DNA of 64,000 nucleotides from contig JAFGMR010000079.1 in assembly GCA_016927425.1 (NCBI GenBank), positions 1-64,000 of the forward strand. Reading direction: 5' to 3'. This document shows, piece after piece, positions 1 through 64,000 of this stretch (positions are counted from its first letter, which is position 1; the number at the start of each line of letters is the position of its first letter). Both the position numbers and the translations under genes were made by a program. The stretch is from Methanotrichaceae archaeon. GTDB taxonomy: Archaea > Halobacteriota > Methanosarcinia > Methanotrichales > Methanotrichaceae. The notes beneath the pieces are model-generated. The model was given only the letters and a program-made list of their open reading frames with translations. It was not told the DNA's origin and made no database searches.

Positions 1-561
1 TCATTATACACAGATTATGTGCACATACTAAATATATTTTTCGGTCCAATCATAATAGCACATCATGGTATTGAGCATGTTCCAAATTAGTTGTGAAATA
101 CGTAAATAAATTTAGCTTCTTTTTTCTATTGCTCATATTCGCTTCACGACCTCTTCGCTTTCAAAATAATCTCTTGGGCATTTTTAAGTATATCGCTGCT
201 TTATATATAGGTTATATGAAGATCTCACAGATTTTTAATAATAATCAGGATTGTTTTTTAGTTATTTGATATATATTTCGCTTGTATTACTGATTAAATT
301 TCTGCATTTAAGTTCTTATAATACGTTATTATCTATTATATTAACTATTATTTATCTATATATCTATATCCATTAACGTATAGGGAATACATGCCTGGGC
401 CTCATCATCCCTGCTTTGTATAGTGTGTTACAATTATTAAATTGTCCTAGATAAATGCTCACCGTAATGAGCTTTGTGCGGGATGCTTTATGAGAAAATA
501 ACGATCCTAGTAAACCACGTGGAAAAAAAAATTAAATCCAGAGAATAAGGCTCCAAGCGAC
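1..561. other. AT-rich region without a recognisable gene
   Basis: I see no convincing coding sequence here. The first 540 bases are very AT-rich, with many TATA-like and poly-T runs, in sharp contrast to the GC-rich genes that follow. The composition suggests a non-coding spacer or the edge of an acquired segment. No tRNA, repeat array or clear origin-type repeat was found by eye. Confidence 0.6.
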
Positions 562-1866
562 CTACGGCACAAGCCGCCTTCGGTCCCTCGGAAAGATCAC
601 AGCATCCCTGATGTTCTCGAGCCCGAGCATCGTCGTCACGACCCGGCCGAGCCCCAGGCCCCAGCCGGCGTGGGGGGGCATTCCATAGCGAAATGCCTTG
701 AGGTAGAACTCGAATCCGTCGGGATCGAGCCCCTGGTCCTTGATTCGAGAGACGAGTTGCTCTGGATCGTGGACCCGCTGTGCGCCGCTTGCAAGCTCCA
801 TGGAGGGATGCATCAGGTCGAACGCCTTGCTCACATCCGGCCTGTCCTCGTAGGGCTGGCTGTAGTAGGGCTTGATCGACGACGGCCAGTCTGTTAAGAA
901 GTAGTGCTCGCCGATGATGCTCCCAAGCGCCCGCTCTGTCTCTGTGTCGATATCGTCTCCCCACTCCATCGTGGGCTTTCCAGCTTCCTTTGCAAGGTCG
1001 AGTGCTTCAGAGTAGGTGACCTTTCGAAAGGGCGTCTTTGGTACGACCAGGTCCAGATGGAGGACGTCTAGGTCTCGCTTGCAGTTCTCCTGGACGAAAC
1101 GGTATGCTTCGACCATGGCGCGCTCCAGGACATCCATCACGTCGTTATGGTCTGCAAAGCTCATCTCCATATCGACGGATATCGCCTCGTTCAGATGGCG
1201 GCGGGTGTCGTGCTCCTCTGCGCGAAAGATCGGCCCGATCTCGAATACCCGATCCATCCCGGCGGACATCAGCATCTGCTTATAGAGCTGAGGGCTCTGG
1301 TTGAGAAACGCCTCCCTCTCGAAGTAGCTTATGGGAAAGAGCGCGGTTCCGCCTTCGGTTGCTGTCGCCACGATCTTTGGCGTGATCACCTCGAGAAAGC
1401 CGTGATCGTAGAACGTTTGCCTCAGGCTTTGTAGTACGGCGCTCTCGATCCTGAAGACGGCAAGCGATCCCGGCCTGCGTATATCCATGAACCGGGAGTC
1501 GAGCCTTGTGTCGAGCTCGGCATCGACCTTGCCCGTGGGGTCGAGCGGAAGCGGCGAGTCGGCCCGACCTAGGACCTCGAGGGATATGGGTATGATCTCG
1601 TAGCCCCGGGGCGCCTTTGGCTCTGCCTTGACAGATCCCACAACGCGGATCACGCTCTCCCTCGAAAGCTGCCTTACGCTCTCGAGCAGCGGCTTCTCGG
1701 TCCGCTTGGCAACCATCGTCACCTGGGCGAGCCCTTCTCTATCGCGCAGAACCAGGAAGCATATGCCGCCAAGGTCCCTGATCTCATGAGCCCATCCGGC
1801 AAGGGTTACCTCCTGCCCGTCGAGCTCCGGATGAATGTCACCTGAATAATGAGTCCTGAGGATCAA
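562..1866 (-). CDS. aspS: aspartyl-tRNA synthetase (archaeal type)
   Basis: Class II synthetase that charges tRNA-Asp in the cytoplasm. The 434 residues fit the short archaeal form. An N-terminal OB-fold anticodon-binding domain (about 15-100) is followed by the catalytic core: motif 1 near residues 155-167, motif 2 near 209-225 ([14 protein letters not shown]) and motif 3 near 400-427 (GLGLGR). The OB-fold has His in [11 protein letters not shown], where discriminating archaeal enzymes have Trp. This suggests a non-discriminating enzyme that also makes Asp-tRNA-Asn for amidation (inference). The TTG start is supported by GGTGAG a few bases upstream and by the family N-terminus MxLRTHYSG. A TATA box lies upstream on the minus strand. 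Confidence 0.96.
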
Positions 1867-2172
1867 CGAATCTCACCGAGGGGATGACCTGGCTACATGT
1901 ATAAAAGCCGACCGGAGAGGCCCCGGGCCGGCGGTCTGCCGATCGTTGGCATCGATTCGAAGGTCTCTTGCGATCCGCCCTTCTGGGTTAGATATTTAGC
2001 CGAAGAGGGACCGATTAATTTGGTGAGGAGGACGTCTTCGAACGGTCGGGGAATGAACCTTCTGATAATCGATTCGCGGGATTGTGCACGAAGCGAAAGA
2101 TCGATGCTCGACGACGAGATAGTCTGCCCGGTGGTATAGTCCACTCGAAGGGGCGCTATCGAGCCGATCGAG
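1867..2172. other. intergenic region between divergent aspS and KaiC-like gene
   Basis: About 300 bases separate the two divergent genes. Apart from the aspS TATA element I see no gene. Short open frames on both strands lack a ribosome binding site and family resemblance. Confidence 0.5.
1896..1907 (-). promoter_or_regulatory. TATA box of aspS
   Basis: The minus strand reads CTTTTATACA, centred about 35 bases upstream of the aspS TTG start. This would place transcription start within about 10 bases of the start codon. Confidence 0.5.
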
Positions 2173-2868
2173 TTGAGATCGTTCCTGGGGGGCGAGGTTC
2201 TGGGCAAGATCGAGCGGGTAGCCACAGGGGTTGTGGGACTGGACGAGATGATGGGAGGAGGGGTGCCGCACCTCTCGACAGTCCTTGTGGCAGGGGAGAG
2301 CGGCACCGGCAAGACCACTCTATGCATGCAGTTCCTCTGTAAGGGGGCGGAGATGGGTGAGCGTGGCCTCTACTTCAGCGCCTTCAGCGAGCCTCCCGAG
2401 CTGATGCTCCGCTTCATATCGACATACGAGTTCGTAAACCCCCAATATTTCAAGGGCTGCATCAAATATGTGGACCTCGGTGGGTTCTGCGAGGATAGAG
2501 AGAGGCTCCTCCAGACAATCGAAGCCGAGGTCAATAACTTTCGACCGCAGAGGATGGTCATCGACTCACTCTCCGTCCTTGAGAGGGCTCTAAAGCAGGA
2601 GTACCGCCCTCTCCTCCTGTGGCTTGCGAGGATGATCAGGCAGTGGCCCACGACGACTCTGGTCGCAGGCGAGCCGGACCTGGGTGAATCATATCCTGCG
2701 GAGATCGCAGCCCTAGTGGATGGCGTGATCATCCTCTACAACGCTGAGATGGGCTGCATGCGAAGAAGGTCCATGGAGATATTGAAGATGGTGGGCACCT
2801 CCCATCGATGCGGAAAGCAGGCCGTGGATATCTCGGCGAAGGGCTTCATAGTATACCCGGGGCTTTGA
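2173..2868 (+). CDS. KaiC/RAD55-like RecA-superfamily ATPase
   Basis: Single-domain KaiC-like ATPase of 231 residues. The opening motif (TGVVGLDEMMGGG) and Walker A (GESGTGKTT) lie near residues 19-50, and a Walker B strand (RMVIDSL) near residue 125. Archaeal relatives are usually signalling or regulatory ATPases with unknown partners. The TTG start is uncertain: homologous N-termini usually begin close to the ERVATG segment, so the true start may lie a few codons downstream. Two bases separate its stop from the small membrane protein gene, and the transporter-sensor follows with a 4-base overlap. The three genes therefore look like one transcription unit and probably one functional unit (inference). 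Confidence 0.85.
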   Translation: MRSFLGGEVLGKIERVATGVVGLDEMMGGGVPHLSTVLVAGESGTGKTTLCMQFLCKGAEMGERGLYFSAFSEPPELMLRFISTYEFVNPQYFKGCIKYVDLGGFCEDRERLLQTIEAEVNNFRPQRMVIDSLSVLERALKQEYRPLLLWLARMIRQWPTTTLVAGEPDLGESYPAEIAALVDGVIILYNAEMGCMRRRSMEILKMVGTSHRCGKQAVDISAKGFIVYPGL

Positions 2869-2870
2869 TC

Positions 2871-3083
2871 ATGGCGCTATCTTTTGAGGATCTCCTAACG
2901 CAGGGCGAGTTCTGGGCCCTGGCTCTTGTCCTGGCGGTGGCCCTCCTCAACTGGCCTTTCCTCCAGATGGCCAGTGGCGGATTATCGATCGGCGGCTTTC
3001 CCTTCATACTGGTCTACCTGGTCGCCGTTTGGGTGATGATAATCATCGTCTTATTCATGTTCGATCGGAGCACCCAAGAATGA
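2871..3083 (+). CDS. small two-helix membrane protein upstream of SLC5-type sensor
   Basis: A 70-residue protein with two hydrophobic helices (about residues 14-34 and 43-64) and no soluble domain. Its ATG lies two bases after the KaiC-like stop. Its TGA overlaps the ATG of the next gene as ATGA, so translation is probably coupled. Small membrane proteins of this kind are known beside sodium:solute symporter-type genes, where they act as an accessory subunit or chaperone. That role is inferred here from position and topology only. Confidence 0.75.
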   Translation: MALSFEDLLTQGEFWALALVLAVALLNWPFLQMASGGLSIGGFPFILVYLVAVWVMIIIVLFMFDRSTQE

Positions 3084-6000
3084 CCAGCGCCCTACTTGCC
3101 CTGGTTTGCATGGTCGTTTATCTGCTCCTCCTCTTTGCGGTAGCCCACTATGCCGACAGGAAGCGCGAGATTGGAGAGAGCATAGTCTCCAATCCTTACG
3201 TCTATGCCCTATCGCTCTCCGTCTACTGCACCGCGTGGACCTTTTATGGAAGCATAGGCCGGGCGGCGAGCACCGGCCTTGGATTTTTGCCCATCTACAT
3301 CGGGCCAACCCTTGTGATGCTGACGGGATGGTTCATCATCAGAAAGATGATCCGCATCTCCAAGGAGCATCGCCTTACATCGATCAGCGACTTCATCAGC
3401 TTTCGGTACGGCAGGAGCTACGCCATCGGCTCTCTCGTAACGATCCTGAGCCTGGTGGTGATCACCCCCTACATCGCCCTTCAGCTTATAGCCATCACGA
3501 GCTCCATGAACGTGATCGGTGGGGGCCAAGACCTCGGCGTGGAGAGCAAGATGTCAGTTGCTGCCCTTCTGGGCCTCTTCGCAATAATCTTCGGGGCGAG
3601 ACATCTCGACCCGATGGAGCGGCACGAGGGATTGATCGCAGCCATTGCCTTCGAGTCGATAGTGAAGCTCGTGGCCTTCCTGGTCGTGGGGATCTACATC
3701 ACATATGGGATCTTCGATGGTTACGGCGAGATCATGAGCGGCGTGATTGCCTCGCCAGAGTACTCGCACCTCTTGAATATCGACTACACATCCTGGTTCA
3801 CCCTCACGATGATCTCCGCCTTCTCTATCTTATTTCTGCCCCGGCAGTTCCACGTGATGGTTGTGGAGAACTCGGAAGAGCGGCATCTAAAGCGGGCCAT
3901 GTGGCTATTTCCGCTCTATCTCCTTCTGATAAACCTATTCGTTCCAGCGATTGCGGGAGCTGGACTGCTCTTGAATACCCCCGGGTTCCAGGATATGTTC
4001 ATCATAAGCATCCCCTATCTGAAAGGTCAGGAGCTGCTCGCCATATTCGTCTTCATCGGCGGAGCATCTGCAGCAACTGCCATGGTTCTCGTGGAATCGG
4101 TGGCCGTTGGAACCATGATCTTGAACGAGCTCGAGATGCCTCACCTCATGCGATGGATCGGCAAGGGCAGGGACCTTCCAAGCCTCCTCTTGAACATGAA
4201 GAGGTTTAACATACTCTTGGTGATCGGGCTTGGCTACCTGTATTCCCGGGCGGTCGCCTATCACAGCCTTGTAGACATCGGCCTCGTATCGTTCGTTGCC
4301 GCAAGCCAGCTTGCCCCAGCCGCCATCGGTGGCCTGTATTGGAGGAAGGGCAGCCGGGAAGGGGCAATGGCCGGTCTCTTCTCAGGCTTTCTGCTCTGGA
4401 TCTATACAGCGCTCTTGCCGACGATGGTAAAGGCCGACTGGCTCTCAGCGGACCTCTTGGTCCACGGCCCGTTCGGCATCGAGGCGCTACGCCCTACAGC
4501 CCTCTTCGGAACTGAGATGGATATGTGGACGCACTCCACATTCTGGACGTTGCTCGTCAATGGATCGCTCTACGTTCTCTTCTCCCTAATGAGCGTAAAG
4601 AGCCCGGAGGAGAGAGCCCAGATGGACGGCTTCGTCGGCATCTACGAGGGGGGGAGAAGGCCGGTGCCTGCGGAGAAAAGGGAGATCCGCATAGGGACGG
4701 TCGACGAGCTGGAGAGTACCTTGGCGCGGTTTATCGGGCCGGAGAAGGCGGGCCTCGTTGTGAAGGGAGAGCTCGTTCGCATGAACACGAGCAGGGATGG
4801 GATAGACGCACGGGAGCTCCTGGAACTCTGGGACCGCGTCGAGAGGACGCTCACAGGATCGCTTGGCACGTCGGCTGCAAGGATCGTCGAGAAGGAGGTC
4901 TCGGTAAACCCCGTCGTCGAGGCGGCGAGGCCGACGACGCCGCGCTTCCAGCTGGAGGATAGGAGGATATACGTCGTCCCCGAGAAGGCCTACGAGGTCT
5001 TCACCGACCAGATCACCCACGGCATGGAGGGGCTGTGCATCACCACTGCCGATCCCGAGGAGGTTCGCAGCACCTGGGGCTTTGTCGAGACCCCTATAAT
5101 TCGGCTCAACCACGGCAAAGGCCGGGGGAATAGGTACATCTCGCCCACCAATCTGCCGCTCCTCTTCATCACGATCAAGGGCTTCGTCGAGAAGAGCAAG
5201 AACAGCATCATACTCCTCGATAGCTTGGAGTATCTGATCGAGCAGAACCGGGGAATTGCGCCGCCCTCAGAGGTCCTGGACTTCGCAAAGCACCTCGAAG
5301 AGCTCTTCCAGGAGGATCGACGAAAGCTCATCTTGCCCATAAGACCCGATTACCTGAACTGCAAGATCTCCTCCGACGTGGAGCCGGTCTCACATCTGCT
5401 CCTGGCAGTGGGTCCCCTTCCGGAATACCTCTTGCGGGTCTTCGTGGAGGCGATGGTCTCCGGCATTCCAACGCAGTCCCAGGACGCCGTTTTGCGGGAG
5501 ATCGGACTGCCCCCCGGCGAGGTTGCCGTCGGGGAATCGGACTCTTGCGATCCGGATATGCGCGAGGGCGTCGCCGGGCCGGTCGTCCATAGGCTCACAC
5601 GGCGCAGCCTGCTTGCGACGCTAAGGCGAGCTGCCCATCGTATTAAGGAGCTCGATCCCACCTTCGAGATCCATCTAACGCTAGATGACCTATTGAAGAA
5701 GTATGGATTTAGCCCATACGAGCTGGTTCTCGTTCCCGGCACCACCTATGTGATAGAGGAGACCAAGCCCATCCAGAGCCTTGAGATATTCGGAGACCTC
5801 GTTCGCCGCGGCATGGCAGGCCTCTGCATCAGCAGGTATCATCCGGAGAAACTCCATGAGAGGTATGGCATTGAGAAGGAGAGCATAATCTGGCTGACCC
5901 AGAGGGCGCGAGGCGGCCAGGAGTACAGGACGGTTGACCCAACCAACTTCCCTCGCATGTCCACGTTGCTCACCGAGTTCCTGGACCGCGCAGAGGATCC

Positions 6001-6193
6001 CCTCATTTTGTTGGAGGGGCTCGGCTATCTCATAACTCAGAGCAACTACGAGACTGTGCTGCGTTTCATCCAGTCCCAGAGGGACGAGATCGCCCTCAAG
6101 GGGGCCATCTTGCTCGTGCACATAGATCCACTTGCCTTGGACACCAAGGAGGTGCACCGCCTGGAGAGCGAGATGGAGCCTTTGGAGGTGTAA
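3080..6193 (+). CDS. SLC5/SSS-type transporter with STAC-like linker and two DUF835 domains
   Basis: A 1037-residue membrane protein. Residues 1-505 form a sodium:solute symporter-like domain with about 13 hydrophobic helices, resembling the transporter half of CbrA-type sensor kinases. Residues about 510-610 resemble the STAC linker that joins SLC5 transporters to histidine kinases (LESTLARFIG, then ELLELWDRVERTLTGSLG). No kinase follows. Instead there are two DUF835 domains, about 630-760 and 886-1025, each with a VVPEKAYEV- or LVPGTTYVI-type start, a PTN(L/F)P segment and an ILL(D/E)xLxYLI strand. The protein probably senses a substrate or membrane sodium gradient and signals through the DUF835 modules. 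The KaiC-like ATPase upstream is the obvious partner (inference). The ATG was chosen for its 4-base overlap with the upstream gene. Confidence 0.88.
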   Translation: MTSALLALVCMVVYLLLLFAVAHYADRKREIGESIVSNPYVYALSLSVYCTAWTFYGSIGRAASTGLGFLPIYIGPTLVMLTGWFIIRKMIRISKEHRLTSISDFISFRYGRSYAIGSLVTILSLVVITPYIALQLIAITSSMNVIGGGQDLGVESKMSVAALLGLFAIIFGARHLDPMERHEGLIAAIAFESIVKLVAFLVVGIYITYGIFDGYGEIMSGVIASPEYSHLLNIDYTSWFTLTMISAFSILFLPRQFHVMVVENSEERHLKRAMWLFPLYLLLINLFVPAIAGAGLLLNTPGFQDMFIISIPYLKGQELLAIFVFIGGASAATAMVLVESVAVGTMILNELEMPHLMRWIGKGRDLPSLLLNMKRFNILLVIGLGYLYSRAVAYHSLVDIGLVSFVAASQLAPAAIGGLYWRKGSREGAMAGLFSGFLLWIYTALLPTMVKADWLSADLLVHGPFGIEALRPTALFGTEMDMWTHSTFWTLLVNGSLYVLFSLMSVKSPEERAQMDGFVGIYEGGRRPVPAEKREIRIGTVDELESTLARFIGPEKAGLVVKGELVRMNTSRDGIDARELLELWDRVERTLTGSLGTSAARIVEKEVSVNPVVEAARPTTPRFQLEDRRIYVVPEKAYEVFTDQITHGMEGLCITTADPEEVRSTWGFVETPIIRLNHGKGRGNRYISPTNLPLLFITIKGFVEKSKNSIILLDSLEYLIEQNRGIAPPSEVLDFAKHLEELFQEDRRKLILPIRPDYLNCKISSDVEPVSHLLLAVGPLPEYLLRVFVEAMVSGIPTQSQDAVLREIGLPPGEVAVGESDSCDPDMREGVAGPVVHRLTRRSLLATLRRAAHRIKELDPTFEIHLTLDDLLKKYGFSPYELVLVPGTTYVIEETKPIQSLEIFGDLVRRGMAGLCISRYHPEKLHERYGIEKESIIWLTQRARGGQEYRTVDPTNFPRMSTLLTEFLDRAEDPLILLEGLGYLITQSNYETVLRFIQSQRDEIALKGAILLVHIDPLALDTKEVHRLESEMEPLEV

Positions 6194-6661
6194 CTAAGGC
6201 ATCAACGATAGGACGCCCATCACCATTGCTGTGACGACCAACCCCGCTATCATCACTCCGAGGGCGATTGCCGGAAATGCATGTCTGAACTTAAATCCGA
6301 CGAGGAAGGCGACTGCGCAGCCGGTCCAGGCTCCGGTGACCGGCAGGGGTATGGCAACGAACGCCACGAGCGCCATCAAACCGAAGCTCTCATGCTTCTG
6401 GATGTACTTCCTTCGTGTGCGTGAGAATAGCCATGTGAAGAATGCGTGGCCACATGGATATCTCATCAGGGCGGTCGATACTGGATCGAGAAAAAGCAGA
6501 AGGGGCACCACTGGGAGAAGGTTTCCAGCTACTGCGAGCAGATAGGCTTGGAGCGGATCGAATCCATATACGCCTATGGCAACGGGGATTGCTCCCCTGA
6601 GCTCCGAGACAGGCGACATTGCCAGGAGGAGCGTCATCAACCAGCCGGGAATGGCGAACAT
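6194..6661 (-). CDS. small multidrug export family protein (COG2426-like)
   Basis: A 155-residue integral membrane protein with about four to five hydrophobic helices. The N-terminal MSPVSELRGAIP motif and later PLPVTGAWTG segment are characteristic of the COG2426 'small multi-drug export' family. Actual substrates of that family are largely unproven. It is convergent with the transporter-sensor gene, and the two stops abut without overlap. The gene upstream on the same strand begins within 400 bases. Confidence 0.85.
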   Translation of the reverse strand: MFAIPGWLMTLLLAMSPVSELRGAIPVAIGVYGFDPLQAYLLAVAGNLLPVVPLLLFLDPVSTALMRYPCGHAFFTWLFSRTRRKYIQKHESFGLMALVAFVAIPLPVTGAWTGCAVAFLVGFKFRHAFPAIALGVMIAGLVVTAMVMGVLSLMP

Positions 6662-6679
6662 GGCAAGGGAAAAGGTCCC

Positions 6680-7054
6680 TCACTCCCCAATGGATCCCTT
6701 GATCTCCACGGTGAATATCTTCTCCTGGGCAGGGGAGCTGACCGATATCTTCAGGTCGACGGGTATCCGCCCAAGGGCGATTGCAATCGGCCTCTTCTGA
6801 TCGAAGGAGACGCCGACTTGCAGGCTATCCCCGAGCTTGGCCAACGTTGAGACGAGGCCATCGATCTCTGGAACGGATACCGAAAGGGGATTCTCCTTAT
6901 CGCCCTTCACAATGGCGGCCAGCGGGGAGGACGAGTCGCCGGATACTTGAACCCCAATTGATCCATCCTTGCCCGCCCCCTTCACCTTGGCCACAATGGG
7001 CTCGCCCTCGGATCCTTGCAGCTTCGCACCTGCATCAACCTTAAGAAGAACCAT
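6680..7054 (-). CDS. conserved hypothetical protein
   Basis: I do not recognise this protein. From the ATG at 7054 it has 124 residues starting MVLLKVDAG. It is rich in Val, Gly and Ser with short alternating beta-strand patterns and a C-terminal FTVEIKG strand, so a small beta-sandwich is likely. There is no signal peptide and no cysteine pair. The frame stays open to 7234, but I prefer 7054 because a minus-strand TATA-like element (7088-7096) lies about 35 bases upstream and a longer start would run into the divergent gene. The next gene downstream on this strand is the small exporter. Confidence 0.6.
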   Translation of the reverse strand: MVLLKVDAGAKLQGSEGEPIVAKVKGAGKDGSIGVQVSGDSSSPLAAIVKGDKENPLSVSVPEIDGLVSTLAKLGDSLQVGVSFDQKRPIAIALGRIPVDLKISVSSPAQEKIFTVEIKGSIGE

Positions 7055-7087
7055 CTCAATCACCGGCCCAACATCTGTAGATCCTAT

Positions 7088-7096
7088 GATATAAAG
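7088..7096. promoter_or_regulatory. shared TATA-like element between divergent genes
   Basis: GATATAAAG on the plus strand reads CTTTATATC on the minus strand. It is centred 22 bases before the ATG at 7114 and about 37 bases before the minus-strand ATG at 7054, so it could serve either gene. The spacing would make the plus-strand transcript nearly leaderless. Confidence 0.4.
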
Positions 7097-7113
7097 GGGA
7101 ATGGTCGCCGTAA

Positions 7114-8160
7114 ATGTCGATCCACTACCTTCGCTGGCTTGAAGGTACATTCGAGGGATATCGGGGACCGGCCGAAAGGCTGATATCGACATCTTTCCAA
7201 CTTGTCCCGATGATCGATATAGGGTATATCTCACTGGAGAGCCCCGTTGTGGTTATATCTCCACCCGGTCCGGTGAACGAGGATAGATCGGCCGGAATGG
7301 TCATGGTCGGGGATCTTCGGGATGTATCCGTCCAGGAGATCGGGGAGAGGATGGAGGAAGCAAAGGCCCAGGGCTTCTCCGTCTCAGGATTTGATCTCGT
7401 CCAGATGGTGGAGGCGGCTCGGTATGCCAGGGAATGCGAATGCCTCATGGAACTCGACCTCTCCGAGTATCGATCGTTTCAGGATCATGTGTTGACGGCG
7501 CTCGTCAGAAGGCTCAAGGAGAGCGGGGCTACCCTCTCCCTGAGGATCGATCCGAGAGCGATTGAGGGCGCGGAACCAGCTGCTCTGAGGGATGCCGGCC
7601 TCGATCTGCTCCACCTGGATATGAACGGCCTAAACGGCAGCTCTCCAAAGATCATCAAGGCTATATCAGATGCTGGAGGTCCCCCGATAATGGTAGGTGA
7701 GAACGTCGGAGACTTCGACCGGGCAAGGACTCTCCTGTCCATGGGCGCAACCCTCATCTCCCTGAGGGGAGCCGATGCGGAGTTCGTAACGTGGCTCTCC
7801 AAGACGCTTGCGGAGTACGGTGACCTAATCGGTTGGTACAACGCCCCTAAGCACATATGCGCCGGAGGAGATCTCCGCGGTCTCTCCTTCTGCTGCCCCC
7901 CTGTAAAGAACTGCCCTGTCCAGGGCGCTCTCAAGCGTGCGGGCATGACCCCGAAGGAGTTCATGGAGAAGAAGATGCGCCTTGCCAGGGGAACACCCCT
8001 CCAGCACGGCGATGGAACCTGTTTTGGGTCCCTCGTCTGGTGCTGCAAGATCACGAAGCCCTGCTTCATGAGGGATGCGGTCCTGCATCGCCTAGGCCTC
8101 TCGGAGAGGGATTACATGGAGCTCAAGAGGAAGCTCGCCATAGACCTTCTCAGGCCATGA
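7114..8160 (+). CDS. methanogenesis marker protein 9
   Basis: Matches the methanogenesis marker 9 family, which is nearly restricted to methanogens and has no settled function. The 348 residues show a dihydroorotate dehydrogenase-like TIM-barrel start (IGYISLESPVVVISPPG, about 35-52). The Cys-rich C-terminus carries at least eight cysteines (ICAGG, FCCPPVKNC, GTCFGSLVWCCKITKPC), consistent with an iron-sulfur cluster. The start is uncertain: ATG 7114 suits the TATA spacing, while ATG 7210 begins directly at the barrel. The stop overlaps the ATG of the CitG-like gene, so the two are probably translated together. Confidence 0.88.
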   Translation: MSIHYLRWLEGTFEGYRGPAERLISTSFQLVPMIDIGYISLESPVVVISPPGPVNEDRSAGMVMVGDLRDVSVQEIGERMEEAKAQGFSVSGFDLVQMVEAARYARECECLMELDLSEYRSFQDHVLTALVRRLKESGATLSLRIDPRAIEGAEPAALRDAGLDLLHLDMNGLNGSSPKIIKAISDAGGPPIMVGENVGDFDRARTLLSMGATLISLRGADAEFVTWLSKTLAEYGDLIGWYNAPKHICAGGDLRGLSFCCPPVKNCPVQGALKRAGMTPKEFMEKKMRLARGTPLQHGDGTCFGSLVWCCKITKPCFMRDAVLHRLGLSERDYMELKRKLAIDLLRP

Positions 8161-9011
8161 ACGCCGATAATTATGCCCAGTGCGCAGAGCTTGCAATGCT
8201 TCTGGAGCTCTCCGCAGGGCCAAAGCCAGGGAACGTGGACAGGTGCCACGATCATCCCGACATGGGTTTTCGCCACTTTCTCGCAAGCGCAGTCTCCGCC
8301 TATCCGGTTTTTCGAAAGGCTGCAGCCGGAGAGGCCGGGATCGGAGCCCTGATACTTGAGGCAGTCGAGGGATGGAGACGCTTTGGCATATCGTGCAACA
8401 CCCACTTCGGCGAGATAACGCTACTCGTCCCTCTGACGATGGCTGCCGGGCGGGAGGGCGATCTGAGAGATGACCTCCTCCGGGTCCTGGAGGGATCCAC
8501 GGTCAATGACGCAATCCGCTTCTACGAGGCCTTTCGCCTCTCCGGGGCGAGGGTTGCCCGCGTCGACCAGCTCAGCCTCGCGGACCGATCCGCCGAGGAG
8601 GAGATCCGCTGCCGCGAGCTCTCTTTGATCGATCTGATGAAGCTCTCGGAGGGGCATGACCTGATCGCAAGGGAATGGTCGAGGGGCTTTTCGAGGAGCT
8701 TTCAGCTCTCCGCGCTGCTCCGCGAGAGGGTGGAGGAGTTCGGGCCAAACGACGGCCTCGTCCTTACCTTTCTCGAGGCGTTGGCCGGTCACGATGACAG
8801 CCTCATCCAGGCGAAGCACGGGCTCGATAAGGCGAGGGAGGTCTCGAAGAGGGCGGAGGATGCATTATGCGGGGACGATCCCATCCAGCTTGCAAGGGAG
8901 CTAGACCATGCCTTCCTGAAGGAAGGGATAAATCCGGGATCGACTGCCGACATCATGGCCGCAAGCCTCTTCATCGCCCTTCGGGATGGGTGTTTTGAGG
9001 TGATATTATAA
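8157..9011 (+). CDS. CitG-like triphosphoribosyl-dephospho-CoA synthase family protein
   Basis: A 284-residue protein of the CitG/MdcB family (COG1767), which in bacteria makes the prosthetic group precursor for citrate lyase. The N-terminal segment with SAGPKPGNVDR (about residues 16-27) and the SCNTHFGEI, AKHG and NPGSTADI segments are family signatures. Methanogens lack citrate lyase, so the substrate here is unknown. A nucleotide- or cofactor-modifying role is possible. The ATGA overlap with marker 9 suggests a linked function. The stop abuts the DUF447 gene. Confidence 0.85.
   Translation: MNADNYAQCAELAMLLELSAGPKPGNVDRCHDHPDMGFRHFLASAVSAYPVFRKAAAGEAGIGALILEAVEGWRRFGISCNTHFGEITLLVPLTMAAGREGDLRDDLLRVLEGSTVNDAIRFYEAFRLSGARVARVDQLSLADRSAEEEIRCRELSLIDLMKLSEGHDLIAREWSRGFSRSFQLSALLRERVEEFGPNDGLVLTFLEALAGHDDSLIQAKHGLDKAREVSKRAEDALCGDDPIQLARELDHAFLKEGINPGSTADIMAASLFIALRDGCFEVIL
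8997..9003 (+). promoter_or_regulatory. ribosome binding site of the DUF447 gene
   Basis: GAGGTGA, the same sequence used before many genes in this window, lies inside the last codons of the CitG-like gene. It points to a start at ATA 9008 or ATT 9011 rather than at GTG 9104. Confidence 0.55.
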
Positions 9012-9631
9012 TTCTTAGTGATTCCAACTGCGATGATTCGTCCCGCCTTATAACCGATCCGTCGAGGCTCTCGGAGCTCGGATTCGGCGAAGGGATAAAC
9101 GAGGTGGTCGTCACAACCGAGAGAGACGGCGAGCCAAACGCTGCATCGATCGGCATAATCAAGAGCGGGTTTGACGTGAAGGTGAGGCTCTTTTCAGGGA
9201 CTCACACATATGAGAACGTGCTTGCAACAGGACAGCTTGTCGCAAACATCACCCACGATCCCATGGTGGTGGTGGAGACTGCTCTTGGCGACCTCTCGCC
9301 GAATAGGTTCCAGCGCCGGCACGGTCAGCTTACTTTGAAGGAGGCCGAGTCCTGGGCAGAGTTTCGTTGCGATCCGTTTCGCCTGGACATACTGATCGAG
9401 CCGCTCGAGTTCGTCCAGGGCGAGGTGATCCGCCGTGAGTTTCGAGCGATCAATAGAGGTGTAAGCGGCGTCGTCGAGGCTGCCATTGCCGCCACCCGCT
9501 TCAACGCCCTAAAGCAGGAATCCTACCTCGATGAGATCAGGAGGATAAGGAGGATCGTCGGCCGATGTGGCGGTCCAAGGGAGATCGCGGCAATGGACCT
9601 ACTCGTCGAGCGGCTCGGCGACTTCTACTAG
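9011..9631 (+). CDS. DUF447 family protein (probable flavin-binding split barrel)
   Basis: The protein matches DUF447, a family with a flavin-reductase-like fold and unknown function. The conserved beginning (LSELGFGEGINEVVVTT, then DGEPNAASIG) lies mostly upstream of the first canonical start codon in frame, GTG at 9104. Between 8999 and 9103 the frame has no ATG, GTG or TTG. A strong GAGGTGA at 8997-9003 precedes ATA (9008) and ATT (9011) at suitable spacing. I give the ATT start, 206 residues, as the best fit. The conservative alternative is 9104-9631 (175 residues), which would lose conserved residues. It abuts the CitG-like stop. Confidence 0.75.
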   Translation: MLSDSNCDDSSRLITDPSRLSELGFGEGINEVVVTTERDGEPNAASIGIIKSGFDVKVRLFSGTHTYENVLATGQLVANITHDPMVVVETALGDLSPNRFQRRHGQLTLKEAESWAEFRCDPFRLDILIEPLEFVQGEVIRREFRAINRGVSGVVEAAIAATRFNALKQESYLDEIRRIRRIVGRCGGPREIAAMDLLVERLGDFY

Positions 9632-9649
9632 ATCGTAATCGCGAGGCCC

Positions 9650-10321
9650 ATGACGGTAGTTGAACGACTTCCCTCCGGCTGTCAATCGATCGACGTCCTC
9701 TTAGGTGGCGGCTTCGAGGGCGGCATAATCACCCAGATCTACGGCGACTCAGGCAGCGGAAAGACGAACATAGTGCTGCAGCTCTCGATCCAGGCGGTAT
9801 CCAGGGGGCGAAGGGTGGTCTTCATCGACTCGGAGGGCTTCTCCCCCGAGAGGTTCAGGCAGATCGCTGGGGAGAATGCAAAGGAGATCGCATCGAGGAT
9901 AATCGTCTTCGAGCCCATGAGCCTCGAGGAGCAGCACGCTGCAATAAGGGAGGCCTCGCAATTGATCAAAGAGGGCGTGGGACTGATGGTCGTCGACTCA
10001 GCAACCTCCCTCTACAGGGCGATGCTTGAGGCAGACGACAACAGGCCTCTTAGACGGTCTCTTACTGCCCAGCTCTCCGAGCTACAGGAGATCGCAAGAA
10101 GGGAGCAGATCCCTGTGGTCGTCACTAATCAGGTCTACACCGAGATCGAGACTGGCGATCTCCGGCCGATCGGGGGCAGATCGATGGAGCATATCTGCAA
10201 GGCGATCATCGCCTTGGAGAGGATAGGCGAAGGGCGCAGAAGGGCGAGGATCATCAAGCACAGATCGGAGCCGGAGGGAGCGGCGGCCCAGTTCGCACTT
10301 ACCGCCACAGGCGTGGAGTGA
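9650..10321 (+). CDS. radB: DNA repair and recombination protein RadB
   Basis: A 223-residue RadA paralogue found in euryarchaea. It has the RecA core without the N-terminal helix-hairpin-helix domain of RadA. Walker A is GDSGSGKT (about residues 31-38), Walker B is GLMVVDSAT (about 108), and the C-terminal region has VVTNQVYTE. RadB assists RadA-driven strand exchange and binds Holliday junction proteins. Translation starts at ATG 9650, 18 bases after the DUF447 stop. Confidence 0.95.
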   Translation: MTVVERLPSGCQSIDVLLGGGFEGGIITQIYGDSGSGKTNIVLQLSIQAVSRGRRVVFIDSEGFSPERFRQIAGENAKEIASRIIVFEPMSLEEQHAAIREASQLIKEGVGLMVVDSATSLYRAMLEADDNRPLRRSLTAQLSELQEIARREQIPVVVTNQVYTEIETGDLRPIGGRSMEHICKAIIALERIGEGRRRARIIKHRSEPEGAAAQFALTATGVE

Positions 10322-10324
10322 GCC

Positions 10325-10756
10325 TCACAGCTGGTGCGTCATGATCAATGCCGCCTCGCCATCCGAGTAGTAGGCGGGAGAGATGGTCTCCGGAGCAAAT
10401 CCCATCGAGGCGTAGAGGGCTTGTGCCCTCCGGTTGCCGATCCTTACCTCAAGCGTGACCGAGAGGGCCCCCATCCTCCGAAACCCCCTTATGATGGCTG
10501 CCATCAAACTGCGGCCGATTCCCCGGCGCTGGAACCGGGGCCGGATCGCCAGCCAGAAGATCCTGCCCTGGAGCGGCGAGTGCATGAATCCGAAGATGAA
10601 GCCTGCCACCCTGCCGGAGACCTCCGCCACGAGCACGGTTTGGGGATGGTACTCGTAGAAGATCGTGAATATATTGGCGTCGTAGCCTCCCTTGACCTCG
10701 CGGTCCAGGTCGATTACCTCCTGCATATCGCCTGGCCGAAACCTCCTGATGATCAA
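10325..10756 (-). CDS. GNAT family N-acetyltransferase (RimI-like)
   Basis: The acetyl-CoA binding motif RFQRRGIGRSLM and the closing YASMGF and YYSDGEAALIM segments mark a RimI-type acetyltransferase, probably of protein N-termini. The domain begins at LIIRRFRPGD. I chose TTG at 10756 (143 residues) because AGGAG lies 12 bases upstream. The frame is open to 10891, but a start there would overlap the upstream HAD gene and add sequence unlike the family. It is probably the second gene of a two-gene unit with the HAD phosphatase, and it is convergent with radB. Confidence 0.85.
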   Translation of the reverse strand: MIIRRFRPGDMQEVIDLDREVKGGYDANIFTIFYEYHPQTVLVAEVSGRVAGFIFGFMHSPLQGRIFWLAIRPRFQRRGIGRSLMAAIIRGFRRMGALSVTLEVRIGNRRAQALYASMGFAPETISPAYYSDGEAALIMTHQL

Positions 10757-10853
10757 AGGCTCCGTGCTCTCCTGACTTTCCGGGGATGATGCGGGCAAGC
10801 CTATCGATCGATGCGGCCCTTTCGAGATCTTAGAAATATTTCTCCCTCTCCGC

Positions 10854-11624
10854 TCATTTGAGATATCCCGCCAGGTCGGCGATTGAATCAATCATCATAT
10901 CCGGCCGGACGGAAGCGGATGCCACGAGATCAGGCCGGAACTTCCCTGTCCTTACGAGAATTCCGAACATGCCGAGCGCCTGGGCTCCGCCAACATCGGT
11001 TATGACGTCGTCTCCAATCATCGCAGTCTTTTCAGGAGCGGCCCCCATATCATCAAGCGCCATTCGGAAGAAGCCGGGGGAAGGCTTTCCCACCAGGTCT
11101 GCCTCGATTCCTGTCGCGTACTCGAGCGCTGCAACGAAGGGACCGGTCGAGAGGACGAGGCCCCCTTCCTCCTGCCAGTATCGATCCCGCTCGAGCGCAA
11201 GAAGCCCTGCGCCATCGAGGATCAAACGGAGAGCCGCATTCAGCCTCTCGAACGTCATCTCCGCTCCCGCATCGCCCATCACGACGTAGTCGACGTTTTG
11301 ATCGGAGAGGGTGATTCCGCTCCCCAGGAAGTCGCACTCGACATCCCCAGTCGTTAGGAGGTAGCATCTCTTCCGACCTTCCCGCCTCATCCTCTCGACT
11401 GCGGCGAGGGACGGCGTAAATATCCTCTCCTCCGGTATCGAAAAGCCCATCTCCGAGAGCCGCCTTGCGACAGAGCTTCTTTGCCTGCGCGTGGAGTTGG
11501 AGACGAAGCGGTAGTTGTAGCCCTTCTCCTCCAGCATCTCCAGGAGTCGGGCGGCACCTGGGACCGGCTCTTTGCCCACGTAGAGGACGCCGTCGAGGTC
11601 GATGAGGTACGATTCGATATCCAT
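10854..11624 (-). CDS. HAD superfamily hydrolase (NagD / phosphoglycolate phosphatase-like)
   Basis: A 256-residue cytoplasmic phosphatase of the HAD IIA class. Motif I is DLDGVLY (about residues 9-15), motif II is VSNSTR (about 40-45), and the lysine and motif IV are in GKPSPGF and GDDVITDVGGA. The architecture matches archaeal NagD-like enzymes that act on small phosphate esters such as p-nitrophenyl phosphate or phosphoglycolate. The physiological substrate is not evident. A minus-strand TATA-like element near 11653-11662 gives an almost leaderless transcript. Confidence 0.9.
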   Translation of the reverse strand: MDIESYLIDLDGVLYVGKEPVPGAARLLEMLEEKGYNYRFVSNSTRRQRSSVARRLSEMGFSIPEERIFTPSLAAVERMRREGRKRCYLLTTGDVECDFLGSGITLSDQNVDYVVMGDAGAEMTFERLNAALRLILDGAGLLALERDRYWQEEGGLVLSTGPFVAALEYATGIEADLVGKPSPGFFRMALDDMGAAPEKTAMIGDDVITDVGGAQALGMFGILVRTGKFRPDLVASASVRPDMMIDSIADLAGYLK

Positions 11625-11690
11625 CTCGGCTAATAATTGCCGCCATCGCTAATAAAAGCTCCCTATGACCGAACGAGTGGATGAGGTCAT

Positions 11691-11700
11691 CTTTTATATC
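11691..11700 (+). promoter_or_regulatory. TATA box for leaderless transcript of the exported protein gene
   Basis: CTTTTATATC is centred 27 bases upstream of the ATG at 11723. That is the expected distance from TATA to transcription start, so the message should begin at or next to the start codon. Confidence 0.65.
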
Positions 11701-11722
11701 AACGAGGGCCAACTGGCTAAGG

Positions 11723-12571
11723 ATGAAGCGAACCCCGGCCGCTGTCGCACTGATGCTATTGCTGAGCATTGCCTTGGCCGGAGCGGATATCGGGGGAATC
11801 TCCTTCAATAACTCTGGAGAATCCAGCTTGAATGCGGCCGTTTCGAGCAGTAACGCAACCGATGTCAATATGAGTTCGGCAGTTTCGGCCCCGTTCGCTT
11901 CCGATTCCAGCCTAAATACCGCTGTTTCGAGCAGGAACGCCACTCTTTTTGGCCTGAACGCCACAAATGCCAGCCTGAACGCGACCGCAGCAGGCCTAAG
12001 CGGCTTCAATGGGACGACCTATCGCGTCTCGCCGTCGACGGTCGTTGTGGAGCTGCCGGTCAACGCAAGCAGCATGGAGGTCGTCCTCCTCCAGAAGGCG
12101 GATTCTATTGCGCTTCAGGATGCAGTTCTAGGAACGGTGATGATCAACAGCACCTACACCTTCTGGCGGGGCGAGCACCGGTATAGCCTCGTATTTCCAA
12201 GAGGGGTCAATGGCCTCCTTCGAATCGAGCTTCCAGGCCAGGGGCAGCGGTTCATCTCACCCATGAGCGTCTCCGGGGCGGTAAGGGTCGTGCTTCCGCC
12301 GGGCTATGCAACCGGGGAGAGGATGCTTGGGATCGCAAGGCCTACGCCTGCAAGCGTCGAGGTCATCGACGGCGTCTACATCCTCACATGGGACGAAGCC
12401 CCGCCGGCACTCGACGTGAGCTACTACAGGGTGGATGCTCCCCGCTACCTCCAGATGTCGCTTCTCCTCATCATCTTTCTCGCCTCCCTCATCGCCCTTG
12501 ACTACTACCTGAGCATGAAGCGGCTCCGGTCGATTCGCGAGGCAGAGGAGGGAGCCACCAGCTCTAAGTAG
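11723..12571 (+). CDS. exported, C-terminally anchored protein (DUF5803-like)
   Basis: A 282-residue protein with an N-terminal signal peptide (about residues 1-21). A low-complexity Ser/Asn/Ala stretch (about 25-95) contains three loose copies of an SSLNAAVSSSNAT-type unit rich in N-glycosylation sequons. A beta-rich domain follows (about 100-235), then a transmembrane helix (about 240-262) and a short charged tail. It is probably on the outer face of the membrane, held by the C-terminal helix. The family has no known function. ATG 11723 is supported by the TATA box 27 bases upstream. The next gene begins 21 bases downstream on the same strand. Confidence 0.75.
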   Translation: MKRTPAAVALMLLLSIALAGADIGGISFNNSGESSLNAAVSSSNATDVNMSSAVSAPFASDSSLNTAVSSRNATLFGLNATNASLNATAAGLSGFNGTTYRVSPSTVVVELPVNASSMEVVLLQKADSIALQDAVLGTVMINSTYTFWRGEHRYSLVFPRGVNGLLRIELPGQGQRFISPMSVSGAVRVVLPPGYATGERMLGIARPTPASVEVIDGVYILTWDEAPPALDVSYYRVDAPRYLQMSLLLIIFLASLIALDYYLSMKRLRSIREAEEGATSSK

Positions 12572-12592
12572 ACTGACGCGAGAGTCCCAACC

Positions 12593-13276
12593 ATGAGTGG
12601 GCCAAAGAGGATCTGCAGCGGAGTCTACGTGGTTGGGGGGCCGAAGCTCTCCCACTCCTACGACTGCTGCGTCTACCTGGTGGATGCAGGAGGTGAGCTG
12701 GTGCTTGTGGACGCGGGCGCCGGCCTGGGCGTCGAGAGGATCGAGGAGAACATGCGCCGGCTTGGATTTGATGCCGGGCCCTCCACCCTTATCGCAACGC
12801 ACTGCCATATCGACCATGTGGGAGGGATGGCCGCCTTGAAGGAGCGACATAACTGCCTTGTTATCGCCCACCTCCAGGACCGCGCGGGGATCGAGGGGGA
12901 CGATCCAGGCCTTACGGCCGCAGGGATGTACGGCCTCGAATACACTCCGGTCATGGTCGATACGTTATTGATGGGCGAAGAGGAGGTCTTGCGCCTTGGA
13001 GATATGGACTTTCATTTCCTGCATACGCCCGGCCATACGCCGGGATCGATCTCGGTCTGGATCGATTGCGACGACGGCCGCGTCCTTTTCGGGCAGGATA
13101 TCCACGGCCCCTTCTCGCCCCGCTGGGGATCGGACATGGACGACTGGAGGAGGTCGATGGAAAAACTGCTTACGCTTGATGCCGATATCCTATGCGAGGG
13201 CCATTTCGGGATCTACCGGGGAGGCGATGTTCGGTCGTACATCGAGTCCTATCTGAAGAGATACGGGAAGGCGTAA
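12593..13276 (+). CDS. metallo-beta-lactamase fold hydrolase
   Basis: A 227-residue cytoplasmic enzyme. The metal-binding signature THCHIDH lies near residues 69-75, with further ligands in HTPGHTPGS (about 145) and GQDIHG and a C-terminal EGHFG. This is the glyoxalase II-like branch of the superfamily, and the substrate cannot be told from sequence. It follows the exported protein gene by 21 bases and is probably co-transcribed with it. Confidence 0.88.
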   Translation: MSGPKRICSGVYVVGGPKLSHSYDCCVYLVDAGGELVLVDAGAGLGVERIEENMRRLGFDAGPSTLIATHCHIDHVGGMAALKERHNCLVIAHLQDRAGIEGDDPGLTAAGMYGLEYTPVMVDTLLMGEEEVLRLGDMDFHFLHTPGHTPGSISVWIDCDDGRVLFGQDIHGPFSPRWGSDMDDWRRSMEKLLTLDADILCEGHFGIYRGGDVRSYIESYLKRYGKA

Positions 13277-13388
13277 AAATCGCAAGGAAAGTATTTATTA
13301 GATTATTTATATAAATTGAGCTAAAAATATTGAGGGGCACTGGGCGAATGGGATAAGAGGTCAAGCAACCTCCCCATTCCCCATCAAC

Positions 13389-15617
13389 TCAGTCCACGGG
13401 TTGATCTCCCGTAACATGCCAAATGCAGAGTTGGCCGCCCTCCGCCCTTCCCGCAACGTGGATCATCCCTGTCGTCTCATCGAATATGGCGCTTGGATCC
13501 GATGATATAATGCTGCCTCCCATTGACTGCCACTCCCCCAGCAGGTTGAGCCAAAGATGGCTATCGCTGCCACATACAAACGCCCAGAGATTGCAGTTTG
13601 AATCGGCAACCACCGCGGGATTCGCGTCAAAGGATGGGGTAGGTTCCAGGATAGTGCCGCCTAGGCCGGTCCAGCCGGTGCCATCCATGTACTCCCATAG
13701 AGATCCGTCACTACCGCGAACGAATGTGCATATAGCCTGCCCTAATGGATAGAATATAGGGATTGCATCGGATGTGATGATGCCTCCGTGGCCGATCCAG
13801 CTTCCGTCCGCGTTTTCGTAGAGGGCACCGTCGCTTCCCTGGACGAAGACGTGCATGACTCCAAGCTGATCGAAGATCACCTGCGGATTCGATGTTGTCC
13901 AGCCGCCGAGGCTGTACCAGCTGCCCGTCAGCGTATCACAATCGAAGTCGTTTATCCAAACACTGTTATCAAGGCCAATGACAGCGATCTTCAGGTGCCC
14001 ATCCTCTGGGGAAAGGGCGGCGCTTGGATCGAAGTTGCTAAAACCTCCAAGTGACACCCAACCGCCGTCAAGCATCCTATCCCACAAGGATCCATCGAGT
14101 CCCATGACGAAGACGTGGATCCTTCCAAGGTCGTCCTTTACGGCATAGGGATCTGATGTGATACGCCCGCCCAATATTTGCCATGTTCCATCGACGTAAT
14201 CACAGAGGGAGTCATCGCTTCCTCTGACAAAGACGTGGATTCTGCCTTCTGCATCCTGGATCATGGATGGGCTTGATGGCGTGATGTAGCAATCAATGAT
14301 TTCCGCCACGCAGCGAGGATTTCTCGTTAATCTTACTATCCACGAATCACTGGGACCGTGATTTCCGCCAACGTCGCCGTCGTCAGACGAGGTTATTCCA
14401 GCTAGGATATATCCGTTACCCATCTCCTGGATGTCATATCCATTATCGCCTTCGCTTCCCCCAAGGCATCTCTGCCACTCCAGCGTCCCGCTTGAGCCTA
14501 GCTTGAAAACCCAGCAATCAGAGCCAAGGTGTTTTCCGATGACATCACCGTCTTCGGATACGGTAGATCCGCTTACGATAAAACCACCGTCTCCCGTTTG
14601 CCTGATGCTATGTGCCAGATCAATGAAGCTGCCCCCCAGGCACTTCTGCCACTCTAACGGCCCTCCTTCTGATGGGCCTAGCCTGACGATCCAGCAATCA
14701 CTAAATCCGTGGTTTCCGCTGACATCGCCGTCATTGGACGAGGTATCTCCAGCTATGATATAGCCATTGTTAGAGGTCTGCTGGATGCAAAATGCATAAT
14801 CATCGTAGCTGCCACCCAGGCACTTCTGCCACTTTAAAGCCCCTGTTTGATCCAGCTTGACCACCCAGTAATCCGATCCACCGTGGTTTCCGCTGACATC
14901 GCCGTCATTGGACGAGGTATCTCCAGCTACTATATAGCCACCATCAGAGGTCTGCTGGATGCTATATGCGTAATCCTCGCCGCTGCCTCCCAGACATTTT
15001 TGCCACTCTAAAAACCCTGTTTGATTTAGCTTGACAATCCAATAATCGGCTCCACCGTGGTTTCCGATGATATCACCGTCATTGGACGAAGTCTCACCAC
15101 ATACGATATAGCCACCGTCAGAGGTCTGCTGGATGCTATATGCATAATCATCGCCGCTGCCCCCCAGGCATTTCTGCCACTCCAAAGCCCCTGTTTGATC
15201 TAGCTTGACAATCCAGTAATCGGCTCCACCGTGGTTTCCGCTGACATCGCCGTCATTGGATCCAGTGGATCCGCTTAGGATATAGCCTCCCAACGTCTGC
15301 TGGAGGCTATTTCCATACTCATCGCTACTGCCCCCCAGACACTTCTGCCACTCTATCGCCTTTGTTGGGCCTAGCTTGACTACCCAGTAATCGGTTCCAC
15401 CGTGGTTTCCGCTGACATCGCCGTCATTGGACAAGGTATCTCCAAATACGATATAGCCACCGTCAGCTGTTACATCGATGCTACCTGAAAAATCATCGCT
15501 GCTGCCCCCCAAACATTTCTGCCACTCAATATATTGGGCCACAGCAGGCGTAATCGAAGCAAAAAAAAGAGCAAGACAAAAGAGGCCGGTGCCTCCTAAA
15601 TATTTGCGTTTCTTCAT
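13389..15617 (-). CDS. exported repeat protein with two types of beta-propeller-like repeat
   Basis: A 742-residue protein with a signal peptide (about residues 1-27, ending AVAQ). Residues about 30-430 hold seven copies of a 60-67 residue unit that begins WQKCLGGS and contains SNDGDVSGNHGG and a DYW(I/V)VKL strand. Residues about 445-735 hold roughly six shorter units of the pattern HVFVRGSDGSLW..DG.W..LGG, similar to tectonin/PLL-type lectin propellers. It is most likely a surface or secreted binding protein. No membrane anchor is seen at the C-terminus. The ATG has GGGGGCG upstream. Internal repeats at the DNA level make this region prone to recombination. Confidence 0.8.
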   Translation of the reverse strand: MKKRKYLGGTGLFCLALFFASITPAVAQYIEWQKCLGGSSDDFSGSIDVTADGGYIVFGDTLSNDGDVSGNHGGTDYWVVKLGPTKAIEWQKCLGGSSDEYGNSLQQTLGGYILSGSTGSNDGDVSGNHGGADYWIVKLDQTGALEWQKCLGGSGDDYAYSIQQTSDGGYIVCGETSSNDGDIIGNHGGADYWIVKLNQTGFLEWQKCLGGSGEDYAYSIQQTSDGGYIVAGDTSSNDGDVSGNHGGSDYWVVKLDQTGALKWQKCLGGSYDDYAFCIQQTSNNGYIIAGDTSSNDGDVSGNHGFSDCWIVRLGPSEGGPLEWQKCLGGSFIDLAHSIRQTGDGGFIVSGSTVSEDGDVIGKHLGSDCWVFKLGSSGTLEWQRCLGGSEGDNGYDIQEMGNGYILAGITSSDDGDVGGNHGPSDSWIVRLTRNPRCVAEIIDCYITPSSPSMIQDAEGRIHVFVRGSDDSLCDYVDGTWQILGGRITSDPYAVKDDLGRIHVFVMGLDGSLWDRMLDGGWVSLGGFSNFDPSAALSPEDGHLKIAVIGLDNSVWINDFDCDTLTGSWYSLGGWTTSNPQVIFDQLGVMHVFVQGSDGALYENADGSWIGHGGIITSDAIPIFYPLGQAICTFVRGSDGSLWEYMDGTGWTGLGGTILEPTPSFDANPAVVADSNCNLWAFVCGSDSHLWLNLLGEWQSMGGSIISSDPSAIFDETTGMIHVAGRAEGGQLCIWHVTGDQPVD

Positions 15618-16130
15618 TGCTAACGCCCCCTTATAAAGTACCTATCACCACATAACTATCTTTATGTATTAAAACATTTTGGCGGAGGGCAATATCGCCC
15701 AACGATTTATGATCACCTCCAAAGATCCAATAATTTGCTAATCAGGCGCCGATGCCCTCTCTGCCGGCGAAGCCGTGCCATCAGCTGCCCTTAATCCCTT
15801 CTGCTCGATCTCCCTATGAAATATCCTCCTGAGTATCACGAGCATGCAGGAGATCCCACCTGACCTCCCACACCTTTAGGCACATAGGACCTGAGCATAG
15901 CGATCTGTTGTGACTATGTAGGCACAATGAATATTTGCGATAATCAGCATCAACCACCCAATTTGTCTGCACTTGTGCCTAATCAATTGGGAACTCAGGA
16001 TCCCACGGACGGCGACCACTTGTTTGTCGATCGAATGCCTCGGCCGTGAGGGGGCCGGCCCTTGAATCCTATGGACCAAGGGCTCTTATCTCCCTCTATC
16101 CACCGAACGATCTGCTTGAATACCTCCCCA
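15618..16130. other. intergenic region, no gene recognised
   Basis: About 500 bases lie between the repeat protein and the decayed fragment downstream. A minus-strand TATA-like sequence lies near 15631-15637. Short open frames here show no family resemblance. The region may contain further decayed sequence. Confidence 0.4.
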
Positions 16131-16353
16131 TCATGTCGTTGTGCAGATCCAGAGCTGGCCATCGGACCCTCTTGCAGCCACATGGACAAGCCCCGTCTCC
16201 TCATCGCACACTGCGCTTGAATCCGATGACAGGACGCCGCCCCTTGAGTACCACTCACCCAGCCGGTTGAGCCAAAGGCTGCTATCGCCAGCAGAGACAA
16301 ACGCCCTGAGAGTCTCGCCAGAATCGGCGATCATTGCGGGATTGGCCCTGTAG
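16131..16353 (-). pseudogene. fragment of a PLL-type repeat protein
   Basis: The minus-strand frame reads ANPAMIADSGETLRAFV, then DSSLWLNRLGEWYSRGG and DEETGLVHVAARGSDGQLW. This is a clear relative of the last repeats of the exported protein at 13389-15617 (ANPAVVADSNCNLWAFV, DSHLWLNLLGEWQSMGG, DETTGMIHVAGRAEGGQL). Only about 70 residues remain, with no signal peptide, so it is a remnant of a second copy. Confidence 0.75.
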
Positions 16354-16978
16354 AATTATGCATTGAACTCCATGATATAAAAGGCCCGTCTGGATGAGTG
16401 GAGGGCTTAACTTGATGCCTGCGCCAATTGCTCATGTCCGTGATCAACTGTACGAGCTATTGGACCTGCCGTTGTGAGTGGGCTACTCTGAAGTGTTATT
16501 TATCCAATACATGACACATAATGTGAATCAATATTTGTATATATCTAATATTTAATAGCATAAATCCTCGAAGCCAGGAGTATCTGATATAAAAATCTAC
16601 ATTATGAGGATATCTTATAGCATCATTTTCATGTTTTTCACTTCTACGAAATATTTACCCCCAAAAGTACGCATCAATTTCTTAACATATTGTATTTATG
16701 TATCGTCGATTTTCTTAGAAAAGTATATAAATATGCTATCCATTAAGGCATATGGGGGAATCTCAAAGAGGTGCATACACGCTTTATCGCGAGCATGTCT
16801 TCAAAGGCGATTCTAAGATAAATTGCTACATAGCACCGACGGGCCCATACCCCTACCGATGGGCTTGGATGAGGCTAATCTAATTTAATATTCAGTTTAT
16901 ACAGCGGTTGGAATGATGCTGCTCGAATGAGCCGCATCGCTGGAATTGATTGCAGCGAATTTAATCGGAGACATCATT
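16354..16978. other. AT-rich intergenic region
   Basis: About 600 bases, AT-rich in its middle part (16480-16760), with several TATA-like stretches that may include the promoter of the protease gene downstream. A 70-codon open frame at 16604-16816 has AT-driven composition and no ribosome binding site, and I do not call it. Confidence 0.45.
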
Positions 16979-18203
16979 ATGTCATTGGATGAGATTAAGG
17001 CGATTCGGGCGGCTGTAAGCGATAAGGGTCTTGGATGGTCGGCTGGAGCAACCTCCATGACCAAGCTCTCCGATGCAGACCGAGCGAAGTACCTGGGCCT
17101 GTTGGTCGATGCGGAGGAGATGAAGGCGATGAAGGCAGCGCTCGCACACGAGGATGCGCTGGCTGCAAGCGAAGGCATAGCCTTCAGCTATCCATCGTCA
17201 TGGGATTGGAGGAGCGTTGCAGGCAGGGACTGGACTACATCGATCAAGGATCAGAAGGGATGCGGCGCATGCGTCTCTTTTGCAACGACCGCTGTTGTCG
17301 AGTCCAATTTGGAGATATTCAGGAGGAATCCTTACCTCGAGCCCGACCTATCCGAGGCGGACCTCTTCTTCTGTGGTGGGGCCAAGTGCACGGGATGGAG
17401 CTTCGAGCCTGCCCTGAACTACGTTCGCGATAGGGGAATTCCCGATGATGCCTGCTTCCCCTACAAGGACCAGGACCAGCCCTGCAAGACCTGTTCCGAC
17501 AGGGCGAAGAGGATAATCAAGATACAGGGCTGGAGGAAGATCCTCAACGAGTCCCAGGCGAAAGAGTGGATATACCGCCACGGCCCGCTCGTCTCGGGAA
17601 TGGCGGTCTTCGACGACTTCTTCTCCTACAGGGGCGGTGTTTACCGGCACGCCCGCGGGAGACCTGAAGGGCTATCACGCGATAGCGGTTGTGGGATATA
17701 ACGAGGCCGAGAGATGCTGGATCTGCAAGAACAGCTGGAACACCTCCTGGGGGGAGAAGGGCTGGTTCAAGATAGGCTATGGCGAGTGCGAGCTGGGCAG
17801 ATCATTCTGCTTCTACACTGCGGAGTTCCCCACCCTAGATGACGACATCATCATGCCCAAGGCCGGAAAGGTGGTTGCGAAGTTCAAGAACAAGTCAGCT
17901 GGCTTCGATAACGAGTTTCAGCTTGCTTATCCGACGGCGAAGACCATCTTCAAGGCAGTCGATTCGCTTGTAGGAAAGAGCTTCGACGTCGGCGCATTCT
18001 CCGCAGGCCAGAGGCTCATCTTCGCCCTGAAGACACCCGACGGCAACACCTACTACACGCTGCACGCCTGGAACAAGGACGCTTGCGACCACGTCATCAA
18101 GGTACAGCGAGGAACCACTAAGTGGGATCTCGCTTGGGAGGACCTCTATGGCCTCGGCGACAGGGACTATAACGACGTCGTCGTGGAGATAGAGGTGGTC
18201 TAA
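16979..18203 (+). pseudogene. papain-like (C1) cysteine protease with DUF4114-like C-terminus, frameshifted
   Basis: From ATG 16979 (GGAG 8 bases upstream) the frame encodes a helical propeptide-like region with DEIKAIRAAV and AEEMKAMKAAL units. The protease domain follows, with DWRS and the catalytic Cys in QKGCGACVSFA (Trp after Cys is replaced by Val). At about 17640-17650, after YRGGVY, the frame is lost. The continuing frame (to 18203) has the catalytic His (GYHAIAVVGY) and Asn (KNSWNTSWGEKGW), then a DUF4114-like domain ending GDRDYNDVVVEIEV. A +1 shift (or two missing bases) would restore one protein of about 408 residues. There is no signal peptide. Either the gene is broken, the frameshift is recoded, or the sequence has an error. 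Confidence 0.8.
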
Positions 18204-18213
18204 GGACCACCCT

Positions 18214-18230
18214 TCTCCCTTCTTTTTTCC
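18214..18230 (+). terminator. T-rich terminator
   Basis: A pyrimidine run with six consecutive Ts lies just after the protease reading frame, as expected for archaeal oligo-T termination. The convergent methyltransferase ends at 18241. Confidence 0.4.
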
Positions 18231-18240
18231 GTCGTTTCCG

Positions 18241-19113
18241 CTACGCCGAATCCTTCCAAGAGCTCACATATATCCTATAGCCAAAGCGGCTGAGGGCCGG
18301 GATGCGAGGCTGGATAGCCGACTCCACGATCCTTGAGAAGCGCTCCTGGATAAAGCATGGATCGAATAACCGAAGCCTGCTCATGAATAGGTAGCCTTGG
18401 CAGGGCTTGAAGTCGAAGCCCTTTGCGGAAAAGGGCTTGAAGCCGGCGCCCTCCAAGAGGCCTCGAAAGGCCTTCGGTGATATGTACTCGGGCGGATCCA
18501 TCCTCTCGCCGCATAGGCGGCGCATGAGCGTTGTCGGGGACCGGCTGTTGAAGAAGTCGACCGTGAGCATCCCGCCGAAAGAGAGCACGCGGCCGAACTC
18601 AGCGAGGGCGGCCTCGGCCTCTTCCATCGATGAGAGGCAGGTCAAGACGCCACTAGATATCAAATGATCGAAGGACCCATCCTTGAAGGGAAGGCTGGCG
18701 AGGCCGCCCTGGACGAGGTGGACGCGACTCATACCCCTCGTCCTGGCAGCCGCCCGATCGAGCATATTTCTAGAGAAGTCGATTCCGACATAGTCGAATA
18801 CCGATCCTGGATATAGACGCAACGCGTGCATCAAGAGGTTGCCGTTTCCGCATCCCGCATCGAGAACCAGGTTCTTTCCTCCATCGAAGCAGAAGCGCGA
18901 GACATCCTCCTCGAACTCCATAAGATGCCGGATGATGAACGCTGGCGCATCACCGGGCAGATCCCGCGCATACCTCAGCTCAACCTCCGATCCTTCCTTC
19001 GTCATGCTCTCCCAGAAGAGACGCTCTTCCCTGGCCTCATGATCTGGCGATTTCGCGGACTTTGCAGGAATTGCCTTCGTCATATGCATATCTCGACCGA
19101 TCCTTTGATCCAC
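18241..19113 (-). CDS. class I SAM-dependent methyltransferase
   Basis: A 290-residue protein. The SAM-binding motif LVLDAGCGNGN is near residue 90, followed by VGIDFSRNML, a post-motif GGLASLPFKDGSFDHLIS and GVLTCLSS. The fold is the Methyltransf_11 type and the substrate is unknown. The N-terminal 30 residues are Lys/Ala-rich and may include an over-extended start: GTG 19113 is given, and an internal ATG at 19083-19089 is possible. It sits convergent to the protease. Confidence 0.85.
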   Translation of the reverse strand: MDQRIGRDMHMTKAIPAKSAKSPDHEAREERLFWESMTKEGSEVELRYARDLPGDAPAFIIRHLMEFEEDVSRFCFDGGKNLVLDAGCGNGNLLMHALRLYPGSVFDYVGIDFSRNMLDRAAARTRGMSRVHLVQGGLASLPFKDGSFDHLISSGVLTCLSSMEEAEAALAEFGRVLSFGGMLTVDFFNSRSPTTLMRRLCGERMDPPEYISPKAFRGLLEGAGFKPFSAKGFDFKPCQGYLFMSRLRLFDPCFIQERFSRIVESAIQPRIPALSRFGYRIYVSSWKDSA

Positions 19114-19134
19114 TTCCCATCCGCTAATGTCTCC

Positions 19135-19307
19135 AGGATATCAACGGCTCGGTCGGCTGGGGGTCTATCCCCCGCTTACCCCTATCATTGCCTTGCTAAG
19201 CGCTGGATGTAGGGGCCCGATCGGCAGTAACTCCTAACCTCATTCTCTCCATCCATCCAGCCTCGCCTTGCGAAGCGGGGCATCTCAACGGCCCGGTCGG
19301 CTGCCCT
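19135..19307. repeat. degenerate intergenic repeat
   Basis: The segment TCAACGGCTCGGTCGGCTG near 19141-19159 recurs as TCAACGGCCCGGTCGGCTG near 19285-19304. The flanks CCTTGCTAAGCG (about 19192) and CCTTGCGAAGCG (about 19265) are also similar, with a weaker third copy between (GGCCCGATCGGCAG). This is a small non-coding repeat of two to three diverged units between two minus-strand genes. Confidence 0.45.
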
Positions 19308-20606
19308 TCATCCTTTCTTCCTCTTCAAGATCCAGAGGATAACTAAGGCTCCGCCCAGGTTTATGATAAGTATCAGCGCGATCCCGATCGAGTTCCTGGA
19401 GGGCGCCAAGCGGTATGAGGACTTCGCCGTCCTGAGGTCGAGCGTTCTGTGATCGCTTATGCAGACCTCCTGCGATGATCCTTGCGCGCTTAAATTGTAG
19501 ATGCCCCGTACCAAGTCGGAAAAGGTGTATCTATCGAGGCCATCTGCCTCTGCTACGATCACTCCGTCCTTGGAGACGGTCACCATTCCGGGCGAGTCGA
19601 GGATCACCTCGAGCCGAAAGCCACTTTTTAGGGGGATGATCTGACCCTCGCCGAGGTCGGCGTTCAATTCGAGGAGGTCGAGCAATGTGGGCGCGATATC
19701 TGTCTCCTGCCACACGCCCCCCACGATCAGCTCATCGATGCCTGGGCCGAAGAATACGAGGGGGACGCGCCTGCTCTCGAGCAAGCCCGCGTACATCTTC
19801 GAGGCATGTCCCCCATCGCCTGAGGAGAAGGCCATGCCGTGGTCTGCGGTCACAACCAGTAGTACTTCATTCCTCTGACACGCCTCTCGCAGACCTCCGA
19901 GTGTCTGATCGAGGCCCTGGATCACCTCTACATAATCCTCTGGCCCCAGGTTGTGGCCGGCCGTATCGACGGCTCCCGCGTTTACGAACAAAATGAAGGG
20001 CCGGTCCATGCTCTCCACGATCTCGGCCGCCGCATCCAGGGCCCAGCGATTGTAGCTGATGTAGGCGGCGCATCCCTCTCTCCCGCTGTAGTTCTCGTAT
20101 GAGGTCCGCCATCCATTGAGTAGATCGCGAAGATCCGGGGATAGGCCTCGATCGAGAAGGACGGGCTCCCCTCCTCCGATGGAGTTATCGGGGAAGTAGA
20201 GGCAGCCGTCCTGCTCTTTGAGCATCTGGTCGAAGTCGCCCCGCTGTAGGATCGCAAGGCAGATGTAGCCCCCTTCCCTGGCTCTATCGAATATCGTCGC
20301 ATTTGGGACGGAGACATCCTCCTCGTTCGCCTTCGCGCGGCCGGTTACAAGGACGCTATGGCTAGGGCCGGTCTCAGGTATTGGCACCCGCAAGTCCAGC
20401 ACCCTCGTCCCGCCTCCGGTTAAGTTGTACAGGACTGCGCGCTCGACCGGTCGACCCTCGATATTGAAGGCCTGATACTCCGGATAGACGTAGGAGGATC
20501 CAAGTCCGTCGATCACGATGATCACCGCCCCCTCCGGCGAGCCGGCCTCGGCCGTCGAGGCTGCCGAAAGTGCGAATGCGAGCAAAAAAAGAAGGAGAGC
20601 GGCCAT
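19308..20606 (-). CDS. membrane-anchored alkaline phosphatase-superfamily protein
   Basis: A 432-residue protein with a signal peptide (about residues 1-22), an extracytoplasmic alkaline phosphatase-superfamily domain and a C-terminal transmembrane helix (about 405-425) with a KRKKG tail. Metal-site segments are VIIVIDGLG (about 28-36), GPSHSVLVTGR (about 80-90, probable nucleophile), AVDTAGHN, VTADHGM and GGHASKM. This resembles phosphoglycerate mutase/phosphodiesterase-type members acting outside the membrane. Its ATG overlaps the Fae-Hps stop as ATGA, so it is the second gene of that unit, an odd pairing for a C1-metabolism enzyme. Confidence 0.82.
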   Translation of the reverse strand: MAALLLFLLAFALSAASTAEAGSPEGAVIIVIDGLGSSYVYPEYQAFNIEGRPVERAVLYNLTGGGTRVLDLRVPIPETGPSHSVLVTGRAKANEEDVSVPNATIFDRAREGGYICLAILQRGDFDQMLKEQDGCLYFPDNSIGGGEPVLLDRGLSPDLRDLLNGWRTSYENYSGREGCAAYISYNRWALDAAAEIVESMDRPFILFVNAGAVDTAGHNLGPEDYVEVIQGLDQTLGGLREACQRNEVLLVVTADHGMAFSSGDGGHASKMYAGLLESRRVPLVFFGPGIDELIVGGVWQETDIAPTLLDLLELNADLGEGQIIPLKSGFRLEVILDSPGMVTVSKDGVIVAEADGLDRYTFSDLVRGIYNLSAQGSSQEVCISDHRTLDLRTAKSSYRLAPSRNSIGIALILIINLGGALVILWILKRKKG

Positions 20607-21793
20607 CAGAAGTCTGTCATGATCCGGTACTGGTCGATCTCCGTCTGCTTGAGGCCGGCTAGGAACCTCTCTGCAGTGTCCCTTATGTCCTTGGACCTCG
20701 TAATTGCCCGTCCAACCACTATGATGTCTGCGCCTGCCTTCAAGGCCTCGCCGACGGTCTCAACCCTGATCCCGCCTGCCACAGCTACCAGGATCTTCCG
20801 CGTCTCCGATCCCATCGACTTGATCTCCTCGATGCCCTTCCAGTTGTGGCTGCTGCTCTCCATGTCGATTGCCCTGTGAAGCTCTACGACGTCTGGCATG
20901 GCATCGAGTCCCCTCAGGACGGCAAGGGGGTCTGAGACGTTCAGCATATCGATTATCGAATAGATGCCCGTCTTTCTTGCTTCCTTTATCGAAAGCTCAA
21001 TAGTCTTTCCTGGCGCAAGGCCGGATATCACAACAGCATCTGCCGTCGCATCGGCTGCAAGGCGCACCTCAAGGTTTCCGGTGTCAAGCGTCTTGAGGTC
21101 CAGGATGACGAACGCGCCGGGTCGAACTGCCCGTATCTCCTTTACGACCTGTACCCCTAGCATCTTCGCTAAGGGAGTCCCTACCTCAATTACTATGTGA
21201 TCGCTTTCAGGGAGGCTTGATAGCACCCGGCGAACTTCCGCCAGGTCCACGAGGTCTAACGCCACCTGGAGATATGGGGGATCCCATAGGCGCGTGACCC
21301 GGAATCCCATAACCGGGTGGGTCGACCTATCCTTCTCATAGAGCACGAGGTCGATTCCCGGGAAGCCAGCCATCGCCCTCTGTAGTGCGAGCTTTGTCGC
21401 ACCGTAGTTGTATCTGTAGATAGCCTCGAAGTCCTTTGCCTGGGGATGGATGAAGACGGAGGCTATCACCACCAGGTCCTCAGTCTTATCCCGGGGGATG
21501 ACGCCCTCGGCGACGGCGTCGGCCACGGCCTTGGCTACAGCAGTCTGGGCCGGCCCGAATATCTGGGCTGCCTGATCCATGTTCTTGACTGTAACCTTGG
21601 GCACGATCAATGTGGCAGGCTTGGTAGGCAGATTCGGCCGAATCACCGATATGAGGGGGGTATGGCCGGCGGAGAGCTGCGATATACCGTTCGCGAAGGC
21701 TGTCCCCACCGGACCGTCCTTATCCCCGATTATAAGATCGATATGAGCAATCTCTGGCTCCTTTCCCATAAGAGCCTCTCCAACTAAAAACAA
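20606..21793 (-). CDS. fae-hps: bifunctional formaldehyde-activating enzyme / 3-hexulose-6-phosphate synthase
   Basis: A 395-residue fusion. The Fae part (about 1-165; HIDLIIGDKDGPVGTAF and NYGATKLALQRA) joins formaldehyde to tetrahydromethanopterin. The Hps part (about 175-395; VALDLVDL, DLKTLDTG, AVAGGIR) is an OMP decarboxylase-fold aldolase that releases formaldehyde from hexulose 6-phosphate and supplies ribulose 5-phosphate in archaea lacking the pentose phosphate pathway. The start is TTG at 21793, with GAGGTGA six bases upstream. The fused form is typical of Methanosarcinales and some other archaea. Confidence 0.96.
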   Translation of the reverse strand: MFLVGEALMGKEPEIAHIDLIIGDKDGPVGTAFANGISQLSAGHTPLISVIRPNLPTKPATLIVPKVTVKNMDQAAQIFGPAQTAVAKAVADAVAEGVIPRDKTEDLVVIASVFIHPQAKDFEAIYRYNYGATKLALQRAMAGFPGIDLVLYEKDRSTHPVMGFRVTRLWDPPYLQVALDLVDLAEVRRVLSSLPESDHIVIEVGTPLAKMLGVQVVKEIRAVRPGAFVILDLKTLDTGNLEVRLAADATADAVVISGLAPGKTIELSIKEARKTGIYSIIDMLNVSDPLAVLRGLDAMPDVVELHRAIDMESSSHNWKGIEEIKSMGSETRKILVAVAGGIRVETVGEALKAGADIIVVGRAITRSKDIRDTAERFLAGLKQTEIDQYRIMTDF

Positions 21794-21860
21794 TGGTTCA
21801 CCTCAATTATCGGGAGTAAGCCGTCCCCTATTAATCCTTTCGCCATCGCGGCTCCTCGGA

Positions 21861-22892
21861 TCATATGATCTCAAGGAGGATCAATGGCGCGAGGATCAGC
21901 AGCGTGATCCCGGTCGCAAGCCTGATCTGGGCGCGGTAGTCCTTCCTGAACCGGTCCACCTGTTCCGGCGTCAAGCCTATCGTCATCATGCCACCGAGGA
22001 GCAGGACGGGGAGGACCACGCCCAGGTTGTATGCGACTAGATATACCGCTCCCGCCTGGTAAGCGTTTGTGGCTATCATATCGAGGATTGCGATGTAGAC
22101 TGCGCCTACGCAAGGGACCTTAACCAGCGAGAAGAGGGCCCCCGCCAGGAAGTAAGTGCTTGCGCGTGACGAGGCAATCGACCTCTCCATGTAGGCCAAA
22201 GCCCAGTCGGTTCGAAATAACGACTCCTTTCTCGCATACAGCCTTCTAGCATCCACTATGTGCACGAGTCCAACGATTGCTAGAAGGCCGCTCAGGGCAT
22301 ATCTGAAGGAGGGGATCATCCTTCCCACCATCGCGTGGAGCATCCCCAAGCCCACCAGCAGATATACTGCGAATATGCCCAGGCAGAAGCAGACGACCAT
22401 CTTCATGATGTCCCTCCTCTGCCCCGACGACGATATCACCGCTGTAGCCAGGAATGCCAGTATCCCAAGAAGGCATGGATTGAAGCCGGCAAGGAGGCCT
22501 GCCAGGAATACGGCGACGATCGAAGCAGGCGTGACCGTTGATGTGACGAGGGGCGGCGCCGTCCCCTCGTCATCGGTCGGGGGCTCAGCCGCTTCCTCGA
22601 TGAGCTCCCTCAGCCTCTCGTCATCTCCCTCGTAATCCTTGTAATCTATTGCCCTGTCCACGAGGATGATTGCAGGGATTTTTTTTACATTGTACTCCTT
22701 GATCAGGCGGCGGCCCTCTTCGCTTGTGAAGTCGAGCTTTATTAGATCGGCATCGGGAAGGATCTCCTCGATGGCCCTCTCCGCGGCTGCGCATTTTACG
22801 CATCCCGGCGACTCGATCAGTATCACCTCGCCTGCGCTAGCGGTTGCAATCAGCATAAGCGCGAGGAGGGCCGCGATGCTGCCAGGGGGCAT
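21861..22892 (-). CDS. thioredoxin-like / CcdA fusion membrane protein
   Basis: A 343-residue protein with a signal peptide (1-20), an extracytoplasmic thioredoxin-like domain with a CVKC redox motif (about residues 31-34), an acidic linker (about 100-120) and a CcdA/DsbD-type membrane domain with about six helices. The membrane domain keeps the two conserved cysteines (AGFNPCLLGI and VKVPCVGAVY). CcdA moves electrons from cytoplasmic thioredoxin across the membrane. Here the receiving domain is fused at the N-terminus, so it probably reduces exported thiols. The ATG is 27 bases from a TATA box. Confidence 0.9.
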   Translation of the reverse strand: MPPGSIAALLALMLIATASAGEVILIESPGCVKCAAAERAIEEILPDADLIKLDFTSEEGRRLIKEYNVKKIPAIILVDRAIDYKDYEGDDERLRELIEEAAEPPTDDEGTAPPLVTSTVTPASIVAVFLAGLLAGFNPCLLGILAFLATAVISSSGQRRDIMKMVVCFCLGIFAVYLLVGLGMLHAMVGRMIPSFRYALSGLLAIVGLVHIVDARRLYARKESLFRTDWALAYMERSIASSRASTYFLAGALFSLVKVPCVGAVYIAILDMIATNAYQAGAVYLVAYNLGVVLPVLLLGGMMTIGLTPEQVDRFRKDYRAQIRLATGITLLILAPLILLEII

Positions 22893-22913
22893 GGTCGACT
22901 AAGGTTAAAGAGG

Positions 22914-22925
22914 ATCTATAAAAAG
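22914..22925 (-). promoter_or_regulatory. TATA box for leaderless thioredoxin-CcdA transcript
   Basis: The minus strand reads CTTTTTATAG, centred about 27 bases upstream of the ATG at 22892, predicting transcription start at the start codon. Confidence 0.6.
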
Positions 22926-22962
22926 TGGAGGGCCAAGAAGGCCCCGTCAGCCATCCTTCTAT

Positions 22963-23520
22963 TCAGGCAAGCGTCCTGTAGACCAGCTCTGCAGTTCCTT
23001 TCTCAAGCCCGATCGAGGCGTCGCCCTGGGCCACGACTATGAGGGAGAAGGGGCATCCGGTGTAGCACGTCTCCACCGCTTTCTTGACCAGGTCGGTGGC
23101 ATCGATCGAGACCGTGCCCTTCCCGGCGACGGTAGATGCTGCTCTTGGATCCAGATCGTAATCGTTGCGATCATCCCAAGTGAAGGTCTCCAGCGTCTCG
23201 CCGTGGAGGAAGTAGACGTAGATTCCTCCAGACTCCTCTATGTCGGATACTGAGATGGTAAGAGTTGCCTGGTCGATGATATCGGGCGAGGTTGCACCGA
23301 CGGTGCCGAAGTTCGGCTGGAATCCCAGGTAGACCTCCCTGATGGGCTCTCCGCCTATGGACGTTGCCCATAGGGTCTGCTCATCTGCGAATGGTACGTC
23401 CGGCTGCGCCTCATCGATGTACGTCTCCACATTGCTGACCAGAGTAAAGGCTCCGGCAGAGGCCATCCCAAGCATGGTTGCCATGCACAATATCGTGTAT
23501 ATGTATCTCAAGCCAAACAC
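22963..23520 (-). CDS. exported DNRLRE-like protein
   Basis: A 185-residue protein with a signal peptide (about residues 1-23). The pattern ETYIDEAQPDVPFADEQTLW, then EVYLGF and a beta-rich body ending in SLIVVAQGD, resembles DNRLRE domains. These are beta-sandwiches common in methanogen surface proteins and next to disaggregatase modules. Two cysteines (CYTGC, about residue 155) may form a disulfide. It is divergent from the beta-helix protein gene. Confidence 0.65.
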   Translation of the reverse strand: MFGLRYIYTILCMATMLGMASAGAFTLVSNVETYIDEAQPDVPFADEQTLWATSIGGEPIREVYLGFQPNFGTVGATSPDIIDQATLTISVSDIEESGGIYVYFLHGETLETFTWDDRNDYDLDPRAASTVAGKGTVSIDATDLVKKAVETCYTGCPFSLIVVAQGDASIGLEKGTAELVYRTLA

Positions 23521-23660
23521 CTATCATAGCTCTTGGATCATCCATTGGCCGGATCGATGAAGAAGCTTGCGTTCATCTATGGCCTATATGAAGAATCATT
23601 CGATCGAGGCCCAGCGGGCCATCCATCTAGTCCTCATGTGACCCCTAGCTCCACGTTAGG

Positions 23661-23668
23661 TTTATAAG
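23661..23668 (+). promoter_or_regulatory. TATA box upstream of the NosD-like gene
   Basis: TTTATAAG is centred about 60 bases upstream of the ATG at 23725 and predicts transcription start near 23690, giving a short leader. Confidence 0.5.
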
Positions 23669-23724
23669 CATCACCAGGGCACTCTCCCTCTGGTGGTCGG
23701 TTGGGGTTCATAAACTGGCAGCGC

Positions 23725-25170
23725 ATGAGATGCAGGATCCCTCTGATGCTCTTGATCGTCATCTGCTCGTCCTGTTTTGGGCAGGCGGTAGCATTTGATA
23801 TACAGAACGCGATCGATCGGGCATCACCCGGGGATACGATATCGGTACCTGCAGGGATCTACGGTCCTGTGAAGATAGATCATAGCGTCGATCTGGTGGC
23901 AGAGCCTGGCGCGATCATCAGGACGACGGGAAACGAGGCCTGCATCATGGTGAAGGCAGACGATGTGCTCGTCTCCGGCTTCATCGTAAGGGGGGGCCTC
24001 TATGGGATCTATCTAGATGGGGCCGAAGGCTGTCGCATATCGGATAACACCGTCATCTACTGCAAACAGCCTGGCATAGCGCTGATATTCTCCGATAACA
24101 ACACGATCGAAGGGAACAACGCAAGCTTCAACGGCATCGAGGGGGAGGGATGGTATGGCATATACCTCTCCAACTCGAATAACAACACAATTCAGAAGAA
24201 CGTTGCAAGCAACAACGGCGCATATGGCATAGACCTCTTTCCCTCCTGCAACGATAACGTCATCGCCGACAACATCATGGAGGGGAACATGTATGGTCTC
24301 TACATGTTCACCGGCTGCTCGGGCAACGTCATCGTTGGAAACGTCATGTCCAATAACAGAAACTCCGGGCTGGACATGCGCTTCAACTGCCACGATAACG
24401 ATGTTATGAACAACACGATGAGCCAAAACGCGGTATCCGGCATATCTCTGCTGGACTCGGAAGGGAACCTCATCTTCGGAAATGAGCTATCCTCAAACGA
24501 GCGCTTCGGCCTTCATCTGCTCGGGAGTGGTGGAAGTAACCTGATCACCTATAACCGGATCGATGAAAGCAGAACGGGCATATTCGTGGAGTCGAGCGGA
24601 AACGTCCTTTACGGAAACAGGCTGCGCGACAACGTGATTCAGGCTGAGGACCGGGGACGCAATAATTGGAACGCCACCTATCCAGAAGGGGGCAACTACT
24701 GGGCCGATTACTCGGGCGAGGACCTCATGAGCGGGACTCTGCAAGATCGGCAGGGAAGCGATGGTTTTGGAGACTCCCCTTACCGGATAAGCTCCGAGTC
24801 CATGGATATGTATCCCATCATTGGCGAGCGCTTCGTGCCGATCCAGTTGATTGGAAGCGAGATCAATCCAAGAGAGGCGACCATCGGCGATGAGGTCGAG
24901 ATAAGAGCGAGGTTTGAATCCATCTACGGCCTCTCCCAGGTCTCAGTGCGCGTAATCGAAGCCTCTGGATATGTGCGCATGGAACCTGTAGGCGCTATCT
25001 ACAAGGGACGGCTTGCCACAGCTCTCTTCAACCCTGGGACCTATCGGCTGGTGCTAACTGCCACAGATAGAAGGGGATATGAACTAGAAGAGACGATAGG
25101 CGAGGTTATGCTTCACTCCAGGCCGGGAAGGGACTTCCAGGCGGCCATCGCGGAGATGAGCGGAAGATGA
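23725..25170 (+). CDS. exported right-handed beta-helix protein (NosD-like)
   Basis: A 481-residue protein with a signal peptide (about residues 1-24). A right-handed parallel beta-helix (about 30-310) is built of repeated N.I..N....N..GI.L units. A YWADYSGEDL...GFGDSPYRI segment typical of the NosD/CASH family follows, then a C-terminal beta-sandwich (about 370-470). Such proteins are often surface-bound and polysaccharide-related. TTG at 23701 is also possible, but the ATG gives a normal short signal peptide. The rhodanese gene follows 10 bases downstream and the subtilase after that, so the three are probably one exported-protein operon. Confidence 0.85.
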   Translation: MRCRIPLMLLIVICSSCFGQAVAFDIQNAIDRASPGDTISVPAGIYGPVKIDHSVDLVAEPGAIIRTTGNEACIMVKADDVLVSGFIVRGGLYGIYLDGAEGCRISDNTVIYCKQPGIALIFSDNNTIEGNNASFNGIEGEGWYGIYLSNSNNNTIQKNVASNNGAYGIDLFPSCNDNVIADNIMEGNMYGLYMFTGCSGNVIVGNVMSNNRNSGLDMRFNCHDNDVMNNTMSQNAVSGISLLDSEGNLIFGNELSSNERFGLHLLGSGGSNLITYNRIDESRTGIFVESSGNVLYGNRLRDNVIQAEDRGRNNWNATYPEGGNYWADYSGEDLMSGTLQDRQGSDGFGDSPYRISSESMDMYPIIGERFVPIQLIGSEINPREATIGDEVEIRARFESIYGLSQVSVRVIEASGYVRMEPVGAIYKGRLATALFNPGTYRLVLTATDRRGYELEETIGEVMLHSRPGRDFQAAIAEMSGR

Positions 25171-25180
25171 GGAAGGCTTA

Positions 25181-26845
25181 ATGTCGATATTCAATCTCAC
25201 AATACTCGGCCAGGGGAAATGCCTCCCAACTGGCCGCGCGAATCGGGGAAGAAAGGCCTTATACTTGCTGCTGGTCCTTGTGACTGCTTTCTCCCTCACG
25301 GGAGGGTGCGTTGCGGTATGCACGACGTGCGGAGGAGTTGCTCCAGACAACGAGGATCTTCACAGGGAGTTTCTGGACACTCTCGGTCCGGAGACGGAGG
25401 AGGTGTTAGGTCCCGCCAACACCGCCCAGAAGGCCCGCTTGACCAATCCCGCCTATCAGGCCATGCTGGATAACGAGTCGGGTATATCGAGCGAGGCATC
25501 GAGCGAGGCCACATCTCAGGCGGTGGCAGACGTGGCAGCCCAGCCTCTCGTCAGGAGCTCTGCCGAGGGCACCATGCTGGTCTCAGTCTCGGGAGTCTCT
25601 CGATCCGATCTCGTCTTGGACGTGGGCGATGGCGCCGAGTCCTACATAGATGGAGCAATTCACATCGAGTACTCGGACTTCTTCGACGAAAATAAGAGGA
25701 TCAAGTCGATTCCAGATCTCGCAGCCGTGTTGGGGCAAGCTGGCATATCGAGGGAGGACTCGCTTGTGATCTACGGGGAGTGCATCCCATGTGGGGGTGG
25801 CCCATCTGCTGCAACATTCGCCTACTGGGTCATGCGCTACCTTGGCCATGATCGGGTTCGCCTGCTCGATGGAGGAGTTGCGGAGTGGGCACAAGCGGGC
25901 TTTTCAGTGCAGCAATCGCCCTCGGTCAAGGTGCCTGTGGAATACTTGGCCCAGCCGAATCCCGATCTGCTCTCCAATTACGAGTATCTGACCGCATCCG
26001 GCGCCCAGATAGTCGACGCCAGGTCTTTCATGGAGTTTGGATCTGGCTCGATTCCCCGTTCCATCAACATACCCTATGAGGAGGTTCTGCAGGGCGGACG
26101 GCTCAAGGATGCTGCCTCCCTGAAGGCCTTATTCAGCAAGCTGAACCGGGATCAGCCTGTGGTGGTTTATGATATCAGCGGCGTCAAAGCCTCAGCGGTC
26201 TGGTTTGCGTTGACCATGGACGGCTTCGACGCTAGGCTCTACTCATGGTCCCGCTGGCTCGATCAGAAGCCCACGCTGAATATCGACCTCGCAAGCGTCT
26301 GGGCAGAGCCCAATCCATCAACCCCTGGCCCTGTGGAGATCTATGTCTCATTCGAGGCAGGTCCAAACCTGACCTCCGAGTCCGTTCAGCTCGTGGCCGA
26401 GGAGGCTGAGCCTGCGGCCGAGGAGGCTGAGCCTGCGGCCGAGGAGCCTCAGCCGGTGGTCGACGGAAACGACTCGAACCTCTCCTTGAATGTGATGGGC
26501 TGCGCAACATGCGAGCCGATCACGATCTACACAGGGGGAACCTTCGGCGCCAACAAGGCCTCCGGGGTGCAGCTGGGCTCCTATGGCCAGACCGCCGGGG
26601 GCGACTTCGCGTGCCAGGTAGTGATCAAGAACTCACAGGGCGGGGAGGTGGCTCGAGTGGCCATGAACCAGGCCGAGGAAGACCTGTACAAGGGAGTCTG
26701 GGAGGCATCCGGTGCGGCAGAAGGGAGATACGTGGCCTCGATAATCGTCTCTGCCTCGGGGATCTCGAAGACCTTCGCCGACGTGCTCTCGATCGAGATA
26801 GCAGGTGACGCACCAGCGACTACTGTTAGGAGGTTGGGACGGTAG
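25181..26845 (+). CDS. exported tandem rhodanese-domain protein
   Basis: A 554-residue protein with a hydrophobic N-terminal signal or anchor (about residues 28-42), followed by several cysteines (GGCVAVCTTCGG). Rhodanese domain 1 (about 135-250) has the loop GECIPCGGGPSAATFAY and domain 2 (about 260-375) has YDISGVKASAVWFAL. In classical thiosulfate sulfurtransferases the second domain has the active cysteine. Here it is replaced by Asp, while the first domain keeps Cys. An acidic EAEPAAEE repeat (about 405-428) links to a C-terminal beta domain (about 445-545). The ATG has GGAAGG upstream. It may handle sulfane sulfur outside the cell (inference). Confidence 0.82.
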   Translation: MSIFNLTILGQGKCLPTGRANRGRKALYLLLVLVTAFSLTGGCVAVCTTCGGVAPDNEDLHREFLDTLGPETEEVLGPANTAQKARLTNPAYQAMLDNESGISSEASSEATSQAVADVAAQPLVRSSAEGTMLVSVSGVSRSDLVLDVGDGAESYIDGAIHIEYSDFFDENKRIKSIPDLAAVLGQAGISREDSLVIYGECIPCGGGPSAATFAYWVMRYLGHDRVRLLDGGVAEWAQAGFSVQQSPSVKVPVEYLAQPNPDLLSNYEYLTASGAQIVDARSFMEFGSGSIPRSINIPYEEVLQGGRLKDAASLKALFSKLNRDQPVVVYDISGVKASAVWFALTMDGFDARLYSWSRWLDQKPTLNIDLASVWAEPNPSTPGPVEIYVSFEAGPNLTSESVQLVAEEAEPAAEEAEPAAEEPQPVVDGNDSNLSLNVMGCATCEPITIYTGGTFGANKASGVQLGSYGQTAGGDFACQVVIKNSQGGEVARVAMNQAEEDLYKGVWEASGAAEGRYVASIIVSASGISKTFADVLSIEIAGDAPATTVRRLGR

Positions 26846-26850
26846 AGGGA

Positions 26851-28746
26851 ATGGACTCGGATCTCTCCCTCTCTCTTTTCATGGTCGGCATGGCCGTCCT
26901 GGCCGCTAATACGGCTGCGTTGGACGGCCCGGCTATCCCGGATCCCGCGTCGGCCTGGTTCCAGAAAAGCTCCCTCTCCCTCGTCAGCTGGGGCGGGCAG
27001 GATCAAACGCCTCCGATGATATCCTTTCCTCATGTCTTTCCCACCTCGCTAAAGCTCGGCGATCCCCCTGCTCAGGTGAGCGTCTATGTGCGCGACGAGG
27101 CCGGCGTCTCGATGGTCTCAGCTCTTATCGGAAACCGGCAGATCCTGATGCTCGACCTCGATGGCGATAAGCGCTATTCCGGATACATCGGCTCCAACCT
27201 TCCCCCCGGCGAGTACTCCATATCCATAGTGGCCCTCGATAGAGCGGGAAACGTTGCCAGGAACGAAGACCTGAGCATCTCCCTTCATGATCCATCTGAC
27301 CTGAACGGCAACCGGATCGAGGACTCGTTGGAGCGATTGGGATCCCAGGACGAGCGGGTGATCGTTATGCACGACAGAAACCTCTCCTGGCAGCGGCCTT
27401 CAGCGAGCGAGGAGGGGAGTTTCGTTGTGATCGAGGGAAGCTCCATGGTACTCTCCGGAGACGAGATACGCGAGCTTGCCCGGCAGAAGGGCGTAAAAGG
27501 AGTGTATAAGGATCAGGTGCTCAAGGTGCTCTCAAGCCCTGATTCCGGCCTACAGTCGAGCACGAGGCCGCGAGGCGATAGTGGTGCGGGCCAGGGCGTT
27601 ACCGTGGCGCTTCTAGATACCGGCGTCGATTGCCGCCACATCTCCCTCGACGATATGGACGACGATCCCTCTACCGATGATCCCAAGGTGATCGCCTTCG
27701 TGGATATGGTCAACGGCCTTTCTACCCCTTATGATGACAACGGCCACGGCACACATTGCGCAAGCCTGATCTCTGGAACGGCGGGCATTGGCGTTGCGCC
27801 CGGCACAAAACTTGTGGTAGTGAAGATCATGGATCGGTATGGGGCATGCCATCTCTCCGATGCCTTGCGGGGGCTCGACTGGTGTCTTGAGAACAGGGAT
27901 CGCTATGGAATCGAGGTCATATCGTTCTCCGTTGGAGGAGAGGCCCCATCCGATGGTCGCTCGCTTCTTGATGAGGCGTGCAACCATATGGTTGAGCAGG
28001 GCATCCTTGTCTGCGTCGCCGCGGGAAACTCCGGCCCGGCCGAAGGATCCATTGTGATTCCCGGCAGCGCCGAGCAGGTGATTACCGTTGGAGCTATCGA
28101 TTGCATGGGAAGGATATACGACCAGTCATCTCGCGGCCCTACAATGGATGATCGAGTCAAACCCGACCTCGTCACCCTCGGAGTGGATGTCTCCTCGGCC
28201 CTTGCCGGCACGAGGGATGGACAAAGCTCGGTATCGGGGACATCGATGGCGGTGCCCCAGGTCGCAGGGGCGCTGGCGTCCCTTCTCGCGATGCATCCGG
28301 AGACCGGGCACGAATATCTGACTGACATAAAGCGTGTGCTCATCTGTTCGACCGACGATCTTGGCGTTTCTGGGCCGGACAACACGTTCGGATATGGGGC
28401 GCTGAATCTGACGGCCTCCCTTGAGAATATGGACGATCCCCCCGCCTCGATGAGGCGGCCCCGGCTGGAGATCATGATCATGCAGGCAAGCGGCCGCGTG
28501 GGCGAGCCAGTCCATCTGGAGGCGAGGGCCTCGACTGGGGTGAGGGGGATGGAGGCACATATAATAGGGGGAGATGGAAAGCTGGATATTCCTATGGACG
28601 ACTTCGACAAGAACGGCATCTACAGGGCCGTATGGGAGACGAGCTTCAGCAATCCAGGCGATTATACGATGGAGGTCGAGCTTCAGGGGGCATTCGGGGA
28701 GAGGATATCCGATAGCCGTTCCTTTCGCCTCCTTCCAAGAAGGTGA
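26851..28746 (+). CDS. subtilisin-like serine protease (S8)
   Basis: A 631-residue exported protease. The N-terminus is hydrophobic (about residues 5-24). A beta-sandwich prodomain-like region (about 50-150) and an inhibitor-type segment (about 165-225) precede the catalytic domain (about 245-525). The triad is Asp in LLDTGVD, His in NGHGTHCAS and Ser in SGTSMAVPQVAG, with the oxyanion Asn in AAGNSGP. A C-terminal beta domain (about 535-630) follows. It starts five bases after the rhodanese stop. It probably matures or degrades surface proteins. Confidence 0.93.
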   Translation: MDSDLSLSLFMVGMAVLAANTAALDGPAIPDPASAWFQKSSLSLVSWGGQDQTPPMISFPHVFPTSLKLGDPPAQVSVYVRDEAGVSMVSALIGNRQILMLDLDGDKRYSGYIGSNLPPGEYSISIVALDRAGNVARNEDLSISLHDPSDLNGNRIEDSLERLGSQDERVIVMHDRNLSWQRPSASEEGSFVVIEGSSMVLSGDEIRELARQKGVKGVYKDQVLKVLSSPDSGLQSSTRPRGDSGAGQGVTVALLDTGVDCRHISLDDMDDDPSTDDPKVIAFVDMVNGLSTPYDDNGHGTHCASLISGTAGIGVAPGTKLVVVKIMDRYGACHLSDALRGLDWCLENRDRYGIEVISFSVGGEAPSDGRSLLDEACNHMVEQGILVCVAAGNSGPAEGSIVIPGSAEQVITVGAIDCMGRIYDQSSRGPTMDDRVKPDLVTLGVDVSSALAGTRDGQSSVSGTSMAVPQVAGALASLLAMHPETGHEYLTDIKRVLICSTDDLGVSGPDNTFGYGALNLTASLENMDDPPASMRRPRLEIMIMQASGRVGEPVHLEARASTGVRGMEAHIIGGDGKLDIPMDDFDKNGIYRAVWETSFSNPGDYTMEVELQGAFGERISDSRSFRLLPRR

Positions 28747-28752
28747 CCGATG

Positions 28753-29313
28753 ATGGACGGATGGATGCAGATCGCTGAGGTCGGCAGAAGAATCGTAAGA
28801 TCAGGCCTTGCAAGCTCGCGCTTTGGAAACATGAGCATCCGCTTTGCGGATTCCATGCTGATTACGAGGACAGGATCATTGCTCGATGAGATTGATCCAT
28901 CTCAGGTAATCGAGGTCGATCTTGAGGCCGCCTCGGCGAGGGACGCTCTCGCAAGCTCTGAGGCCATAGTACACAGGGCGGTCTACAGTGAGACCTCAGC
29001 CCGGGCGATCGTACATACCCATTCCCCCTATGCCGTCGCCCTCTCGATCCTCGAAGACCGCCTCGATCCCTTGGATGGCGAGGGCAGGGCCTTCCTCGGC
29101 CAGGTGCCGGTCGTGGAAGGCGCCTTTGGAACTGCAAAGCTTGCAAGAAACGTCGCCAGAGCGCTATCGCAGGCAAGGGCCACGATCGCACGAGGCCATG
29201 GCGTCTTTGCCGCAGGAGGGAGCTTAGCCGAGGCCTACTCCATGGCCTGCATGGTAGAGCATAGCGCCCAGGTAATCTGTATCATAGGCTGGAGGGCGAA
29301 AGTTCAGGGATGA
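28753..29313 (+). CDS. class II aldolase (L-fuculose-phosphate aldolase-like)
   Basis: A 186-residue zinc aldolase. The zinc ligands are in VHTHSPYA and ARGHGVFAAG, with the early SSRFGNMSIR phosphate-binding segment and a glutamate near residue 73 (SSEAIVHRAVY). Methanogen homologues are linked to supplying lactaldehyde or lactate for coenzyme F420, or to methanofuran. Which applies here is not shown. Start ATG 28753 lies six bases after AGGTGA, and ATG 28750 is the alternative. It follows the subtilase closely but is functionally unrelated. Confidence 0.85.
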   Translation: MDGWMQIAEVGRRIVRSGLASSRFGNMSIRFADSMLITRTGSLLDEIDPSQVIEVDLEAASARDALASSEAIVHRAVYSETSARAIVHTHSPYAVALSILEDRLDPLDGEGRAFLGQVPVVEGAFGTAKLARNVARALSQARATIARGHGVFAAGGSLAEAYSMACMVEHSAQVICIIGWRAKVQG

Positions 29314-29335
29314 TTGCACCGCCCCCTGAGATAAG

Positions 29336-29344
29336 CTTATAATC
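29336..29344 (+). promoter_or_regulatory. TATA box of the TIR-like gene
   Basis: CTTATAATC is centred about 32 bases upstream of the ATG at 29372, consistent with a nearly leaderless transcript. Confidence 0.5.
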
Positions 29345-29371
29345 TGAGATCCACGACGTCTTCCATATCTT

Positions 29372-29926
29372 ATGATAGCCCAGGTATACATTAGTCATGA
29401 TCCCCAGGATGAGCACCTGGCAAGGGAGTTGTCCGCCCTTCTCTGGCGGGTGGGGCTTCTGAGCATCAGATCGATGAATCGAGAGCCAGAGGCCATCTCC
29501 CGTTCGGAACGGGTGACTTATGCAATACGCAACTCCGAGTGCTTCGTCCCGATCGTCACCGCCAATGGATCCGTATCCAGAACGATCTGCCAGGAGATCG
29601 GGTATGCCCGCGGCCTGGAACGGCTGATCATTCCCCTCCAAGAGGAGGGGGCAGAGCTTCCCTTCCTCATCTCCCATTTGAGGCCGGTGACGTTTTCCGA
29701 GTTCGAGGAGGCGGAGGCGATCCTCGTTCGAGTTTTGAGGGATCTCACCAGGCTGGAGTGGCTGAAGGTTGTGTGTCCTGCGTGCAGTGAGGAGATGACG
29801 CAGTACCTCACACCCCAGCAGGAGGTGGACTCTGCTATTCTCCATGGATCCACCCTTGAGACGATATGCACCTACTGCGAGAGGAACATCTCTCTCGATC
29901 CGCGCACGTTTCGCCCGGGGGCCTGA
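29372..29926 (+). CDS. TIR-like domain protein with C-terminal zinc ribbon
   Basis: A 184-residue protein. It opens with a TIR-like strand (AQVYISHDPQDEHLARELSALL) and has NSECFVPIVTANGS followed by SRTICQEIGYARG. The Ser-x3-Cys-x-Glu pattern matches the catalytic glutamate region of TIR NAD-hydrolases. Residues about 130-175 carry two CxxC pairs (CPACSEE and CTYCER), probably a zinc ribbon. TIR proteins serve in archaeal and bacterial defence or NAD cleavage. No defence partner lies beside it, so its role is open. It has its own TATA box. Confidence 0.7.
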   Translation: MIAQVYISHDPQDEHLARELSALLWRVGLLSIRSMNREPEAISRSERVTYAIRNSECFVPIVTANGSVSRTICQEIGYARGLERLIIPLQEEGAELPFLISHLRPVTFSEFEEAEAILVRVLRDLTRLEWLKVVCPACSEEMTQYLTPQQEVDSAILHGSTLETICTYCERNISLDPRTFRPGA

Positions 29927-29968
29927 TGGGGTCGAGAGTGGCTGGTTCATATCCGACCCGCTACAAAG

Positions 29969-29978
29969 CTTTTTATAG
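29969..29978 (+). promoter_or_regulatory. TATA box of the ribosomal protein operon
   Basis: CTTTTTATAG is centred about 35 bases upstream of the SPOUT gene ATG. It is the only clear promoter before the run of genes to 45837. Confidence 0.6.
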
Positions 29979-30008
29979 GGGCAATCTCCTTGGGGGGCAA
30001 GACATCTG

Positions 30009-30842
30009 ATGAACGGGCGAAGCGAGAGGGCCATTCTGATTCCGTCCTCCTATACCATGGAGTCCGCGGATCTACGCGTTCGGACGCTCAAGGTTGGCCT
30101 GATCGCCAGAGCCGCGGCAGTCTTCAGGATGGATCGGGTCGTGATCTATCGAGATCGCGAGCAGAACGATACCCGGTTTATGAGCCTGGTCTTGCGGTAT
30201 GCGGAGACCCCGCAGTACCTGCGAAAGATGCTCTTTCCGAGGATGAGAGAGCTCTCCCAGGTTGGAGTGCTGCCGCCTCTGAGGACCGCCCATCATCCTG
30301 TGAACTCAGAGAGCACAACGCTCAGAGTTGGCGAGTTCAGAGTCGGAGCAGTCGTCGAAGGCGTCGGATCTGATGGCGGCGCATGGGTGGAAATCGGTAT
30401 CGATCGCCCAGTGCCTCTGCGAACCGAGAATGAGGTTCGACCGGGGCAGCGCCTCAACGTCAGAATCTTTTCGCTGAGCCCGCTCGCCGCTGAGCAAGTG
30501 GATCAAAGTGAGATCCCCGGCTATTGGGGCTACCAGACGGTATCGGTGGAGAGCGCTGAAGAGTACCTGCGCTCCTGGAACCCACTGGTAGTGGCTACAT
30601 CCCGAAAGGGACGTATGCTGACTCCGGATCTGCTGGAGCAGATAGAGCGATCCAGCAAGCGAGGCCTTGCGGTTGTCTTTGGCTCCCCATCAAGAGGCGT
30701 TGATGCGTTCTTGAGTCGAGATATGCTGGAGAGATGTTGCATGATCAACACCATTCCGCATCAGGGGACTGAGACGGTTCGGGTCGAGGAGGCGGTTATG
30801 GCCACCTTGGCGCTGCTCAACTTGGTGCGTGTGGAGGAGTAA
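30009..30842 (+). CDS. SPOUT-class RNA methyltransferase (COG2106 family)
   Basis: A 277-residue protein of the archaeal COG2106 family, regularly found just before the L3 gene. A SPOUT fold (about 5-80 and 180-277) is interrupted by an OB-type insertion (about 85-165). The knot-forming segments are VVFGSPSRGVDAF and MINTIPHQGTETVRVEEAVMATLALLN. A role in rRNA uridine methylation is suggested by family relatives. It heads the ribosomal operon, and one TAA ends it directly before the L3 ATG. Confidence 0.85.
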   Translation: MNGRSERAILIPSSYTMESADLRVRTLKVGLIARAAAVFRMDRVVIYRDREQNDTRFMSLVLRYAETPQYLRKMLFPRMRELSQVGVLPPLRTAHHPVNSESTTLRVGEFRVGAVVEGVGSDGGAWVEIGIDRPVPLRTENEVRPGQRLNVRIFSLSPLAAEQVDQSEIPGYWGYQTVSVESAEEYLRSWNPLVVATSRKGRMLTPDLLEQIERSSKRGLAVVFGSPSRGVDAFLSRDMLERCCMINTIPHQGTETVRVEEAVMATLALLNLVRVEE

Positions 30843-31850
30843 ATGGCGAAGATACACCGACCGAGGCGGGGTTCGTTGGCCTTCAGCCCGCGGAAGAGGG
30901 CGAAGAGTGAGGTTCCTAGAATCCGGAGCTGGACCATTGAAGAGGAGAAGGCCAGGATGGCCGGCTTTGCCGGATATAAAGCGGGGATGACCCACATCAT
31001 AATGATCGATAACAGGCCAAAGAGCCTGACCGAGGGAATGGAAATCAGCGTACCCGTGACGGTGGTGGAAGTGCCGCCGATGAACGTGGCGGCGTTGCGG
31101 GTCTATCAAAAATACAACGGCGGCTTGAGGCCTGCCGGTGAGGCCTGGGCCGAGGACCTCAGCCTCGATTTAGCCCGAGCCTTGACTGCACCAAAGTCCA
31201 AGAGGGGCCTCTCACTGGACGATCTCCAAGGGGAGCTCGAAGGGCTCTCTGACGTAAGGCTGCTAGCCCATACCAATCCCCGCCAGCTCACCGGCGTTCC
31301 CAAGAAGAAGCCGGATCTGATGGAGATGGCCGTAGCCGGGGGGTCGCTCGAGGAGAGGTTCAATTACGCGCGATCGATCCTGGGAAGGCAGCTATCCGTA
31401 TCCAATGTCTTCAGCCAAGGCGACCTTTTGGACGTCTCCGCGGTGACAAAGGGCAAGGGAACACAGGGTCCGGTCAAGCGCTGGGGCATCATGCTTCAGA
31501 AGCGCAAGCATGCTCGCACAGGCAAGCTCAGACATGTCGGAAACCTGGGCCCATGGAACCCTGCCCGCGTCATGTGGACCGTTCCACAGCTCGGCCAGAT
31601 GGGATACCAGCAGAGGACGGAGTTCAACAAGAGGCTTCTCCTCATGGGAACCGACGGAATGGAGATCAACCCCGATGGCGGGTTCCCAGGATACGGCCTT
31701 GTTCGAGGCGACTATGTCCTCATAAAGGGCAGCCTGCCAGGTCCGATCAAGAGGCTGATCAGGATGAGAAAGGCGGTAAGGGCAGGGGAGGATATGTCCC
31801 GTGTCCCGGAGATCCTCCACATATGCAAGGATTCAAAGCAGGGATTATGA
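30843..31850 (+). CDS. rpl3: 50S ribosomal protein L3 (uL3)
   Basis: A 335-residue archaeal/eukaryotic-type L3, a primary 23S rRNA binder at the peptidyl transferase side. Recognised by the [20 protein letters not shown] start, GYKAGMTH, the [16 protein letters not shown]-like region ([19 protein letters not shown]) and the [16 protein letters not shown] end. It follows the SPOUT gene without a gap, and L4 starts two bases after its stop. Confidence 0.97.
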
Positions 31851-31851
31851 A

Positions 31852-32607
31852 ATGAAGGCTAAGATCATCGATCCAATGGGAGAAGTGGCGGGCGAGATCG
31901 ACCTCCCCCCTGTCTTTGAGGAGGAGTACCGGCCCGACATAATCAAGAAGGCGGTCCTCTCCGCTCAGGCCAACAGGCTTCAGCCGTATGGACCTCACTT
32001 CTATGCAGGCATGAATACATCTGCTCGCGGCTGGGGGACCGGCCATGGTGCCTCGAGGGTGCCGCGGCTGGTCAACGGCCGCCGGGCAGCGGGGATCCCT
32101 ATGGCTAGGGGCGGGCGCAGATCGCATCCCCCCGTTCCCCAGGCGGACCGCTCTGAGAAGATTAACGTCAAGGAGCGGAGAAAGGCCATAAGGTCGGCAA
32201 TTGCGGCAACCGTCAATCCAGCGCTTGTGGCAGGGCGCGGCCATATATTCTCCAGAGAGCTGCCGATCGTCGCCCAGAACGATCTAGAGACGATCGAGAA
32301 GACTTCTGAGATGAGGAGATTTCTCATGGCTGCAGGGCTCTGGTCTGATGTTATGCGGGCGAAGAATGGCCGCCACATCAGGGCTGGCAGAGGAAAGATG
32401 CGCGGAAGGAGGTTCAGAGGAAGAAAGAGCCTCCTGATCGTAGCAGGCCAGGACAGGGGCATAGGCAAGGCGGCAAGGAATCTGCCCGGCGTGGACTTCG
32501 TGACGGTGCAGGGCTTGAACGCCGAGCTTCTGGCACCTGGAACCCAGGCTGGAAGGTTGACCTTGTGGACGGAGTCGTCCATCAGATGGCTGGGGGAGCG
32601 CAGATGA
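31852..32607 (+). CDS. rpl4: 50S ribosomal protein L4 (uL4)
   Basis: A 251-residue L4. The family pattern [18 protein letters not shown] and the basic loop [24 protein letters not shown] reach into the exit tunnel. The C-terminal [22 protein letters not shown] segment is archaeal-type. ATG 31852 follows the L3 stop by one base, and the stop overlaps the L23 ATG as ATGA. Confidence 0.97.
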
Positions 32608-32852
32608 TCATCAAGAGTCCTTTGATCACCGAGAAGGTCACCAACATGATCGACTCGGATAACACAATGGAGTTCTTGGTCGACCTCAGGGCAAACAAGC
32701 CCCAGATCGCAAAGGAGCTCAGCGACCTCTACGAGATAGAGGTCGTGTCCGTTCGCACCATGATCACGCCCACGGGCCAGAAGAAGGCGGTGGTCAAGCT
32801 CGCGGGGGACAATACCGCAAACGAGCTTGCCACAAGGCTGGGACTGCTGTAG
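32604..32852 (+). CDS. rpl23: 50S ribosomal protein L23 (uL23)
   Basis: An 82-residue L23 at the tunnel exit, where SRP and SecY dock. It starts [15 protein letters not shown], the conserved (P)xxTEK pattern, and carries [23 protein letters not shown] 32604 overlaps the L4 stop. A longer in-frame start at 32565 lies inside L4 and is rejected. Confidence 0.96.
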
Positions 32853-32861
32853 GTGGGGATT

Positions 32862-33575
32862 ATGGGAAAGAGGATCATATCACAGAACCGAGGCCGAGGA
32901 GGGCCTACCTACAGGGCGCCCTCTCATCGCTATAGGGCGGACATCAAGCAGATCAAGGTTGACCATGGCCAGACGGTGAGGGGGGTCGTCAAGGATATAG
33001 TGCACGATCCAGGCCGCACCGCTCCAGTTGCTTTGGTCTCTCTCGATAACGGGGAAGAGCGATACCTTCTGGTTCAGGAGGGGATCTTTGTGGGCCAGGA
33101 GATCGCTTGTGGCATATCGGCCGAGATTCGTCCGGGAAATACGCTTCCCCTGGCGGAGATCCCCGAGGGCGTGCCCATCTGCAACATCGAGTCGCAGCCC
33201 GGCCATGGCGGCCAGTTCGGCAGGGCGGGCGGGGTCTACGGCCTCCTTATCGCCCATGACGTGGGCTCGACGGTCGTTCAGCTCCCAAGCGGGGAGATGA
33301 AGTGGCTCAGCCCCGGATGCATGGCCACAATTGGCGTGGTGGCCGGGGGCGGCCGTACCGAGAAGCCGCTCGTGAAGGCGGGCAAGAGCTATCATAAGTA
33401 CAGGTCCAAAGCGAAAAAATGGCCTATCGTTAGAGGTGTGGCCATGAACGCGATCGACCATCCATTCGGCGGCGGAGGTCGACAGCATCCGGGTCGGCCC
33501 AAGACGGTGAGCAGGAATACCTCGCCCGGAAGAAAGGTGGGGTCCATCGCCGCACGCAGGACTGGAAAGCGCTAG
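32862..33575 (+). CDS. rpl2: 50S ribosomal protein L2 (uL2)
   Basis: A 237-residue L2, essential for subunit association and the peptidyl transferase centre. It begins MGKRIISQNRGRGGPTYRAPSHR. The C-terminal VRGVAMNAIDHPFGGGGRQHPG includes the conserved histidine of the family. ATG 32862 is preceded by GGTGG. The frame also has an upstream GTG at 32853. Confidence 0.97.
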   Translation: MGKRIISQNRGRGGPTYRAPSHRYRADIKQIKVDHGQTVRGVVKDIVHDPGRTAPVALVSLDNGEERYLLVQEGIFVGQEIACGISAEIRPGNTLPLAEIPEGVPICNIESQPGHGGQFGRAGGVYGLLIAHDVGSTVVQLPSGEMKWLSPGCMATIGVVAGGGRTEKPLVKAGKSYHKYRSKAKKWPIVRGVAMNAIDHPFGGGGRQHPGRPKTVSRNTSPGRKVGSIAARRTGKR

Positions 33576-33587
33576 GGGGGGTAGTAT

Positions 33588-33998
33588 TTGGCAAAAAAAT
33601 CCGGATCTAAGCTTCCGAAGAGGAAGGTGGAGTTCACCTATAGGGGCAAGAAGGTGGCAGAGCTTGCCAAGATGAGCCAGGATGAGCTGGCCCAGCTCCT
33701 CCCGGCGCGGCAGAGGAGGAAGATCAAGCGGGGTCTCTCCAAAGAACATAAGAAGTTCCAGGCGACCATCAAGGGAGTGGAGCTGATCAGGACGCATCTA
33801 AGGGACATGATCGTCTTCCCGGATATGGTCGGCAAACAGGTGGAGATATACAACGGACGGAAGTTCGAACGCGTTGAGATCATGCCGGAGATGATCGGCC
33901 ACTATCTAGGGGAGTACTCCCTAACGAGGTCCAGGGTATCCCACGGCAGCGCAGGAGTGGGCGCCACTCGATCCAGCAAGTTCGTGCCATTGAAGTGA
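33588..33998 (+). CDS. rps19: 30S ribosomal protein S19 (uS19)
   Basis: A 136-residue archaeal S19 in the head of the small subunit. It has an N-terminal [19 protein letters not shown] extension, the core [24 protein letters not shown] and [19 protein letters not shown]. The start is TTG 33588, preceded by a G-run ribosome binding site. Confidence 0.96.
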
Positions 33999-34007
33999 GG
34001 TGAGATA

Positions 34008-34469
34008 TTGGCAAGACTGGACTATTCTAGGGAGCCGGGAACGACGAAATCGTCGAAGGCCATGGGCATGGAGCTTCATGTCTCACCGAAGCACGCTCGA
34101 GAGATCTCCAGGGCTCTTCGGGGAATGAGGGCAAGCGATGCTCGGCAGTACCTGGAGGATGTCATTGCCCTGAAGAGGGCCATACCTTTTCGCAGGTACA
34201 ACAGGAATGTGCCCCATAAGAGGGGCTTGGTGGGTTGGGACGCTGGCAGGTACCCCCAAAAGGCGGCCAAGGAGGTACTATCTGTGCTGATCAATGCCAT
34301 GAGCAACGCTGAGTATAAGGGTTTAGAGCCGGAGGAGATGCAGATCTTCCACATATCCACCAAGAAGGGACGGACCATCAAGGGATGGATGCCGAGGGCC
34401 ATGGGCAGGGCAACGCCCAAGAACACGGAGACGGTATCGGTGGAAATCATCCTCACCGAGGTGAGCTGA
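34008..34469 (+). CDS. rpl22: 50S ribosomal protein L22 (uL22)
   Basis: A 153-residue archaeal L22 lining the exit tunnel. Family segments include [29 protein letters not shown] and the hairpin [29 protein letters not shown]. The TTG start at 34008 follows GAGGTGA by five to six bases. Its stop is one base before the S3 ATG. Confidence 0.96.
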
Positions 34470-34470
34470 G

Positions 34471-35385
34471 ATGGCCGTTGAGAAGAAGTTCGTTCAGGAC
34501 GGATTCACGAAGGCACTTGTGAACGAGTTCCTGATAAAGGAGCTTGTGCGGGCCGGATACGGCGGCATGGTGATGAACCGAACCCCCATGGGCACCCAGA
34601 TTACCGTTTACGCCGAGAAGCCTGGAATGGTCATCGGCAAGGGCGGAAAGTTGATAAGAAGGATAACCAGGGATCTGGACCGTCGCTTCCGTCTGGACAA
34701 CCCCCAGATCGACGTGCAGGATGTGGGTCGCGGAGAGCTGAACGCTCAGGTGGTGGCTAACCGCCTTGCAAGCTCCATCGAGAGGGGCTGGTACTTCCGA
34801 AAGGCTGGCCAGTCGATGTTGCGCCGAGTCATGGATAGCGGGGCCTTGGGCTGCGAGATCATACTCAGCGGCAAGCTGACTGGACCTCGTTCGCGTTCGG
34901 AGAAGTTCCTCTCCGGCTACATCAAGCACTCCGGCAAGCCTGCAGATGAGATCGTCGAGAAAGGTTACGCAGTCGCTGTGAAGAAGCTCGGCACGGTCGG
35001 CTGTCAGGTGAGGATCGTCCCGCCGGATGCAGTGCTTCCGGATGCCTTCAAGATCACTCCACCGGTGATCGAGGAGAAGGTCGTCGAGGCCGCGCCAGCG
35101 CCGGCAGCGGCTCTCGCTGAGAGTCCCGTCGAGAAGCCGGTCGAGGAGAAGAGCGAGCTCGATGTGCTACTGGAGTCAACTCCCGAAGAGGTGCCCGAGA
35201 GGGCAAAGGATATGACCGAGGAAGCAATCGAAGAGTCCCCGGCCGAAGCGGAGGTCGCAACAGAGGCAACCGAGGCAACAGGCGCGACCGAGGCAACCGA
35301 GGCTCCAACAGAGGCCGAGACTTCACCAGCGCAAGCAGAGGCATCCTCTCCGTCCGCGGAAGAGGAGAGCCGTCCGGTCGAGTAG
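34471..35385 (+). CDS. rps3: 30S ribosomal protein S3 (uS3) with long acidic tail
   Basis: A 304-residue S3. The KH domain (about 15-95) has the GKGGKLIRR loop and the C-terminal domain ends near residue 195. Then comes a tail of about 100 residues, rich in Ala, Glu and Pro, with repeated EATEAT units. Archaeal S3 proteins usually end nearer 200-240 residues with a shorter variable tail, so this one is long. The tail is low-complexity and probably disordered. Confidence 0.96.
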
Positions 35386-35398
35386 GAGCTGATGGATC

Positions 35399-35593
35399 GT
35401 GGCCATATTCAAGATCGAGGAGATCCGGAACATGAGTTCCGAGGAGCTGGCAGAGGAGCTTCATCACCTGCAGATGGAGATGGTCCGTGAGCGCGGGATC
35501 GTCACAGCTGGAGGAGCTCCGGAGAAGCCTGGCCGGATCAAGGAGATCCGACGGACCATAGCCAGGATAAAGACGGTGCAAGGAGAGCAGTAG
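35399..35593 (+). CDS. rpl29: 50S ribosomal protein L29 (uL29)
   Basis: A 64-residue helical hairpin protein near the tunnel exit. It carries [27 protein letters not shown] and a [14 protein letters not shown]-terminus. The start is GTG 35399, with GGAG about ten bases upstream. In many archaea an eIF1/SUI1 gene follows; here the RNase P gene follows directly. Confidence 0.95.
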
Positions 35594-35596
35594 AGA

Positions 35597-35881
35597 GTGA
35601 TAACCCCGGAGAACTTGGCAAGGCATGAGCTTGTTGGACTCGATGTAGAGGCCGAAAAGAGCCCGGGCCTTGCCCACATCTCCGGAAGGGTCATTGACGA
35701 GACCAGGAACACCTTTCTCATCGAGACCGAACTCGGTGAGAAGCGCGTTCCAAAATCACACACGAGCTTCATCTTCACGCTGCCCAATGGATCAAGGGTG
35801 AAGGTGTCTGGCTCGATCTTAATCTCACAACCCGAGAACAGAATACAGAAACGAATGCAGAGAGCGAGGTGGAAGATATGA
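35597..35881 (+). CDS. rnp1: ribonuclease P protein component 1 (Rpp29/Pop4)
   Basis: A 94-residue protein subunit of archaeal RNase P, which trims tRNA 5' ends. The Sm-like barrel is seen in [29 protein letters not shown] and [24 protein letters not shown]. The start is GTG 35597, three bases after the L29 stop, and the stop overlaps the S17 ATG. Confidence 0.95.
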
Positions 35882-36198
35882 GGGATATCGGACTGGACGT
35901 AAGCGCGCCGCATGAGGCCTGCAGCGATCCGAACTGTCCCTTCCATGGGACCCTTTCTGTCCGCGGCCAGGTATTAGCTGGGGTCGTGGTCAGCGATAAG
36001 ATGCAGGGCACCGTGGTTGTAATGCGCGAGTCAGAGAGGAAGGTAGCCAAGTACGAGAGGTACGAGAAGAGGCGATTCAAGATTCATGCTCACAATCCCC
36101 CATGCCTCTCGGCCAAGGCCGGAGAGCGGGTGAAGATTGCCGAGTGTAGGCCTCTAAGCAAGAGCAAGTCCTTTGTCGTGGTGGAGGTCTTGAGATGA
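35878..36198 (+). CDS. rps17: 30S ribosomal protein S17 (uS17)
   Basis: A 106-residue archaeal S17. The N-terminal extension has a [10 protein letters not shown] motif, followed by the OB-fold core with [17 protein letters not shown] and [23 protein letters not shown] 35878 overlaps the RNase P stop, and its own stop overlaps the L14 ATG. Confidence 0.96.
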
Positions 36199-36593
36199 AG
36201 GGAAGCAGGGCAAAGATTCCCCGATCGATCAACACAGGCACTTACCTTGATTGCGTGGACAACACCGGGGCGAGGACGCTCTTCGTCATCGCGGTGAGGA
36301 AGTATCGTGGAGTCAAGAACAGACAGCCCTGTGCCGGTGTGGGCGACATGGTCGTCGTCTCCGTCAAGAAGGGCTCCCCCGAGATGCGAAAGCAGATCTT
36401 CAACGCGGTGATCGTAAGACAGAAGAAGGAGTTTCGCCGCCCCGATGGGATTCGGGTGAAGTTCGAGGACAATGCTGCGGTGATCACAGATGACGAGGGG
36501 GTGCCCAAGGGATCGGAGGTCAAGGGTCCTGTGGCCAGAGAAGTGGCCGAGCGCTTCGGAAAGATCGCCTCAGCGGCGGCAATGATTGTGTGA
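36195..36593 (+). CDS. rpl14: 50S ribosomal protein L14 (uL14)
   Basis: A 132-residue L14 at the intersubunit bridge. It has [34 protein letters not shown] and the C-terminal [18 protein letters not shown]. It overlaps S17 by four bases. Confidence 0.97.
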
Positions 36594-36949
36594 TGGCCAT
36601 GAATAGCAAACAGCCACGAAAGCAGCGCAAGGAGCGATTCACTGCGCCATTGCACCGAAGACAGAAGCATGTCCATGTACTGCTTAGCCCGGATCTCCGG
36701 AAGGAGCATGGCAAGCGCAACGTTCAGGTGAAGACTGGCGACACCGTGAAGATAATGCGCGGTGACCACGCTGGTTTGGAGGGCCTGGTAGAGGATGTTG
36801 ACTTGAAGAGATGTCAGATCAAGGTGGCCGGTGCGAGCAACTTCCGTGCCGACGGCACCGAGGTGCCCCGCCCAATCCATCCCTCCAACATCATGATCAC
36901 AAAGCTCCTGCTTGATGACGAGCGCAGGGAGAAGAGCATATCCAGGTGA
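36593..36949 (+). CDS. rpl24: 50S ribosomal protein L24 (uL24)
   Basis: A 118-residue archaeal L24. It starts [20 protein letters not shown] and contains the KOW motif VKTGDTVKIMRGDHAGLEG. The ATG at 36593 overlaps the last base of the L14 stop. An ATG two codons later is also possible. Confidence 0.95.
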   Translation: MAMNSKQPRKQRKERFTAPLHRRQKHVHVLLSPDLRKEHGKRNVQVKTGDTVKIMRGDHAGLEGLVEDVDLKRCQIKVAGASNFRADGTEVPRPIHPSNIMITKLLLDDERREKSISR

Positions 36950-36954
36950 TTTGA

Positions 36955-37659
36955 GTGAGCAAGCATCTCAAGAGGATGACCATACCCAGGAGCTGGCCTA
37001 TCCCCAGGAAGACCCATGAATGGGCGGCAAAGCAGAGCCCTGGGCCGCATTCGGCAGGGGAGAGCATGCCGCTTCTCGCGATCGTGAGGGATATGCTGAA
37101 GCTGGCTGACAACGCTCGTGAGGTCAAGCGAATACTCCACGAAGGCGGCGTCCTGGTGGATGGTCGGATAAGGAAAGATATCAAGTTCCCTGTGGGGATC
37201 TTCGATGTGATCGCCGTGCCCTCCATGGGTCAGCAATACCGCATGCTTCGGGATCGGCGGGGCCAGTTCAGGCTGAGCCTTCTCGAGGAGGGCAAAGCGA
37301 ACAAGCTCGCCCGCGTGGACAATAAGACCGTTCTCAGGGGTGGCCGAGTCCAGCTGAACCTCAACGACGGAACGAATATACTGGCCGAGGGCGATTTCAA
37401 GACCGGCGACTCTCTTGTATTGAAGATCCCTGAGAAGGAGGTAGTCCAGAGGATCGAGTTCAAGGATGGAAACTTGGCCATGGTTGTTGGAGGATCCCAC
37501 GCAGGTGAGATCGGCCGTGTCAAGGCTATCAAGATCCTCCGGAGTTCCCGTCCGAACAAGGTCTTGATCTCGGGCGATAAGGAGTTTGAGACCATAGTCG
37601 ATTACGTCTTCATGATCGGCGAGGAGAGTCCCGCGATCAGGCTGGGGGCTTCTGAATGA
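36955..37659 (+). CDS. rps4e: 30S ribosomal protein S4e
   Basis: A 234-residue archaeal/eukaryotic-specific protein. It starts MSKHLKRMTIPRSWPIPRK, with an S4-like RNA-binding segment (LKLADNAREVKRILHEGGVLVDGR) and a KOW-like region near MVVGGSHAGEIGRVKAI. The start is GTG 36955. Its stop overlaps the L5 ATG. Confidence 0.96.
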   Translation: MSKHLKRMTIPRSWPIPRKTHEWAAKQSPGPHSAGESMPLLAIVRDMLKLADNAREVKRILHEGGVLVDGRIRKDIKFPVGIFDVIAVPSMGQQYRMLRDRRGQFRLSLLEEGKANKLARVDNKTVLRGGRVQLNLNDGTNILAEGDFKTGDSLVLKIPEKEVVQRIEFKDGNLAMVVGGSHAGEIGRVKAIKILRSSRPNKVLISGDKEFETIVDYVFMIGEESPAIRLGASE

Positions 37660-38171
37660 ACGTCATGCAGGAAGCGCGCATCGATAAAGTCGTGGTCCAT
37701 ATAGGCGTTGGCGAGAGCGGCATACGGCTCGTAAACGCCGAGACCATACTGACCGGAATCACAAAGCAGAGTCCAGTCCGGACGAATGCAAAGAAGACGC
37801 TGCCAAGCTTCGGCATCAAGAAGCGCGAGCCCATAGGGATCAAGCTCACCATGAGGGGAAAGGCCGCTTATGAGTTCCTGGAGACGGCCCTCAAGGCTGC
37901 GGGCAACTCGGTGAGAGCGAGCCAGTTCGATCGGCAGGGCAACTTCTCCTTCGGAGTTGAGGAGCATACCGACTTCCCCGGGATGAAGTACGACCCGGAG
38001 ATTGGCATCTTCGGCATGGATGTCACCGTCGCCTTGAGGCGGGCAGGCTATCGAGTGGCCTGCAGGAGGGTCGCCGGCAAGAAGATTCCCTCGCGGCAGA
38101 AGATGAATCCAACTGATGCCATGGACTACGTCCGAAAGAGGTTCGGCGTGGCGATCTTGGAGGCGGCATGA
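37656..38171 (+). CDS. rpl5: 50S ribosomal protein L5 (uL5)
   Basis: A 171-residue L5 that contacts 5S rRNA and the P-site tRNA. It contains [44 protein letters not shown] and [14 protein letters not shown]. It overlaps S4e by four bases, and its stop overlaps the S14 ATG. Confidence 0.97.
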
Positions 38172-38314
38172 AGAAGAGATCATTTGGCAGGGGAGCCAAT
38201 CGATGCAGGCGCTGCGGCAGAAGGCCTGGCCTGATCAGGAAGTACGGTATCTACCTCTGCCGGCAGTGCTTCAGAGAGATTGCCCGGGAGATGGGCTTCG
38301 AGAAATACAGTTAG
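38168..38314 (+). CDS. rps14: 30S ribosomal protein S14 (uS14), zinc form
   Basis: A 48-residue protein beginning [19 protein letters not shown], with Cys at 13, 16, 31 and 34 forming a zinc ribbon, and ending [12 protein letters not shown] 38168 overlaps the L5 stop as ATGA, and TAG is at 38312-38314. The length and the CxxC...CxxC pattern match archaeal S14. Confidence 0.95.
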
Positions 38315-38326
38315 GTGGGATGTAAG

Positions 38327-38716
38327 GTGCTATTCGATCCGCTCGCCGATGCATTGTCCGTTATCAAGAACGCGGAGAGCGTTGGCAAGCCCGAGTGTAA
38401 GATCCATCCGGCGTCCAAGCTCATAGGTATGGCCCTGAAGGTTATGGCTGACGAGGGGTACATCGGTGAGTTTGAGTTCGTGGATGATGGTTTGTCGGGG
38501 ATGTTCAAGGTGAAGCTCCTCGGCCGGATCAACCGCTGCGGGGTTATAAAGCCGCGGTTCGCCACCATGGTGGCGGATCTGGAGAAGTGGGAGAAGCGTT
38601 TTCTCCCGGCGAGAAATTTCGGGGTGCTGATACTGAGCACCAGCCAGGGCGTTGTCGCACATACCGATGCCAGGGATCGCGGCATTGGTGGACAGCTGCT
38701 GGCCTACGTATATTAG
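38327..38716 (+). CDS. rps8: 30S ribosomal protein S8 (uS8)
   Basis: A 129-residue archaeal S8 that binds the central domain of 16S rRNA. It begins (M)[16 protein letters not shown] and ends with [29 protein letters not shown] chose GTG 38327 because it matches the family start and has GGTGGGA eight bases upstream. The frame extends to GTG 38315. Confidence 0.95.
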
Positions 38717-38731
38717 AATCCAGGTGGTCTC

Positions 38732-39259
38732 ATGGTCAAAGATCTTTCGAGATCGATTGCGATTCCTTCGGGGGTCGACGTCGATCTGGGTGATGCTATC
38801 ACAGTGAAAGGGCCGCTTGGTGAGGTCAGGCGCCGGATGGGCTATCCGGGGATCTACATTCGCAAGGAGGACTCCGCACTGGTTGTGGGCTCCAAGGTAG
38901 ATCGCAAGCGTCAGAGGGCAATGGTCGGTACGTTGGCCGCCCATCTAGCTAATATGATAAAGGGCGTCACCGAGGGTTTCGAGTATAAGATGAAGGTGGT
39001 CTACTCCCACTTTCCCATACAGCTCAAGGCCTCCCGAGATGAGATGGTAATAAGCAATTTCCTGGGAGAGCGAAAGCCCCGCACGGCCAAGATCCTGGAG
39101 GACGTGAAGGTTGATATCCTCAAGGATGAGGTCATCCTCAAGGGCATAGACAAGGAGAAGGTGGGCCAGACCATGGCCAACATTGAGCAGGCCACGAAGG
39201 TCAGGAAGTTCGATATCAGGATCTTCCAAGACGGCATATACCTCGTGGACAAAAGGTGA
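38732..39259 (+). CDS. rpl6: 50S ribosomal protein L6 (uL6)
   Basis: A 175-residue archaeal L6 near the factor-binding site. It has IAIPSGVDVDLGDAITVKGPLGEV, VYSHFPIQLKASRDEMVISNFLGERKPR and IEQATKVRKFDIRIFQDGIYLV. Confidence 0.97.
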   Translation: MVKDLSRSIAIPSGVDVDLGDAITVKGPLGEVRRRMGYPGIYIRKEDSALVVGSKVDRKRQRAMVGTLAAHLANMIKGVTEGFEYKMKVVYSHFPIQLKASRDEMVISNFLGERKPRTAKILEDVKVDILKDEVILKGIDKEKVGQTMANIEQATKVRKFDIRIFQDGIYLVDKR

Positions 39260-39264
39260 CGCAG

Positions 39265-39648
39265 ATGTCAGAGAAGATGAAATTGCTTCGCGTCAGGTCG
39301 AGGCATAAGGCCAAGAAGCCGGAGTTCAATCGTCACGATTCTCATAAGAAGGTCCGGCTCAGCACCAGCTGGCGAAAGCCTCGGGGATTGCACAACAAGC
39401 TCCGCAGGCAGGTTTCGGCCAAGGGAAGCCTGGTCAAGCCGGGATACGGGAGCCCTCGGTTCGTTAAGGGCCTTCATCCCTGCGGCCTTCCGGAAGTTCT
39501 CGTCCATTGCCTCAAGGAGTTGGGCCCTGCAGAGGGATGTGCTGTTCGCATAGCTTCCACGGTGGGACGGCGAAAGAGGATCGAGATAGAGTCCAAGGCC
39601 AGGGAGATGAATCTCAAGATACTCAACCCCAAGGCTGGGGGTGCTTGA
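39265..39648 (+). CDS. rpl32e: 50S ribosomal protein L32e
   Basis: A 127-residue archaeal/eukaryotic-specific protein. It contains KKPEFNRHDSHKKVRLSTSWRKPRG, GYGSPRFVKGLHPCGLPEVLV and a basic C-terminus. ATG 39265 has AGGTGA six bases upstream. GTG 39256, which overlaps the L6 stop, is the alternative. Confidence 0.95.
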   Translation: MSEKMKLLRVRSRHKAKKPEFNRHDSHKKVRLSTSWRKPRGLHNKLRRQVSAKGSLVKPGYGSPRFVKGLHPCGLPEVLVHCLKELGPAEGCAVRIASTVGRRKRIEIESKAREMNLKILNPKAGGA

Positions 39649-39649
39649 G

Positions 39650-40111
39650 ATGCCGGATTTCACTACCCAGAGGCGTCTTGCTGCAAGCGAGATGAATGTA
39701 GGAGAGAGCAGGGTCTGGATCAATCCAGATCCCGATGAGGCTGGGGATATTGCCGACGCCATAACGAGGGCGGATATCCGAAATCAGATAGAGGCCGGAA
39801 ACATCAAGTCCAAGCCAAAGAAGGGCAACAGCCGCGCCAGGTTCAGGGCACGACAGGCCAAGAGGAACTATGGACATCGCAAGGGTCCGGGCCACAGGAA
39901 GGGGGCCAAGGGAGCGAGAACTCCCAGTAAGGAGCAATGGATCTCCAAGATCAGGGCTTTGCGAAGGCGGTTGCAGGAGCTGAAGGGGGGTGGAATGATA
40001 GATAGACATACCTACCGCATGCTCTATCGAAAGGCCTCCGGCGGAGAGTACAGAAGCACGGCACATCTCAATGCCTATGTGAAGGCGAAGGGCCTAATGA
40101 GGAGTGAGTGA
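39650..40111 (+). CDS. rpl19e: 50S ribosomal protein L19e
   Basis: A 153-residue helical protein. It contains TTQRRLAASEMNVGESRVWINPD, the basic stretch RFRARQAKRNYGHRKGPGHRKGAKGAR and YRMLYRKASGGEYRS. ATG 39650 is preceded by GGGGGTG and follows the L32e stop by one base. Confidence 0.96.
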   Translation: MPDFTTQRRLAASEMNVGESRVWINPDPDEAGDIADAITRADIRNQIEAGNIKSKPKKGNSRARFRARQAKRNYGHRKGPGHRKGAKGARTPSKEQWISKIRALRRRLQELKGGGMIDRHTYRMLYRKASGGEYRSTAHLNAYVKAKGLMRSE

Positions 40112-40112
40112 G

Positions 40113-40622
40113 TTGGCGACGGGACCGCGATATAAGGTGCCCTTCAGAAGGCGGAGAGAGGGCAGGACCAACTATCACGTAAGATACAAGCTAATACTGT
40201 CCAAGAAGCCCAGGATAGTGGTCAGGAGGAGCACCAGGAATATCCTTCTTCAGCTGGTGCTGGCCGAGCAGGTGGGCGATAAGACGCTGCTGACGGTGAC
40301 CTCGAAGGAGCTGGACAACTTTGGATTCGATCATCACAGGGGGAACCTGCCCGCAGCATACCTCACCGGCTTGATCTTCGGAAAGAAGATGCTAGCACTG
40401 GGCTATACCGAGGGCATAATGGACATCGGCCTTCATGCCTCTACCAAGGGCGGAAGGATATATGCCGCACTCAAGGGCGTGGTGGATTCAGGCGTCCAAG
40501 TGCCTCACAGCCCGGATATATTCCCGGGAGAGGAGAGGATCCGTGGGGAAGGGATCAAAGAGCACACCGGTGTTGACGTAGTGGCCAAGTTCGAGGCCGC
40601 CCGGGAGAATATACTGAGGTGA
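40113..40622 (+). CDS. rpl18: 50S ribosomal protein L18 (uL18)
   Basis: A 169-residue 5S rRNA-binding protein. It contains [59 protein letters not shown] and [15 protein letters not shown]. The TTG start at 40113 has GAGGAGTGA upstream. An upstream GTG overlaps the L19e end. Confidence 0.95.
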
Positions 40623-40627
40623 GAGGG

Positions 40628-41242
40628 TTGCGCAAGTACAATGCCTATCAGGAGGAGTGGATCCCCAAGACCAGGCTGGGAAAGCTGGTCTACGAGGGCC
40701 AGGTAACCACCTTCGACGAGGCTCTCAGCTCGGGCCTGCCAATCAAGGAGGCTGGCCTGATCGATATGCTCGTCCCCGGGCTGGAGGACGAGGTGCTGGA
40801 CATAAATATGGTCCAGAGGATGACCGACTCCGGACGGAGGGTCAAGTTCAGGGCGACGGTCATTGTGGGCAACAGGGATGGATATGTGGGGCTCGGCCAG
40901 GGAAAGGACGTCCAGGTTGGCCCTGCCATCAAGAAGGGAATAGATAACGCCAAGCTGAACCTCTTGAAGATCAAGAGGGGATGCGGCAGCTGGGAGTGTG
41001 GCTGCGGCCAGCCTCATACTGTGCCTTACGAGGTCTCGGGCGATGCCGGAAGCGTGCATATCGTGCTGATCCCCGCCCCGAGGGGTCTTGGGATCGCCGC
41101 CGGAGAGACAGCCCGCAAGGTTATGGAGATGGCAGGCATCAAGGATATCTGGACGAGGACCGAGGGCCAGACAAGGACCACGCTGAACTTCGCCAAGGCC
41201 ACCTACTACGCCCTTCTAAATACCATCACAGTGAGGTCTTGA
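40628..41242 (+). CDS. rps5: 30S ribosomal protein S5 (uS5)
   Basis: A 204-residue archaeal S5. It contains the double-stranded RNA-binding-like domain ([33 protein letters not shown]), a CGSWECGCG cysteine cluster (about residues 116-125) typical of archaea, and [11 protein letters not shown]. The TTG start at 40628 follows GAGGTGA by six bases. GTG 40619 is the alternative. Confidence 0.96.
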
Positions 41243-41244
41243 CG

Positions 41245-41700
41245 ATGTACGTCATAGTACGTCTGAGGGGCGGCGTGAATACCAGGCCTGAGATCAAGGA
41301 CACCCTCAAGATGCTGCGGTTGCATCGTGTTAACCATTGCGTGGTGATACCTGAGAACAAGCAGTACCTGGGCATGATCCAGAAGGTCAAGGACTATGTG
41401 GCCTGGGGCGTGATCGATGTCGATCTCATCGCCATGCTGCTCGAGAAGAGGGGTAGGCTTGCCGGAAACCTCCGGCTGACGGAGGCTTTCTTGCATGAGA
41501 AGACCCCTTACCAAAGCTTCAAGGAGCTAGCCGAGGCCCTCCAATCTGGGACGGCAAGCCTGAAGGAGCTGGGGATAAAGCCGATATTTCGGCTGCATCC
41601 TCCTCGAAAAGGCCACGCTGGGATCAAGAAGACCGCAAGCGAAGGCGGCGAGCTGGGCTTTCACGAGGCCATCGAGAAGCTTATCGTCAGGATGAGGTAG
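41245..41700 (+). CDS. rpl30: 50S ribosomal protein L30 (uL30)
   Basis: A 151-residue archaeal L30. It contains [34 protein letters not shown], then [16 protein letters not shown] and [15 protein letters not shown]. The ATG is two bases after the S5 stop. Confidence 0.96.
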
Positions 41701-41704
41701 GATC

Positions 41705-42079
41705 ATGGTTAGACCAAAGACCAAGGAACGCCGGGGTCACAGGACTTATCACGGCAAGCACAAGAACCAGAGGGGCGGCGGATCTCGGGGTGGCCGGGGC
41801 AACGCCGGAAACTGCAAGCATCACTTCATGCGATCCATCCTGCGCGGTGAGGAGATGGGAAAACGGGGATTCTTCAACCCTTGTTCCAGCTCCCTTGATG
41901 TGATCAATGTGGACGTGCTGGACCAGATGGTGGGCCCGGAGGGAAAGGTCGAGCTCTCTGGGATGAAGGTTCTTGGCAAGGGAAAGGTATCCCGGAAGCT
42001 TAACGTCAGTGCTGCCGCCTTCTCTGCTACCGCCAAGGCGAAGATCGAGGCGGCTGGCGGTGAAGTAGTGGTAATATGA
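41705..42079 (+). CDS. rpl15: 50S ribosomal protein L15 (uL15)
   Basis: A 124-residue archaeal L15, on the short side for the family. It starts with a Gly/Arg-rich region (GHRTYHGKHKNQRGGGSRGGRGNAG) and ends with GKGKVSRKLNVSAAAFSATAKAKIEAAGG. Its stop overlaps the SecY ATG as ATGA. Confidence 0.94.
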   Translation: MVRPKTKERRGHRTYHGKHKNQRGGGSRGGRGNAGNCKHHFMRSILRGEEMGKRGFFNPCSSSLDVINVDVLDQMVGPEGKVELSGMKVLGKGKVSRKLNVSAAAFSATAKAKIEAAGGEVVVI

Positions 42080-43689
42080 ATCAGCAGAGCTTTTTCTATG
42101 CAATAGAGCCTCTGGTGAGGAGGCTTCCAGCGGTGGAGCGGCCCTCGGGCCACGTCCACTTCAAGAGGAAGATCGGCTGGACGTTGGGCATACTGCTGCT
42201 CTACTTCGCCCTATCGAACGTGCCCCTTTTCGGCCTATCGAAGACATCCATCGACCTCTTTGGGATGTATCGCGCCTTCTTTGCAGGCTCGTTCGGGTCG
42301 CTCGTGCTCCTAGGGATTGGGCCGATAGTCACGGCTTCCATCGTGTTGCAGCTGCTCGTCGGCGCGGAGATCATCCATCTTAACCTTCGCGATCCTCGCG
42401 ACCAAGCGGTATTCCAAGGTACTCAGAAGGCGCTCGTCTTCGTGATGATAGCTGTCGAGGCCTTGCCCCAGGTTACCGGAGGATACCTGAGGCCTGATAG
42501 CGGCGTGGCATCGCTCCTCGGAATATCCTTGGGGATGATGTCGCTGATTATCTTCCTCCAGGTCTGCATGGGCGGCGTCCTCATCCTCTATATGGACGAG
42601 GTCGTCTCCAAATGGGGGATAGGGTCGGGCGTCGGCCTCTTCATCGTGGCAGGGGTAAGCCAGCAGCTGATAACGGGCATCTTCAACTGGTCCGCTGGAG
42701 ACGGAGGACTTCCAATAGGGATCATCCCCAAATGGTTCGATATCATTCGATTGAACCTGCTGTCGCTCGATGAGATCTTCACATCGGAGGGCTTGAAGTT
42801 CATCTTCGTGACCGGCGGGATTCTAGCGCTGATTTCGACGATCGCAATCATCCTCCTCGTCGTGCTCGTCGAGAGCACGAGGATCGAGATCCCGCTAGCT
42901 CACAGCAGGGTCAGGGGCGCTAGAGGTCGCTTCCCGGTCAAGCTGGTTTATGCAAGCGTGCTTCCCATGATCCTCGTTCGCGCAATTCAGGCCAACATCG
43001 AGATGTTGGGCGCTCTCCTCGCTGGAAAGCTGGGGGCAGTGACGACGGCAGAGGTGACGGGGGAGGGGGTGAGGACCATATACACGGCCTACTCGAGCCT
43101 CCTTGGCACATTCATCTCGACTGCCAAGTACGATGTGGCAACCAATGCGGCGATAAGCGCAACCTCGCCATCCCCGATATCCGGGCTGATGTTCTACCTC
43201 TCCCCGATTCAGGGGCCTAGCGACTGGATTCCGTCCATGGTCTCCCAGTCCACTCCGGCTTTGGTCGAGCTTGGGCTCAATCCCATTGCCGGCTGGCAGG
43301 TGTTTATGCACGTCATGGTGGACACGCTCTTCCTGATAGTAGGAGGGGCCATATTCGCCATATTCTGGATCGAGACGACGGGGATGGGCGCAAAAAGCGT
43401 TGCAGCCAAGATCCATTCCTCGGGACTCCAGGTCCCTGGCTATAGGCGCAATCCTGCCAGCATCGAGAAGCTGATGGACCGCTATATCCCGAGGGTGACG
43501 ATCATAGGCGGTGTCATAATCGGCCTATTGACCGTTGTTGCAAGCCTGATGGGAACGCTCGGCGGGGCCGGCGGAACCGGACTTCTCCTCACGGTCAGCA
43601 TCGTCTACAGGCTCTACGAGCAGATGGCGAGCGAGCAGATCCAGGAGATGTACCCCATGATGCAGAAGTTCTTTGGAGAGTCGATATGA
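42076..43689 (+). CDS. secY: protein translocase subunit SecY
   Basis: A 537-residue channel subunit of the Sec translocon with about ten membrane helices. The plug-type region after helix 1 (PLFGLSKTSIDLFGMYRAFFAGSFGSLVLLGIGPIV) and the cytoplasmic loop VESTRIEIPLAHSRVRGARGRFPVKLVYASVLPMILVRA are diagnostic. It is the usual last partner of the L15 gene. The adenylate kinase gene often found next in archaea is absent here. Confidence 0.97.
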   Translation: MNQQSFFYAIEPLVRRLPAVERPSGHVHFKRKIGWTLGILLLYFALSNVPLFGLSKTSIDLFGMYRAFFAGSFGSLVLLGIGPIVTASIVLQLLVGAEIIHLNLRDPRDQAVFQGTQKALVFVMIAVEALPQVTGGYLRPDSGVASLLGISLGMMSLIIFLQVCMGGVLILYMDEVVSKWGIGSGVGLFIVAGVSQQLITGIFNWSAGDGGLPIGIIPKWFDIIRLNLLSLDEIFTSEGLKFIFVTGGILALISTIAIILLVVLVESTRIEIPLAHSRVRGARGRFPVKLVYASVLPMILVRAIQANIEMLGALLAGKLGAVTTAEVTGEGVRTIYTAYSSLLGTFISTAKYDVATNAAISATSPSPISGLMFYLSPIQGPSDWIPSMVSQSTPALVELGLNPIAGWQVFMHVMVDTLFLIVGGAIFAIFWIETTGMGAKSVAAKIHSSGLQVPGYRRNPASIEKLMDRYIPRVTIIGGVIIGLLTVVASLMGTLGGAGGTGLLLTVSIVYRLYEQMASEQIQEMYPMMQKFFGESI

Positions 43690-44312
43690 ACCCCAAACCC
43701 ACCTTGGGCAAGCTGACGGTGAAGCAGTCACTAGACAACCTTGCGCTCGGGGTGGGGTTCTTCCTTACCTTCGGCATCATGCTGAGCGCGGAGTTCAGGC
43801 ACGGGGTTGGGGTGGTGATGGAGCTGGTGCTCGGCTGGCTTCCCGCCACCTTTCCATTCCACATCGTGCTCTTCCTTCTTGCAGCCATCACTGGCCTTTA
43901 TGCCAGCTTGATCCAGAAGTACACCATGGACTGGGACTTCATGAGGGCGCAGCAGGAGAAGATGAAGGGCTTCCAGAAGCAGATGAGGGAGGCCCAGCTC
44001 GCCGGGGACAAGGCCAGGCAGCAGCAACTTCAGCAGGAGCAGATGTCCATGATGGGAGACCAGGGCAAGATGATGAAGATGCAGTTCAAGCCCATGGCTT
44101 ACATCGGGATCGTCTCGATTCCCTTATTCATGTGGGCCTATCTCTACATCAGCGAGAATGCGATAGCGATCAACTTCCCATTCTGGGGAGTTCACGATGT
44201 CAACACGACGGTGATAGGGCCCATCCTCTACTGGTTCTACTGGTACTTCATCTGCTCGATTCCCGTCTCCCAGATCATCCGAAAGGCCTTGGACATCGGC
44301 GGTATGCAATGA
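43686..44312 (+). CDS. EMC3/TMCO1-like (DUF106) membrane insertase of the YidC superfamily
   Basis: A 208-residue protein with three membrane segments (about 25-45, 118-138 and 172-195) and a charged coiled-coil between the first two (QQEKMKGFQKQMREAQLAGDKARQQQLQQEQ). The QMSMMGDQGKMMKMQFKPM region is Met-rich, as in archaeal DUF106/YidC-like insertases. These proteins insert small membrane proteins beside SecY. It overlaps SecY by four bases. Confidence 0.93.
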   Translation: MNPKPTLGKLTVKQSLDNLALGVGFFLTFGIMLSAEFRHGVGVVMELVLGWLPATFPFHIVLFLLAAITGLYASLIQKYTMDWDFMRAQQEKMKGFQKQMREAQLAGDKARQQQLQQEQMSMMGDQGKMMKMQFKPMAYIGIVSIPLFMWAYLYISENAIAINFPFWGVHDVNTTVIGPILYWFYWYFICSIPVSQIIRKALDIGGMQ

Positions 44313-44827
44313 GGATAACGGTGAGCGGCGCCCCTGGTACTGGCACAACAACGCTCGCGCGAAGGCTATCCCGGGAGCTCGATCTTCCTTGGGTCAACTC
44401 CGGGGATCTATTTCGCAGGATCGCGGCTGAGAGGGGCATCTCGGTAAGAGAGCTAAATCGACTGGCTGAACGCGGTCCAGAGATAGATTACCTGATCGAT
44501 GACGCCATGAAGGAGGCTGCGGCGGGGGGAGAAGGCGTATTCGAAGGCAGGCTTGCGGGACACATACTCGAAGCGGACCTGAAGATATTGTTAAAGGGCG
44601 ATATCAAGACCAGATCGTCTCGCATAGGCATGAGGGAGGAGAAGCTCTTCGACGATGCCTTGATGGAGTCGCGTGCGAGGGAGGCAAGCGAGGCCAGGCG
44701 TTATATGAAGTACTATAACATAGATATCGGCAACTTCGATGTATACCACCTTGTGATCGATACGGTGAGGTGGAACGAGCGGGGATGCCAGGAGATAGCG
44801 CTCGCCGCTGTGAGGTCGCTAGAATGA
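44309..44827 (+). CDS. cmk: cytidylate kinase (archaeal type)
   Basis: A 172-residue CMP/dCMP kinase. Walker A is GAPGTGTTT (about residues 7-15), followed by VNSGDLFR, the FEGRLAGHIL substrate segment and a lid region REEKLFDDALMESRAREASEARRYMKYYNID. It overlaps the upstream gene as ATGA and overlaps cbf5 at its own stop. Confidence 0.95.
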   Translation: MRITVSGAPGTGTTTLARRLSRELDLPWVNSGDLFRRIAAERGISVRELNRLAERGPEIDYLIDDAMKEAAAGGEGVFEGRLAGHILEADLKILLKGDIKTRSSRIGMREEKLFDDALMESRAREASEARRYMKYYNIDIGNFDVYHLVIDTVRWNERGCQEIALAAVRSLE

Positions 44828-45837
44828 CCAACGAGCTTCCAGCCCTCAAGAAGCGCTCCACACTTCGCAGGAGAAAGGCTCGATCCGATCCGGCTTTCGG
44901 CAGCGTGCCGGAATCAAGGCCGCTAGATAGATATCTGCGTCTAGGCGCGGTTAACCTCGACAAACCCTCGGGGCCTACAAGCCACGAGGTTGCGGCGTGG
45001 GTCAGGGATATATTGAAAATGGAGCGAGCAGGCCATAGCGGAACCCTCGACCCCAAGGTGAGCGGAGTTCTTCCGGTTATGCTCGAGGATTCGACGAGGG
45101 TAGTCGAGGCGCTATTGCAGGCGGGAAAGGAGTACATCTGCATGATGCGATTGCATCATACGATGCCGCGAAAGCGGGTAATAGAGGTATGCTCCGAGTT
45201 TGTTGGCCCCCTATTCCAGAAGCCGCCACTGAAATCCAGCGTATCCCGTGTCTTACGTATACGCGAGATCTACTACCTCAACGTCCTCGAGATCGAGGGC
45301 CAGAGGGTCCTCATGCAGGTTGGGTGTCAGGCTGGAACCTACATGAGAAAGCTATGTTACGATATGGGCCTCGCCCTCGGGTGCGGCGCAAACATGGAGG
45401 AGCTGCGGAGAAGCCGCGCCGGTCCGTTTGGAGAGGACGCATCCCTCGTAACGCTTCACCAGCTCAAGGACGCATACGAGGTCTGGCGCGAGGGAGGCGA
45501 CGAGGCCCCTCTGAGGCGCGTGGTATTGCCGGTGGAAAGAGCGCTTGCCCATCTGCCTAAGCTCGAGATCAGCGATAATGCGGTCGATGCCATCTGCCAC
45601 GGCGCGCCTCTTGCGGCGCCGGGGCTCGTCAGCCTGGAAACAGATATAAAGGTGGGCGACATGGTGGCGGTCTATACCCTTAAAGGAGAGGCAGTTGCCC
45701 TCGCAAAAGCCGCCCTATCCAGCAAGGATATGGAGACGATCGAGAAGGGCCTCGTCGCCTCAACCGAAAGGGTGATAATGGAGCCGGGCGTGTATCCCCG
45801 GCGCTGGAAGATGCAACGCGGAGCCGAGGTCGTCTAG
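44824..45837 (+). CDS. truB/cbf5: tRNA/rRNA pseudouridine synthase Cbf5
   Basis: A 337-residue archaeal dyskerin homologue, catalytic subunit of the H/ACA guide RNP with Nop10, Gar1 and L7Ae, and also able to modify tRNA U55. The catalytic Asp lies in GHSGTLDPKVSG. GTYMRKLCYDMGLALGCGANMEELRRSRAGPF is the conserved core, and a PUA domain occupies about residues 255-330. The last five codons and stop lie within the acceptor and D-arm of the following tRNA gene. Confidence 0.96.
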   Translation: MTNELPALKKRSTLRRRKARSDPAFGSVPESRPLDRYLRLGAVNLDKPSGPTSHEVAAWVRDILKMERAGHSGTLDPKVSGVLPVMLEDSTRVVEALLQAGKEYICMMRLHHTMPRKRVIEVCSEFVGPLFQKPPLKSSVSRVLRIREIYYLNVLEIEGQRVLMQVGCQAGTYMRKLCYDMGLALGCGANMEELRRSRAGPFGEDASLVTLHQLKDAYEVWREGGDEAPLRRVVLPVERALAHLPKLEISDNAVDAICHGAPLAAPGLVSLETDIKVGDMVAVYTLKGEAVALAKAALSSKDMETIEKGLVASTERVIMEPGVYPRRWKMQRGAEVV

Positions 45838-45920
45838 CGGTAGGGCGCCAGCCTGGAGTGAACCTCCTGGATAGCTGGTGACCCGTAAGGGTCTCGTGAG
45901 TTCGAATCTCACCCTCGGCG
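45823..45920 (+). tRNA. tRNA-Ser (GGA) with 14-nt intron
   Basis: The acceptor stem GCCGAGG (45823-45829) pairs with CCTCGGC (45913-45919), and the discriminator is G45920. The D-stem is GTC/GGC, the anticodon stem is CCAGC (45848-45852) with GCTGG (45874-45878), and the T-arm is GTGAG-TTCGAAT-CTCAC. A long variable arm GACCC-GTAA-GGGTC (45880-45893) and G73 identify a serine tRNA. The anticodon loop is 21 nt. Removing 45859-45872 leaves CTGGAGA with anticodon GGA. CCA is not encoded. The gene overlaps the 3' end of cbf5 by 15 bases. Confidence 0.92.
45859..45872 (+). other. tRNA-Ser intron at position 37/38
   Basis: The 14-nt intron sits in a canonical bulge-helix-bulge. Bulge AGT (45857-45859) and bulge ATA (45871-45873) flank a 4-bp central helix CTGG/CTGG (45853-45856 with 45867-45870: C-G, U-G, G-U, G-C), with the anticodon stem outside. 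A competing GGAG/CTCC helix also exists. Confidence 0.75.
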
Positions 45921-45942
45921 TAATTTTACATATTATGTCATA

Positions 45943-46472
45943 TCAATACTCTGAATCGGGATAATGTCTATCCTCCAAGCCCGATCTTCCAGAGCCGCCC
46001 CATGCTTTGATTCTTGCAGAAGCTTCTTCTCTAGGAAGCCATCTGCCGCTCTCGATCATTAGCTGAATTGAGTTGGCCCCCTCGGGCCTTGAAATTATAT
46101 TTAATTCGACAAGCCTATCCATCAGCCAGAGAGTTCCATGAACATCGACTCCTTCAGATAAGGCTGCGCTTCGCAATGCTCCGTCGCCAGTCAGAAGCAA
46201 ACATCCATCAAGCTTTGCCATAACCAAGGCCATCAAATCTATGCTTCCAGCCCGAGGATACTTCTCTCCTAGCTCCACAACGAGCGAGATCCCGCTGCCG
46301 TCGAGCCATCCCCTTTTCAGCCCTAACCCCTCGACATTCCGCAATACGGAATGAGGAGTTCATCCAGCACGGCGTCGGGTGCAACAAAATTATATGGCAA
46401 GGAAAATGCTTGCTCCGCCACCATTCCACAGAACAAGTCAATCCAGAAACAGCTGTCGGTGATGCATTTCAG
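45943..46472 (-). pseudogene. PIN-domain toxin, disrupted
   Basis: The N-terminal part (ITDSCFWIDLF, then VAPDAVLDELL) and the C-terminal part (SIDLMALVMAKLDGCLLLTGDGALR, 133-codon open frame 45943-46344) of a PIN nuclease are in different frames. An 11-base insertion (46342-46352 on the plus strand) lies between LDELL and RNVEGLGLKRG. It creates a perfect 6-bp inverted repeat around it and leads to a stop. The N-terminal part also lacks a proper start codon in frame. PIN toxins cleave RNA and pair with an antitoxin. The neighbour upstream is an Xre-ImmA protein, a known partner type. The gene looks dead. Confidence 0.75.
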
Positions 46473-47530
46473 CGGACCACGACCGGGATTCTGGCGGAAC
46501 TTCTAAGGGAGATGCCAACCGGGCGGCCGAGAAGCTCGGTGGCTTTGGATGTGGAAATGATGCCCCTGGACATGGTTTGCATCACAAGTTCTTCGAACCG
46601 CCGGGGGAGTTCGGGTTGTATCTGATCCCATGGCTCCACCTTCCGCCAACCCCTTTTGCCAAAGTATTTCCGTATGCTATAGAATTTGGCATCTGAAATG
46701 ACGCCTGCATCATATGCTCTGCGGATCCATGCCCCCATGCTCAATCCATACGTATGTTTCAGAGCATATAGGACCCTTGGATCGAGAGCAGATTTATCAT
46801 CTGTAAGCTCAGACAAGACGGCTTGGCGGGGGGCGAGAAGTGCGCCGGCAAATCTGTTGGCTGCTACCTCTTTATCTATTCCATCCGGCGACAATAAAAG
46901 GCGTCCTAGCTCGCAAGCCAGGTCAAACCTCTGTCTATCACCAGGAGTCTCTGCCCGCGTTATAATGGCTATGCTATTCTGCTCATCGCCTGGCCTGAAG
47001 GTCAGGCCATCAAACTTTGCATCCGCCTCGATGACTCCCACCTTGATACCCTTGACTTCGAGAATTTCGGTGAGGTTTCCTATGGGAGCAATGCCCAGGC
47101 CCCAGAGTTTGCGCAGATCTTCGGATGCCTTCTCTACGTCTTCGAAGGAAGACGCTTTTCGCGGAAACGCGGTCGGGTATATGAATGTAGGGGCGGCGCC
47201 TGCACCATAGACAATTCGCTCGATCTCCAGATATCTCTCAAGCCAATCCTGTACTCGTGCTAACAGGGTCCTCTCCATCTTCTTCCCGAGAGATCTGCGT
47301 CTTCGGTAATTCATGGGCGAGATGCTTGGAATGGTCCGTGGTCTGAGGAAGAATTCAACGCTAACTCCAAGCGCCCTTGCTAACCTGAGGAGAACCTTGG
47401 AGCCTGGCACATCCATATCGCGCTCGTACTTGGAGATAGCAGTGGGTGACACTTCCGCCCTTTCAGCAAGCTGGCTTATGTTCAGGCCAGACATGTACCT
47501 TCCGAGCTGGATGCGCTTTCCTATGGTCAT
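46469..47530 (-). CDS. Xre-family regulator fused to ImmA/IrrE-like domain with degenerate protease motif
   Basis: A 353-residue protein. The N-terminal helix-turn-helix (about 6-60; NISQLAERAEVSPTAISKYERD) binds DNA. Residues about 110-260 form an ImmA/IrrE (COG2856) domain, with IGNLTEILEVKGIKV and EVAANRFAGALLAP. The zinc motif HExxH is CELGR here, so both His ligands are missing and peptidase activity is unlikely. Such Xre-ImmA proteins act as antitoxins or as regulators of adjacent toxins. ATG 47530 has GGAGGAT four to five bases upstream. Downstream on the same strand is the broken PIN gene. Confidence 0.88.
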   Translation of the reverse strand: MTIGKRIQLGRYMSGLNISQLAERAEVSPTAISKYERDMDVPGSKVLLRLARALGVSVEFFLRPRTIPSISPMNYRRRRSLGKKMERTLLARVQDWLERYLEIERIVYGAGAAPTFIYPTAFPRKASSFEDVEKASEDLRKLWGLGIAPIGNLTEILEVKGIKVGVIEADAKFDGLTFRPGDEQNSIAIITRAETPGDRQRFDLACELGRLLLSPDGIDKEVAANRFAGALLAPRQAVLSELTDDKSALDPRVLYALKHTYGLSMGAWIRRAYDAGVISDAKFYSIRKYFGKRGWRKVEPWDQIQPELPRRFEELVMQTMSRGIISTSKATELLGRPVGISLRSSARIPVVVR

Positions 47531-47542
47531 TGTATCCTCCGG

Positions 47543-47564
47543 TTTACAAATTTACAATATATAG
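47543..47564 (-). promoter_or_regulatory. promoter and possible operator of the Xre-ImmA gene
   Basis: A TATA-like ACTATATATTG (about 47554-47564 on the minus strand) overlaps two direct copies of TTTACAA (plus-strand 47543-47549 and 47551-47557) at 8-base spacing, just before the ribosome binding site. This is a plausible autoregulatory site for the helix-turn-helix protein. Confidence 0.4.
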
Positions 47565-47599
47565 TGATCGCCTGAGTTAAAATATGTTTTGGCCCGCTG

Positions 47600-47808
47600 G
47601 ACCAGCCCCCTGGATCCTCGAAAGCAGCCTTCTTGAGGAGATCTTCGCCCAGAGCCGCCGCTTGATGGAGGCGAGGATCAGAGAGGGGCTCTGGGCAGCG
47701 GAGAGCTGGATCCCGCCCCCCCAGCCTGAAGAGGGGGGTGAAGAATCCCATCAGGCCAAAGCATCAGGCAAGGGCGGCCGGGCGGACGCCGTAGCCGCAT
47801 GAGGGCCA
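47600..47808 (-). pseudogene. decayed fragment of the pentapeptide-repeat membrane protein
   Basis: The minus strand from about 47808 reads GYGVRPAALA-stop-CFGLMGFFTPLFRLGGGIQLSAAQ. This matches the intact protein at 48960-50375 (GYGVRPSFTLAWCFGLMGIFALLFWLGGGIQLTAAW), with the Trp codon changed to a stop. The match fades after about 35-60 residues. It is a partial second copy. Confidence 0.75.
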
Positions 47809-47824
47809 GGTCTCTACATCTTCA

Positions 47825-48256
47825 GTGGAATTAGCGAAAGATATATTACGGATTCTCGGTATACCTAATCTGATGGCGGAAGGATTGGTCAAAGAAAATG
47901 AATCCGAAGGCATCGTGGAAGTAGGACGCAGGTCGGAGTACTACAGGGAGATAGTTCCAACAAGCATTTGGGGCGGCGTTCGGCCAGGATACATCGAGAC
48001 AATTGCCATTTCGTCAAAAACCAATGCCATTGAAGCCATGATCAATGGTAAAACCGTGATAGAGCATACCGAGGAAATTTGCCTTAAATTGACGCCGCAA
48101 CAGACAAAATCCCTTATTCGTTGGCTGCTAAGCCAGTTGAAGCATTATGAGAGCCTATATGGAAAAACAAAAACCTCTGAGGAGGTTGATATGTCAACCA
48201 AGCCACCAGAAGAGGTTCCATATTCAAGAATCGATGAGATTTTAAATGAGCTATAA
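47825..48256 (+). CDS. hypothetical protein upstream of RelE-type module
   Basis: A 143-residue protein I do not recognise. It is charged and has no membrane segment, and includes a likely C-terminal helix (QQTKSLIRWLLSQLKHYESLYG) and a Glu/Pro-rich tail. The GTG start at 47825 lacks a strong ribosome binding site. Its last codons overlap the next open frame. Its base composition is more AT-rich than the surrounding genes, consistent with recent acquisition along with the downstream pair. Confidence 0.55.
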   Translation: MELAKDILRILGIPNLMAEGLVKENESEGIVEVGRRSEYYREIVPTSIWGGVRPGYIETIAISSKTNAIEAMINGKTVIEHTEEICLKLTPQQTKSLIRWLLSQLKHYESLYGKTKTSEEVDMSTKPPEEVPYSRIDEILNEL

Positions 48257-48578
48257 TACATCAGCTGATACTGGTTTCGCATCCATATCCAATCAATGTA
48301 CGGAGAGATTATCCGGATATTTGGTTAAGGCGAATTCTAGCAGACTTCAAGGGGATTGGATATACCCGATCTTGAGAAGGCCGGGATCGCCAATACGGGT
48401 GCTGGGAACTGCAACTCCAGGACGAATGAATGGGCAATATGCCATGATTGGCTCAGATTTATCAATCGAGGAGATAGAATTGGATGCCTCTGAGATCGAG
48501 GAGCTGGATCGGCTAGCAGAAGAGACGAGGGAATGCGGGATTCCCTGGGAAGATCTTAAGGCAGAGCTCGGTCTATGA
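48246..48578 (+). CDS. probable antitoxin of RelE-type module
   Basis: A 110-residue open frame. Only the C-terminal part looks like an antitoxin: SIEEIELDASEIEELDRLAEETRECGIPWEDLKAELG is an amphipathic helix and toxin-wrapping segment. The first 60 residues are of odd composition. An internal ATG near 48426 (MNGQYAMIG) would give a 50-residue antitoxin of more usual form. The stop overlaps the toxin ATG, as is typical of toxin-antitoxin pairs. Confidence 0.6.
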   Translation: MSYNTSADTGFASISNQCTERLSGYLVKANSSRLQGDWIYPILRRPGSPIRVLGTATPGRMNGQYAMIGSDLSIEEIELDASEIEELDRLAEETRECGIPWEDLKAELGL

Positions 48579-48874
48579 GCTTTTCCGTTCTATTGAAGAG
48601 AGACGTCAAGCTAAAAATAGTATCGCTCCCTCCTGCACATCAAGAAAGAGTGGGTGAGCTAATCGATAGATTAGGCGGAAATCCATACCCATTAAAAGGA
48701 AAATTTGTCGACATTTCGTCAACAAATTCATCAAATTTTGATATAAAAAAATGCAGAGGCCATCAATCTAGATTCAGGGTAAGAATTGGCGGGCATAGAC
48801 TCGTCTATGAGATAGATGAATCAAGAAAACGTGTTCTTGTCTTGAAGCTCGATACAAGAGGTGATGTCTATTAG
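48575..48874 (+). CDS. RelE/ParE-family toxin
   Basis: A 99-residue protein with the RelE-type layout: an N-terminal strand and helices, then RFRVRIGGHRLVYEIDESRKRVLVLKLDTRGDVY, the common end of RelE mRNA interferases. The early LPPAHQERVGELIDRLGGNPYPLKGK segment is typical. The ATG overlaps the antitoxin stop. It probably cleaves ribosome-bound mRNA when free (family knowledge). Confidence 0.8.
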   Translation: MSFSVLLKRDVKLKIVSLPPAHQERVGELIDRLGGNPYPLKGKFVDISSTNSSNFDIKKCRGHQSRFRVRIGGHRLVYEIDESRKRVLVLKLDTRGDVY

Positions 48875-48959
48875 ATGTCTGGATCCCACTAACGGTGATA
48901 ACTACCATTAGGCCAAATGTCCCCCCACCATATGTAGATATGCCCCATCCCCAGGGCCC

Positions 48960-50375
48960 TCACCTGATCATCACATTGCCGAGCGTAACGATCAATAGCG
49001 CAAGCATCAGCCAGCCCAGGACATCCTCCGCCATCACCGCATACCTCCATCGACCCCGCGGCATCCAGTGGGGCGGCGGCTGGGATACGAAGACGAGGAT
49101 GCTGAAGTAAAGCGCCTCTGTAAATGAGATCTGCGTTTCTATCGGATGCCTCCAGGCGGCCAGAGCCGCCCGCGGAACCGAGAGCAGAGCGCCCTTTATC
49201 CCGATCCTCCAGGCGCGCTTGACCTGCGCCCAGATCCACGAAAGCAGCATCTTTACGAAGATAAATGGCAGCTTAAGCCACCATATGATGACGGCTGGGA
49301 CCCGCGCGAGGCTCCAGGCGGCAGGCGTTGCTCTCTCGTGGTCCCAGGCGGCGGTGAGCTGGATCCCGCCCCCCAGCCAGAAGAGGAGGGCGAATATCCC
49401 CATCAACCCAAAGCACCAGGCGAGAGTGAAGCTCGGGCGGACACCGTAGCCGCATGAGAGCCAGGCCACGGTATCGGTGACCTTGGACCAGAGAGGCTCG
49501 GGCCCATCCTGTCGCCATCTGCGGTACTGGTAATAGCAGCTGTCAGCGTCCTCATAGCGGCCAAGCTCCTTGAGACTCTTGATTAGGGCAAGATAAGCGG
49601 GGCCGTCGGCGATGAGGCCGCCTTTCAGGGAGGACCACTCCATCTCAAAGCGGTCGAACCTGGAGCCGGAGAGGTCCAGGGGGCCGAGGAATGTAGAGCC
49701 TTCGAAGTAGGCATCTCCGCCGAAGCTGGCAAACCCGAAGTCAGAATCGCCGCCGAAGGTGGACCAGCCGAAGCCGGCATCGCCACCGAACCTTGCCAAC
49801 CCGAAGTTCGCATTGCCTCCAAAACTGGACCCCCAAAAGTTGGCATCGCCATCGAAGCCGGATAGCCAGAAATCGGCATCGTCGCCGAAGCTGGCCAATA
49901 CGAAGCAGGCATCGCTGTGGGTGCGGGCCTCTCGGAAGTTGGCATAGTCGCTGAAGCTTGACCCCCCGAAGTCGGCATTCACTCGAATCTCGGTTGACTC
50001 GAAGGAGACCTCCTCTTTGAAGATTGTATTGTTGAGATATATTGAGCCATTGATAACGGAATTTGCTATCTTGATCGAGGTTGATATGACCTTACACCTC
50101 TCAGATACTCCAATAAGCGTGGAAATTAAATCCATTGGAAGGCTGTAATCTCTATCAACCTCCCTCGTCGGCAGGTCCAGCCCGCCGATATCCAGATCCC
50201 CCTCGATGAAGACCCGGTCGTAATCCACGGATTCGCCCCTCTCGATCTTCCCTAGGATCTCGCTCGCCTGAACCACCCTGAGCGGCTCCTCCGCAGCCAA
50301 GCCTCCGGCTACCATCGCCGCCAGCAGCGCCACCAGCGCAGCAACCGTGAGAGCGCACCCCGCCCGAGTCCGCAT
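48960..50375 (-). CDS. pentapeptide-repeat membrane protein with degenerate ion-channel C-terminus
   Basis: A 471-residue protein with a signal peptide or first helix (about residues 1-28). Pentapeptide-like repeats occupy about 125-240, with A(D/N)F in most units and Gly-rich SSFGG(N/D)A steps. A short cytoplasmic segment (YEDADSCYYQYRRWRQ) and four or more membrane helices (about 300-470) follow. The last segment EALYFSILVFVSQPPPHWMP...GWLMLALLIVTLGNVMIR resembles the pore of two-helix potassium channels, but the TVGYGD filter is replaced by SQPPPHW. It may be a non-channel sensor or a pore with altered selectivity. A decayed copy lies at 47600-47808. Confidence 0.75.
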   Translation of the reverse strand: MRTRAGCALTVAALVALLAAMVAGGLAAEEPLRVVQASEILGKIERGESVDYDRVFIEGDLDIGGLDLPTREVDRDYSLPMDLISTLIGVSERCKVISTSIKIANSVINGSIYLNNTIFKEEVSFESTEIRVNADFGGSSFSDYANFREARTHSDACFVLASFGDDADFWLSGFDGDANFWGSSFGGNANFGLARFGGDAGFGWSTFGGDSDFGFASFGGDAYFEGSTFLGPLDLSGSRFDRFEMEWSSLKGGLIADGPAYLALIKSLKELGRYEDADSCYYQYRRWRQDGPEPLWSKVTDTVAWLSCGYGVRPSFTLAWCFGLMGIFALLFWLGGGIQLTAAWDHERATPAAWSLARVPAVIIWWLKLPFIFVKMLLSWIWAQVKRAWRIGIKGALLSVPRAALAAWRHPIETQISFTEALYFSILVFVSQPPPHWMPRGRWRYAVMAEDVLGWLMLALLIVTLGNVMIR

Positions 50376-50507
50376 TACCCTCCAAGTATGCCCCTTCGAT
50401 TATCTATCCCTTCCCATCCCTGCCATCCGGGCGGTCCCAAAAGCCGCTGCCAATACCGAAAGAGCTAACTAGCTCCAGCCAGATACCTACCCCCTGAGGG
50501 TTAGTAA

Positions 50508-51254
50508 ATGGCAGGGCAGTCAGGGCCAAAGGAGGGCGAGGCCAGGTATCCGCGGGTGGAGTCGGGAATCCCTGGATTCGACGAGCTGGTGGACGGCGGG
50601 TTTCACCAGGGCACAGTCAACACGGTAACGGGCGGGTCAGGCACTGGAAAGACCGTCTTTGCAAGCCAATTTATCTATCACGGCCTGATCAAGGGGGAGA
50701 AGACGATGATCATCACCCCATCGGAGAGCTCGGCCTCCCTCAAGAGGGATCTTAACTCCTCCTTCGGTTGGGACCTCTGGAAGTACGAGAAGGAGGAGCT
50801 CCTCGCGGTCGTGGATGTGACCGATCCGGTGCTTAGATTGCAAAAGAGCATAGACGTCGACACCGTGGAGTTCCTTATCAACTTTAGAAAGCTCGTCTCC
50901 AGGAAGGTCTCCGAGGAGAAGCCAAAACGAGTCTTCATCGACGACTTGATGGCGTTCTTCACCGCAGTCGAGACACCTTTCAAGATGCGCTCCCTAGCTG
51001 ACGACCTCTTCGGCCCCCTGCGTGCAGAAGGGGTGACGTCGGTTGTCACCATCGGGACTACGTTTGGCATGAACGAGATACTGGAGTACGGGGCAGACTC
51101 CTGTACCATCCTCGACCGGATACGGATTGGTAACAACCTCGTCAGATCGATCTATGTAATGAAGATGAGGGGCTCGAAGATCTCGAACAGCATCAGGATC
51201 CTGGACATCTCGGACGAGGGAATGGCAGTGTCGACCCTCCAGCCTTACCCCTGA
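50508..51254 (+). CDS. KaiC-like RecA-superfamily ATPase, glycogen cluster
   Basis: A 248-residue single KaiC domain. It starts with VESGIPGFDELVDGGF, Walker A is GGSGTGKT (about residues 42-49) and Walker B is RVFIDDL (about 140-147). It is a second KaiC-like protein, different from that at 2173. It lies six bases before the glycogen synthase-like gene on the same strand, and a regulatory role in polysaccharide synthesis is suggested by this position (inference). Confidence 0.88.
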   Translation: MAGQSGPKEGEARYPRVESGIPGFDELVDGGFHQGTVNTVTGGSGTGKTVFASQFIYHGLIKGEKTMIITPSESSASLKRDLNSSFGWDLWKYEKEELLAVVDVTDPVLRLQKSIDVDTVEFLINFRKLVSRKVSEEKPKRVFIDDLMAFFTAVETPFKMRSLADDLFGPLRAEGVTSVVTIGTTFGMNEILEYGADSCTILDRIRIGNNLVRSIYVMKMRGSKISNSIRILDISDEGMAVSTLQPYP

Positions 51255-51260
51255 GGCGGC

Positions 51261-53045
51261 ATGATTCAGAGATGGATAATACTCGCAGGCGAGGAGGGGG
51301 GGCCCAAGTCCAACAAGATGGGCGGCATCTGGGACGTCCTGGACGCCGAGGCCCGAACCCTCGCCAGGCTAGCATCGACCGGTGAGATAGACAAAGGCCT
51401 AAAAATACTGGTCGCAGGACCCTACTACCCGACCGCGGGCTCCGACTGGAACAAGGGCAAGTCGAGGGTCACCGATATCAGCGGCTATGACGAGCTCGAT
51501 ATGGGACGGGACCTGGAGTCGGCTCTGGGCCTTTTGAAGTCCGAGGGGCTCGAGACGGTGACCTGTCAGAAGGAAGTCGATGGGGTTCCAATTGGCTACC
51601 TCCTCTTCAACACCCACTACTACGATAGCGTTCTTACGACCAGGGGCGGCGTCGAGGTAACATTGAACGCGGCGATCAAGGCGGAGGCCTGGGAGGTAGC
51701 CGGCCTCGACTCCATGCGGTTCGAGCGGCTGCAAAACGGATCTGAGTACGTCCATTACCTGGGCCTATCCTACGCGGTCTCTGAGCTCGCAAGGATGCTC
51801 GTCCGCCTGGGTGAAGAGCCTGCAAAGAGGTACAAGGACGAGGCCGTATCGGAGTTCGCCCGCTCAGTCATACCTCAGATGGGAATCTCCCTCCACTGCC
51901 ATGAGTTCGGCGTCTTCTACGCTCTCGCCCGGGTCAAGGGGCTCGGCCTGCCTGTGCGGACCATGGCAACGATGCATGCCACGACCCCTGGAAGGGCCGC
52001 AGGCTACCGCTCCTTGGATAAGATCTTTCGAAACGACAAGACCTGGGACCCGAACACGCCCGTCTCCTTCGCCAGTCTCGAGTCGCTTGCCAAGTACGCA
52101 GATGTGACCACGTTCGTTGGCGACTCCACAATGAAGGAAGCCCATCTTTTCCATGACATAAGCGGCATTGTGATCAGAAACGGGATCGAGGTTGAATCCG
52201 ACGGCATAGACTGGAACAAGAAGGATCGCTGCCGGTCGAAGATCCAGAAGTTCATCTCCGAGAACCTATATAAGCAGGTCAACGGCGAGAGGATGAACTC
52301 GGAGAATATCCTTCCGATATTCACGATATCGCGAATCGAGATAGAGAACAAGGGCTATCCACAGCTCCTCGACGCCCTGACATTGGCTGACCACCTGCTC
52401 AAGCATAGGATCATGGGCCAGAGGCTCGCCGAGGGGGTGAAGATCATCTGCTTCTTGATAGCGGCCCACGGGCCCAAGGCCAAGGAGAAGCTCCCCGAAG
52501 GCTTCCCCCTCAACCTCACGCCGGAGGTCCTCGTCTGGGAGGAGAACCGAATGTACAAGATGATCCAGGAGAGGGGGCTCGATATCAAGAACCTGATCTC
52601 GGGCAACCGGCAGGTATCGGCGGTCCTCTATCCCCAGTGGGTCGGGCCCGACGATGGCGGCCTTGGCATGACCGCCGACGAGATCATGGCAGGCTGCATT
52701 GCAGGCATCTTTCCTTCGCAATACGAGCCCTTCCTCCTGACAGGGCTCGAGGCTGGAAGGGAGGGGACCCCGAGCATCGTGAGCCGTGCCTGTGGCTTCT
52801 CCGACGCCCTGAAGAAGATCAGACGGCTTGTGAGGGGCATGGGGGGCGTAGTCGTCGTCGACAATATCGATAACGCCCATCAGGAGATGATTCTCGACTA
52901 CGCCCTTGCGATGGACTACTTCACTTGGACCTACCTGGACGACCAGGTCAAGTACCGCCTGCTCTGCGAGGAGTCTTATGCCCTAGCAAAGCAGATGGGC
53001 TGGAGGGAGCCGGTCCTGGAGTACTATCATAACCTGGTGGTGTAG
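51261..53045 (+). CDS. GT3-family glycogen synthase
   Basis: A 594-residue enzyme of the eukaryote/archaeal-type GT3 family rather than the bacterial GlgA type. Signals are the N-terminal EEGGPKSNKMGGIWDVL, the HCHEFGVFYALAR and TMHATTPGRAAGYRSLDKIF region, the acceptor-side NGIEVESDGIDWNKKDR and the C-terminal catalytic FPSQYEPFLLTGLEAGREGTPSIVSRACGF with its two glutamates. It builds alpha-1,4-glucan from a nucleotide sugar. The start is ATG 51261, six bases after the KaiC-like stop. Confidence 0.92.
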   Translation: MIQRWIILAGEEGGPKSNKMGGIWDVLDAEARTLARLASTGEIDKGLKILVAGPYYPTAGSDWNKGKSRVTDISGYDELDMGRDLESALGLLKSEGLETVTCQKEVDGVPIGYLLFNTHYYDSVLTTRGGVEVTLNAAIKAEAWEVAGLDSMRFERLQNGSEYVHYLGLSYAVSELARMLVRLGEEPAKRYKDEAVSEFARSVIPQMGISLHCHEFGVFYALARVKGLGLPVRTMATMHATTPGRAAGYRSLDKIFRNDKTWDPNTPVSFASLESLAKYADVTTFVGDSTMKEAHLFHDISGIVIRNGIEVESDGIDWNKKDRCRSKIQKFISENLYKQVNGERMNSENILPIFTISRIEIENKGYPQLLDALTLADHLLKHRIMGQRLAEGVKIICFLIAAHGPKAKEKLPEGFPLNLTPEVLVWEENRMYKMIQERGLDIKNLISGNRQVSAVLYPQWVGPDDGGLGMTADEIMAGCIAGIFPSQYEPFLLTGLEAGREGTPSIVSRACGFSDALKKIRRLVRGMGGVVVVDNIDNAHQEMILDYALAMDYFTWTYLDDQVKYRLLCEESYALAKQMGWREPVLEYYHNLVV

Positions 53046-53076
53046 GCGATATGCGAGGATTATGTGAGGATGAAGG

Positions 53077-54312
53077 ATGGAGATGGACGGCATGAAAGTT
53101 GCATATCTCAGCACCGAGTACCCTCCAAAGATCTATGGGGGGCTTGGGGTATACGTGGACTCAATATCGAGGGAGCTTGCATCACTCGGAGACCAGATCA
53201 CTGTCTTTACGCCTGGTGATGAGACCCTCAAGAAGAGGCAGAGCCGCCGAAAGGTAACAGCCATCAGGGTAAGGCCGAATCCGATGAGAGACGGCCTCGA
53301 GATATTCCTCTCCCCTGAGACGATCGGCTGGGGGGAAGAGGGGCTCGACCTTCTCCTCGACCTCTTGAGCTTCAACCAGATTACAGCATCGGAGCTCTTG
53401 GAGAAGGGGCCCTTCGACCTCTGCGTGGCCCACGATTGGTTGACGCTTCCAGCGGGCATGGCGGCAAAGAGGTCTGGACTGCCCCTAATCTATCACGTCC
53501 ACGGCCTGGAGGTCGGGCGCTCCGACCACCCTAACTCACAGCTGGTGGAGCTGGAGAAGAGGGGGGCTCATCTGGCAGATGCTGTGATGACGGTATCATA
53601 TGCGATGAAGGAGCAGCTCGTCGAGCTCGGCGTTCCGGCGGAGAAGATCCACGTCTGCTATCACGGGGTCGATACCGGTCTCTTCAGCCCGGATGCGGTC
53701 GACCTCGGGCGTTCCAAGGAGATCCGTGAGCGGCTGGGAATAGATGAGGGCGATTTGGTCATTCTCTTCCTCGGAAGGCTGGAGCCTGTAAAGGGCGTTA
53801 TTCAACTGTTGCAGGCAATGCCCTCGGTGCTCGAGAGAAACCCCCGGGCAAGGTTGCTCATGGTTGGAAAGGGCACCCTCGAAGAGGAGGTCCGTTGCGA
53901 GGCAGAGCGACTACCGATCTTGCTCGTCACAGATTTCCTCGATGAGAAGGAGAAGGTCCAGTACTATGGCCTCGCAGACGTCTGCGTCTTTCCAAGCCTC
54001 TACGAGCCCTTTGGCATTGTGGCGCTCGAGGCTGCAGCCATGGGGAAGGCAGCCGTTGTTGGTGCAAGCGGAGTAAGCGGTCTCGCTGAGATCGTGAACA
54101 ACCCTGCAACGGAGAGGCCGACCGGTGTGCATGTGGACTCGCGCTCCCCCGAGGATATCGCATGGGGGATCAACCTCGCCCTGGAGGATCCACTGCGGCT
54201 TTCCGAGTGGGGGAGAAATGCACGAGAGCGCTCCTTAAACCTCTTCACGTGGCCCCGGGCAGCCGAGCTAACCCAAGAGATATACAGGGAGGTAGTCGGA
54301 TCACCGAGCTGA
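53077..54312 (+). CDS. GT4-family glycosyltransferase (glycogen synthase-like)
   Basis: A 411-residue GT-B fold enzyme. The N-terminal VAYLSTEYPPKIYGGLGVYVDS is glycogen/starch-synthase-like, HVHGLEVGRSDHPN lies mid-domain, and the C-terminal half has LFLGRLEPVKGV and the catalytic FPSLYEPFGIVALEAAAMGKAAVV. ATG 53077 has GAGG upstream. It follows the GT3 gene in the same direction, so the two synthases are probably co-expressed. Confidence 0.9.
   Translation: MEMDGMKVAYLSTEYPPKIYGGLGVYVDSISRELASLGDQITVFTPGDETLKKRQSRRKVTAIRVRPNPMRDGLEIFLSPETIGWGEEGLDLLLDLLSFNQITASELLEKGPFDLCVAHDWLTLPAGMAAKRSGLPLIYHVHGLEVGRSDHPNSQLVELEKRGAHLADAVMTVSYAMKEQLVELGVPAEKIHVCYHGVDTGLFSPDAVDLGRSKEIRERLGIDEGDLVILFLGRLEPVKGVIQLLQAMPSVLERNPRARLLMVGKGTLEEEVRCEAERLPILLVTDFLDEKEKVQYYGLADVCVFPSLYEPFGIVALEAAAMGKAAVVGASGVSGLAEIVNNPATERPTGVHVDSRSPEDIAWGINLALEDPLRLSEWGRNARERSLNLFTWPRAAELTQEIYREVVGSPS
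54287..54293 (+). promoter_or_regulatory. possible ribosome binding site of galT
   Basis: GGGAGGT lies within the last codons of the GT4 gene and points to ATC 54300 as start. It could be coincidence, since these bases also encode the GT4 C-terminus. Confidence 0.4.
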
Positions 54313-55262
54313 GAAGGCACTACTTCCTAGATGAGTACTGCATCATAGCAAGTGAGCGTAAGCGCCGCCCAACCGACTTTGCTCAACCGAAAGGAACGAG
54401 CAAATCGGCGAAGGCTTGTCCTTTCTGCCCAGGAAACGAGGAGATGACGCCGCCTGCAACAGCGGCATACCGCGAGGATGGCATCTTCGCCGATGGATTG
54501 GAGCGGGTGAGGGGCTGGAAGGCGAGATGCATCCCAAACCTCTTTCCAGCCGTGTCAATGGATCCGGGGCCGATTACAGGCGAATGGGTGGCCGTTTCGG
54601 GTCGAGGCGGCCATGAGATCATCATAGAGTCCCCGAACCACGATAAGAGCCCTGCTGGATTCGATAAATTTGAGATGGAGCTGATGCTTGCAGTATACCG
54701 GGACAGGTACAGAGAGCATATGGGTGCGGGCGCTGCATGCGTATCTCTATTCAAGAACTGGGGCGAGCTCGCGGGCGCATCGCTTCGCCATACCCATTCT
54801 CAGCTCATATCCTTGCCCATAGTGCCCCCCCTGCTGATGAGCGAATCGCGTGCCATCACCGAGTCCCCGCTCTGTCCCTACTGCCATATCGTGGAGAGGG
54901 AAGGGGCCTCCTCCCGGCTGGTTGCAAGCAATCGATCCTGGATCCAGATCGCCCCCTTCTGTTCCCAGGTGCCCTACGAGACCTGGATACTTCCAAGAGT
55001 CCATGCAAGCTCATTGATCGATCTCGACAGATCCCATCTGGCAGACCTGGCGGAGATTCTTGGCCGGGCATTGAGGGGTCTCGGGCAACTGCTCGACGAC
55101 CCGCCTTACAACTACATGTTCTTCCAGCTGCCTGAAGGATACCATATGAACCTGCGCATACATCCGGTGACGACCAAGATGGCTGGATTCGAGAAGAACA
55201 CGGGGATCTTCATCAACCCGGTGCCACCGGAGCAGGCTGCAAGGGAGCTTGCTGATGCATGA
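54300..55262 (+). CDS. galT: galactose-1-phosphate uridylyltransferase family protein
   Basis: A HIT-superfamily nucleotidyl transferase. CPFCPGNEEMTPP near residue 35 and CPYCHIV near residue 195 are zinc-type CxxC pairs. LRHTHSQLISLP (about 160) holds the nucleotide-binding His, followed by PYETWILPRVHAS. The reading frame has no ATG, GTG or TTG near the family start (ELRRHYFLDEYCIIASERKRRP). ATC 54300 with GGGAGGT six to seven bases upstream fits best. GTG 54249 would add 17 residues and overlap the GT4 gene by 64 bases. The stop overlap with GT4 suggests translational coupling. Confidence 0.88.
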   Translation: MTELRRHYFLDEYCIIASERKRRPTDFAQPKGTSKSAKACPFCPGNEEMTPPATAAYREDGIFADGLERVRGWKARCIPNLFPAVSMDPGPITGEWVAVSGRGGHEIIIESPNHDKSPAGFDKFEMELMLAVYRDRYREHMGAGAACVSLFKNWGELAGASLRHTHSQLISLPIVPPLLMSESRAITESPLCPYCHIVEREGASSRLVASNRSWIQIAPFCSQVPYETWILPRVHASSLIDLDRSHLADLAEILGRALRGLGQLLDDPPYNYMFFQLPEGYHMNLRIHPVTTKMAGFEKNTGIFINPVPPEQAARELADA

Positions 55263-55401
55263 TATGGATGGCCCAATCGTGGGCACGCCTTTCGTTCAAC
55301 GCGAAAATGTAAATATCTGCACAATTATCATATGAGATATGCTAAACCCTTGGAGTTGGGATTCGATGAGAGATGCTGTCAAGCCATGGGTGGATAGATA
55401 G

Positions 55402-56568
55402 ATGCGTATAGGTATGTTCTCTTGGGAGAGTCTATATTCCATAAAGGTGGGGGGCGTTGCGCCTCACGTCTCCGAGCTTGCCGAGGCCTTGGCCAGAAAG
55501 GGTCACGACCTGCACGTCTTTACCAGACGGGGCGACTTCGATGCCTTCGACAAGATCAATGAGGTTTACTATCAGAGGGTGGATCTGGAGCCGTCAGGAG
55601 ATTTGCTCGAACAGATGAACCGGATGGGAGATGCCATGTGCGATCGTTTCGCGCAGGTACAGAAGATATTCGGGCCATTCGATATAGTTCACGGCCATGA
55701 CTGGCATCCAGTGCTCGCACTGAACCGCATAAAAAGGGAGCATGGCCTACCTTACGTCCTTACCATGCACAGCACCGAGTGGGGGCGAAATGGAAACACG
55801 TTCAGCGATTGGGAGATCGCAAAGGAGATCTCTCATCGGGAGTGGCTTGGCGGTTACGAGTCCTCCCGGGTCATCGTGACCACGCGAAGGATGCTGGAGG
55901 AGATGAAGATGATCTACAACATCCCCGAGGAGAAGATCTCCATCATACCAAACGGCATCCTGCCTGGCAAGATCGGCCGCATGGTCGACCCTGGGCGGGT
56001 GAAGGAGCGCTACGGCATCCATCCCCTTGCCCCGGTGATCCTCTTCTGCGGCAGGATGAGCTATCAGAAGGGTCCGGACCTGCTAATAGAGGCGATCCCC
56101 GATATACTGAGGAGCCGCTGGGATGCCAAGTTCGTCTTCATAGGCGAGGGGGATATGCGCTGGGCTTGCGAGCGAAGGGCAGAGGATCTCGGGGTGAAGG
56201 GTGCCTGCAGGTTCCTCGGCTACATACGCGGCGCCGAGAAGGAGGATCTGATGAATGCATGCGACATCACATGCGTTCCGAGCCGAAACGAGCCGTTCGG
56301 CGTGGTTGTCCTCGAGGCCTGGGATGCGGGAAAGCCAGTCGTTGCAACTGAGGCTGTGAGCATCATCCACAACTTCGAGGACGGTGTGCTCGCCTACATC
56401 CAGCCCCAGTCCATCGCCTGGGGCGTCAACTACCTCCTGCAACATCCCAAGGAGATGAAAGAGATGGCCTATGCCGGGCGGAGGAGGATGCAAGCGGAGT
56501 GCAGCTGGAATCCAATCGCAAACAAGACGGAGGAGGTATATAGCAAGGTCCTTGGGAGGCAGGCGTGA
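55402..56568 (+). CDS. GT4-family glycosyltransferase
   Basis: A 388-residue GT-B enzyme. It has MFSWESLYSIKVGGVAPHVSELAEALARKGH, GHDWHPVLALN, VLTMHSTEWGRNGN, IPNGILPGKI, LFCGRMSYQKGPDLLIEA and the catalytic VPSRNEPFGVVVLEAWDAGKPVV. It belongs to the archaeal GT4 group related to glycogen synthases, and the donor and acceptor are unknown. A 139-base gap with a TATA-like stretch separates it from galT, so it may have its own promoter. Confidence 0.9.
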   Translation: MRIGMFSWESLYSIKVGGVAPHVSELAEALARKGHDLHVFTRRGDFDAFDKINEVYYQRVDLEPSGDLLEQMNRMGDAMCDRFAQVQKIFGPFDIVHGHDWHPVLALNRIKREHGLPYVLTMHSTEWGRNGNTFSDWEIAKEISHREWLGGYESSRVIVTTRRMLEEMKMIYNIPEEKISIIPNGILPGKIGRMVDPGRVKERYGIHPLAPVILFCGRMSYQKGPDLLIEAIPDILRSRWDAKFVFIGEGDMRWACERRAEDLGVKGACRFLGYIRGAEKEDLMNACDITCVPSRNEPFGVVVLEAWDAGKPVVATEAVSIIHNFEDGVLAYIQPQSIAWGVNYLLQHPKEMKEMAYAGRRRMQAECSWNPIANKTEEVYSKVLGRQA

Positions 56569-56825
56569 TCCTGGGCTCGTCTCTCCGTTGAACGGGCCGA
56601 CCGGCGCCTCGATAGCCTGCTATATACTATATGTGGGTCTATGCTGATTATATAGACTCTATAGAAAAGATATATATTGCATTGTTAGCCACCTCTGCGA
56701 TATGATTGCCCCCACTATGCATTCTCTCGCCGCAGATGTGCGGCGATCTCAGTCGATCTATTTTCCTGATGGTGCGGATCCTTTTGGCGCGTGCAGCATC
56801 GATGTCGAGATAATGGTGATCTGAT

Positions 56826-57302
56826 ATGGAGAGGATCGTAGATACTGGGCAGATCCCAAAGGCCGGAGATCTTCTAGGGCTCTTGAACTATTACGAGGCC
56901 CGCCTATCGAGATGTGACTCCTCTGTGCCGGAGGCCGAGTTCAGAGGCTGCAAGCTCAGCTTTGTGATCGATCTTATTCGAAGGGTGGAGATCCCCGAAG
57001 ACCTGAAGCTCGAGGAGATCCGGTCTATCATCGACGGCTGGAGGATGGTGGTTCCCTGGGGAGGGCCTGAGCTGAGCCTTCTTGAGATGGAGGAGATCAA
57101 TGAGAGCATGGATAGGGTGAGGGGCGCCGTCGCCTGGGCTGGCTGTCACAGGGATCCAAAGGTCAGGTGGCTCCTCAGCATTGCGCTGATGTTGGCGCTT
57201 CCCCTGCGGTCCTCCGACCTTCACGCCGAGGCCATCCCCAGGGTGCGGGAATCGATGATCCATGTTATGGAGTTCCTCGCTTTGCAGATGGAGAAGAGAT
57301 AG
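56826..57302 (+). CDS. hypothetical alpha-helical protein
   Basis: A 158-residue protein that I do not recognise. It appears all-helical, with a cysteine pair-free core and a hydrophobic segment VRWLLSIALMLALPLR near residue 115 that may be a buried helix rather than a membrane anchor. The ATG is at 56826. A TATA-like AGATATATATTG lies about 150 bases upstream. It is convergent with the MarC gene. Confidence 0.6.
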   Translation: MERIVDTGQIPKAGDLLGLLNYYEARLSRCDSSVPEAEFRGCKLSFVIDLIRRVEIPEDLKLEEIRSIIDGWRMVVPWGGPELSLLEMEEINESMDRVRGAVAWAGCHRDPKVRWLLSIALMLALPLRSSDLHAEAIPRVRESMIHVMEFLALQMEKR

Positions 57303-57346
57303 GTCGTATCGTCGATGTTGCATTGGGGCAGGTCAGGCGGTTGCTA

Positions 57347-58000
57347 TCATGCAGCGCCGCTTGCCTGCAACGTGAGGTAGATCTGCCACAGGCCGGTTGT
57401 TATGAACTGGACCGCAAGCGCTCCTAGGATCAACCCCATCACCCTTGTTACCACCATTCCCCCGGTTATGCCGAGGTAGCTATGGATGGTCTCCGAGGAG
57501 CGAAAGAGGATCCAGCATATGAGGAAGGTCAATGCGAGCGTTGCCAGGACCTCTCCGCGAAGGGCGATGGACGAGCCTGCGTGTTCCATAACGATGATGG
57601 CGGTGGTCATCGATGCGGGCCCTGCGAGCATCGGTATGGCCAAGGGAAAGAACGATACGTCCTGCCTTTTTCCCGCCTCTTCAGCCTCCTCTGGGGTATG
57701 GGCAGCCTTGGACTGGCCGCCGTGCATCATCGTAAGGGAGATGCTCATGAGGAGGATTCCTCCGATCACCCGAAGCGAGTCGACGTTCACCTGAAAGAAG
57801 CCCAGAATCGACGTCCCGGCAACAGCAGTGATTGCCATGATGGCAAGGCCGAAGAGGCATGACCTATTCGCCACAACGAGGCGCTCCTTCTCCGACATAT
57901 CCTGGGTGAGGGAGAGGAAGACCATGACGTTTCCCACTGGATTGACTATTGCGAAGAAGGCGCTGAAGGCTACCGCGAAGAAGCCGTAGATGCTGTCCAT
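57347..58000 (-). CDS. MarC family integral membrane protein
   Basis: A 217-residue protein with six hydrophobic helices. AFFAIVNPVGNVMVFLSLT at the start and AIPMLAGPASMTTAIIVME in the middle are family marks. The family's function is unproven, though some members act as amino-acid or acid exporters. I chose ATG 58000 because the minus-strand TATA box is 27 bases upstream; the frame extends to 58042. Confidence 0.88.
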   Translation of the reverse strand: MDSIYGFFAVAFSAFFAIVNPVGNVMVFLSLTQDMSEKERLVVANRSCLFGLAIMAITAVAGTSILGFFQVNVDSLRVIGGILLMSISLTMMHGGQSKAAHTPEEAEEAGKRQDVSFFPLAIPMLAGPASMTTAIIVMEHAGSSIALRGEVLATLALTFLICWILFRSSETIHSYLGITGGMVVTRVMGLILGALAVQFITTGLWQIYLTLQASGAA

Positions 58001-58023
58001 GTCAGATATTGGCCTGTCGGCAC

Positions 58024-58032
58024 GGTATAAAG
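58024..58032 (-). promoter_or_regulatory. TATA box for leaderless marC transcript
   Basis: The minus strand reads CTTTATACC, centred about 28 bases upstream of the ATG at 58000, predicting initiation at or next to the start codon. Confidence 0.6.
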
Positions 58033-58042
58033 TATTTTCCAC

Positions 58043-58611
58043 ACATAGGAGGCGCTGGGCAGTCTACCTGCATTGAGTGGTTGAACATGGGAACGTATGG
58101 GTTAAAAAGAGATTTTACCACAAAGACACAAAGGCACGAAGTACTCACAAAGATAGGAGTTGCGCAGTTGATGTTGGACTTTGAAATCAAATGAATTATA
58201 ATTATCATTAAATTGGATTCATCAATCTAATCGACATCATTATGATATCTTTAACCAAAATATCCAACGTTCTGCAATCTAACTGCGTAAGTCCTAAAGG
58301 AATTATTAAAAAAAATGGATTGGAATACGGATTAAATGGTAACTTTATGCGTTCTTCGTGTCCCTTGTGCCGTTTCGGTTTAAATAATAGTGCGCGGATT
58401 GCACAGCATGCGGTAAAGAAAAACCGTGAGTCAAGAGCGTTCTGGGACAGCCTTCTTGTGTGAAGTCCAAATCACCTCAATCGTGGCAGACTACCTATAG
58501 AGTCCCGAAAGCTATATAGAACGATAACTGATAACTTATAGGGATGTAGAGAGAACCGAGGATGGGAACGACTTGATTTTAGGACTCGTGAGGATCTAGA
58601 AGGAATATTCG
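58043..58611. other. intergenic region with inverted repeat-like sequence
   Basis: About 570 bases without a supported gene. ACCACAAAGACACAAAGGC (from 58118) is of a type seen in many genomes, and an imperfect reverse complement (TTCTTCGTGTCCCTTGTGCC, from 58353) lies about 230 bases downstream. A 73-codon open frame at 58242-58463 lies across this repeat and is probably not a gene. Confidence 0.5.
58118..58372. repeat. possible small element bounded by imperfect inverted repeats
   Basis: The left end is CACAAAGGCACGAAGTA and the right end, reverse-complemented, is CACAAGGGACACGAAGAA. The ends differ by a few bases, and the interior shows no coding signal. It could be a miniature mobile or repeat-associated element, or chance similarity. 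Confidence 0.35.
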
Positions 58612-59535
58612 ATGAATCACAATCTCTTTGATTGCGCTAGATCTGAAGCCAATGGGTACTATTCACAGGCGTCTATGATCCGGCCCTTCTCCATTCGCGT
58701 CTTCTGCCCCGAAGGAAATCCCGCAGGACTACGGATAATAACCAAGTCCAATTGGACTGGCTGCGGCATTGTGTGCCCAAGGTCTCTCCTGCCATCGGTA
58801 AAAAATCGTAATGAATTTTTTCAGCCAGGAGCTTACGTCCTTGTAGGCCCTCCTGAGGATGGAGAAATGCCTAAAATATACGTTGGTGAAGGGGATCCAG
58901 TAGGTCCAAGGCTGGAGCAGCATTACGCAAATAAAGAGTTCTGGACTTGGGCAGTCTTTTTCGTCTCCACCGATGGAAGCCTGAACAAAGCCCATGTTCA
59001 GCATTTAGAGGCCAGATTGCTGGATATGGCTAAGCAAGCCAAGAGAGCTATCCTAGATAATTCAAATACCCCTAGAAAACCAGCGTTGTCAGAAGCGGAG
59101 ACGGCTGATGCAGAGAGCTTCCTATATGACATGTTAAGCATATTTCCATTGCTGAGCCTGACTGTTTTTGAGAAAACCACGGTCTTAAACGGCTCTTCCG
59201 GACATGAATTCAAGATCGACGCGAAAGGGATACTTGCAAGAGGCTATGAAACATCAGAGGGTTTCATAGTGCTCAAAGGATCTACTGTGGTCTGTGATGA
59301 GGTGGCTTCCATTCATCGATATCTATCTGACCTCAGAAAGGATCTTCAATCACAAGGCGTATTGATATCCCGAGGAGACCACTTGGAGTTCGCTCAGGAC
59401 TATCTCTTCAACTCTCCTTCGACAGCGGCGGGGGTTGTTCAAGGAAGATCTGCCAACGGGCGCATTGATTGGAAGGACAATTCCGGCATGACCCTTAGGG
59501 AATTCCAGGATAAAAAGATGGGAGCATCGATCTAA
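58612..59535 (+). CDS. GIY-YIG nuclease-like protein with C-terminal DUF4357 domain
   Basis: A 307-residue protein. The GIY-YIG-like part (about 70-145) has PGAYVLVGPPEDGEMPKIYVGEGDPVGPRLEQH, with Tyr and Arg in usual places and AHVQHLEARLLDMA. The C-terminal part (about 255-300) has FNSPSTAAGVVQGRSANGRIDWKD, the DUF4357 signature. Such proteins are scattered in prokaryotes and often linked to restriction or mobile regions, with no proven role. ATG 58612 has AGAAGGAAT upstream. ATG 58675 is an alternative. Confidence 0.78.
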   Translation: MNHNLFDCARSEANGYYSQASMIRPFSIRVFCPEGNPAGLRIITKSNWTGCGIVCPRSLLPSVKNRNEFFQPGAYVLVGPPEDGEMPKIYVGEGDPVGPRLEQHYANKEFWTWAVFFVSTDGSLNKAHVQHLEARLLDMAKQAKRAILDNSNTPRKPALSEAETADAESFLYDMLSIFPLLSLTVFEKTTVLNGSSGHEFKIDAKGILARGYETSEGFIVLKGSTVVCDEVASIHRYLSDLRKDLQSQGVLISRGDHLEFAQDYLFNSPSTAAGVVQGRSANGRIDWKDNSGMTLREFQDKKMGASI

Positions 59536-59538
59536 TCG

Positions 59539-59840
59539 ATGGGGGGGCATGGTGGTGAAATGGATCTCGGGCGATCACCCGCAGAGGAGATCGCGGGGAT
59601 TACCGGGACCCACTGCGCCTGGAGGGGCGATGCTGAGCTCATCGTAGATGCCCTCGAGAGCTTCGACGCCAGTCTCCTCCTGAACAGAGCGGCGAATGAG
59701 AGGGAGATCCCCCTCTTCCACGGGGCGATCTCCGGCTTTCGGGGCCTGGGGGGGCGGCAGTGATCCCTGGAGGACGGTGCAACAGAGATAGCATCTATTG
59801 CACCCTCGCCCTCCTCCTTCGGCATCATCGCCCCCCCGGA
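59539..59840 (+). pseudogene. partial duplicate of the E1-like adenylyltransferase gene
   Basis: GDAELIVDALESFDASLLLNRAANEREIPLFHGAISGFRG in this segment repeats residues of the intact gene at 60101-60835 almost exactly. DNA similarity continues, with small indels and a frame change, to about CGGCATCATCG near 59830 (compare 60670). The ATP-binding N-terminus and zinc-binding C-terminus are missing, so it is a dead partial duplication. Confidence 0.75.
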
Positions 59841-60100
59841 TGGGCGAGGAAGCAACATGCATGGGGGGGACTGGGACGCCCCTTCTCGGAGATCACCTCG
59901 CCACCCTCGACAGCCTCTTTTCGATGTTGTCACTCTTGCGAGGATATGCCCTACCGGCGCTTGCCTATGCGCTCTCAACGCATTAGCGCGATCCTTCGAT
60001 AGTCGCATATAGCAGACAGACGCAGCGGCCTAAGCCCTTCATCCCCAGACCCCATCCATATCGCTTGGCTTAAATCGCCTGAGCTTCACTCTTCCAGCCG
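59841..60100. other. intergenic region, no gene recognised
   Basis: About 260 bases between the E1-like fragment and the intact gene. Pyrimidine-rich stretches and a short open frame are present but without family resemblance. The intact gene's start is preceded by no strong ribosome binding site. Confidence 0.4.
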
Positions 60101-60835
60101 ATGTCCAAAGATCGCGATCTTCTCCGATACTCTCGCCAGATACCGCTGCTCGGCGAGGCCGGCCAGGAGAGGCTTTCCTCCTCCCATGTATTCATCGCGG
60201 GCGCAGGAGGCCTAGGCTCGGCGGTTGCATTCTACATGGCAGCGGCAGGCTTTGGCCGGATCACAATAGTGGATTGCGACAGCGTTGAGATGAGCAACCT
60301 GAACCGCCAGATACTCCACGGAATGAAGGACCTTGGAAGAAGCAAGGCGATCTCCGCATGCGAGTCCATGAGAGAGCTGAACCCTGTGGTGGAGACAGAG
60401 CCGATTATTGCAACGATCGAAGCCGACAACATCGACAAGCTCTTAGGCGATGCTGAGCTCATCGTAGACGCCCTCGACAGCTTCGACGCCAGGTTCCTCC
60501 TGAACAGAGCGGCTAATGAGAGGGAGATTCCCCTCTTCCACGGGGCGATCTCCGGCTTTAGGGGCCAGGCAACGACGGTGATCCCGGGAAGGACGGCGTG
60601 CCTTCGATGCATCTATCCTAGACACCCTCGATCTACCCCCTCGCCAGCCCTGGGATCTACCTGCGGCATCATCGGCTCCATCCAGGTGAACGAGGCGGTG
60701 AAGTACGTGGGAGGAAAGGGCCGCCTCCTCGAAAATCGCCTCGCCATATGGGATGGTCTCGCCTCGGTGCTCGAAGAGGTCGAGGTTGACCGCGATCCGG
60801 ATTGCCCGGACTGCGGCTCATATCGGGGGCGGTGA
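60101..60835 (+). CDS. E1-like adenylyltransferase (MoeB/ThiF/HesA family)
   Basis: A 244-residue enzyme that adenylates the C-terminal Gly of a ubiquitin-fold protein. The ATP-binding motif GAGGLGSAVAFYMAAAGFG is near residues 34-52, followed by DCDSVEMSNLNRQ, a C-terminal CLRC pair and CPDCGSYRGR, giving a zinc site. The MoaD-like gene at 61643 ends in Gly-Gly and is the natural partner. The catalytic Cys used for thioester/persulfide chemistry is not clear by eye. Confidence 0.9.
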   Translation: MSKDRDLLRYSRQIPLLGEAGQERLSSSHVFIAGAGGLGSAVAFYMAAAGFGRITIVDCDSVEMSNLNRQILHGMKDLGRSKAISACESMRELNPVVETEPIIATIEADNIDKLLGDAELIVDALDSFDARFLLNRAANEREIPLFHGAISGFRGQATTVIPGRTACLRCIYPRHPRSTPSPALGSTCGIIGSIQVNEAVKYVGGKGRLLENRLAIWDGLASVLEEVEVDRDPDCPDCGSYRGR

Positions 60836-60879
60836 GGTTTAAGTATCTTCCAAGATCCAAATAGCCAGAGGAGGATGAA

Positions 60880-61341
60880 ATGTTCGAAAGGGGAGGGAAA
60901 GCGCTCTTATTGATGGGCTGCCCAGAGGTGCCGGTTCAGACGAGCCTCGCCCTCTATCTTTGTTCGAGGTTGAGAAGGGATGGCTGGGAGGTCCTCGTGG
61001 CCGGAACCGGCGCCGCCCTGAAGCTCCTGGAGGTGGCCGACCCTGAGAGGCATTACCTCTCGGAGACGATGAACCTCGACGATTGCATAGCGAAGACGGT
61101 AGAGGGGGAAATGACGTTCGATATCTGCTTCGTATTCATGCACAACGACGCTGGAGTGACCTATGGGGCAACGATTCGCAGCATATCGAGCGCCAGGATC
61201 TATGCCCTCATCTACGGAAGAGGCGCCGATGAGCTCGCAGAGATAATTGACTTCGACTGCGAAACGATCGCTGCAAAGGCGGTGCACAACCCAGCTCCGC
61301 TGAAGGCGCGCCTTGACAAGGTGATGGGATGGGCTGCATAG
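60880..61341 (+). CDS. DUF1890 family protein
   Basis: A 153-residue protein of a family almost confined to methanogens. It begins KALLLMGCPEVPVQTSLALYLCSRLRRDGWEVLVAGTGAAL, reminiscent of a Rossmann-type or flavodoxin-like fold, with MHNDAGVTYGATIRSIS later. It overlaps the DUF1894 gene by 13 bases. The two families commonly occur side by side. The function is unknown. Confidence 0.88.
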   Translation: MFERGGKALLLMGCPEVPVQTSLALYLCSRLRRDGWEVLVAGTGAALKLLEVADPERHYLSETMNLDDCIAKTVEGEMTFDICFVFMHNDAGVTYGATIRSISSARIYALIYGRGADELAEIIDFDCETIAAKAVHNPAPLKARLDKVMGWAA

Positions 61342-61646
61342 AGGCCCTCAAGCCGGAGGTGCTCCTCGCCAGGATCTCCTTCAAGGAGGCCCGAGAGTAC
61401 ATAGAGTCACACGCCCCGGAGGTCCATCACGTCCAGCCGGGCTTCAAGCTCTTCGGCGAGTACCTGATAGGCGTCCCTCCACTAGCGATTGGGATCGAGA
61501 ACGATAACATCTTGTTTCCATTCACAAAGCCCTGTTATGGGACTTTCGTCCTCCGCCTGAAGGACGGCGCTGAGGTCGAGAGGTTCAGGTCGGCGATGAG
61601 CGCGGAGATGAAGAGGTCGCTCAAGGGAAGGGGGCCCAAGCGTTGA
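61329..61646 (+). CDS. DUF1894 family protein
   Basis: A 105-residue protein of the DUF1894 family, restricted to methanogens. It contains ISFKEAREYIESHAPEVHHVQPGFKLFGEYLIGVPPLAIGIE and NDNILFPFTKPCYGTFVLR. It lies between DUF1890 and the MoaD-like gene, overlapping both. Function unknown; a link to cofactor synthesis or assembly is suggested by position only. Confidence 0.88.
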   Translation: MGCIEALKPEVLLARISFKEAREYIESHAPEVHHVQPGFKLFGEYLIGVPPLAIGIENDNILFPFTKPCYGTFVLRLKDGAEVERFRSAMSAEMKRSLKGRGPKR

Positions 61647-61921
61647 AGGTCAACGTCGTGGCATTTGCGAACTTCCGGGAGATCCTTGGAAAGGAGATCG
61701 AGGTTGCGCTCCCCGCAGGGGCAAGGCTGAGGGACCTTCTCGACCTGCTCGCAAAGAGCCATCTAGGCCTCCATGAGGAGGTCTATGAGCCCACAGGGGC
61801 GCTTAAGGATACGGCGATGATCATGCTCAACCGCGTGAACATCGACTCACAGGGAGGGCTCGATGCCGCCCTCAAGGAGGGAGATGAGCTTGCCATCTTT
61901 CCTCCCTTCGCCGGAGGATGA
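61643..61921 (+). CDS. moaD: MoaD/ThiS-like ubiquitin-fold sulfur carrier
   Basis: A 92-residue beta-grasp protein ending in GG, the residue pair activated by an E1-like enzyme. Family pattern: VNVVAFANFREILGK at the start and GDELAIFPPFAGG at the end. The start is TTG 61643, overlapping the DUF1894 stop. Its position before a MoaE gene points to molybdopterin synthase. A role as SAMP-like protein modifier cannot be excluded. Confidence 0.92.
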   Translation: MKVNVVAFANFREILGKEIEVALPAGARLRDLLDLLAKSHLGLHEEVYEPTGALKDTAMIMLNRVNIDSQGGLDAALKEGDELAIFPPFAGG

Positions 61922-62355
61922 TGATACATATCGGCCCAGAGGATATCCCCTTGGAGGAGATCATCCGCACGGCAAAGAGGCCGGAGGTTGGAGCAGTCGT
62001 GACCTTTCTGGGCATCGTCAGGGACGACGGCATAGACGGCATGGAGGTCGAGGCCTACGAGGAGATGGCCCTCGCCGAGCTCGATAGGATCCGAGAGGAG
62101 GCGATGGACCGCTTCGATATCAGGTCGGTGGATATAGTCCATAGAGTTGGGCGACTCTCCATTGGAGGCGACCTTGTCGCGATCGTATGCGCTGCCCCCC
62201 ATCGGCAAGCGGCATTCGATGGATGCTCCTTCGTCATAGAGGAGCTGAAACGGCGCTCTGCCATATGGAAGAAGGAGCTCTCGGCAAAGGGGGATAGATG
62301 GGTCTCAGGATTGGGGAGGAGGCCGATAGATGGGGATCAGGATAGTGGAGGATGA
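61918..62355 (+). CDS. moaE: molybdopterin synthase catalytic subunit MoaE
   Basis: A 145-residue protein. GAVVTFLGIVRD, MEVEAYEEMA, VHRVGRLSIGGDLVAIVCAAPHRQAAFDGCSFVIEELKRRSAIWKKE are standard MoaE segments, including the catalytic-site lysines near the end. It transfers sulfur from MoaD thiocarboxylate to cyclic pyranopterin. ATG 61918 overlaps the MoaD stop; a second ATG follows at once. The stop overlaps the next ATG. Confidence 0.95.
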   Translation: MMIHIGPEDIPLEEIIRTAKRPEVGAVVTFLGIVRDDGIDGMEVEAYEEMALAELDRIREEAMDRFDIRSVDIVHRVGRLSIGGDLVAIVCAAPHRQAAFDGCSFVIEELKRRSAIWKKELSAKGDRWVSGLGRRPIDGDQDSGG

Positions 62356-62681
62356 AACCCTTGAAATCGTGCTATACAGAACTCCGAGGGGAGGCTCTAA
62401 CGGGATCGCAAGGTTCCGTCATCGAGGAGCGTTTGGCAGCCTTGCGTAAACGTCCTTCCGGCAAGATCGCGCTTCTCCTGGGGGGGAAACACTCTTGCGA
62501 GGTGGAGGATCTCATGATTATGAAGGGCTCAGTCGATCTGCTCGATACTCTCGCGAAGAGGATACAAGGAGATGCACAGTTATGGGATCCCAGAGATCCT
62601 GATGTTTCCCATGCCAGGCGGCGAGGGAGGGGCTACCTCCTCTGGCCTTGCGGGGCGCTTGAGCGATTCGAGGTGATGTAG
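62352..62681 (+). CDS. hypothetical protein in the moa operon
   Basis: A 109-residue protein that I do not recognise. It has LRKRPSGKIALLLGGKHSCEVEDLMIMKGSVDLLDTLAKRI and a basic C-terminus with RRRGRGYLLWPCGALERF. Two Cys and a Lys/Arg-rich middle are visible. It overlaps the MoaE stop as ATGA, so it is translationally coupled to the molybdopterin genes. Confidence 0.6.
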   Translation: MKPLKSCYTELRGEALTGSQGSVIEERLAALRKRPSGKIALLLGGKHSCEVEDLMIMKGSVDLLDTLAKRIQGDAQLWDPRDPDVSHARRRGRGYLLWPCGALERFEVM

Positions 62682-62683
62682 AT

Positions 62684-63031
62684 ATGCCAAGGCGACTGAA
62701 CGAGGACGATCTCGATATACTGCGTAAGCTCGCGCCTGAACTCGAGGCGCTGATCTGCTCCGGATCTGGGGTTGAGTACAGGTCTATTCTTCCACCGCTT
62801 GCAAACCATATCTCGCGCGACCTGATCGATTTCGCAGGCAGGCTCGACCGGCTATCCTCTGACGAGCTCTCCTACCTCTGCCGGATGATACTTGAGGGAA
62901 AGGAGAGCCTCGGCTGCCTGGAGATCGAGTACGCCCAGGCCTTCTTCCAGCTCGTGGGATCCAAGGTCTCAGCTGATCTGGCAGCACAAGTGGAGGAGGC
63001 CTACGAGTCCGAGGGCGAATGCTACCTGTGA
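62684..63031 (+). CDS. hypothetical helical protein in the moa operon
   Basis: A 115-residue acidic, mostly helical protein that I do not recognise (LNEDDLDILRKLAPELEALICSGSGVEYRSILPPLANHISRDLIDFAGRL). The ATG is two bases after the preceding stop, and the HIT gene follows 53 bases later. Operon position suggests a link with cofactor or stress metabolism, but nothing in the sequence fixes it. Confidence 0.6.
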   Translation: MPRRLNEDDLDILRKLAPELEALICSGSGVEYRSILPPLANHISRDLIDFAGRLDRLSSDELSYLCRMILEGKESLGCLEIEYAQAFFQLVGSKVSADLAAQVEEAYESEGECYL

Positions 63032-63084
63032 AAGCTTCCGAATAATGGGAGAATGGGATCCGCGGACATGGAGGAAGAATAGGA

Positions 63085-63516
63085 ATGGGCGAGGATTGCA
63101 TATTCTGTAAGATTGTGGAGGGGACGGAAAAGGCCCACGTGATCTATGAAGACGACCTTTGCATGGCGATCCTGGATATCAACCCCTTCGCCATGGGCCA
63201 CGCGCTGGTAATTCCAAAGAGGCATGTCCCATGGTGGCACGACCTCTCTGAGGAAGAGGTCGAGGCCGTATTCAAGGGTGCCCAGAAGGTCGCGGGGAAG
63301 ATCAAAAGGGCGTTTTCTCCAGACTTCGTCGCCCTTTACATCAGGGGTCGAAGGATTCCCCACACCCACGTATTCCTTGTGCCGACCTACAGCAGAGACC
63401 CCCTCGACCGATTCTTCAACGCGCTGGAGGGCTTCCAGGAGGGAGCGGGAATGATGGCAGATCTTTGCGAGCCAGATGCACTCGAGGAGGCCCTCCGAAG
63501 GCTGGAGGCTGCCTAG
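63085..63516 (+). CDS. HIT family protein (nucleotide hydrolase/transferase)
   Basis: A 143-residue protein. CIFCKIVEG at the start carries a zinc-type CxxC, and PHTHVFLVPTYSRDP near residue 91 is the histidine triad region. The third His of the usual HxHxH is Phe here, while the first two are kept. HIT proteins split adenylated or phosphoramidate nucleotides. The stop shares the four bases CTAG with the stop of the convergent gene. Confidence 0.88.
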   Translation: MGEDCIFCKIVEGTEKAHVIYEDDLCMAILDINPFAMGHALVIPKRHVPWWHDLSEEEVEAVFKGAQKVAGKIKRAFSPDFVALYIRGRRIPHTHVFLVPTYSRDPLDRFFNALEGFQEGAGMMADLCEPDALEEALRRLEAA

Positions 63517-63971
63517 AGCTCTGCCCCGGGGAAGTCGTATACCTGGGATATCTGATCTCCCCTGGCCTTGAGCTTGGCGTATAGGAACTCGGCCCTCTCC
63601 AGGCGCACCCTGATCACATTCAACGTGATGGAGAGGGACGCGATCCTCTCAGGCCTCAGACCCCTGGCCTTCAGTATCTCCTGGTACTCCTCCTCATCGG
63701 GAGCTACGATCGAAGCAGTTCCGGATATCTGGATCCCCCCGATGGTGGCCATGTTCACATATTCGTCGTATACGGCGATCGAGACATTGGGGTTTAGGAG
63801 GATATGTGCGAACTTCTCGCCTCCTTCGCTCAGCATGTAGATGGAGCCATCCCTGTAGTTGTACTCGATGGGCGTTGCCCTGACGCGATTTCCATGGCCG
63901 GATGTAAGCGTGCAGATCTTGTGCGACGCGAGAAATGCCTCGATGAGCCTTCTCAGATCCCCCCGGTCCAT
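63513..63971 (-). CDS. pyridoxamine 5'-phosphate oxidase-like FMN-binding protein
   Basis: A 152-residue split-barrel protein. It has FLASHKICTLTSGHGNRVRATPIEY near the start, then DGSIYMLSEGGEKFAHILLNPNVSIAVYDEY, the usual FMN-binding layout of the PPOX family. The substrate is unknown; relatives reduce F420-dependent or flavin substrates. The last four bases overlap those of the HIT gene on the other strand. Confidence 0.88.
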   Translation of the reverse strand: MDRGDLRRLIEAFLASHKICTLTSGHGNRVRATPIEYNYRDGSIYMLSEGGEKFAHILLNPNVSIAVYDEYVNMATIGGIQISGTASIVAPDEEEYQEILKARGLRPERIASLSITLNVIRVRLERAEFLYAKLKARGDQISQVYDFPGAEL

Positions 63972-64000
63972 TCCCGGGCTCCGCGTATCCCTCTCCCTCT

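Follow-up and report, generated by a model that had tools for sequence, protein, structure and literature searches.

A bacterial-type SLC5-STAC sensory module joined to two DUF835 domains, without a histidine kinase, in one family of methanogens

The window, a stretch of 64,000 nucleotides from a Methanotrichaceae archaeon (contig JAFGMR010000079.1), contains three consecutive genes on the forward strand. The first (2173..2868, +) encodes a KaiC-family ATPase (PF06745) of 231 residues, an optional partner of the system, which begins with a TTG whose assignment as the start codon is uncertain. It is followed by the gene of a small two-helix membrane protein of 70 residues (2871..3083, +), a CbrX-like accessory subunit, and by that of a transceptor of 1037 residues (3080..6193, +). 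The first two genes meet at TGA-TC-ATG with a 2-base spacing, and the second runs into the third through an ATGA overlap; these coordinates agree with the tight three-gene operon described in the initial annotation. The transceptor is a single chain comprising an SLC5 transporter, a STAC domain and two DUF835 domains, without a kinase. The SLC5 domain (3080..4600, +) adopts the LeuT fold with ~13 transmembrane helices, and is followed by the four-helix STAC domain (4640..4895, +; residues 541-605), DUF835 module 1 (4955..5450, +; about residues 626-790) and DUF835 module 2 (5735..6178, +; about residues 886-1033). This fusion is neither a product of chance nor of MAG contamination, because 35 of 36 relatives, some of them with genomes assembled into one or two contigs, carry it intact; in the remaining relative (G033) it is split over two contigs.

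A PDB search aligned residues 9-601 without a break to the SLC5-STAC part of the CbrA cryo-EM chain (10ed_A), with an E-value of 3e-80, which bears out the CbrA-like architecture previously proposed. The SLC5-STAC region shares 45-47% identity with SLC5-STAC sensor kinases of bacteria, compared to ~25% with ordinary SSS symporters, and 38-47% with the plasmid-borne SLC5-STAC sensors retrieved by a plasmid search. The SLC5 fold is also supported by Foldseek. Both domains were identified via these PDB and plasmid searches instead of Pfam and NCBIfam, the profiles of which matched neither SLC5 nor STAC in the transceptor. For the STAC-like linker of the initial annotation, the Pfam match is thus absent, but the alignment to 10ed_A and a signature motif support the domain: the published signature is LGPx(x)A (PMC4834066), and the sequence here is IGPEKA (residues 552-557), in which G553 and A557 are invariant in 36/36 orthologues. 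The predicted model places its four helices at residues 541-605 with moderate confidence. Moreover, the lysine K196 of the Na2 site is invariant in 36/36 orthologues, and the ligand-pocket positions of CbrA are mostly conserved. No HisKA, HATPase, PAS, REC or GGDEF profile matched the transceptor, in line with the missing kinase noted earlier. Judged by its sequence, the transceptor is a member of the SLC5-STAC sensor (CbrA/CrbS/RpuS) family by its sensory half only.

The pocket string is identical to that of Cupriavidus sensors adjoining the acetate symporter ActP, and differs from that of the pyruvate sensor RpuS at two positions only; in addition, one Sphingopyxis sensor adjoins acs. The ligand would be a small nutrient, possibly acetate or another monocarboxylate, although the evidence for these is weak; the pocket residues cannot identify it, since they are common to sensors with different ligands.

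The gene of the small protein lies directly upstream of the SLC5-STAC gene and is coupled to it, with a 4-nt overlap in most genomes. In total, 36 further orthologues were found, which share the family motif LNWP...YxxxVW...FDR. A profile of the family matched, among 636 ORFs, short reading frames that precede the genes of bacterial SLC5-STAC sensors (E 1.9e-12), and its similarity to the small proteins of Cupriavidus, Azoarcus and Paracoccus is significant. The comparison with Amphritea CbrX gave a non-significant E-value of 0.4, and a profile search against CbrX or any PDB chain returned no significant match. In position and topology, the small protein is CbrX-like. The initial annotation had overlooked both this likeness and the relationship of the cassette to bacterial systems.

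Two DUF835 modules occupy the place of the kinase, as had been read from the sequence. The profile PF05763 matched twice, at about residues 626-750 and 898-1032 (2e-50 in total), with scores of 123 and 56 bits that both exceed the Pfam gathering cut-off of 33.1, and each module contains the late ILLxxLxYLI strand (about residues 709-718 and 975-985). The DUF835 sequences match FlaH in 36/36 orthologues. The predicted structure of the tandem (pLDDT 87.6) has KaiC as its top Foldseek matches (E 3e-6), with a low TM-score of 0.25 over two domains because the two-domain arrangement differs. The tandem and the adjacent KaiC family showed no significant similarity in a profile-profile comparison, and the DUF835 sequence has no P-loop (Walker A). 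Going by the predicted structure, DUF835 is a RecA/KaiC-like domain without a P-loop, a likeness that is no proof of lost nucleotide binding. The degenerate RecA/KaiC domain suspected earlier is supported by the FlaH and KaiC matches, and has a precedent in the published description of DUF835 as an inactivated KaiC, "DUF835 (iKaiC)" (PMC5847659).

The adjacent ATPase (P0001) is matched by the KaiC profile PF06745 (8e-38). It possesses an intact Walker A motif GESGTGKT (residues 41-48) and the Walker B motif MVIDSL; the first catalytic Glu is replaced by Ser, and the Arg of the KMR motif by Val. Among the KaiC-like orthologues, the first catalytic Glu is replaced in 19/19 (SE, GH or GG), and the KMR-motif Arg is kept in only two of the 19. 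The protein probably acts as a slow ATP-dependent switch. Its gene is present in 21 of 37 genomes, and an orthologue is missing from the other 16. Presence and absence changed at least six times on the transporter tree, with about six losses, of which the one distinguishing G018 from G021 is clean and recent. Candidate pseudogenes were rejected: the stop codons that seemed to interrupt the gene in G001, G010 and G019 are located before its start, and the break in G003 contains an N, so only presence or absence is claimed and no decay of the gene.

According to the initial annotation, the DUF835 domains hetero-oligomerise with this adjacent ATPase and couple transport to ATPase-based signalling. 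Such a pairing as the obligate output is in keeping with the tight operon, the KaiC-like nature of DUF835 and the position of the ATPase gene, which is directly upstream of the transporter in 21/21 genomes that have it and never elsewhere. However, the 16 genomes without the ATPase retain both the transporter and the small protein, and DUF835 module 2 is conserved to the same degree whether the ATPase gene is present or not (0.752 vs 0.752). The initial annotation named a KaiC-like gene that is not adjacent in related genomes as a refutation, and the survey goes half of that way. The adjacent ATPase cannot be an obligate partner, and hetero-oligomerisation with it is not the core mechanism. 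Of the proposed partnership, the KaiC-like nature of DUF835 and the adjacency in 21 genomes stand; the pairing is unlikely as an account of the output, and as an obligate mechanism it is already refuted.

The small protein and the transporter occur in all 37 Methanothrix-type genomes examined, and outside them a 394-genome sample of the phylum has no instance of the fusion. The archaeal transporters form one clade in the tree (support 98/99); the direction of transfer is read from the distribution only, the deep bacterial branches and distant outgroups being without resolution in the tree. The neighbourhood does not point to a regulon: the sole conserved neighbour is a divergent aspS, in 27 genomes, and no acs or transporter gene is a neighbour common to most genomes. 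Both DUF835 loci of the genome adjoin KaiC-like genes, which are two of its three strong KaiC-like genes. Besides P0001, the KaiC-like proteins of the genome include one encoded at positions 50508-51254 of the window and the C80 KaiC. Bacterial SLC5-STAC proteins with swapped outputs also exist, for example with GGDEF-EAL in Azoarcus.

The signal might instead flow inwards, with the DUF835 tandem and the KaiC network as the input that gates uptake through STAC. A role for STAC in controlling the flow of solutes has been proposed (PMC5715377, PMC4834066), archaeal stand-alone STAC proteins occur beside effector-less receptors, and DUF835 is without known catalytic output; yet in bacteria the SLC5-STAC cassette is followed by kinase or GGDEF-EAL outputs, which makes outward flow the norm, and we consider the reverse direction quite improbable. 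Even though the kinase is gone and DUF835 has no P-loop, a plain transporter with vestigial C-terminal domains and no signalling role is hardly credible, since no part of the transceptor is better conserved than DUF835 module 2, which has long invariant runs and a mean pairwise identity of 73% over 36 genomes (0.73 vs 0.69 for the transporter).

We somewhat favour a bacterial-type SLC5-STAC transceptor with a CbrX-like subunit, in which a tandem of dead KaiC domains (DUF835) has taken the place of the kinase and feeds the archaeal KaiC network. Sequence and structure prediction provide the domain order, the homologies of the parts, the co-conservation of the small protein with the transporter and the optional nature of the KaiC-like ATPase. 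In the favoured transceptor, binding of a ligand to the SLC5 core, or proton-driven transport through it, with K196 in the Na2 site, would move the STAC domain docked beneath, and this movement would rearrange the DUF835 tandem. The tandem may then bind a KaiC-type ATPase or another protein of the KaiC network, altering its assembly or ATPase state; the adjacent KaiC-like protein would be one such partner in the lineages that keep it, and the remaining lineages would use another. The SLC5 domain may not be the sensor, since the kinase response of CbrA and CrbS need not depend on transport (PMC5715377, PMC6591292). The protein probably reports nutrients to an archaeal KaiC-type network and not to a two-component system. 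More tentatively, it could be a phosphorylation-free transceptor that passes the transport or ligand state of SLC5 through STAC to dead KaiC domains, as a membrane nutrient input to KaiC-type ATPase hubs, and possibly an acetate sensor in acetate-specialist methanogens.

The group that described STAC stated in 2017 that Archaea lack signalling proteins with a STAC domain (PMC5715377), which is contradicted by a STAC signalling protein in 37/37 genomes of one methanogen family. Here STAC is fused with a type of domain known from archaeal signalling, which would represent natural output swapping from a bacterial-type sensor to an archaeal-type output, and would offer a concrete membrane input to the proposed archaeal KaiC signalling network, about whose inputs little is known. 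The archaeal case further suggests that a CbrX-like subunit is a general component of the sensory cassette, whether or not a kinase is attached.

Among known systems, Pseudomonas CbrXA consists of an SLC5-STAC-PAS-histidine kinase and the small peptide CbrX (PDB 10ed, PMC13022988). The archaeal system resembles it in the SLC5-STAC core aligned over residues 9-601, with conserved pocket positions and the Na2-site lysine K196, and in a small two-helix protein encoded just upstream and coupled by gene overlap. They differ in that the archaeal protein has two DUF835 domains instead of PAS and kinase, and S246 at the position of the CbrA pocket residue F248. The SLC5-STAC hybrid kinases CrbS (acetate) and RpuS (pyruvate) (PMC5715377, PMC9100948) belong to the same family, where RpuS (locus L093) is 39% identical to the archaeal protein over 600 residues, and the Cupriavidus relatives near actP are 45-47% identical. 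Unlike the archaeal protein, CrbS and RpuS have a histidine kinase with a LuxR-type response regulator as output, and their systems regulate acs/actP or mctP, none of which lies near the archaeal gene. On the output side, the archaeal KaiC-family hubs, including ArlH/FlaH (Makarova 2017), form a family to which P0001 and DUF835 belong or which they resemble. The present locus is devoid of circadian and archaellum genes; the first catalytic Glu has been lost from P0001, and the KMR Arg is usually lost in the P0001 family. The REC-DUF835 and REC-PAS-DUF835 "iKaiC" response regulators of methanogens likewise use an inactivated KaiC as a signalling output; however, their input is a receiver domain (PMC5847659), whereas here a transporter-STAC unit precedes two DUF835 domains in tandem.

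The operon at 2173-6193 comprises three genes, which encode a KaiC-like ATPase P0001 (2173-2868; PF06745 match of 8e-38), a small membrane protein P0002 (2871-3083) and a transporter fusion P0003 (3080-6193). They are as tightly packed as first described, with 2 bases between P0001 and P0002 and an ATGA overlap between P0002 and P0003. Residues 9-601 of P0003 form a single continuous alignment with the SLC5-STAC chain of the Pseudomonas sensor kinase CbrA (10ed_A, E 3e-80), and two DUF835 matches score 123 and 56 bits. Residues 552-557 (IGPEKA) are the counterpart of the STAC signature LGPx(x)A (PMC4834066), of which G553 and A557 are invariant among 36 orthologues. Profile search of P0003 revealed no match to kinase, PAS, REC or GGDEF domains. 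Together these results confirmed the observation in the initial annotation, an SLC5-STAC protein with two DUF835 modules and no kinase; its interpretation was partly supported.

The AlphaFold2 model of the DUF835 tandem (residues 620-1037) has a pLDDT of 87.6 and a pTM of 0.83. In a Foldseek search against the PDB, KaiC made up almost the entire top 50 (best 3.4e-6, probability 1.0), with a low TM of 0.25, as the arrangement of the two domains differs. The FlaH model was matched by 36/36 orthologues (best 1.9e-7), and DUF835 of P0003 lacks a P-loop, which agrees with its proposed nature as a degenerate KaiC; direct profile comparison detected no significant similarity between DUF835 and the KaiC family next to it. 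This part of the insight was already known, as DUF835 has been named "iKaiC", an inactivated KaiC (PMC5847659). Module 2 is the most conserved domain of P0003, with a mean pairwise identity of 73% compared to 69% for SLC5, and probably provides the contact surface for a KaiC-type protein.

The adjacent ATPase had been proposed to hetero-oligomerise with DUF835. At a cut-off of E<=1e-42, P0001 orthologues were found in 21/37 genomes, always adjoining the small protein gene and never elsewhere; the proposed partner is thus absent from the other 16, which hold distant paralogues only (for G011 by genome-wide search, its contig ending too near the small gene for a position check). Presence and absence require six changes on the transporter tree, and one of the nearly identical genomes G018 and G021 (L056, L059) cleanly lacks the KaiC gene between flanks whose DNA is 93% identical. 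Conservation of module 2 is 0.752 both with and without P0001. Altogether, P0001 thus depends on P0003, but not the converse. P0001 keeps Walker A, whereas 19/19 aligned family sequences carry another residue in place of the first catalytic Glu, and only 2/19 retain Arg in the KMR motif. Judged from these residues, P0001 might act as a switch that hydrolyses ATP slowly or not at all.

The genome has just one other DUF835 gene, part of a cluster with the order PAS-histidine kinase, DUF835, KaiC-like (L076:5031-8051, contig C80), in which DUF835 carries a Cys-rich insert and the KaiC-like protein an altered Walker A (GAEGTLKS). This DUF835-KaiC pair recurs in G005, G010, G016, G021 and G024. Two of the three strong KaiC-like genes of the genome therefore adjoin its two DUF835 loci, which supports a general functional connection of DUF835 with KaiC-type ATPases. 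At 50508-54312 of the window, 6 bases separate a KaiC-like gene, found in 10/10 genomes scanned, from the glycogen-synthase-like gene that follows it, and a glycosyltransferase gene lies with them; this gene order points to a possible connection of KaiC with methanogen carbon storage.

P0002 has 36 further orthologues, all directly upstream of the transporter gene and mostly overlapping it by 4 nt. Searched against 636 ORFs, the family profile matched small ORFs directly upstream of bacterial sensor genes in Cupriavidus (1.9e-12 and 5e-10), Azoarcus (9e-10) and Paracoccus (3e-5 and 5e-4). The two-helix peptide CbrX, which binds TM3/TM8 of CbrA, occupies the equivalent position in Pseudomonas (PMC13022988). 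Similarity to an Amphritea CbrX orthologue was not significant (E 0.4), so the label CbrX-like is based on position, on topology and on the family that links the two. On a Paracoccus ferrooxidans plasmid (L100:2239-5128), a small membrane protein gene overlaps that of an 885-aa SLC5-type protein, annotated as a plain sodium:solute symporter and set in a response-regulator cluster.

In the SLC5 core, the CbrA pocket positions Y51, W55, F71, Y75 and F406 are invariant in the archaeal proteins, as is the Na2-site lysine K196, which makes a proton-coupled mechanism plausible. Positions S53 (Thr/Ser) and A56 (Thr/Ala) vary, and F248 of CbrA is replaced by Ser. One Methylobacterium sensor has the same pocket string, YTWTFYKSF, as do Cupriavidus sensors adjoining the acetate symporter ActP (5e-290), and a Sphingopyxis relative lies near acs; the pyruvate sensor RpuS differs at two positions. 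These residues and neighbours hint weakly at acetate or another monocarboxylate as ligand; no acetate genes are conserved neighbours of the archaeal locus.

Full-length P0003-type proteins occur in 37/37 examined genomes of the family (counting G033, where the gene is split over two contigs) and, within the archaeal phylum, are restricted to it; the genome of the window is Methanothrix-like, with a Methanothrix MAG as the nearest named relative found (60% identity). In a 394-genome phylum sample (E<1e-20), matches outside the family were to DUF835 modules only, and among the matches listed for 238 genomes of the class none outside the family was a DUF835 frame of >900 aa. Residues 1-600 share mostly 38-47% identity with bacterial SLC5-STAC proteins on plasmids, including those of Paracoccus, Cupriavidus, Azoarcus and Sinorhizobium, compared to near 25% with ordinary sodium/solute symporters. 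The archaeal proteins group as a single clade (98/99) amid the bacterial sequences, in a tree that does not resolve the root or the direction of transfer. The distribution favours a single acquisition of the bacterial cassette by the family ancestor. On the Azoarcus plasmid pAZKH (L090:4968-8159), GGDEF-EAL is fused to SLC5-STAC, another non-kinase output on the same cassette.

The anatomy, homologies and distribution of P0003 and its optional ATPase are demonstrated, and a mechanism may be proposed from them. Ligand or transport state would shift STAC beneath the transporter, as proposed for CbrA; the DUF835 tandem would then change shape and bind or release a KaiC-type protein. As a caveat, the kinase of CbrA and CrbS does not strictly depend on SLC5 transport (PMC5715377, PMC6591292). 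The SLC5-STAC-DUF835 fusion may possibly have been noticed in earlier literature. STAC signalling proteins have been stated to be absent from Archaea (PMC5715377), to which P0003 is therefore an exception. Compared to the known sensors, the sensory cassette itself is familiar, and what is new is its archaeal-type output.

What the first reader, a model, noticed from the sequence alone, without database searches (positions are those of the whole stretch)
29372..29926. TIR-like domain joined to a zinc ribbon, no obvious defence partner
The SRTICQEIGYARG segment keeps the Cys-x-Glu pattern of TIR NADases, and two CxxC pairs form a probable zinc ribbon. Archaeal TIR proteins are little studied. 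The gene stands alone with its own TATA box, upstream of the ribosomal operon.
Basis: partly seen in the sequence, partly recalled or inferred. Interest (0 to 1): 0.58.

Follow-up and report, generated by a model that had tools for sequence, protein, structure and literature searches.

The report
Core archaeal TIR–zinc-ribbon protein
This gene encodes an immune-type (TIR) enzyme fold joined to a zinc-binding domain which, unlike most such genes, looks like an ordinary inherited housekeeping gene of methane-making archaea and their salt-loving cousins, so these archaea may use a TIR enzyme for everyday physiology rather than only for virus defence.

Summary
Window 29372-29926 (+) encodes 184 aa: a TIR domain (Pfam TIR_2 34.9 bits, cutoff 28; AlphaFold2 pLDDT 92.3; best matches SPARTA TIR-APAZ Z 17.6, SARM1 Z 14.7) followed by a C-x2-C...C-x2-C zinc ribbon. 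The candidate catalytic Glu (E75, aligned to AbTir E208) is invariant in 82 of 82 distinct methanogen proteins; all four Cys are kept in 81 of 82.

It is in 45 of 50 Methanotrichaceae-like genomes, 50 of 111 Methanosarcinaceae-like, and as a distant full-length homologue in 104 of 125 genomes of a haloarchaeal family. It is mostly single-copy, compatible with vertical descent, under purifying selection and beside housekeeping genes. Most likely it is a NAD-cleaving TIR enzyme, or a relative with altered chemistry, controlled by the zinc ribbon, serving core physiology rather than mobile defence. Catalysis, zinc binding and role are inferred. Methanogen copies lack the Trp of WxxxE (0 of 82); haloarchaeal copies keep it (17 of 17).

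The parts
29336..29343 (+). TATA-like element CTTATAAT about 30 bp before the ATG (short-leader transcript inferred)
   Evidence: sequence; by eye only, no statistical test
29372..29926 (+). gene for TIR-zinc-ribbon protein, 184 aa
29372..29752 (+). TIR domain, residues about 1-127
   Evidence: Pfam TIR_2 residues 5-115; AlphaFold2 model; VIA-align model residues 1-132
29594..29596 (+). codon of Glu75, candidate catalytic glutamate
   Evidence: invariant in 82 of 82 methanogen and 17 of 17 haloarchaeal distinct proteins; aligned to the AbTir Glu after WTNY
29753..29923 (+). C-terminal zinc-ribbon domain, residues about 128-184
   Evidence: alignment A3; model pLDDT 87.3; zinc binding not tested
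29774..29785 (+). first CxxC (Cys135, Cys138)
   Evidence: 82 of 82 each
29867..29878 (+). second CxxC (Cys166, Cys169)
   Evidence: 82 and 81 of 82
30009..30842 (+). neighbour: SPOUT/DUF171 putative RNA methyltransferase, first gene before uL3; this order is kept in 15 of 33 f1 loci

Best explanation
A lineage-core, chromosomal TIR enzyme of Methanotrichaceae/Methanosarcinaceae with a distant full-length homologue in haloarchaea. The N-terminal TIR domain most likely cleaves the N-glycosidic bond of NAD+ or a related nucleotide with Glu75. The C-terminal zinc ribbon, kept even more strictly than the TIR part, most likely serves as the regulatory or docking element that decides when the TIR domain assembles and acts (sensing redox state, metal or a protein partner). 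Because the gene is mostly single-copy, compatible with vertical descent and sits among housekeeping genes, its normal job is probably core physiology or stress signalling rather than a mobile anti-virus module. Shown: fold prediction, invariant Glu and Cys, full-length co-conservation of the two domains, distribution, purifying selection, no recurrent defence neighbour in the flanks examined. Inferred: catalysis, substrate, zinc binding, the regulatory role of the ribbon, the physiological role.
For: TIR fold: (44 of 44 members match TIR_2). Glu75 invariant 82/82 and 17/17 and aligned with the AbTir Glu of WTNYE; the literature names AbTir E208 as catalytic (PMC10022894 passages), and the match of numbering is my own count along the chain. 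Zinc ribbon. The two domains go together: profile-profile match of methanogen and haloarchaeal families over 178 columns including the ribbon, E 3.9e-18 for that pair. Core distribution: 45/50 f1, 50/111 f3, 104/125 f24. Tree: f3 one clade 99/97; f1 as one clade not rejected, p-AU 0.42. dN/dS median 0.24 over 195 pairs. Gene GC 0.582, GC3 0.723, like its neighbours. Haloarchaeal copies sit beside histidinol-phosphate transaminase, adenylate kinase, an MBF1-like regulator and tpiA. No match in phage records or, for the methanogen family, in viral contigs or plasmids.
Against: No activity is known. The Trp of WxxxE, a ligand-binding residue in SARM1 (PMC7075850 passage), is absent in 82 of 82 methanogen proteins, so chemistry may differ or be lost. 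E75 is present in over 70% of all TIRs and does not always track activity (PMC7075850). In Methanosarcinaceae-like genomes the gene is below threshold in 61 of 111, so it is dispensable there. No partner or effector was identified. One haloarchaeal copy lies on a 987-kb replicon recorded as a plasmid.
Confidence: 0.5

Rival explanations
1. A fixed, stand-alone abortive-infection (suicide) defence protein: the zinc ribbon senses infection and the TIR domain then destroys NAD+.
For: Closest folds are defence TIRs (SPARTA); weak ThsB profile matches (E 3.9e-5 best); patchy in Methanosarcinaceae-like genomes (50 of 111) with fragmentary copies.
Against: Near-universal and mostly single-copy in f1 and f24, conserved place among housekeeping genes in haloarchaea, no defence gene noticed among the neighbour clusters, purifying selection, no copies in the phage records or, for the methanogen family, viral contigs and plasmids.
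Confidence: 0.22
2. A non-catalytic TIR scaffold: the TIR domain only mediates self-association, the ribbon recruits a partner.
For: Trp of WxxxE missing in all 82 methanogen proteins; a conserved Glu does not prove activity (PMC7075850).
Against: E75 and G77 invariant 82/82, and the haloarchaeal family keeps W71-xxx-E75 in 17/17.
Confidence: 0.18
3. An NAD-RNA cap-removing (deNAMing) enzyme that the ribbon brings to RNA, linked to translation (gene next to the ribosomal operon).
For: Archaeal TcpA and several bacterial TIRs remove nicotinamide from NAD-RNA (PMC10937652, sections 12-13); NAD-RNAs exist in archaea and none of the four S. acidocaldarius Nudix proteins removed the NAD cap (PMC10663502 passages); weak S27e resemblance of the ribbon (Z about 3).
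Against: Ribbon and TIR parts are net negative (median -3.5 and -4 over 44), while deNAMing TIRs were reported to be positive near the active site (PMC10937652); the ribosomal location is kept in only 15 of 33 f1 and 0 of 11 f3 loci.
Confidence: 0.07
4. A nucleotide N-glycosidase of the DNPH1/MilB type rather than an NADase.
For: MilB and DNPH1 structures match almost as well (Z 14.7 and 14.5); 15 of 44 members match Nuc_deoxyrib_tr, best E 4.2e-4.
Against: TIR_2 matches all 44 members, best E 3e-14; SPARTA TIRs score highest (Z 17.6).
Confidence: 0.05

Closest known systems
TIR-APAZ subunit of SPARTA (short prokaryotic Argonaute system)
   Same: Best structural match of the TIR domain (Z 17.6, rmsd 1.9 over 126 residues); NAD(P)+-hydrolysing TIR (abstract start of PMC11156904 in the search listing)
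   Different: No APAZ; no Argonaute gene noticed among the window neighbours; zinc ribbon instead; core gene
ThsB of Thoeris
   Same: TIR fold; weak profile matches (E 3.9e-5); the haloarchaeal profile matches a ThsB entry that also lacks Trp at the -4 position
   Different: No ThsA-like gene noticed beside it; different C-terminal domain; only weak similarity
TcpO and TcpA, archaeal TIR NADases (PMC10022894, PMC10937652)
   Same: Archaeal TIR proteins with a catalytic Glu
   Different: TcpO-TIR is residues 204-341 of a longer protein (PMC10022894 passage); no zinc ribbon is mentioned for either in the passages read; their sequences were not compared here
AbTir / SARM1 TIR NADases
   Same: Fold (SARM1 Z 14.7); catalytic Glu aligned with AbTir
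   Different: WxxxE Trp absent in methanogen copies, present in haloarchaeal copies
Haloarchaeal 'TIR domain-containing protein', e.g. QCC61526.1 of Natrinema thermotolerans
   Same: The haloarchaeal family has the same two-domain architecture over the full length, invariant Glu, four Cys
   Different: First knuckle C-x4-C instead of C-x2-C; Trp71 kept; neighbours tpiA and MBF1-like instead of the ribosomal operon

Membership tests
TIR domain (Pfam TIR_2 PF13676) | profile score above gathering cutoff | tested here: met
   34.9 bits against 28
TIR domain (Pfam TIR_2 PF13676) | TIR fold | tested here: met
   model pLDDT 92.3, pTM 0.86; many solved TIRs at Z 14-17
TIR NADase | catalytic Glu at the AbTir E208 / SARM1 position | tested here: met
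   E75 invariant 82/82, aligned to the AbTir Glu
TIR NADase | Trp of the WxxxE motif (in AbTir and SARM1; not universal, so not used as a veto) | tested here: not met
   0 of 82 methanogen proteins, though 17 of 17 haloarchaeal ones have it
TIR NADase | NAD+ cleavage | not testable with these tools
   needs an enzyme assay
Zinc ribbon | two Cys pairs on beta-hairpin knuckles | tested here: met
   Cys 82, 82, 82, 81 of 82; predicted E6-10, E17-21, H25-34, E38-41, E48-51
Zinc ribbon | binds zinc | not testable with these tools
   needs a metal assay
Zinc ribbon | match to a curated zinc-ribbon family above cutoff | tested here: inconclusive
   for the window protein only sub-cutoff hits (zf-C4pol 17.4 bits against 28.9); Zn_ribbon_3 at best E 0.0025 in 26 of 44 members
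Thoeris (ThsB) | ThsA partner gene | tested here: inconclusive
   no ThsA-like neighbour noticed; STALD PF18185 in 0 of 50 family genomes, but the control genomes were silent too
SPARTA | APAZ domain fused to the TIR | tested here: not met
   protein ends after the ribbon at 184 aa
Mobile defence gene | patchy distribution, defence-island or mobile context | tested here: not met
   near-universal in f1 and f24, housekeeping neighbours; patchy only in f3

The most novel reading that the evidence does not exclude
An ancient, domesticated TIR enzyme: inherited since before the split of these methanogens and the haloarchaea, it makes an NAD-derived signal, or tunes NAD or NAD-capped RNA, in normal archaeal physiology under control of a zinc-ribbon sensor. 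It would be a housekeeping TIR outside immunity.
Probability: 0.3. Interest if true: 0.75.

Novelty: new variant of a known kind. Interest (0 to 1): 0.5.

Why it matters
Prokaryotic TIR enzymes are known mainly as patchy immune weapons (recalled general knowledge). A mostly single-copy TIR gene fixed in Methanothrix-type methanogens, with a full-length counterpart in a large haloarchaeal family, suggests a TIR enzyme in everyday archaeal physiology and gives a defined protein family to test that. Natural variation (Trp71 kept in haloarchaea, lost in methanogens) offers a built-in experiment on TIR catalysis, and haloarchaea and Methanosarcina are genetically tractable.

Tried and rejected
Stray defence gene: rejected as the leading reading because of the near-universal, mostly single-copy distribution compatible with vertical descent. 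Thoeris membership: weak ThsB profile hits only, no partner seen. The STALD search found 0 of 50, but its control genomes were silent too, so it proves nothing. RNA-binding ribbon: acidic net charge speaks against it; Foldseek with the ribbon alone gave no match at E<=0.001 and VIA-align at best Z 4.0 (LysW), about 3 for S27e, inconclusive. The first PDB row for the A1 profile (engineered CTPR repeat) is a repeat artefact. Trp71 as a requirement: not used as a veto, because a ThsB entry aligned lacks it too. Transfer into Methanosarcinaceae from a Methanothrix relative, as the best tree draws it when rooted on the distant haloarchaea, is not established: p-AU 0.42 for one f1 clade. A full-length-looking hit in a genome of family f7 (L161, 43 bits) is a different protein with TIR, CxxC pairs and hydrophobic segments. 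The first genome-contig scan with the single protein found nothing; the alignment found 69 relatives. One partial TIR hit in viral contigs for the haloarchaeal profile. Columns after about 110 are shifted by two against the window; one search corrects this. Phyla other than the window's were covered only by the motif-based scans, so distant relatives elsewhere are not excluded. Papers: PMC10937652 outline/abstract and sections 12 and 13 read; passages of PMC7075850, PMC10663502, PMC10022894 and PMC12259885; the rest only as search listings. Searches for earlier reports showed no paper that describes this family; the library holds only open-licence papers.

Full report
OBSERVATION. The window holds an ORF at 29372-29926 (+), 184 aa. 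Pfam TIR_2 matches residues 5-115 at E 2.4e-8, 34.9 bits against a cutoff of 28; all 44 aligned family members match TIR_2. The second half carries CPAC and CTYC. Upstream lies a class II aldolase gene and downstream a SPOUT/DUF171 RNA methyltransferase (Pfam), then uL3 (named by recall from the translation). The gene has the base composition of its neighbours (GC 0.582). A TATA-like CTTATAAT sits about 30 bp before the ATG (by eye).

FOLD. AlphaFold2 on the 44-sequence alignment gives pLDDT 92.3, pTM 0.86. Against the PDB the TIR part matches SPARTA TIR-APAZ (Z 17.6, rmsd 1.9 over 126), Hydra TRR-2 (15.2), SARM1 (14.7), and also MilB (14.7) and DNPH1 (14.5). The C-terminal domain alone folds at pLDDT 87.3 as two beta hairpins with a helix between; its fold matches are weak (LysW Z 4.0, S27e about 3; no Foldseek match at E<=0.001).

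CONSERVED SITES. Over 82 distinct methanogen proteins from the loci in hand, Glu75 is invariant, the four Cys are kept in 82, 82, 82 and 81, and the ribbon residues W130, E140, T143, Q144, Y145 and L162 in 82. The profile aligns Glu75 with the Glu of AbTir WTNYE; the literature calls E208 of AbTir catalytic (PMC10022894 passages), and that the two are the same residue is my count along the chain. Position 71, Trp in AbTir, is never Trp in the 82; in 17 haloarchaeal proteins it is always Trp. Mean majority frequency is higher in the ribbon (0.747) than in the TIR part (0.656); dN/dS has median 0.24 over 195 pairs.

DISTRIBUTION. In the window's class (237 genomes) full-length strong matches occur only in two families, f1 and f3. 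In f1, 45 of 50 genomes have a strong match, 32 of the 33 that are at least 90% complete and at most 5% contaminated (the 33rd, G004, has fragments); I counted these from the table with the f1 list. In f3, 50 of 111 at E<=1e-20, with split or fragmentary copies in several genomes. In the phylum sample (392 genomes) and a haloarchaeal class sample (67 of 292 at E<=1e-8) the methanogen profile finds full-length homologues mainly in one family, f24; with their own profile, 104 of 125 f24 genomes. One named copy is from Natrinema thermotolerans (Natrialbaceae), so f24 is probably Natrialbaceae (inference). The two families' profiles align over 178 columns including the ribbon, E 3.9e-18 for the pair. 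No match for the window protein in phage records or plasmids, none for the profile in viral contigs; for the haloarchaeal profile one partial viral hit; for a haloarchaeal protein two plasmid records, one of them a 987-kb replicon.

INHERITANCE AND CONTEXT. In the methanogen-only tree f3 is one clade (99/97); in the tree with haloarchaea the Methanothrix-type rows as one clade are not in the best tree but are not rejected (p-AU 0.42). The SPOUT-uL3 order follows the gene in 15 of 33 f1 loci and 0 of 11 f3 loci. In haloarchaea it sits with an aminotransferase (annotated histidinol-phosphate transaminase), adenylate kinase, CDP-alcohol phosphatidyltransferase, an MBF1-like regulator, tpiA, a J-domain gene and ornithine cyclodeaminase. 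I noticed no recurrent defence gene among the neighbour clusters (most of these were judged by recurrence and by eye, only ten proteins were annotated by Pfam). The window's genome has two further TIR_2 matches, on another contig.

INTERPRETATION. The best reading is a core TIR enzyme with a zinc-ribbon control element. Catalysis is inferred from Glu75; the missing Trp in methanogens is the main doubt. The core role is inferred from distribution and context; its patchiness in Methanosarcinaceae shows that it is dispensable there. The NAD-RNA rival has literature support for TIRs in general (PMC10937652 sections 12-13; PMC10663502 passages) but the acidic ribbon argues against it.

NOVELTY. TIR domains and archaeal TIR NADases are known; a TIR-zinc-ribbon family fixed as a core gene in these lineages was not found described in the searches listed, which cover open-licence papers only. 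I rate it a new variant of a known kind.

Noticed in passing
G000 contig C3:1706-2656 (outside the window; L139, L140): Two stronger TIR_2 matches (91.8 and 63.1 bits) close together on another contig of the same genome, in long open frames; possible TIR defence genes.
   Followed up: no
L161:1941-3197: In a genome of family f7: a 419-residue open frame with TIR, two CxxC pairs and hydrophobic segments; a different TIR plus ribbon-like pairing.
   Followed up: partly
G214, G193, G151, G153, G148: Split or fragmentary copies of the gene in Methanosarcinaceae-like genomes, some matching only the last 23 residues, suggesting decay.
   Followed up: no
L144:4578-4940 (haloarchaeal locus): A 121-aa protein with no Pfam match between tpiA and the TIR gene, recurring in 5 of 14 haloarchaeal loci; possible partner.
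   Followed up: no
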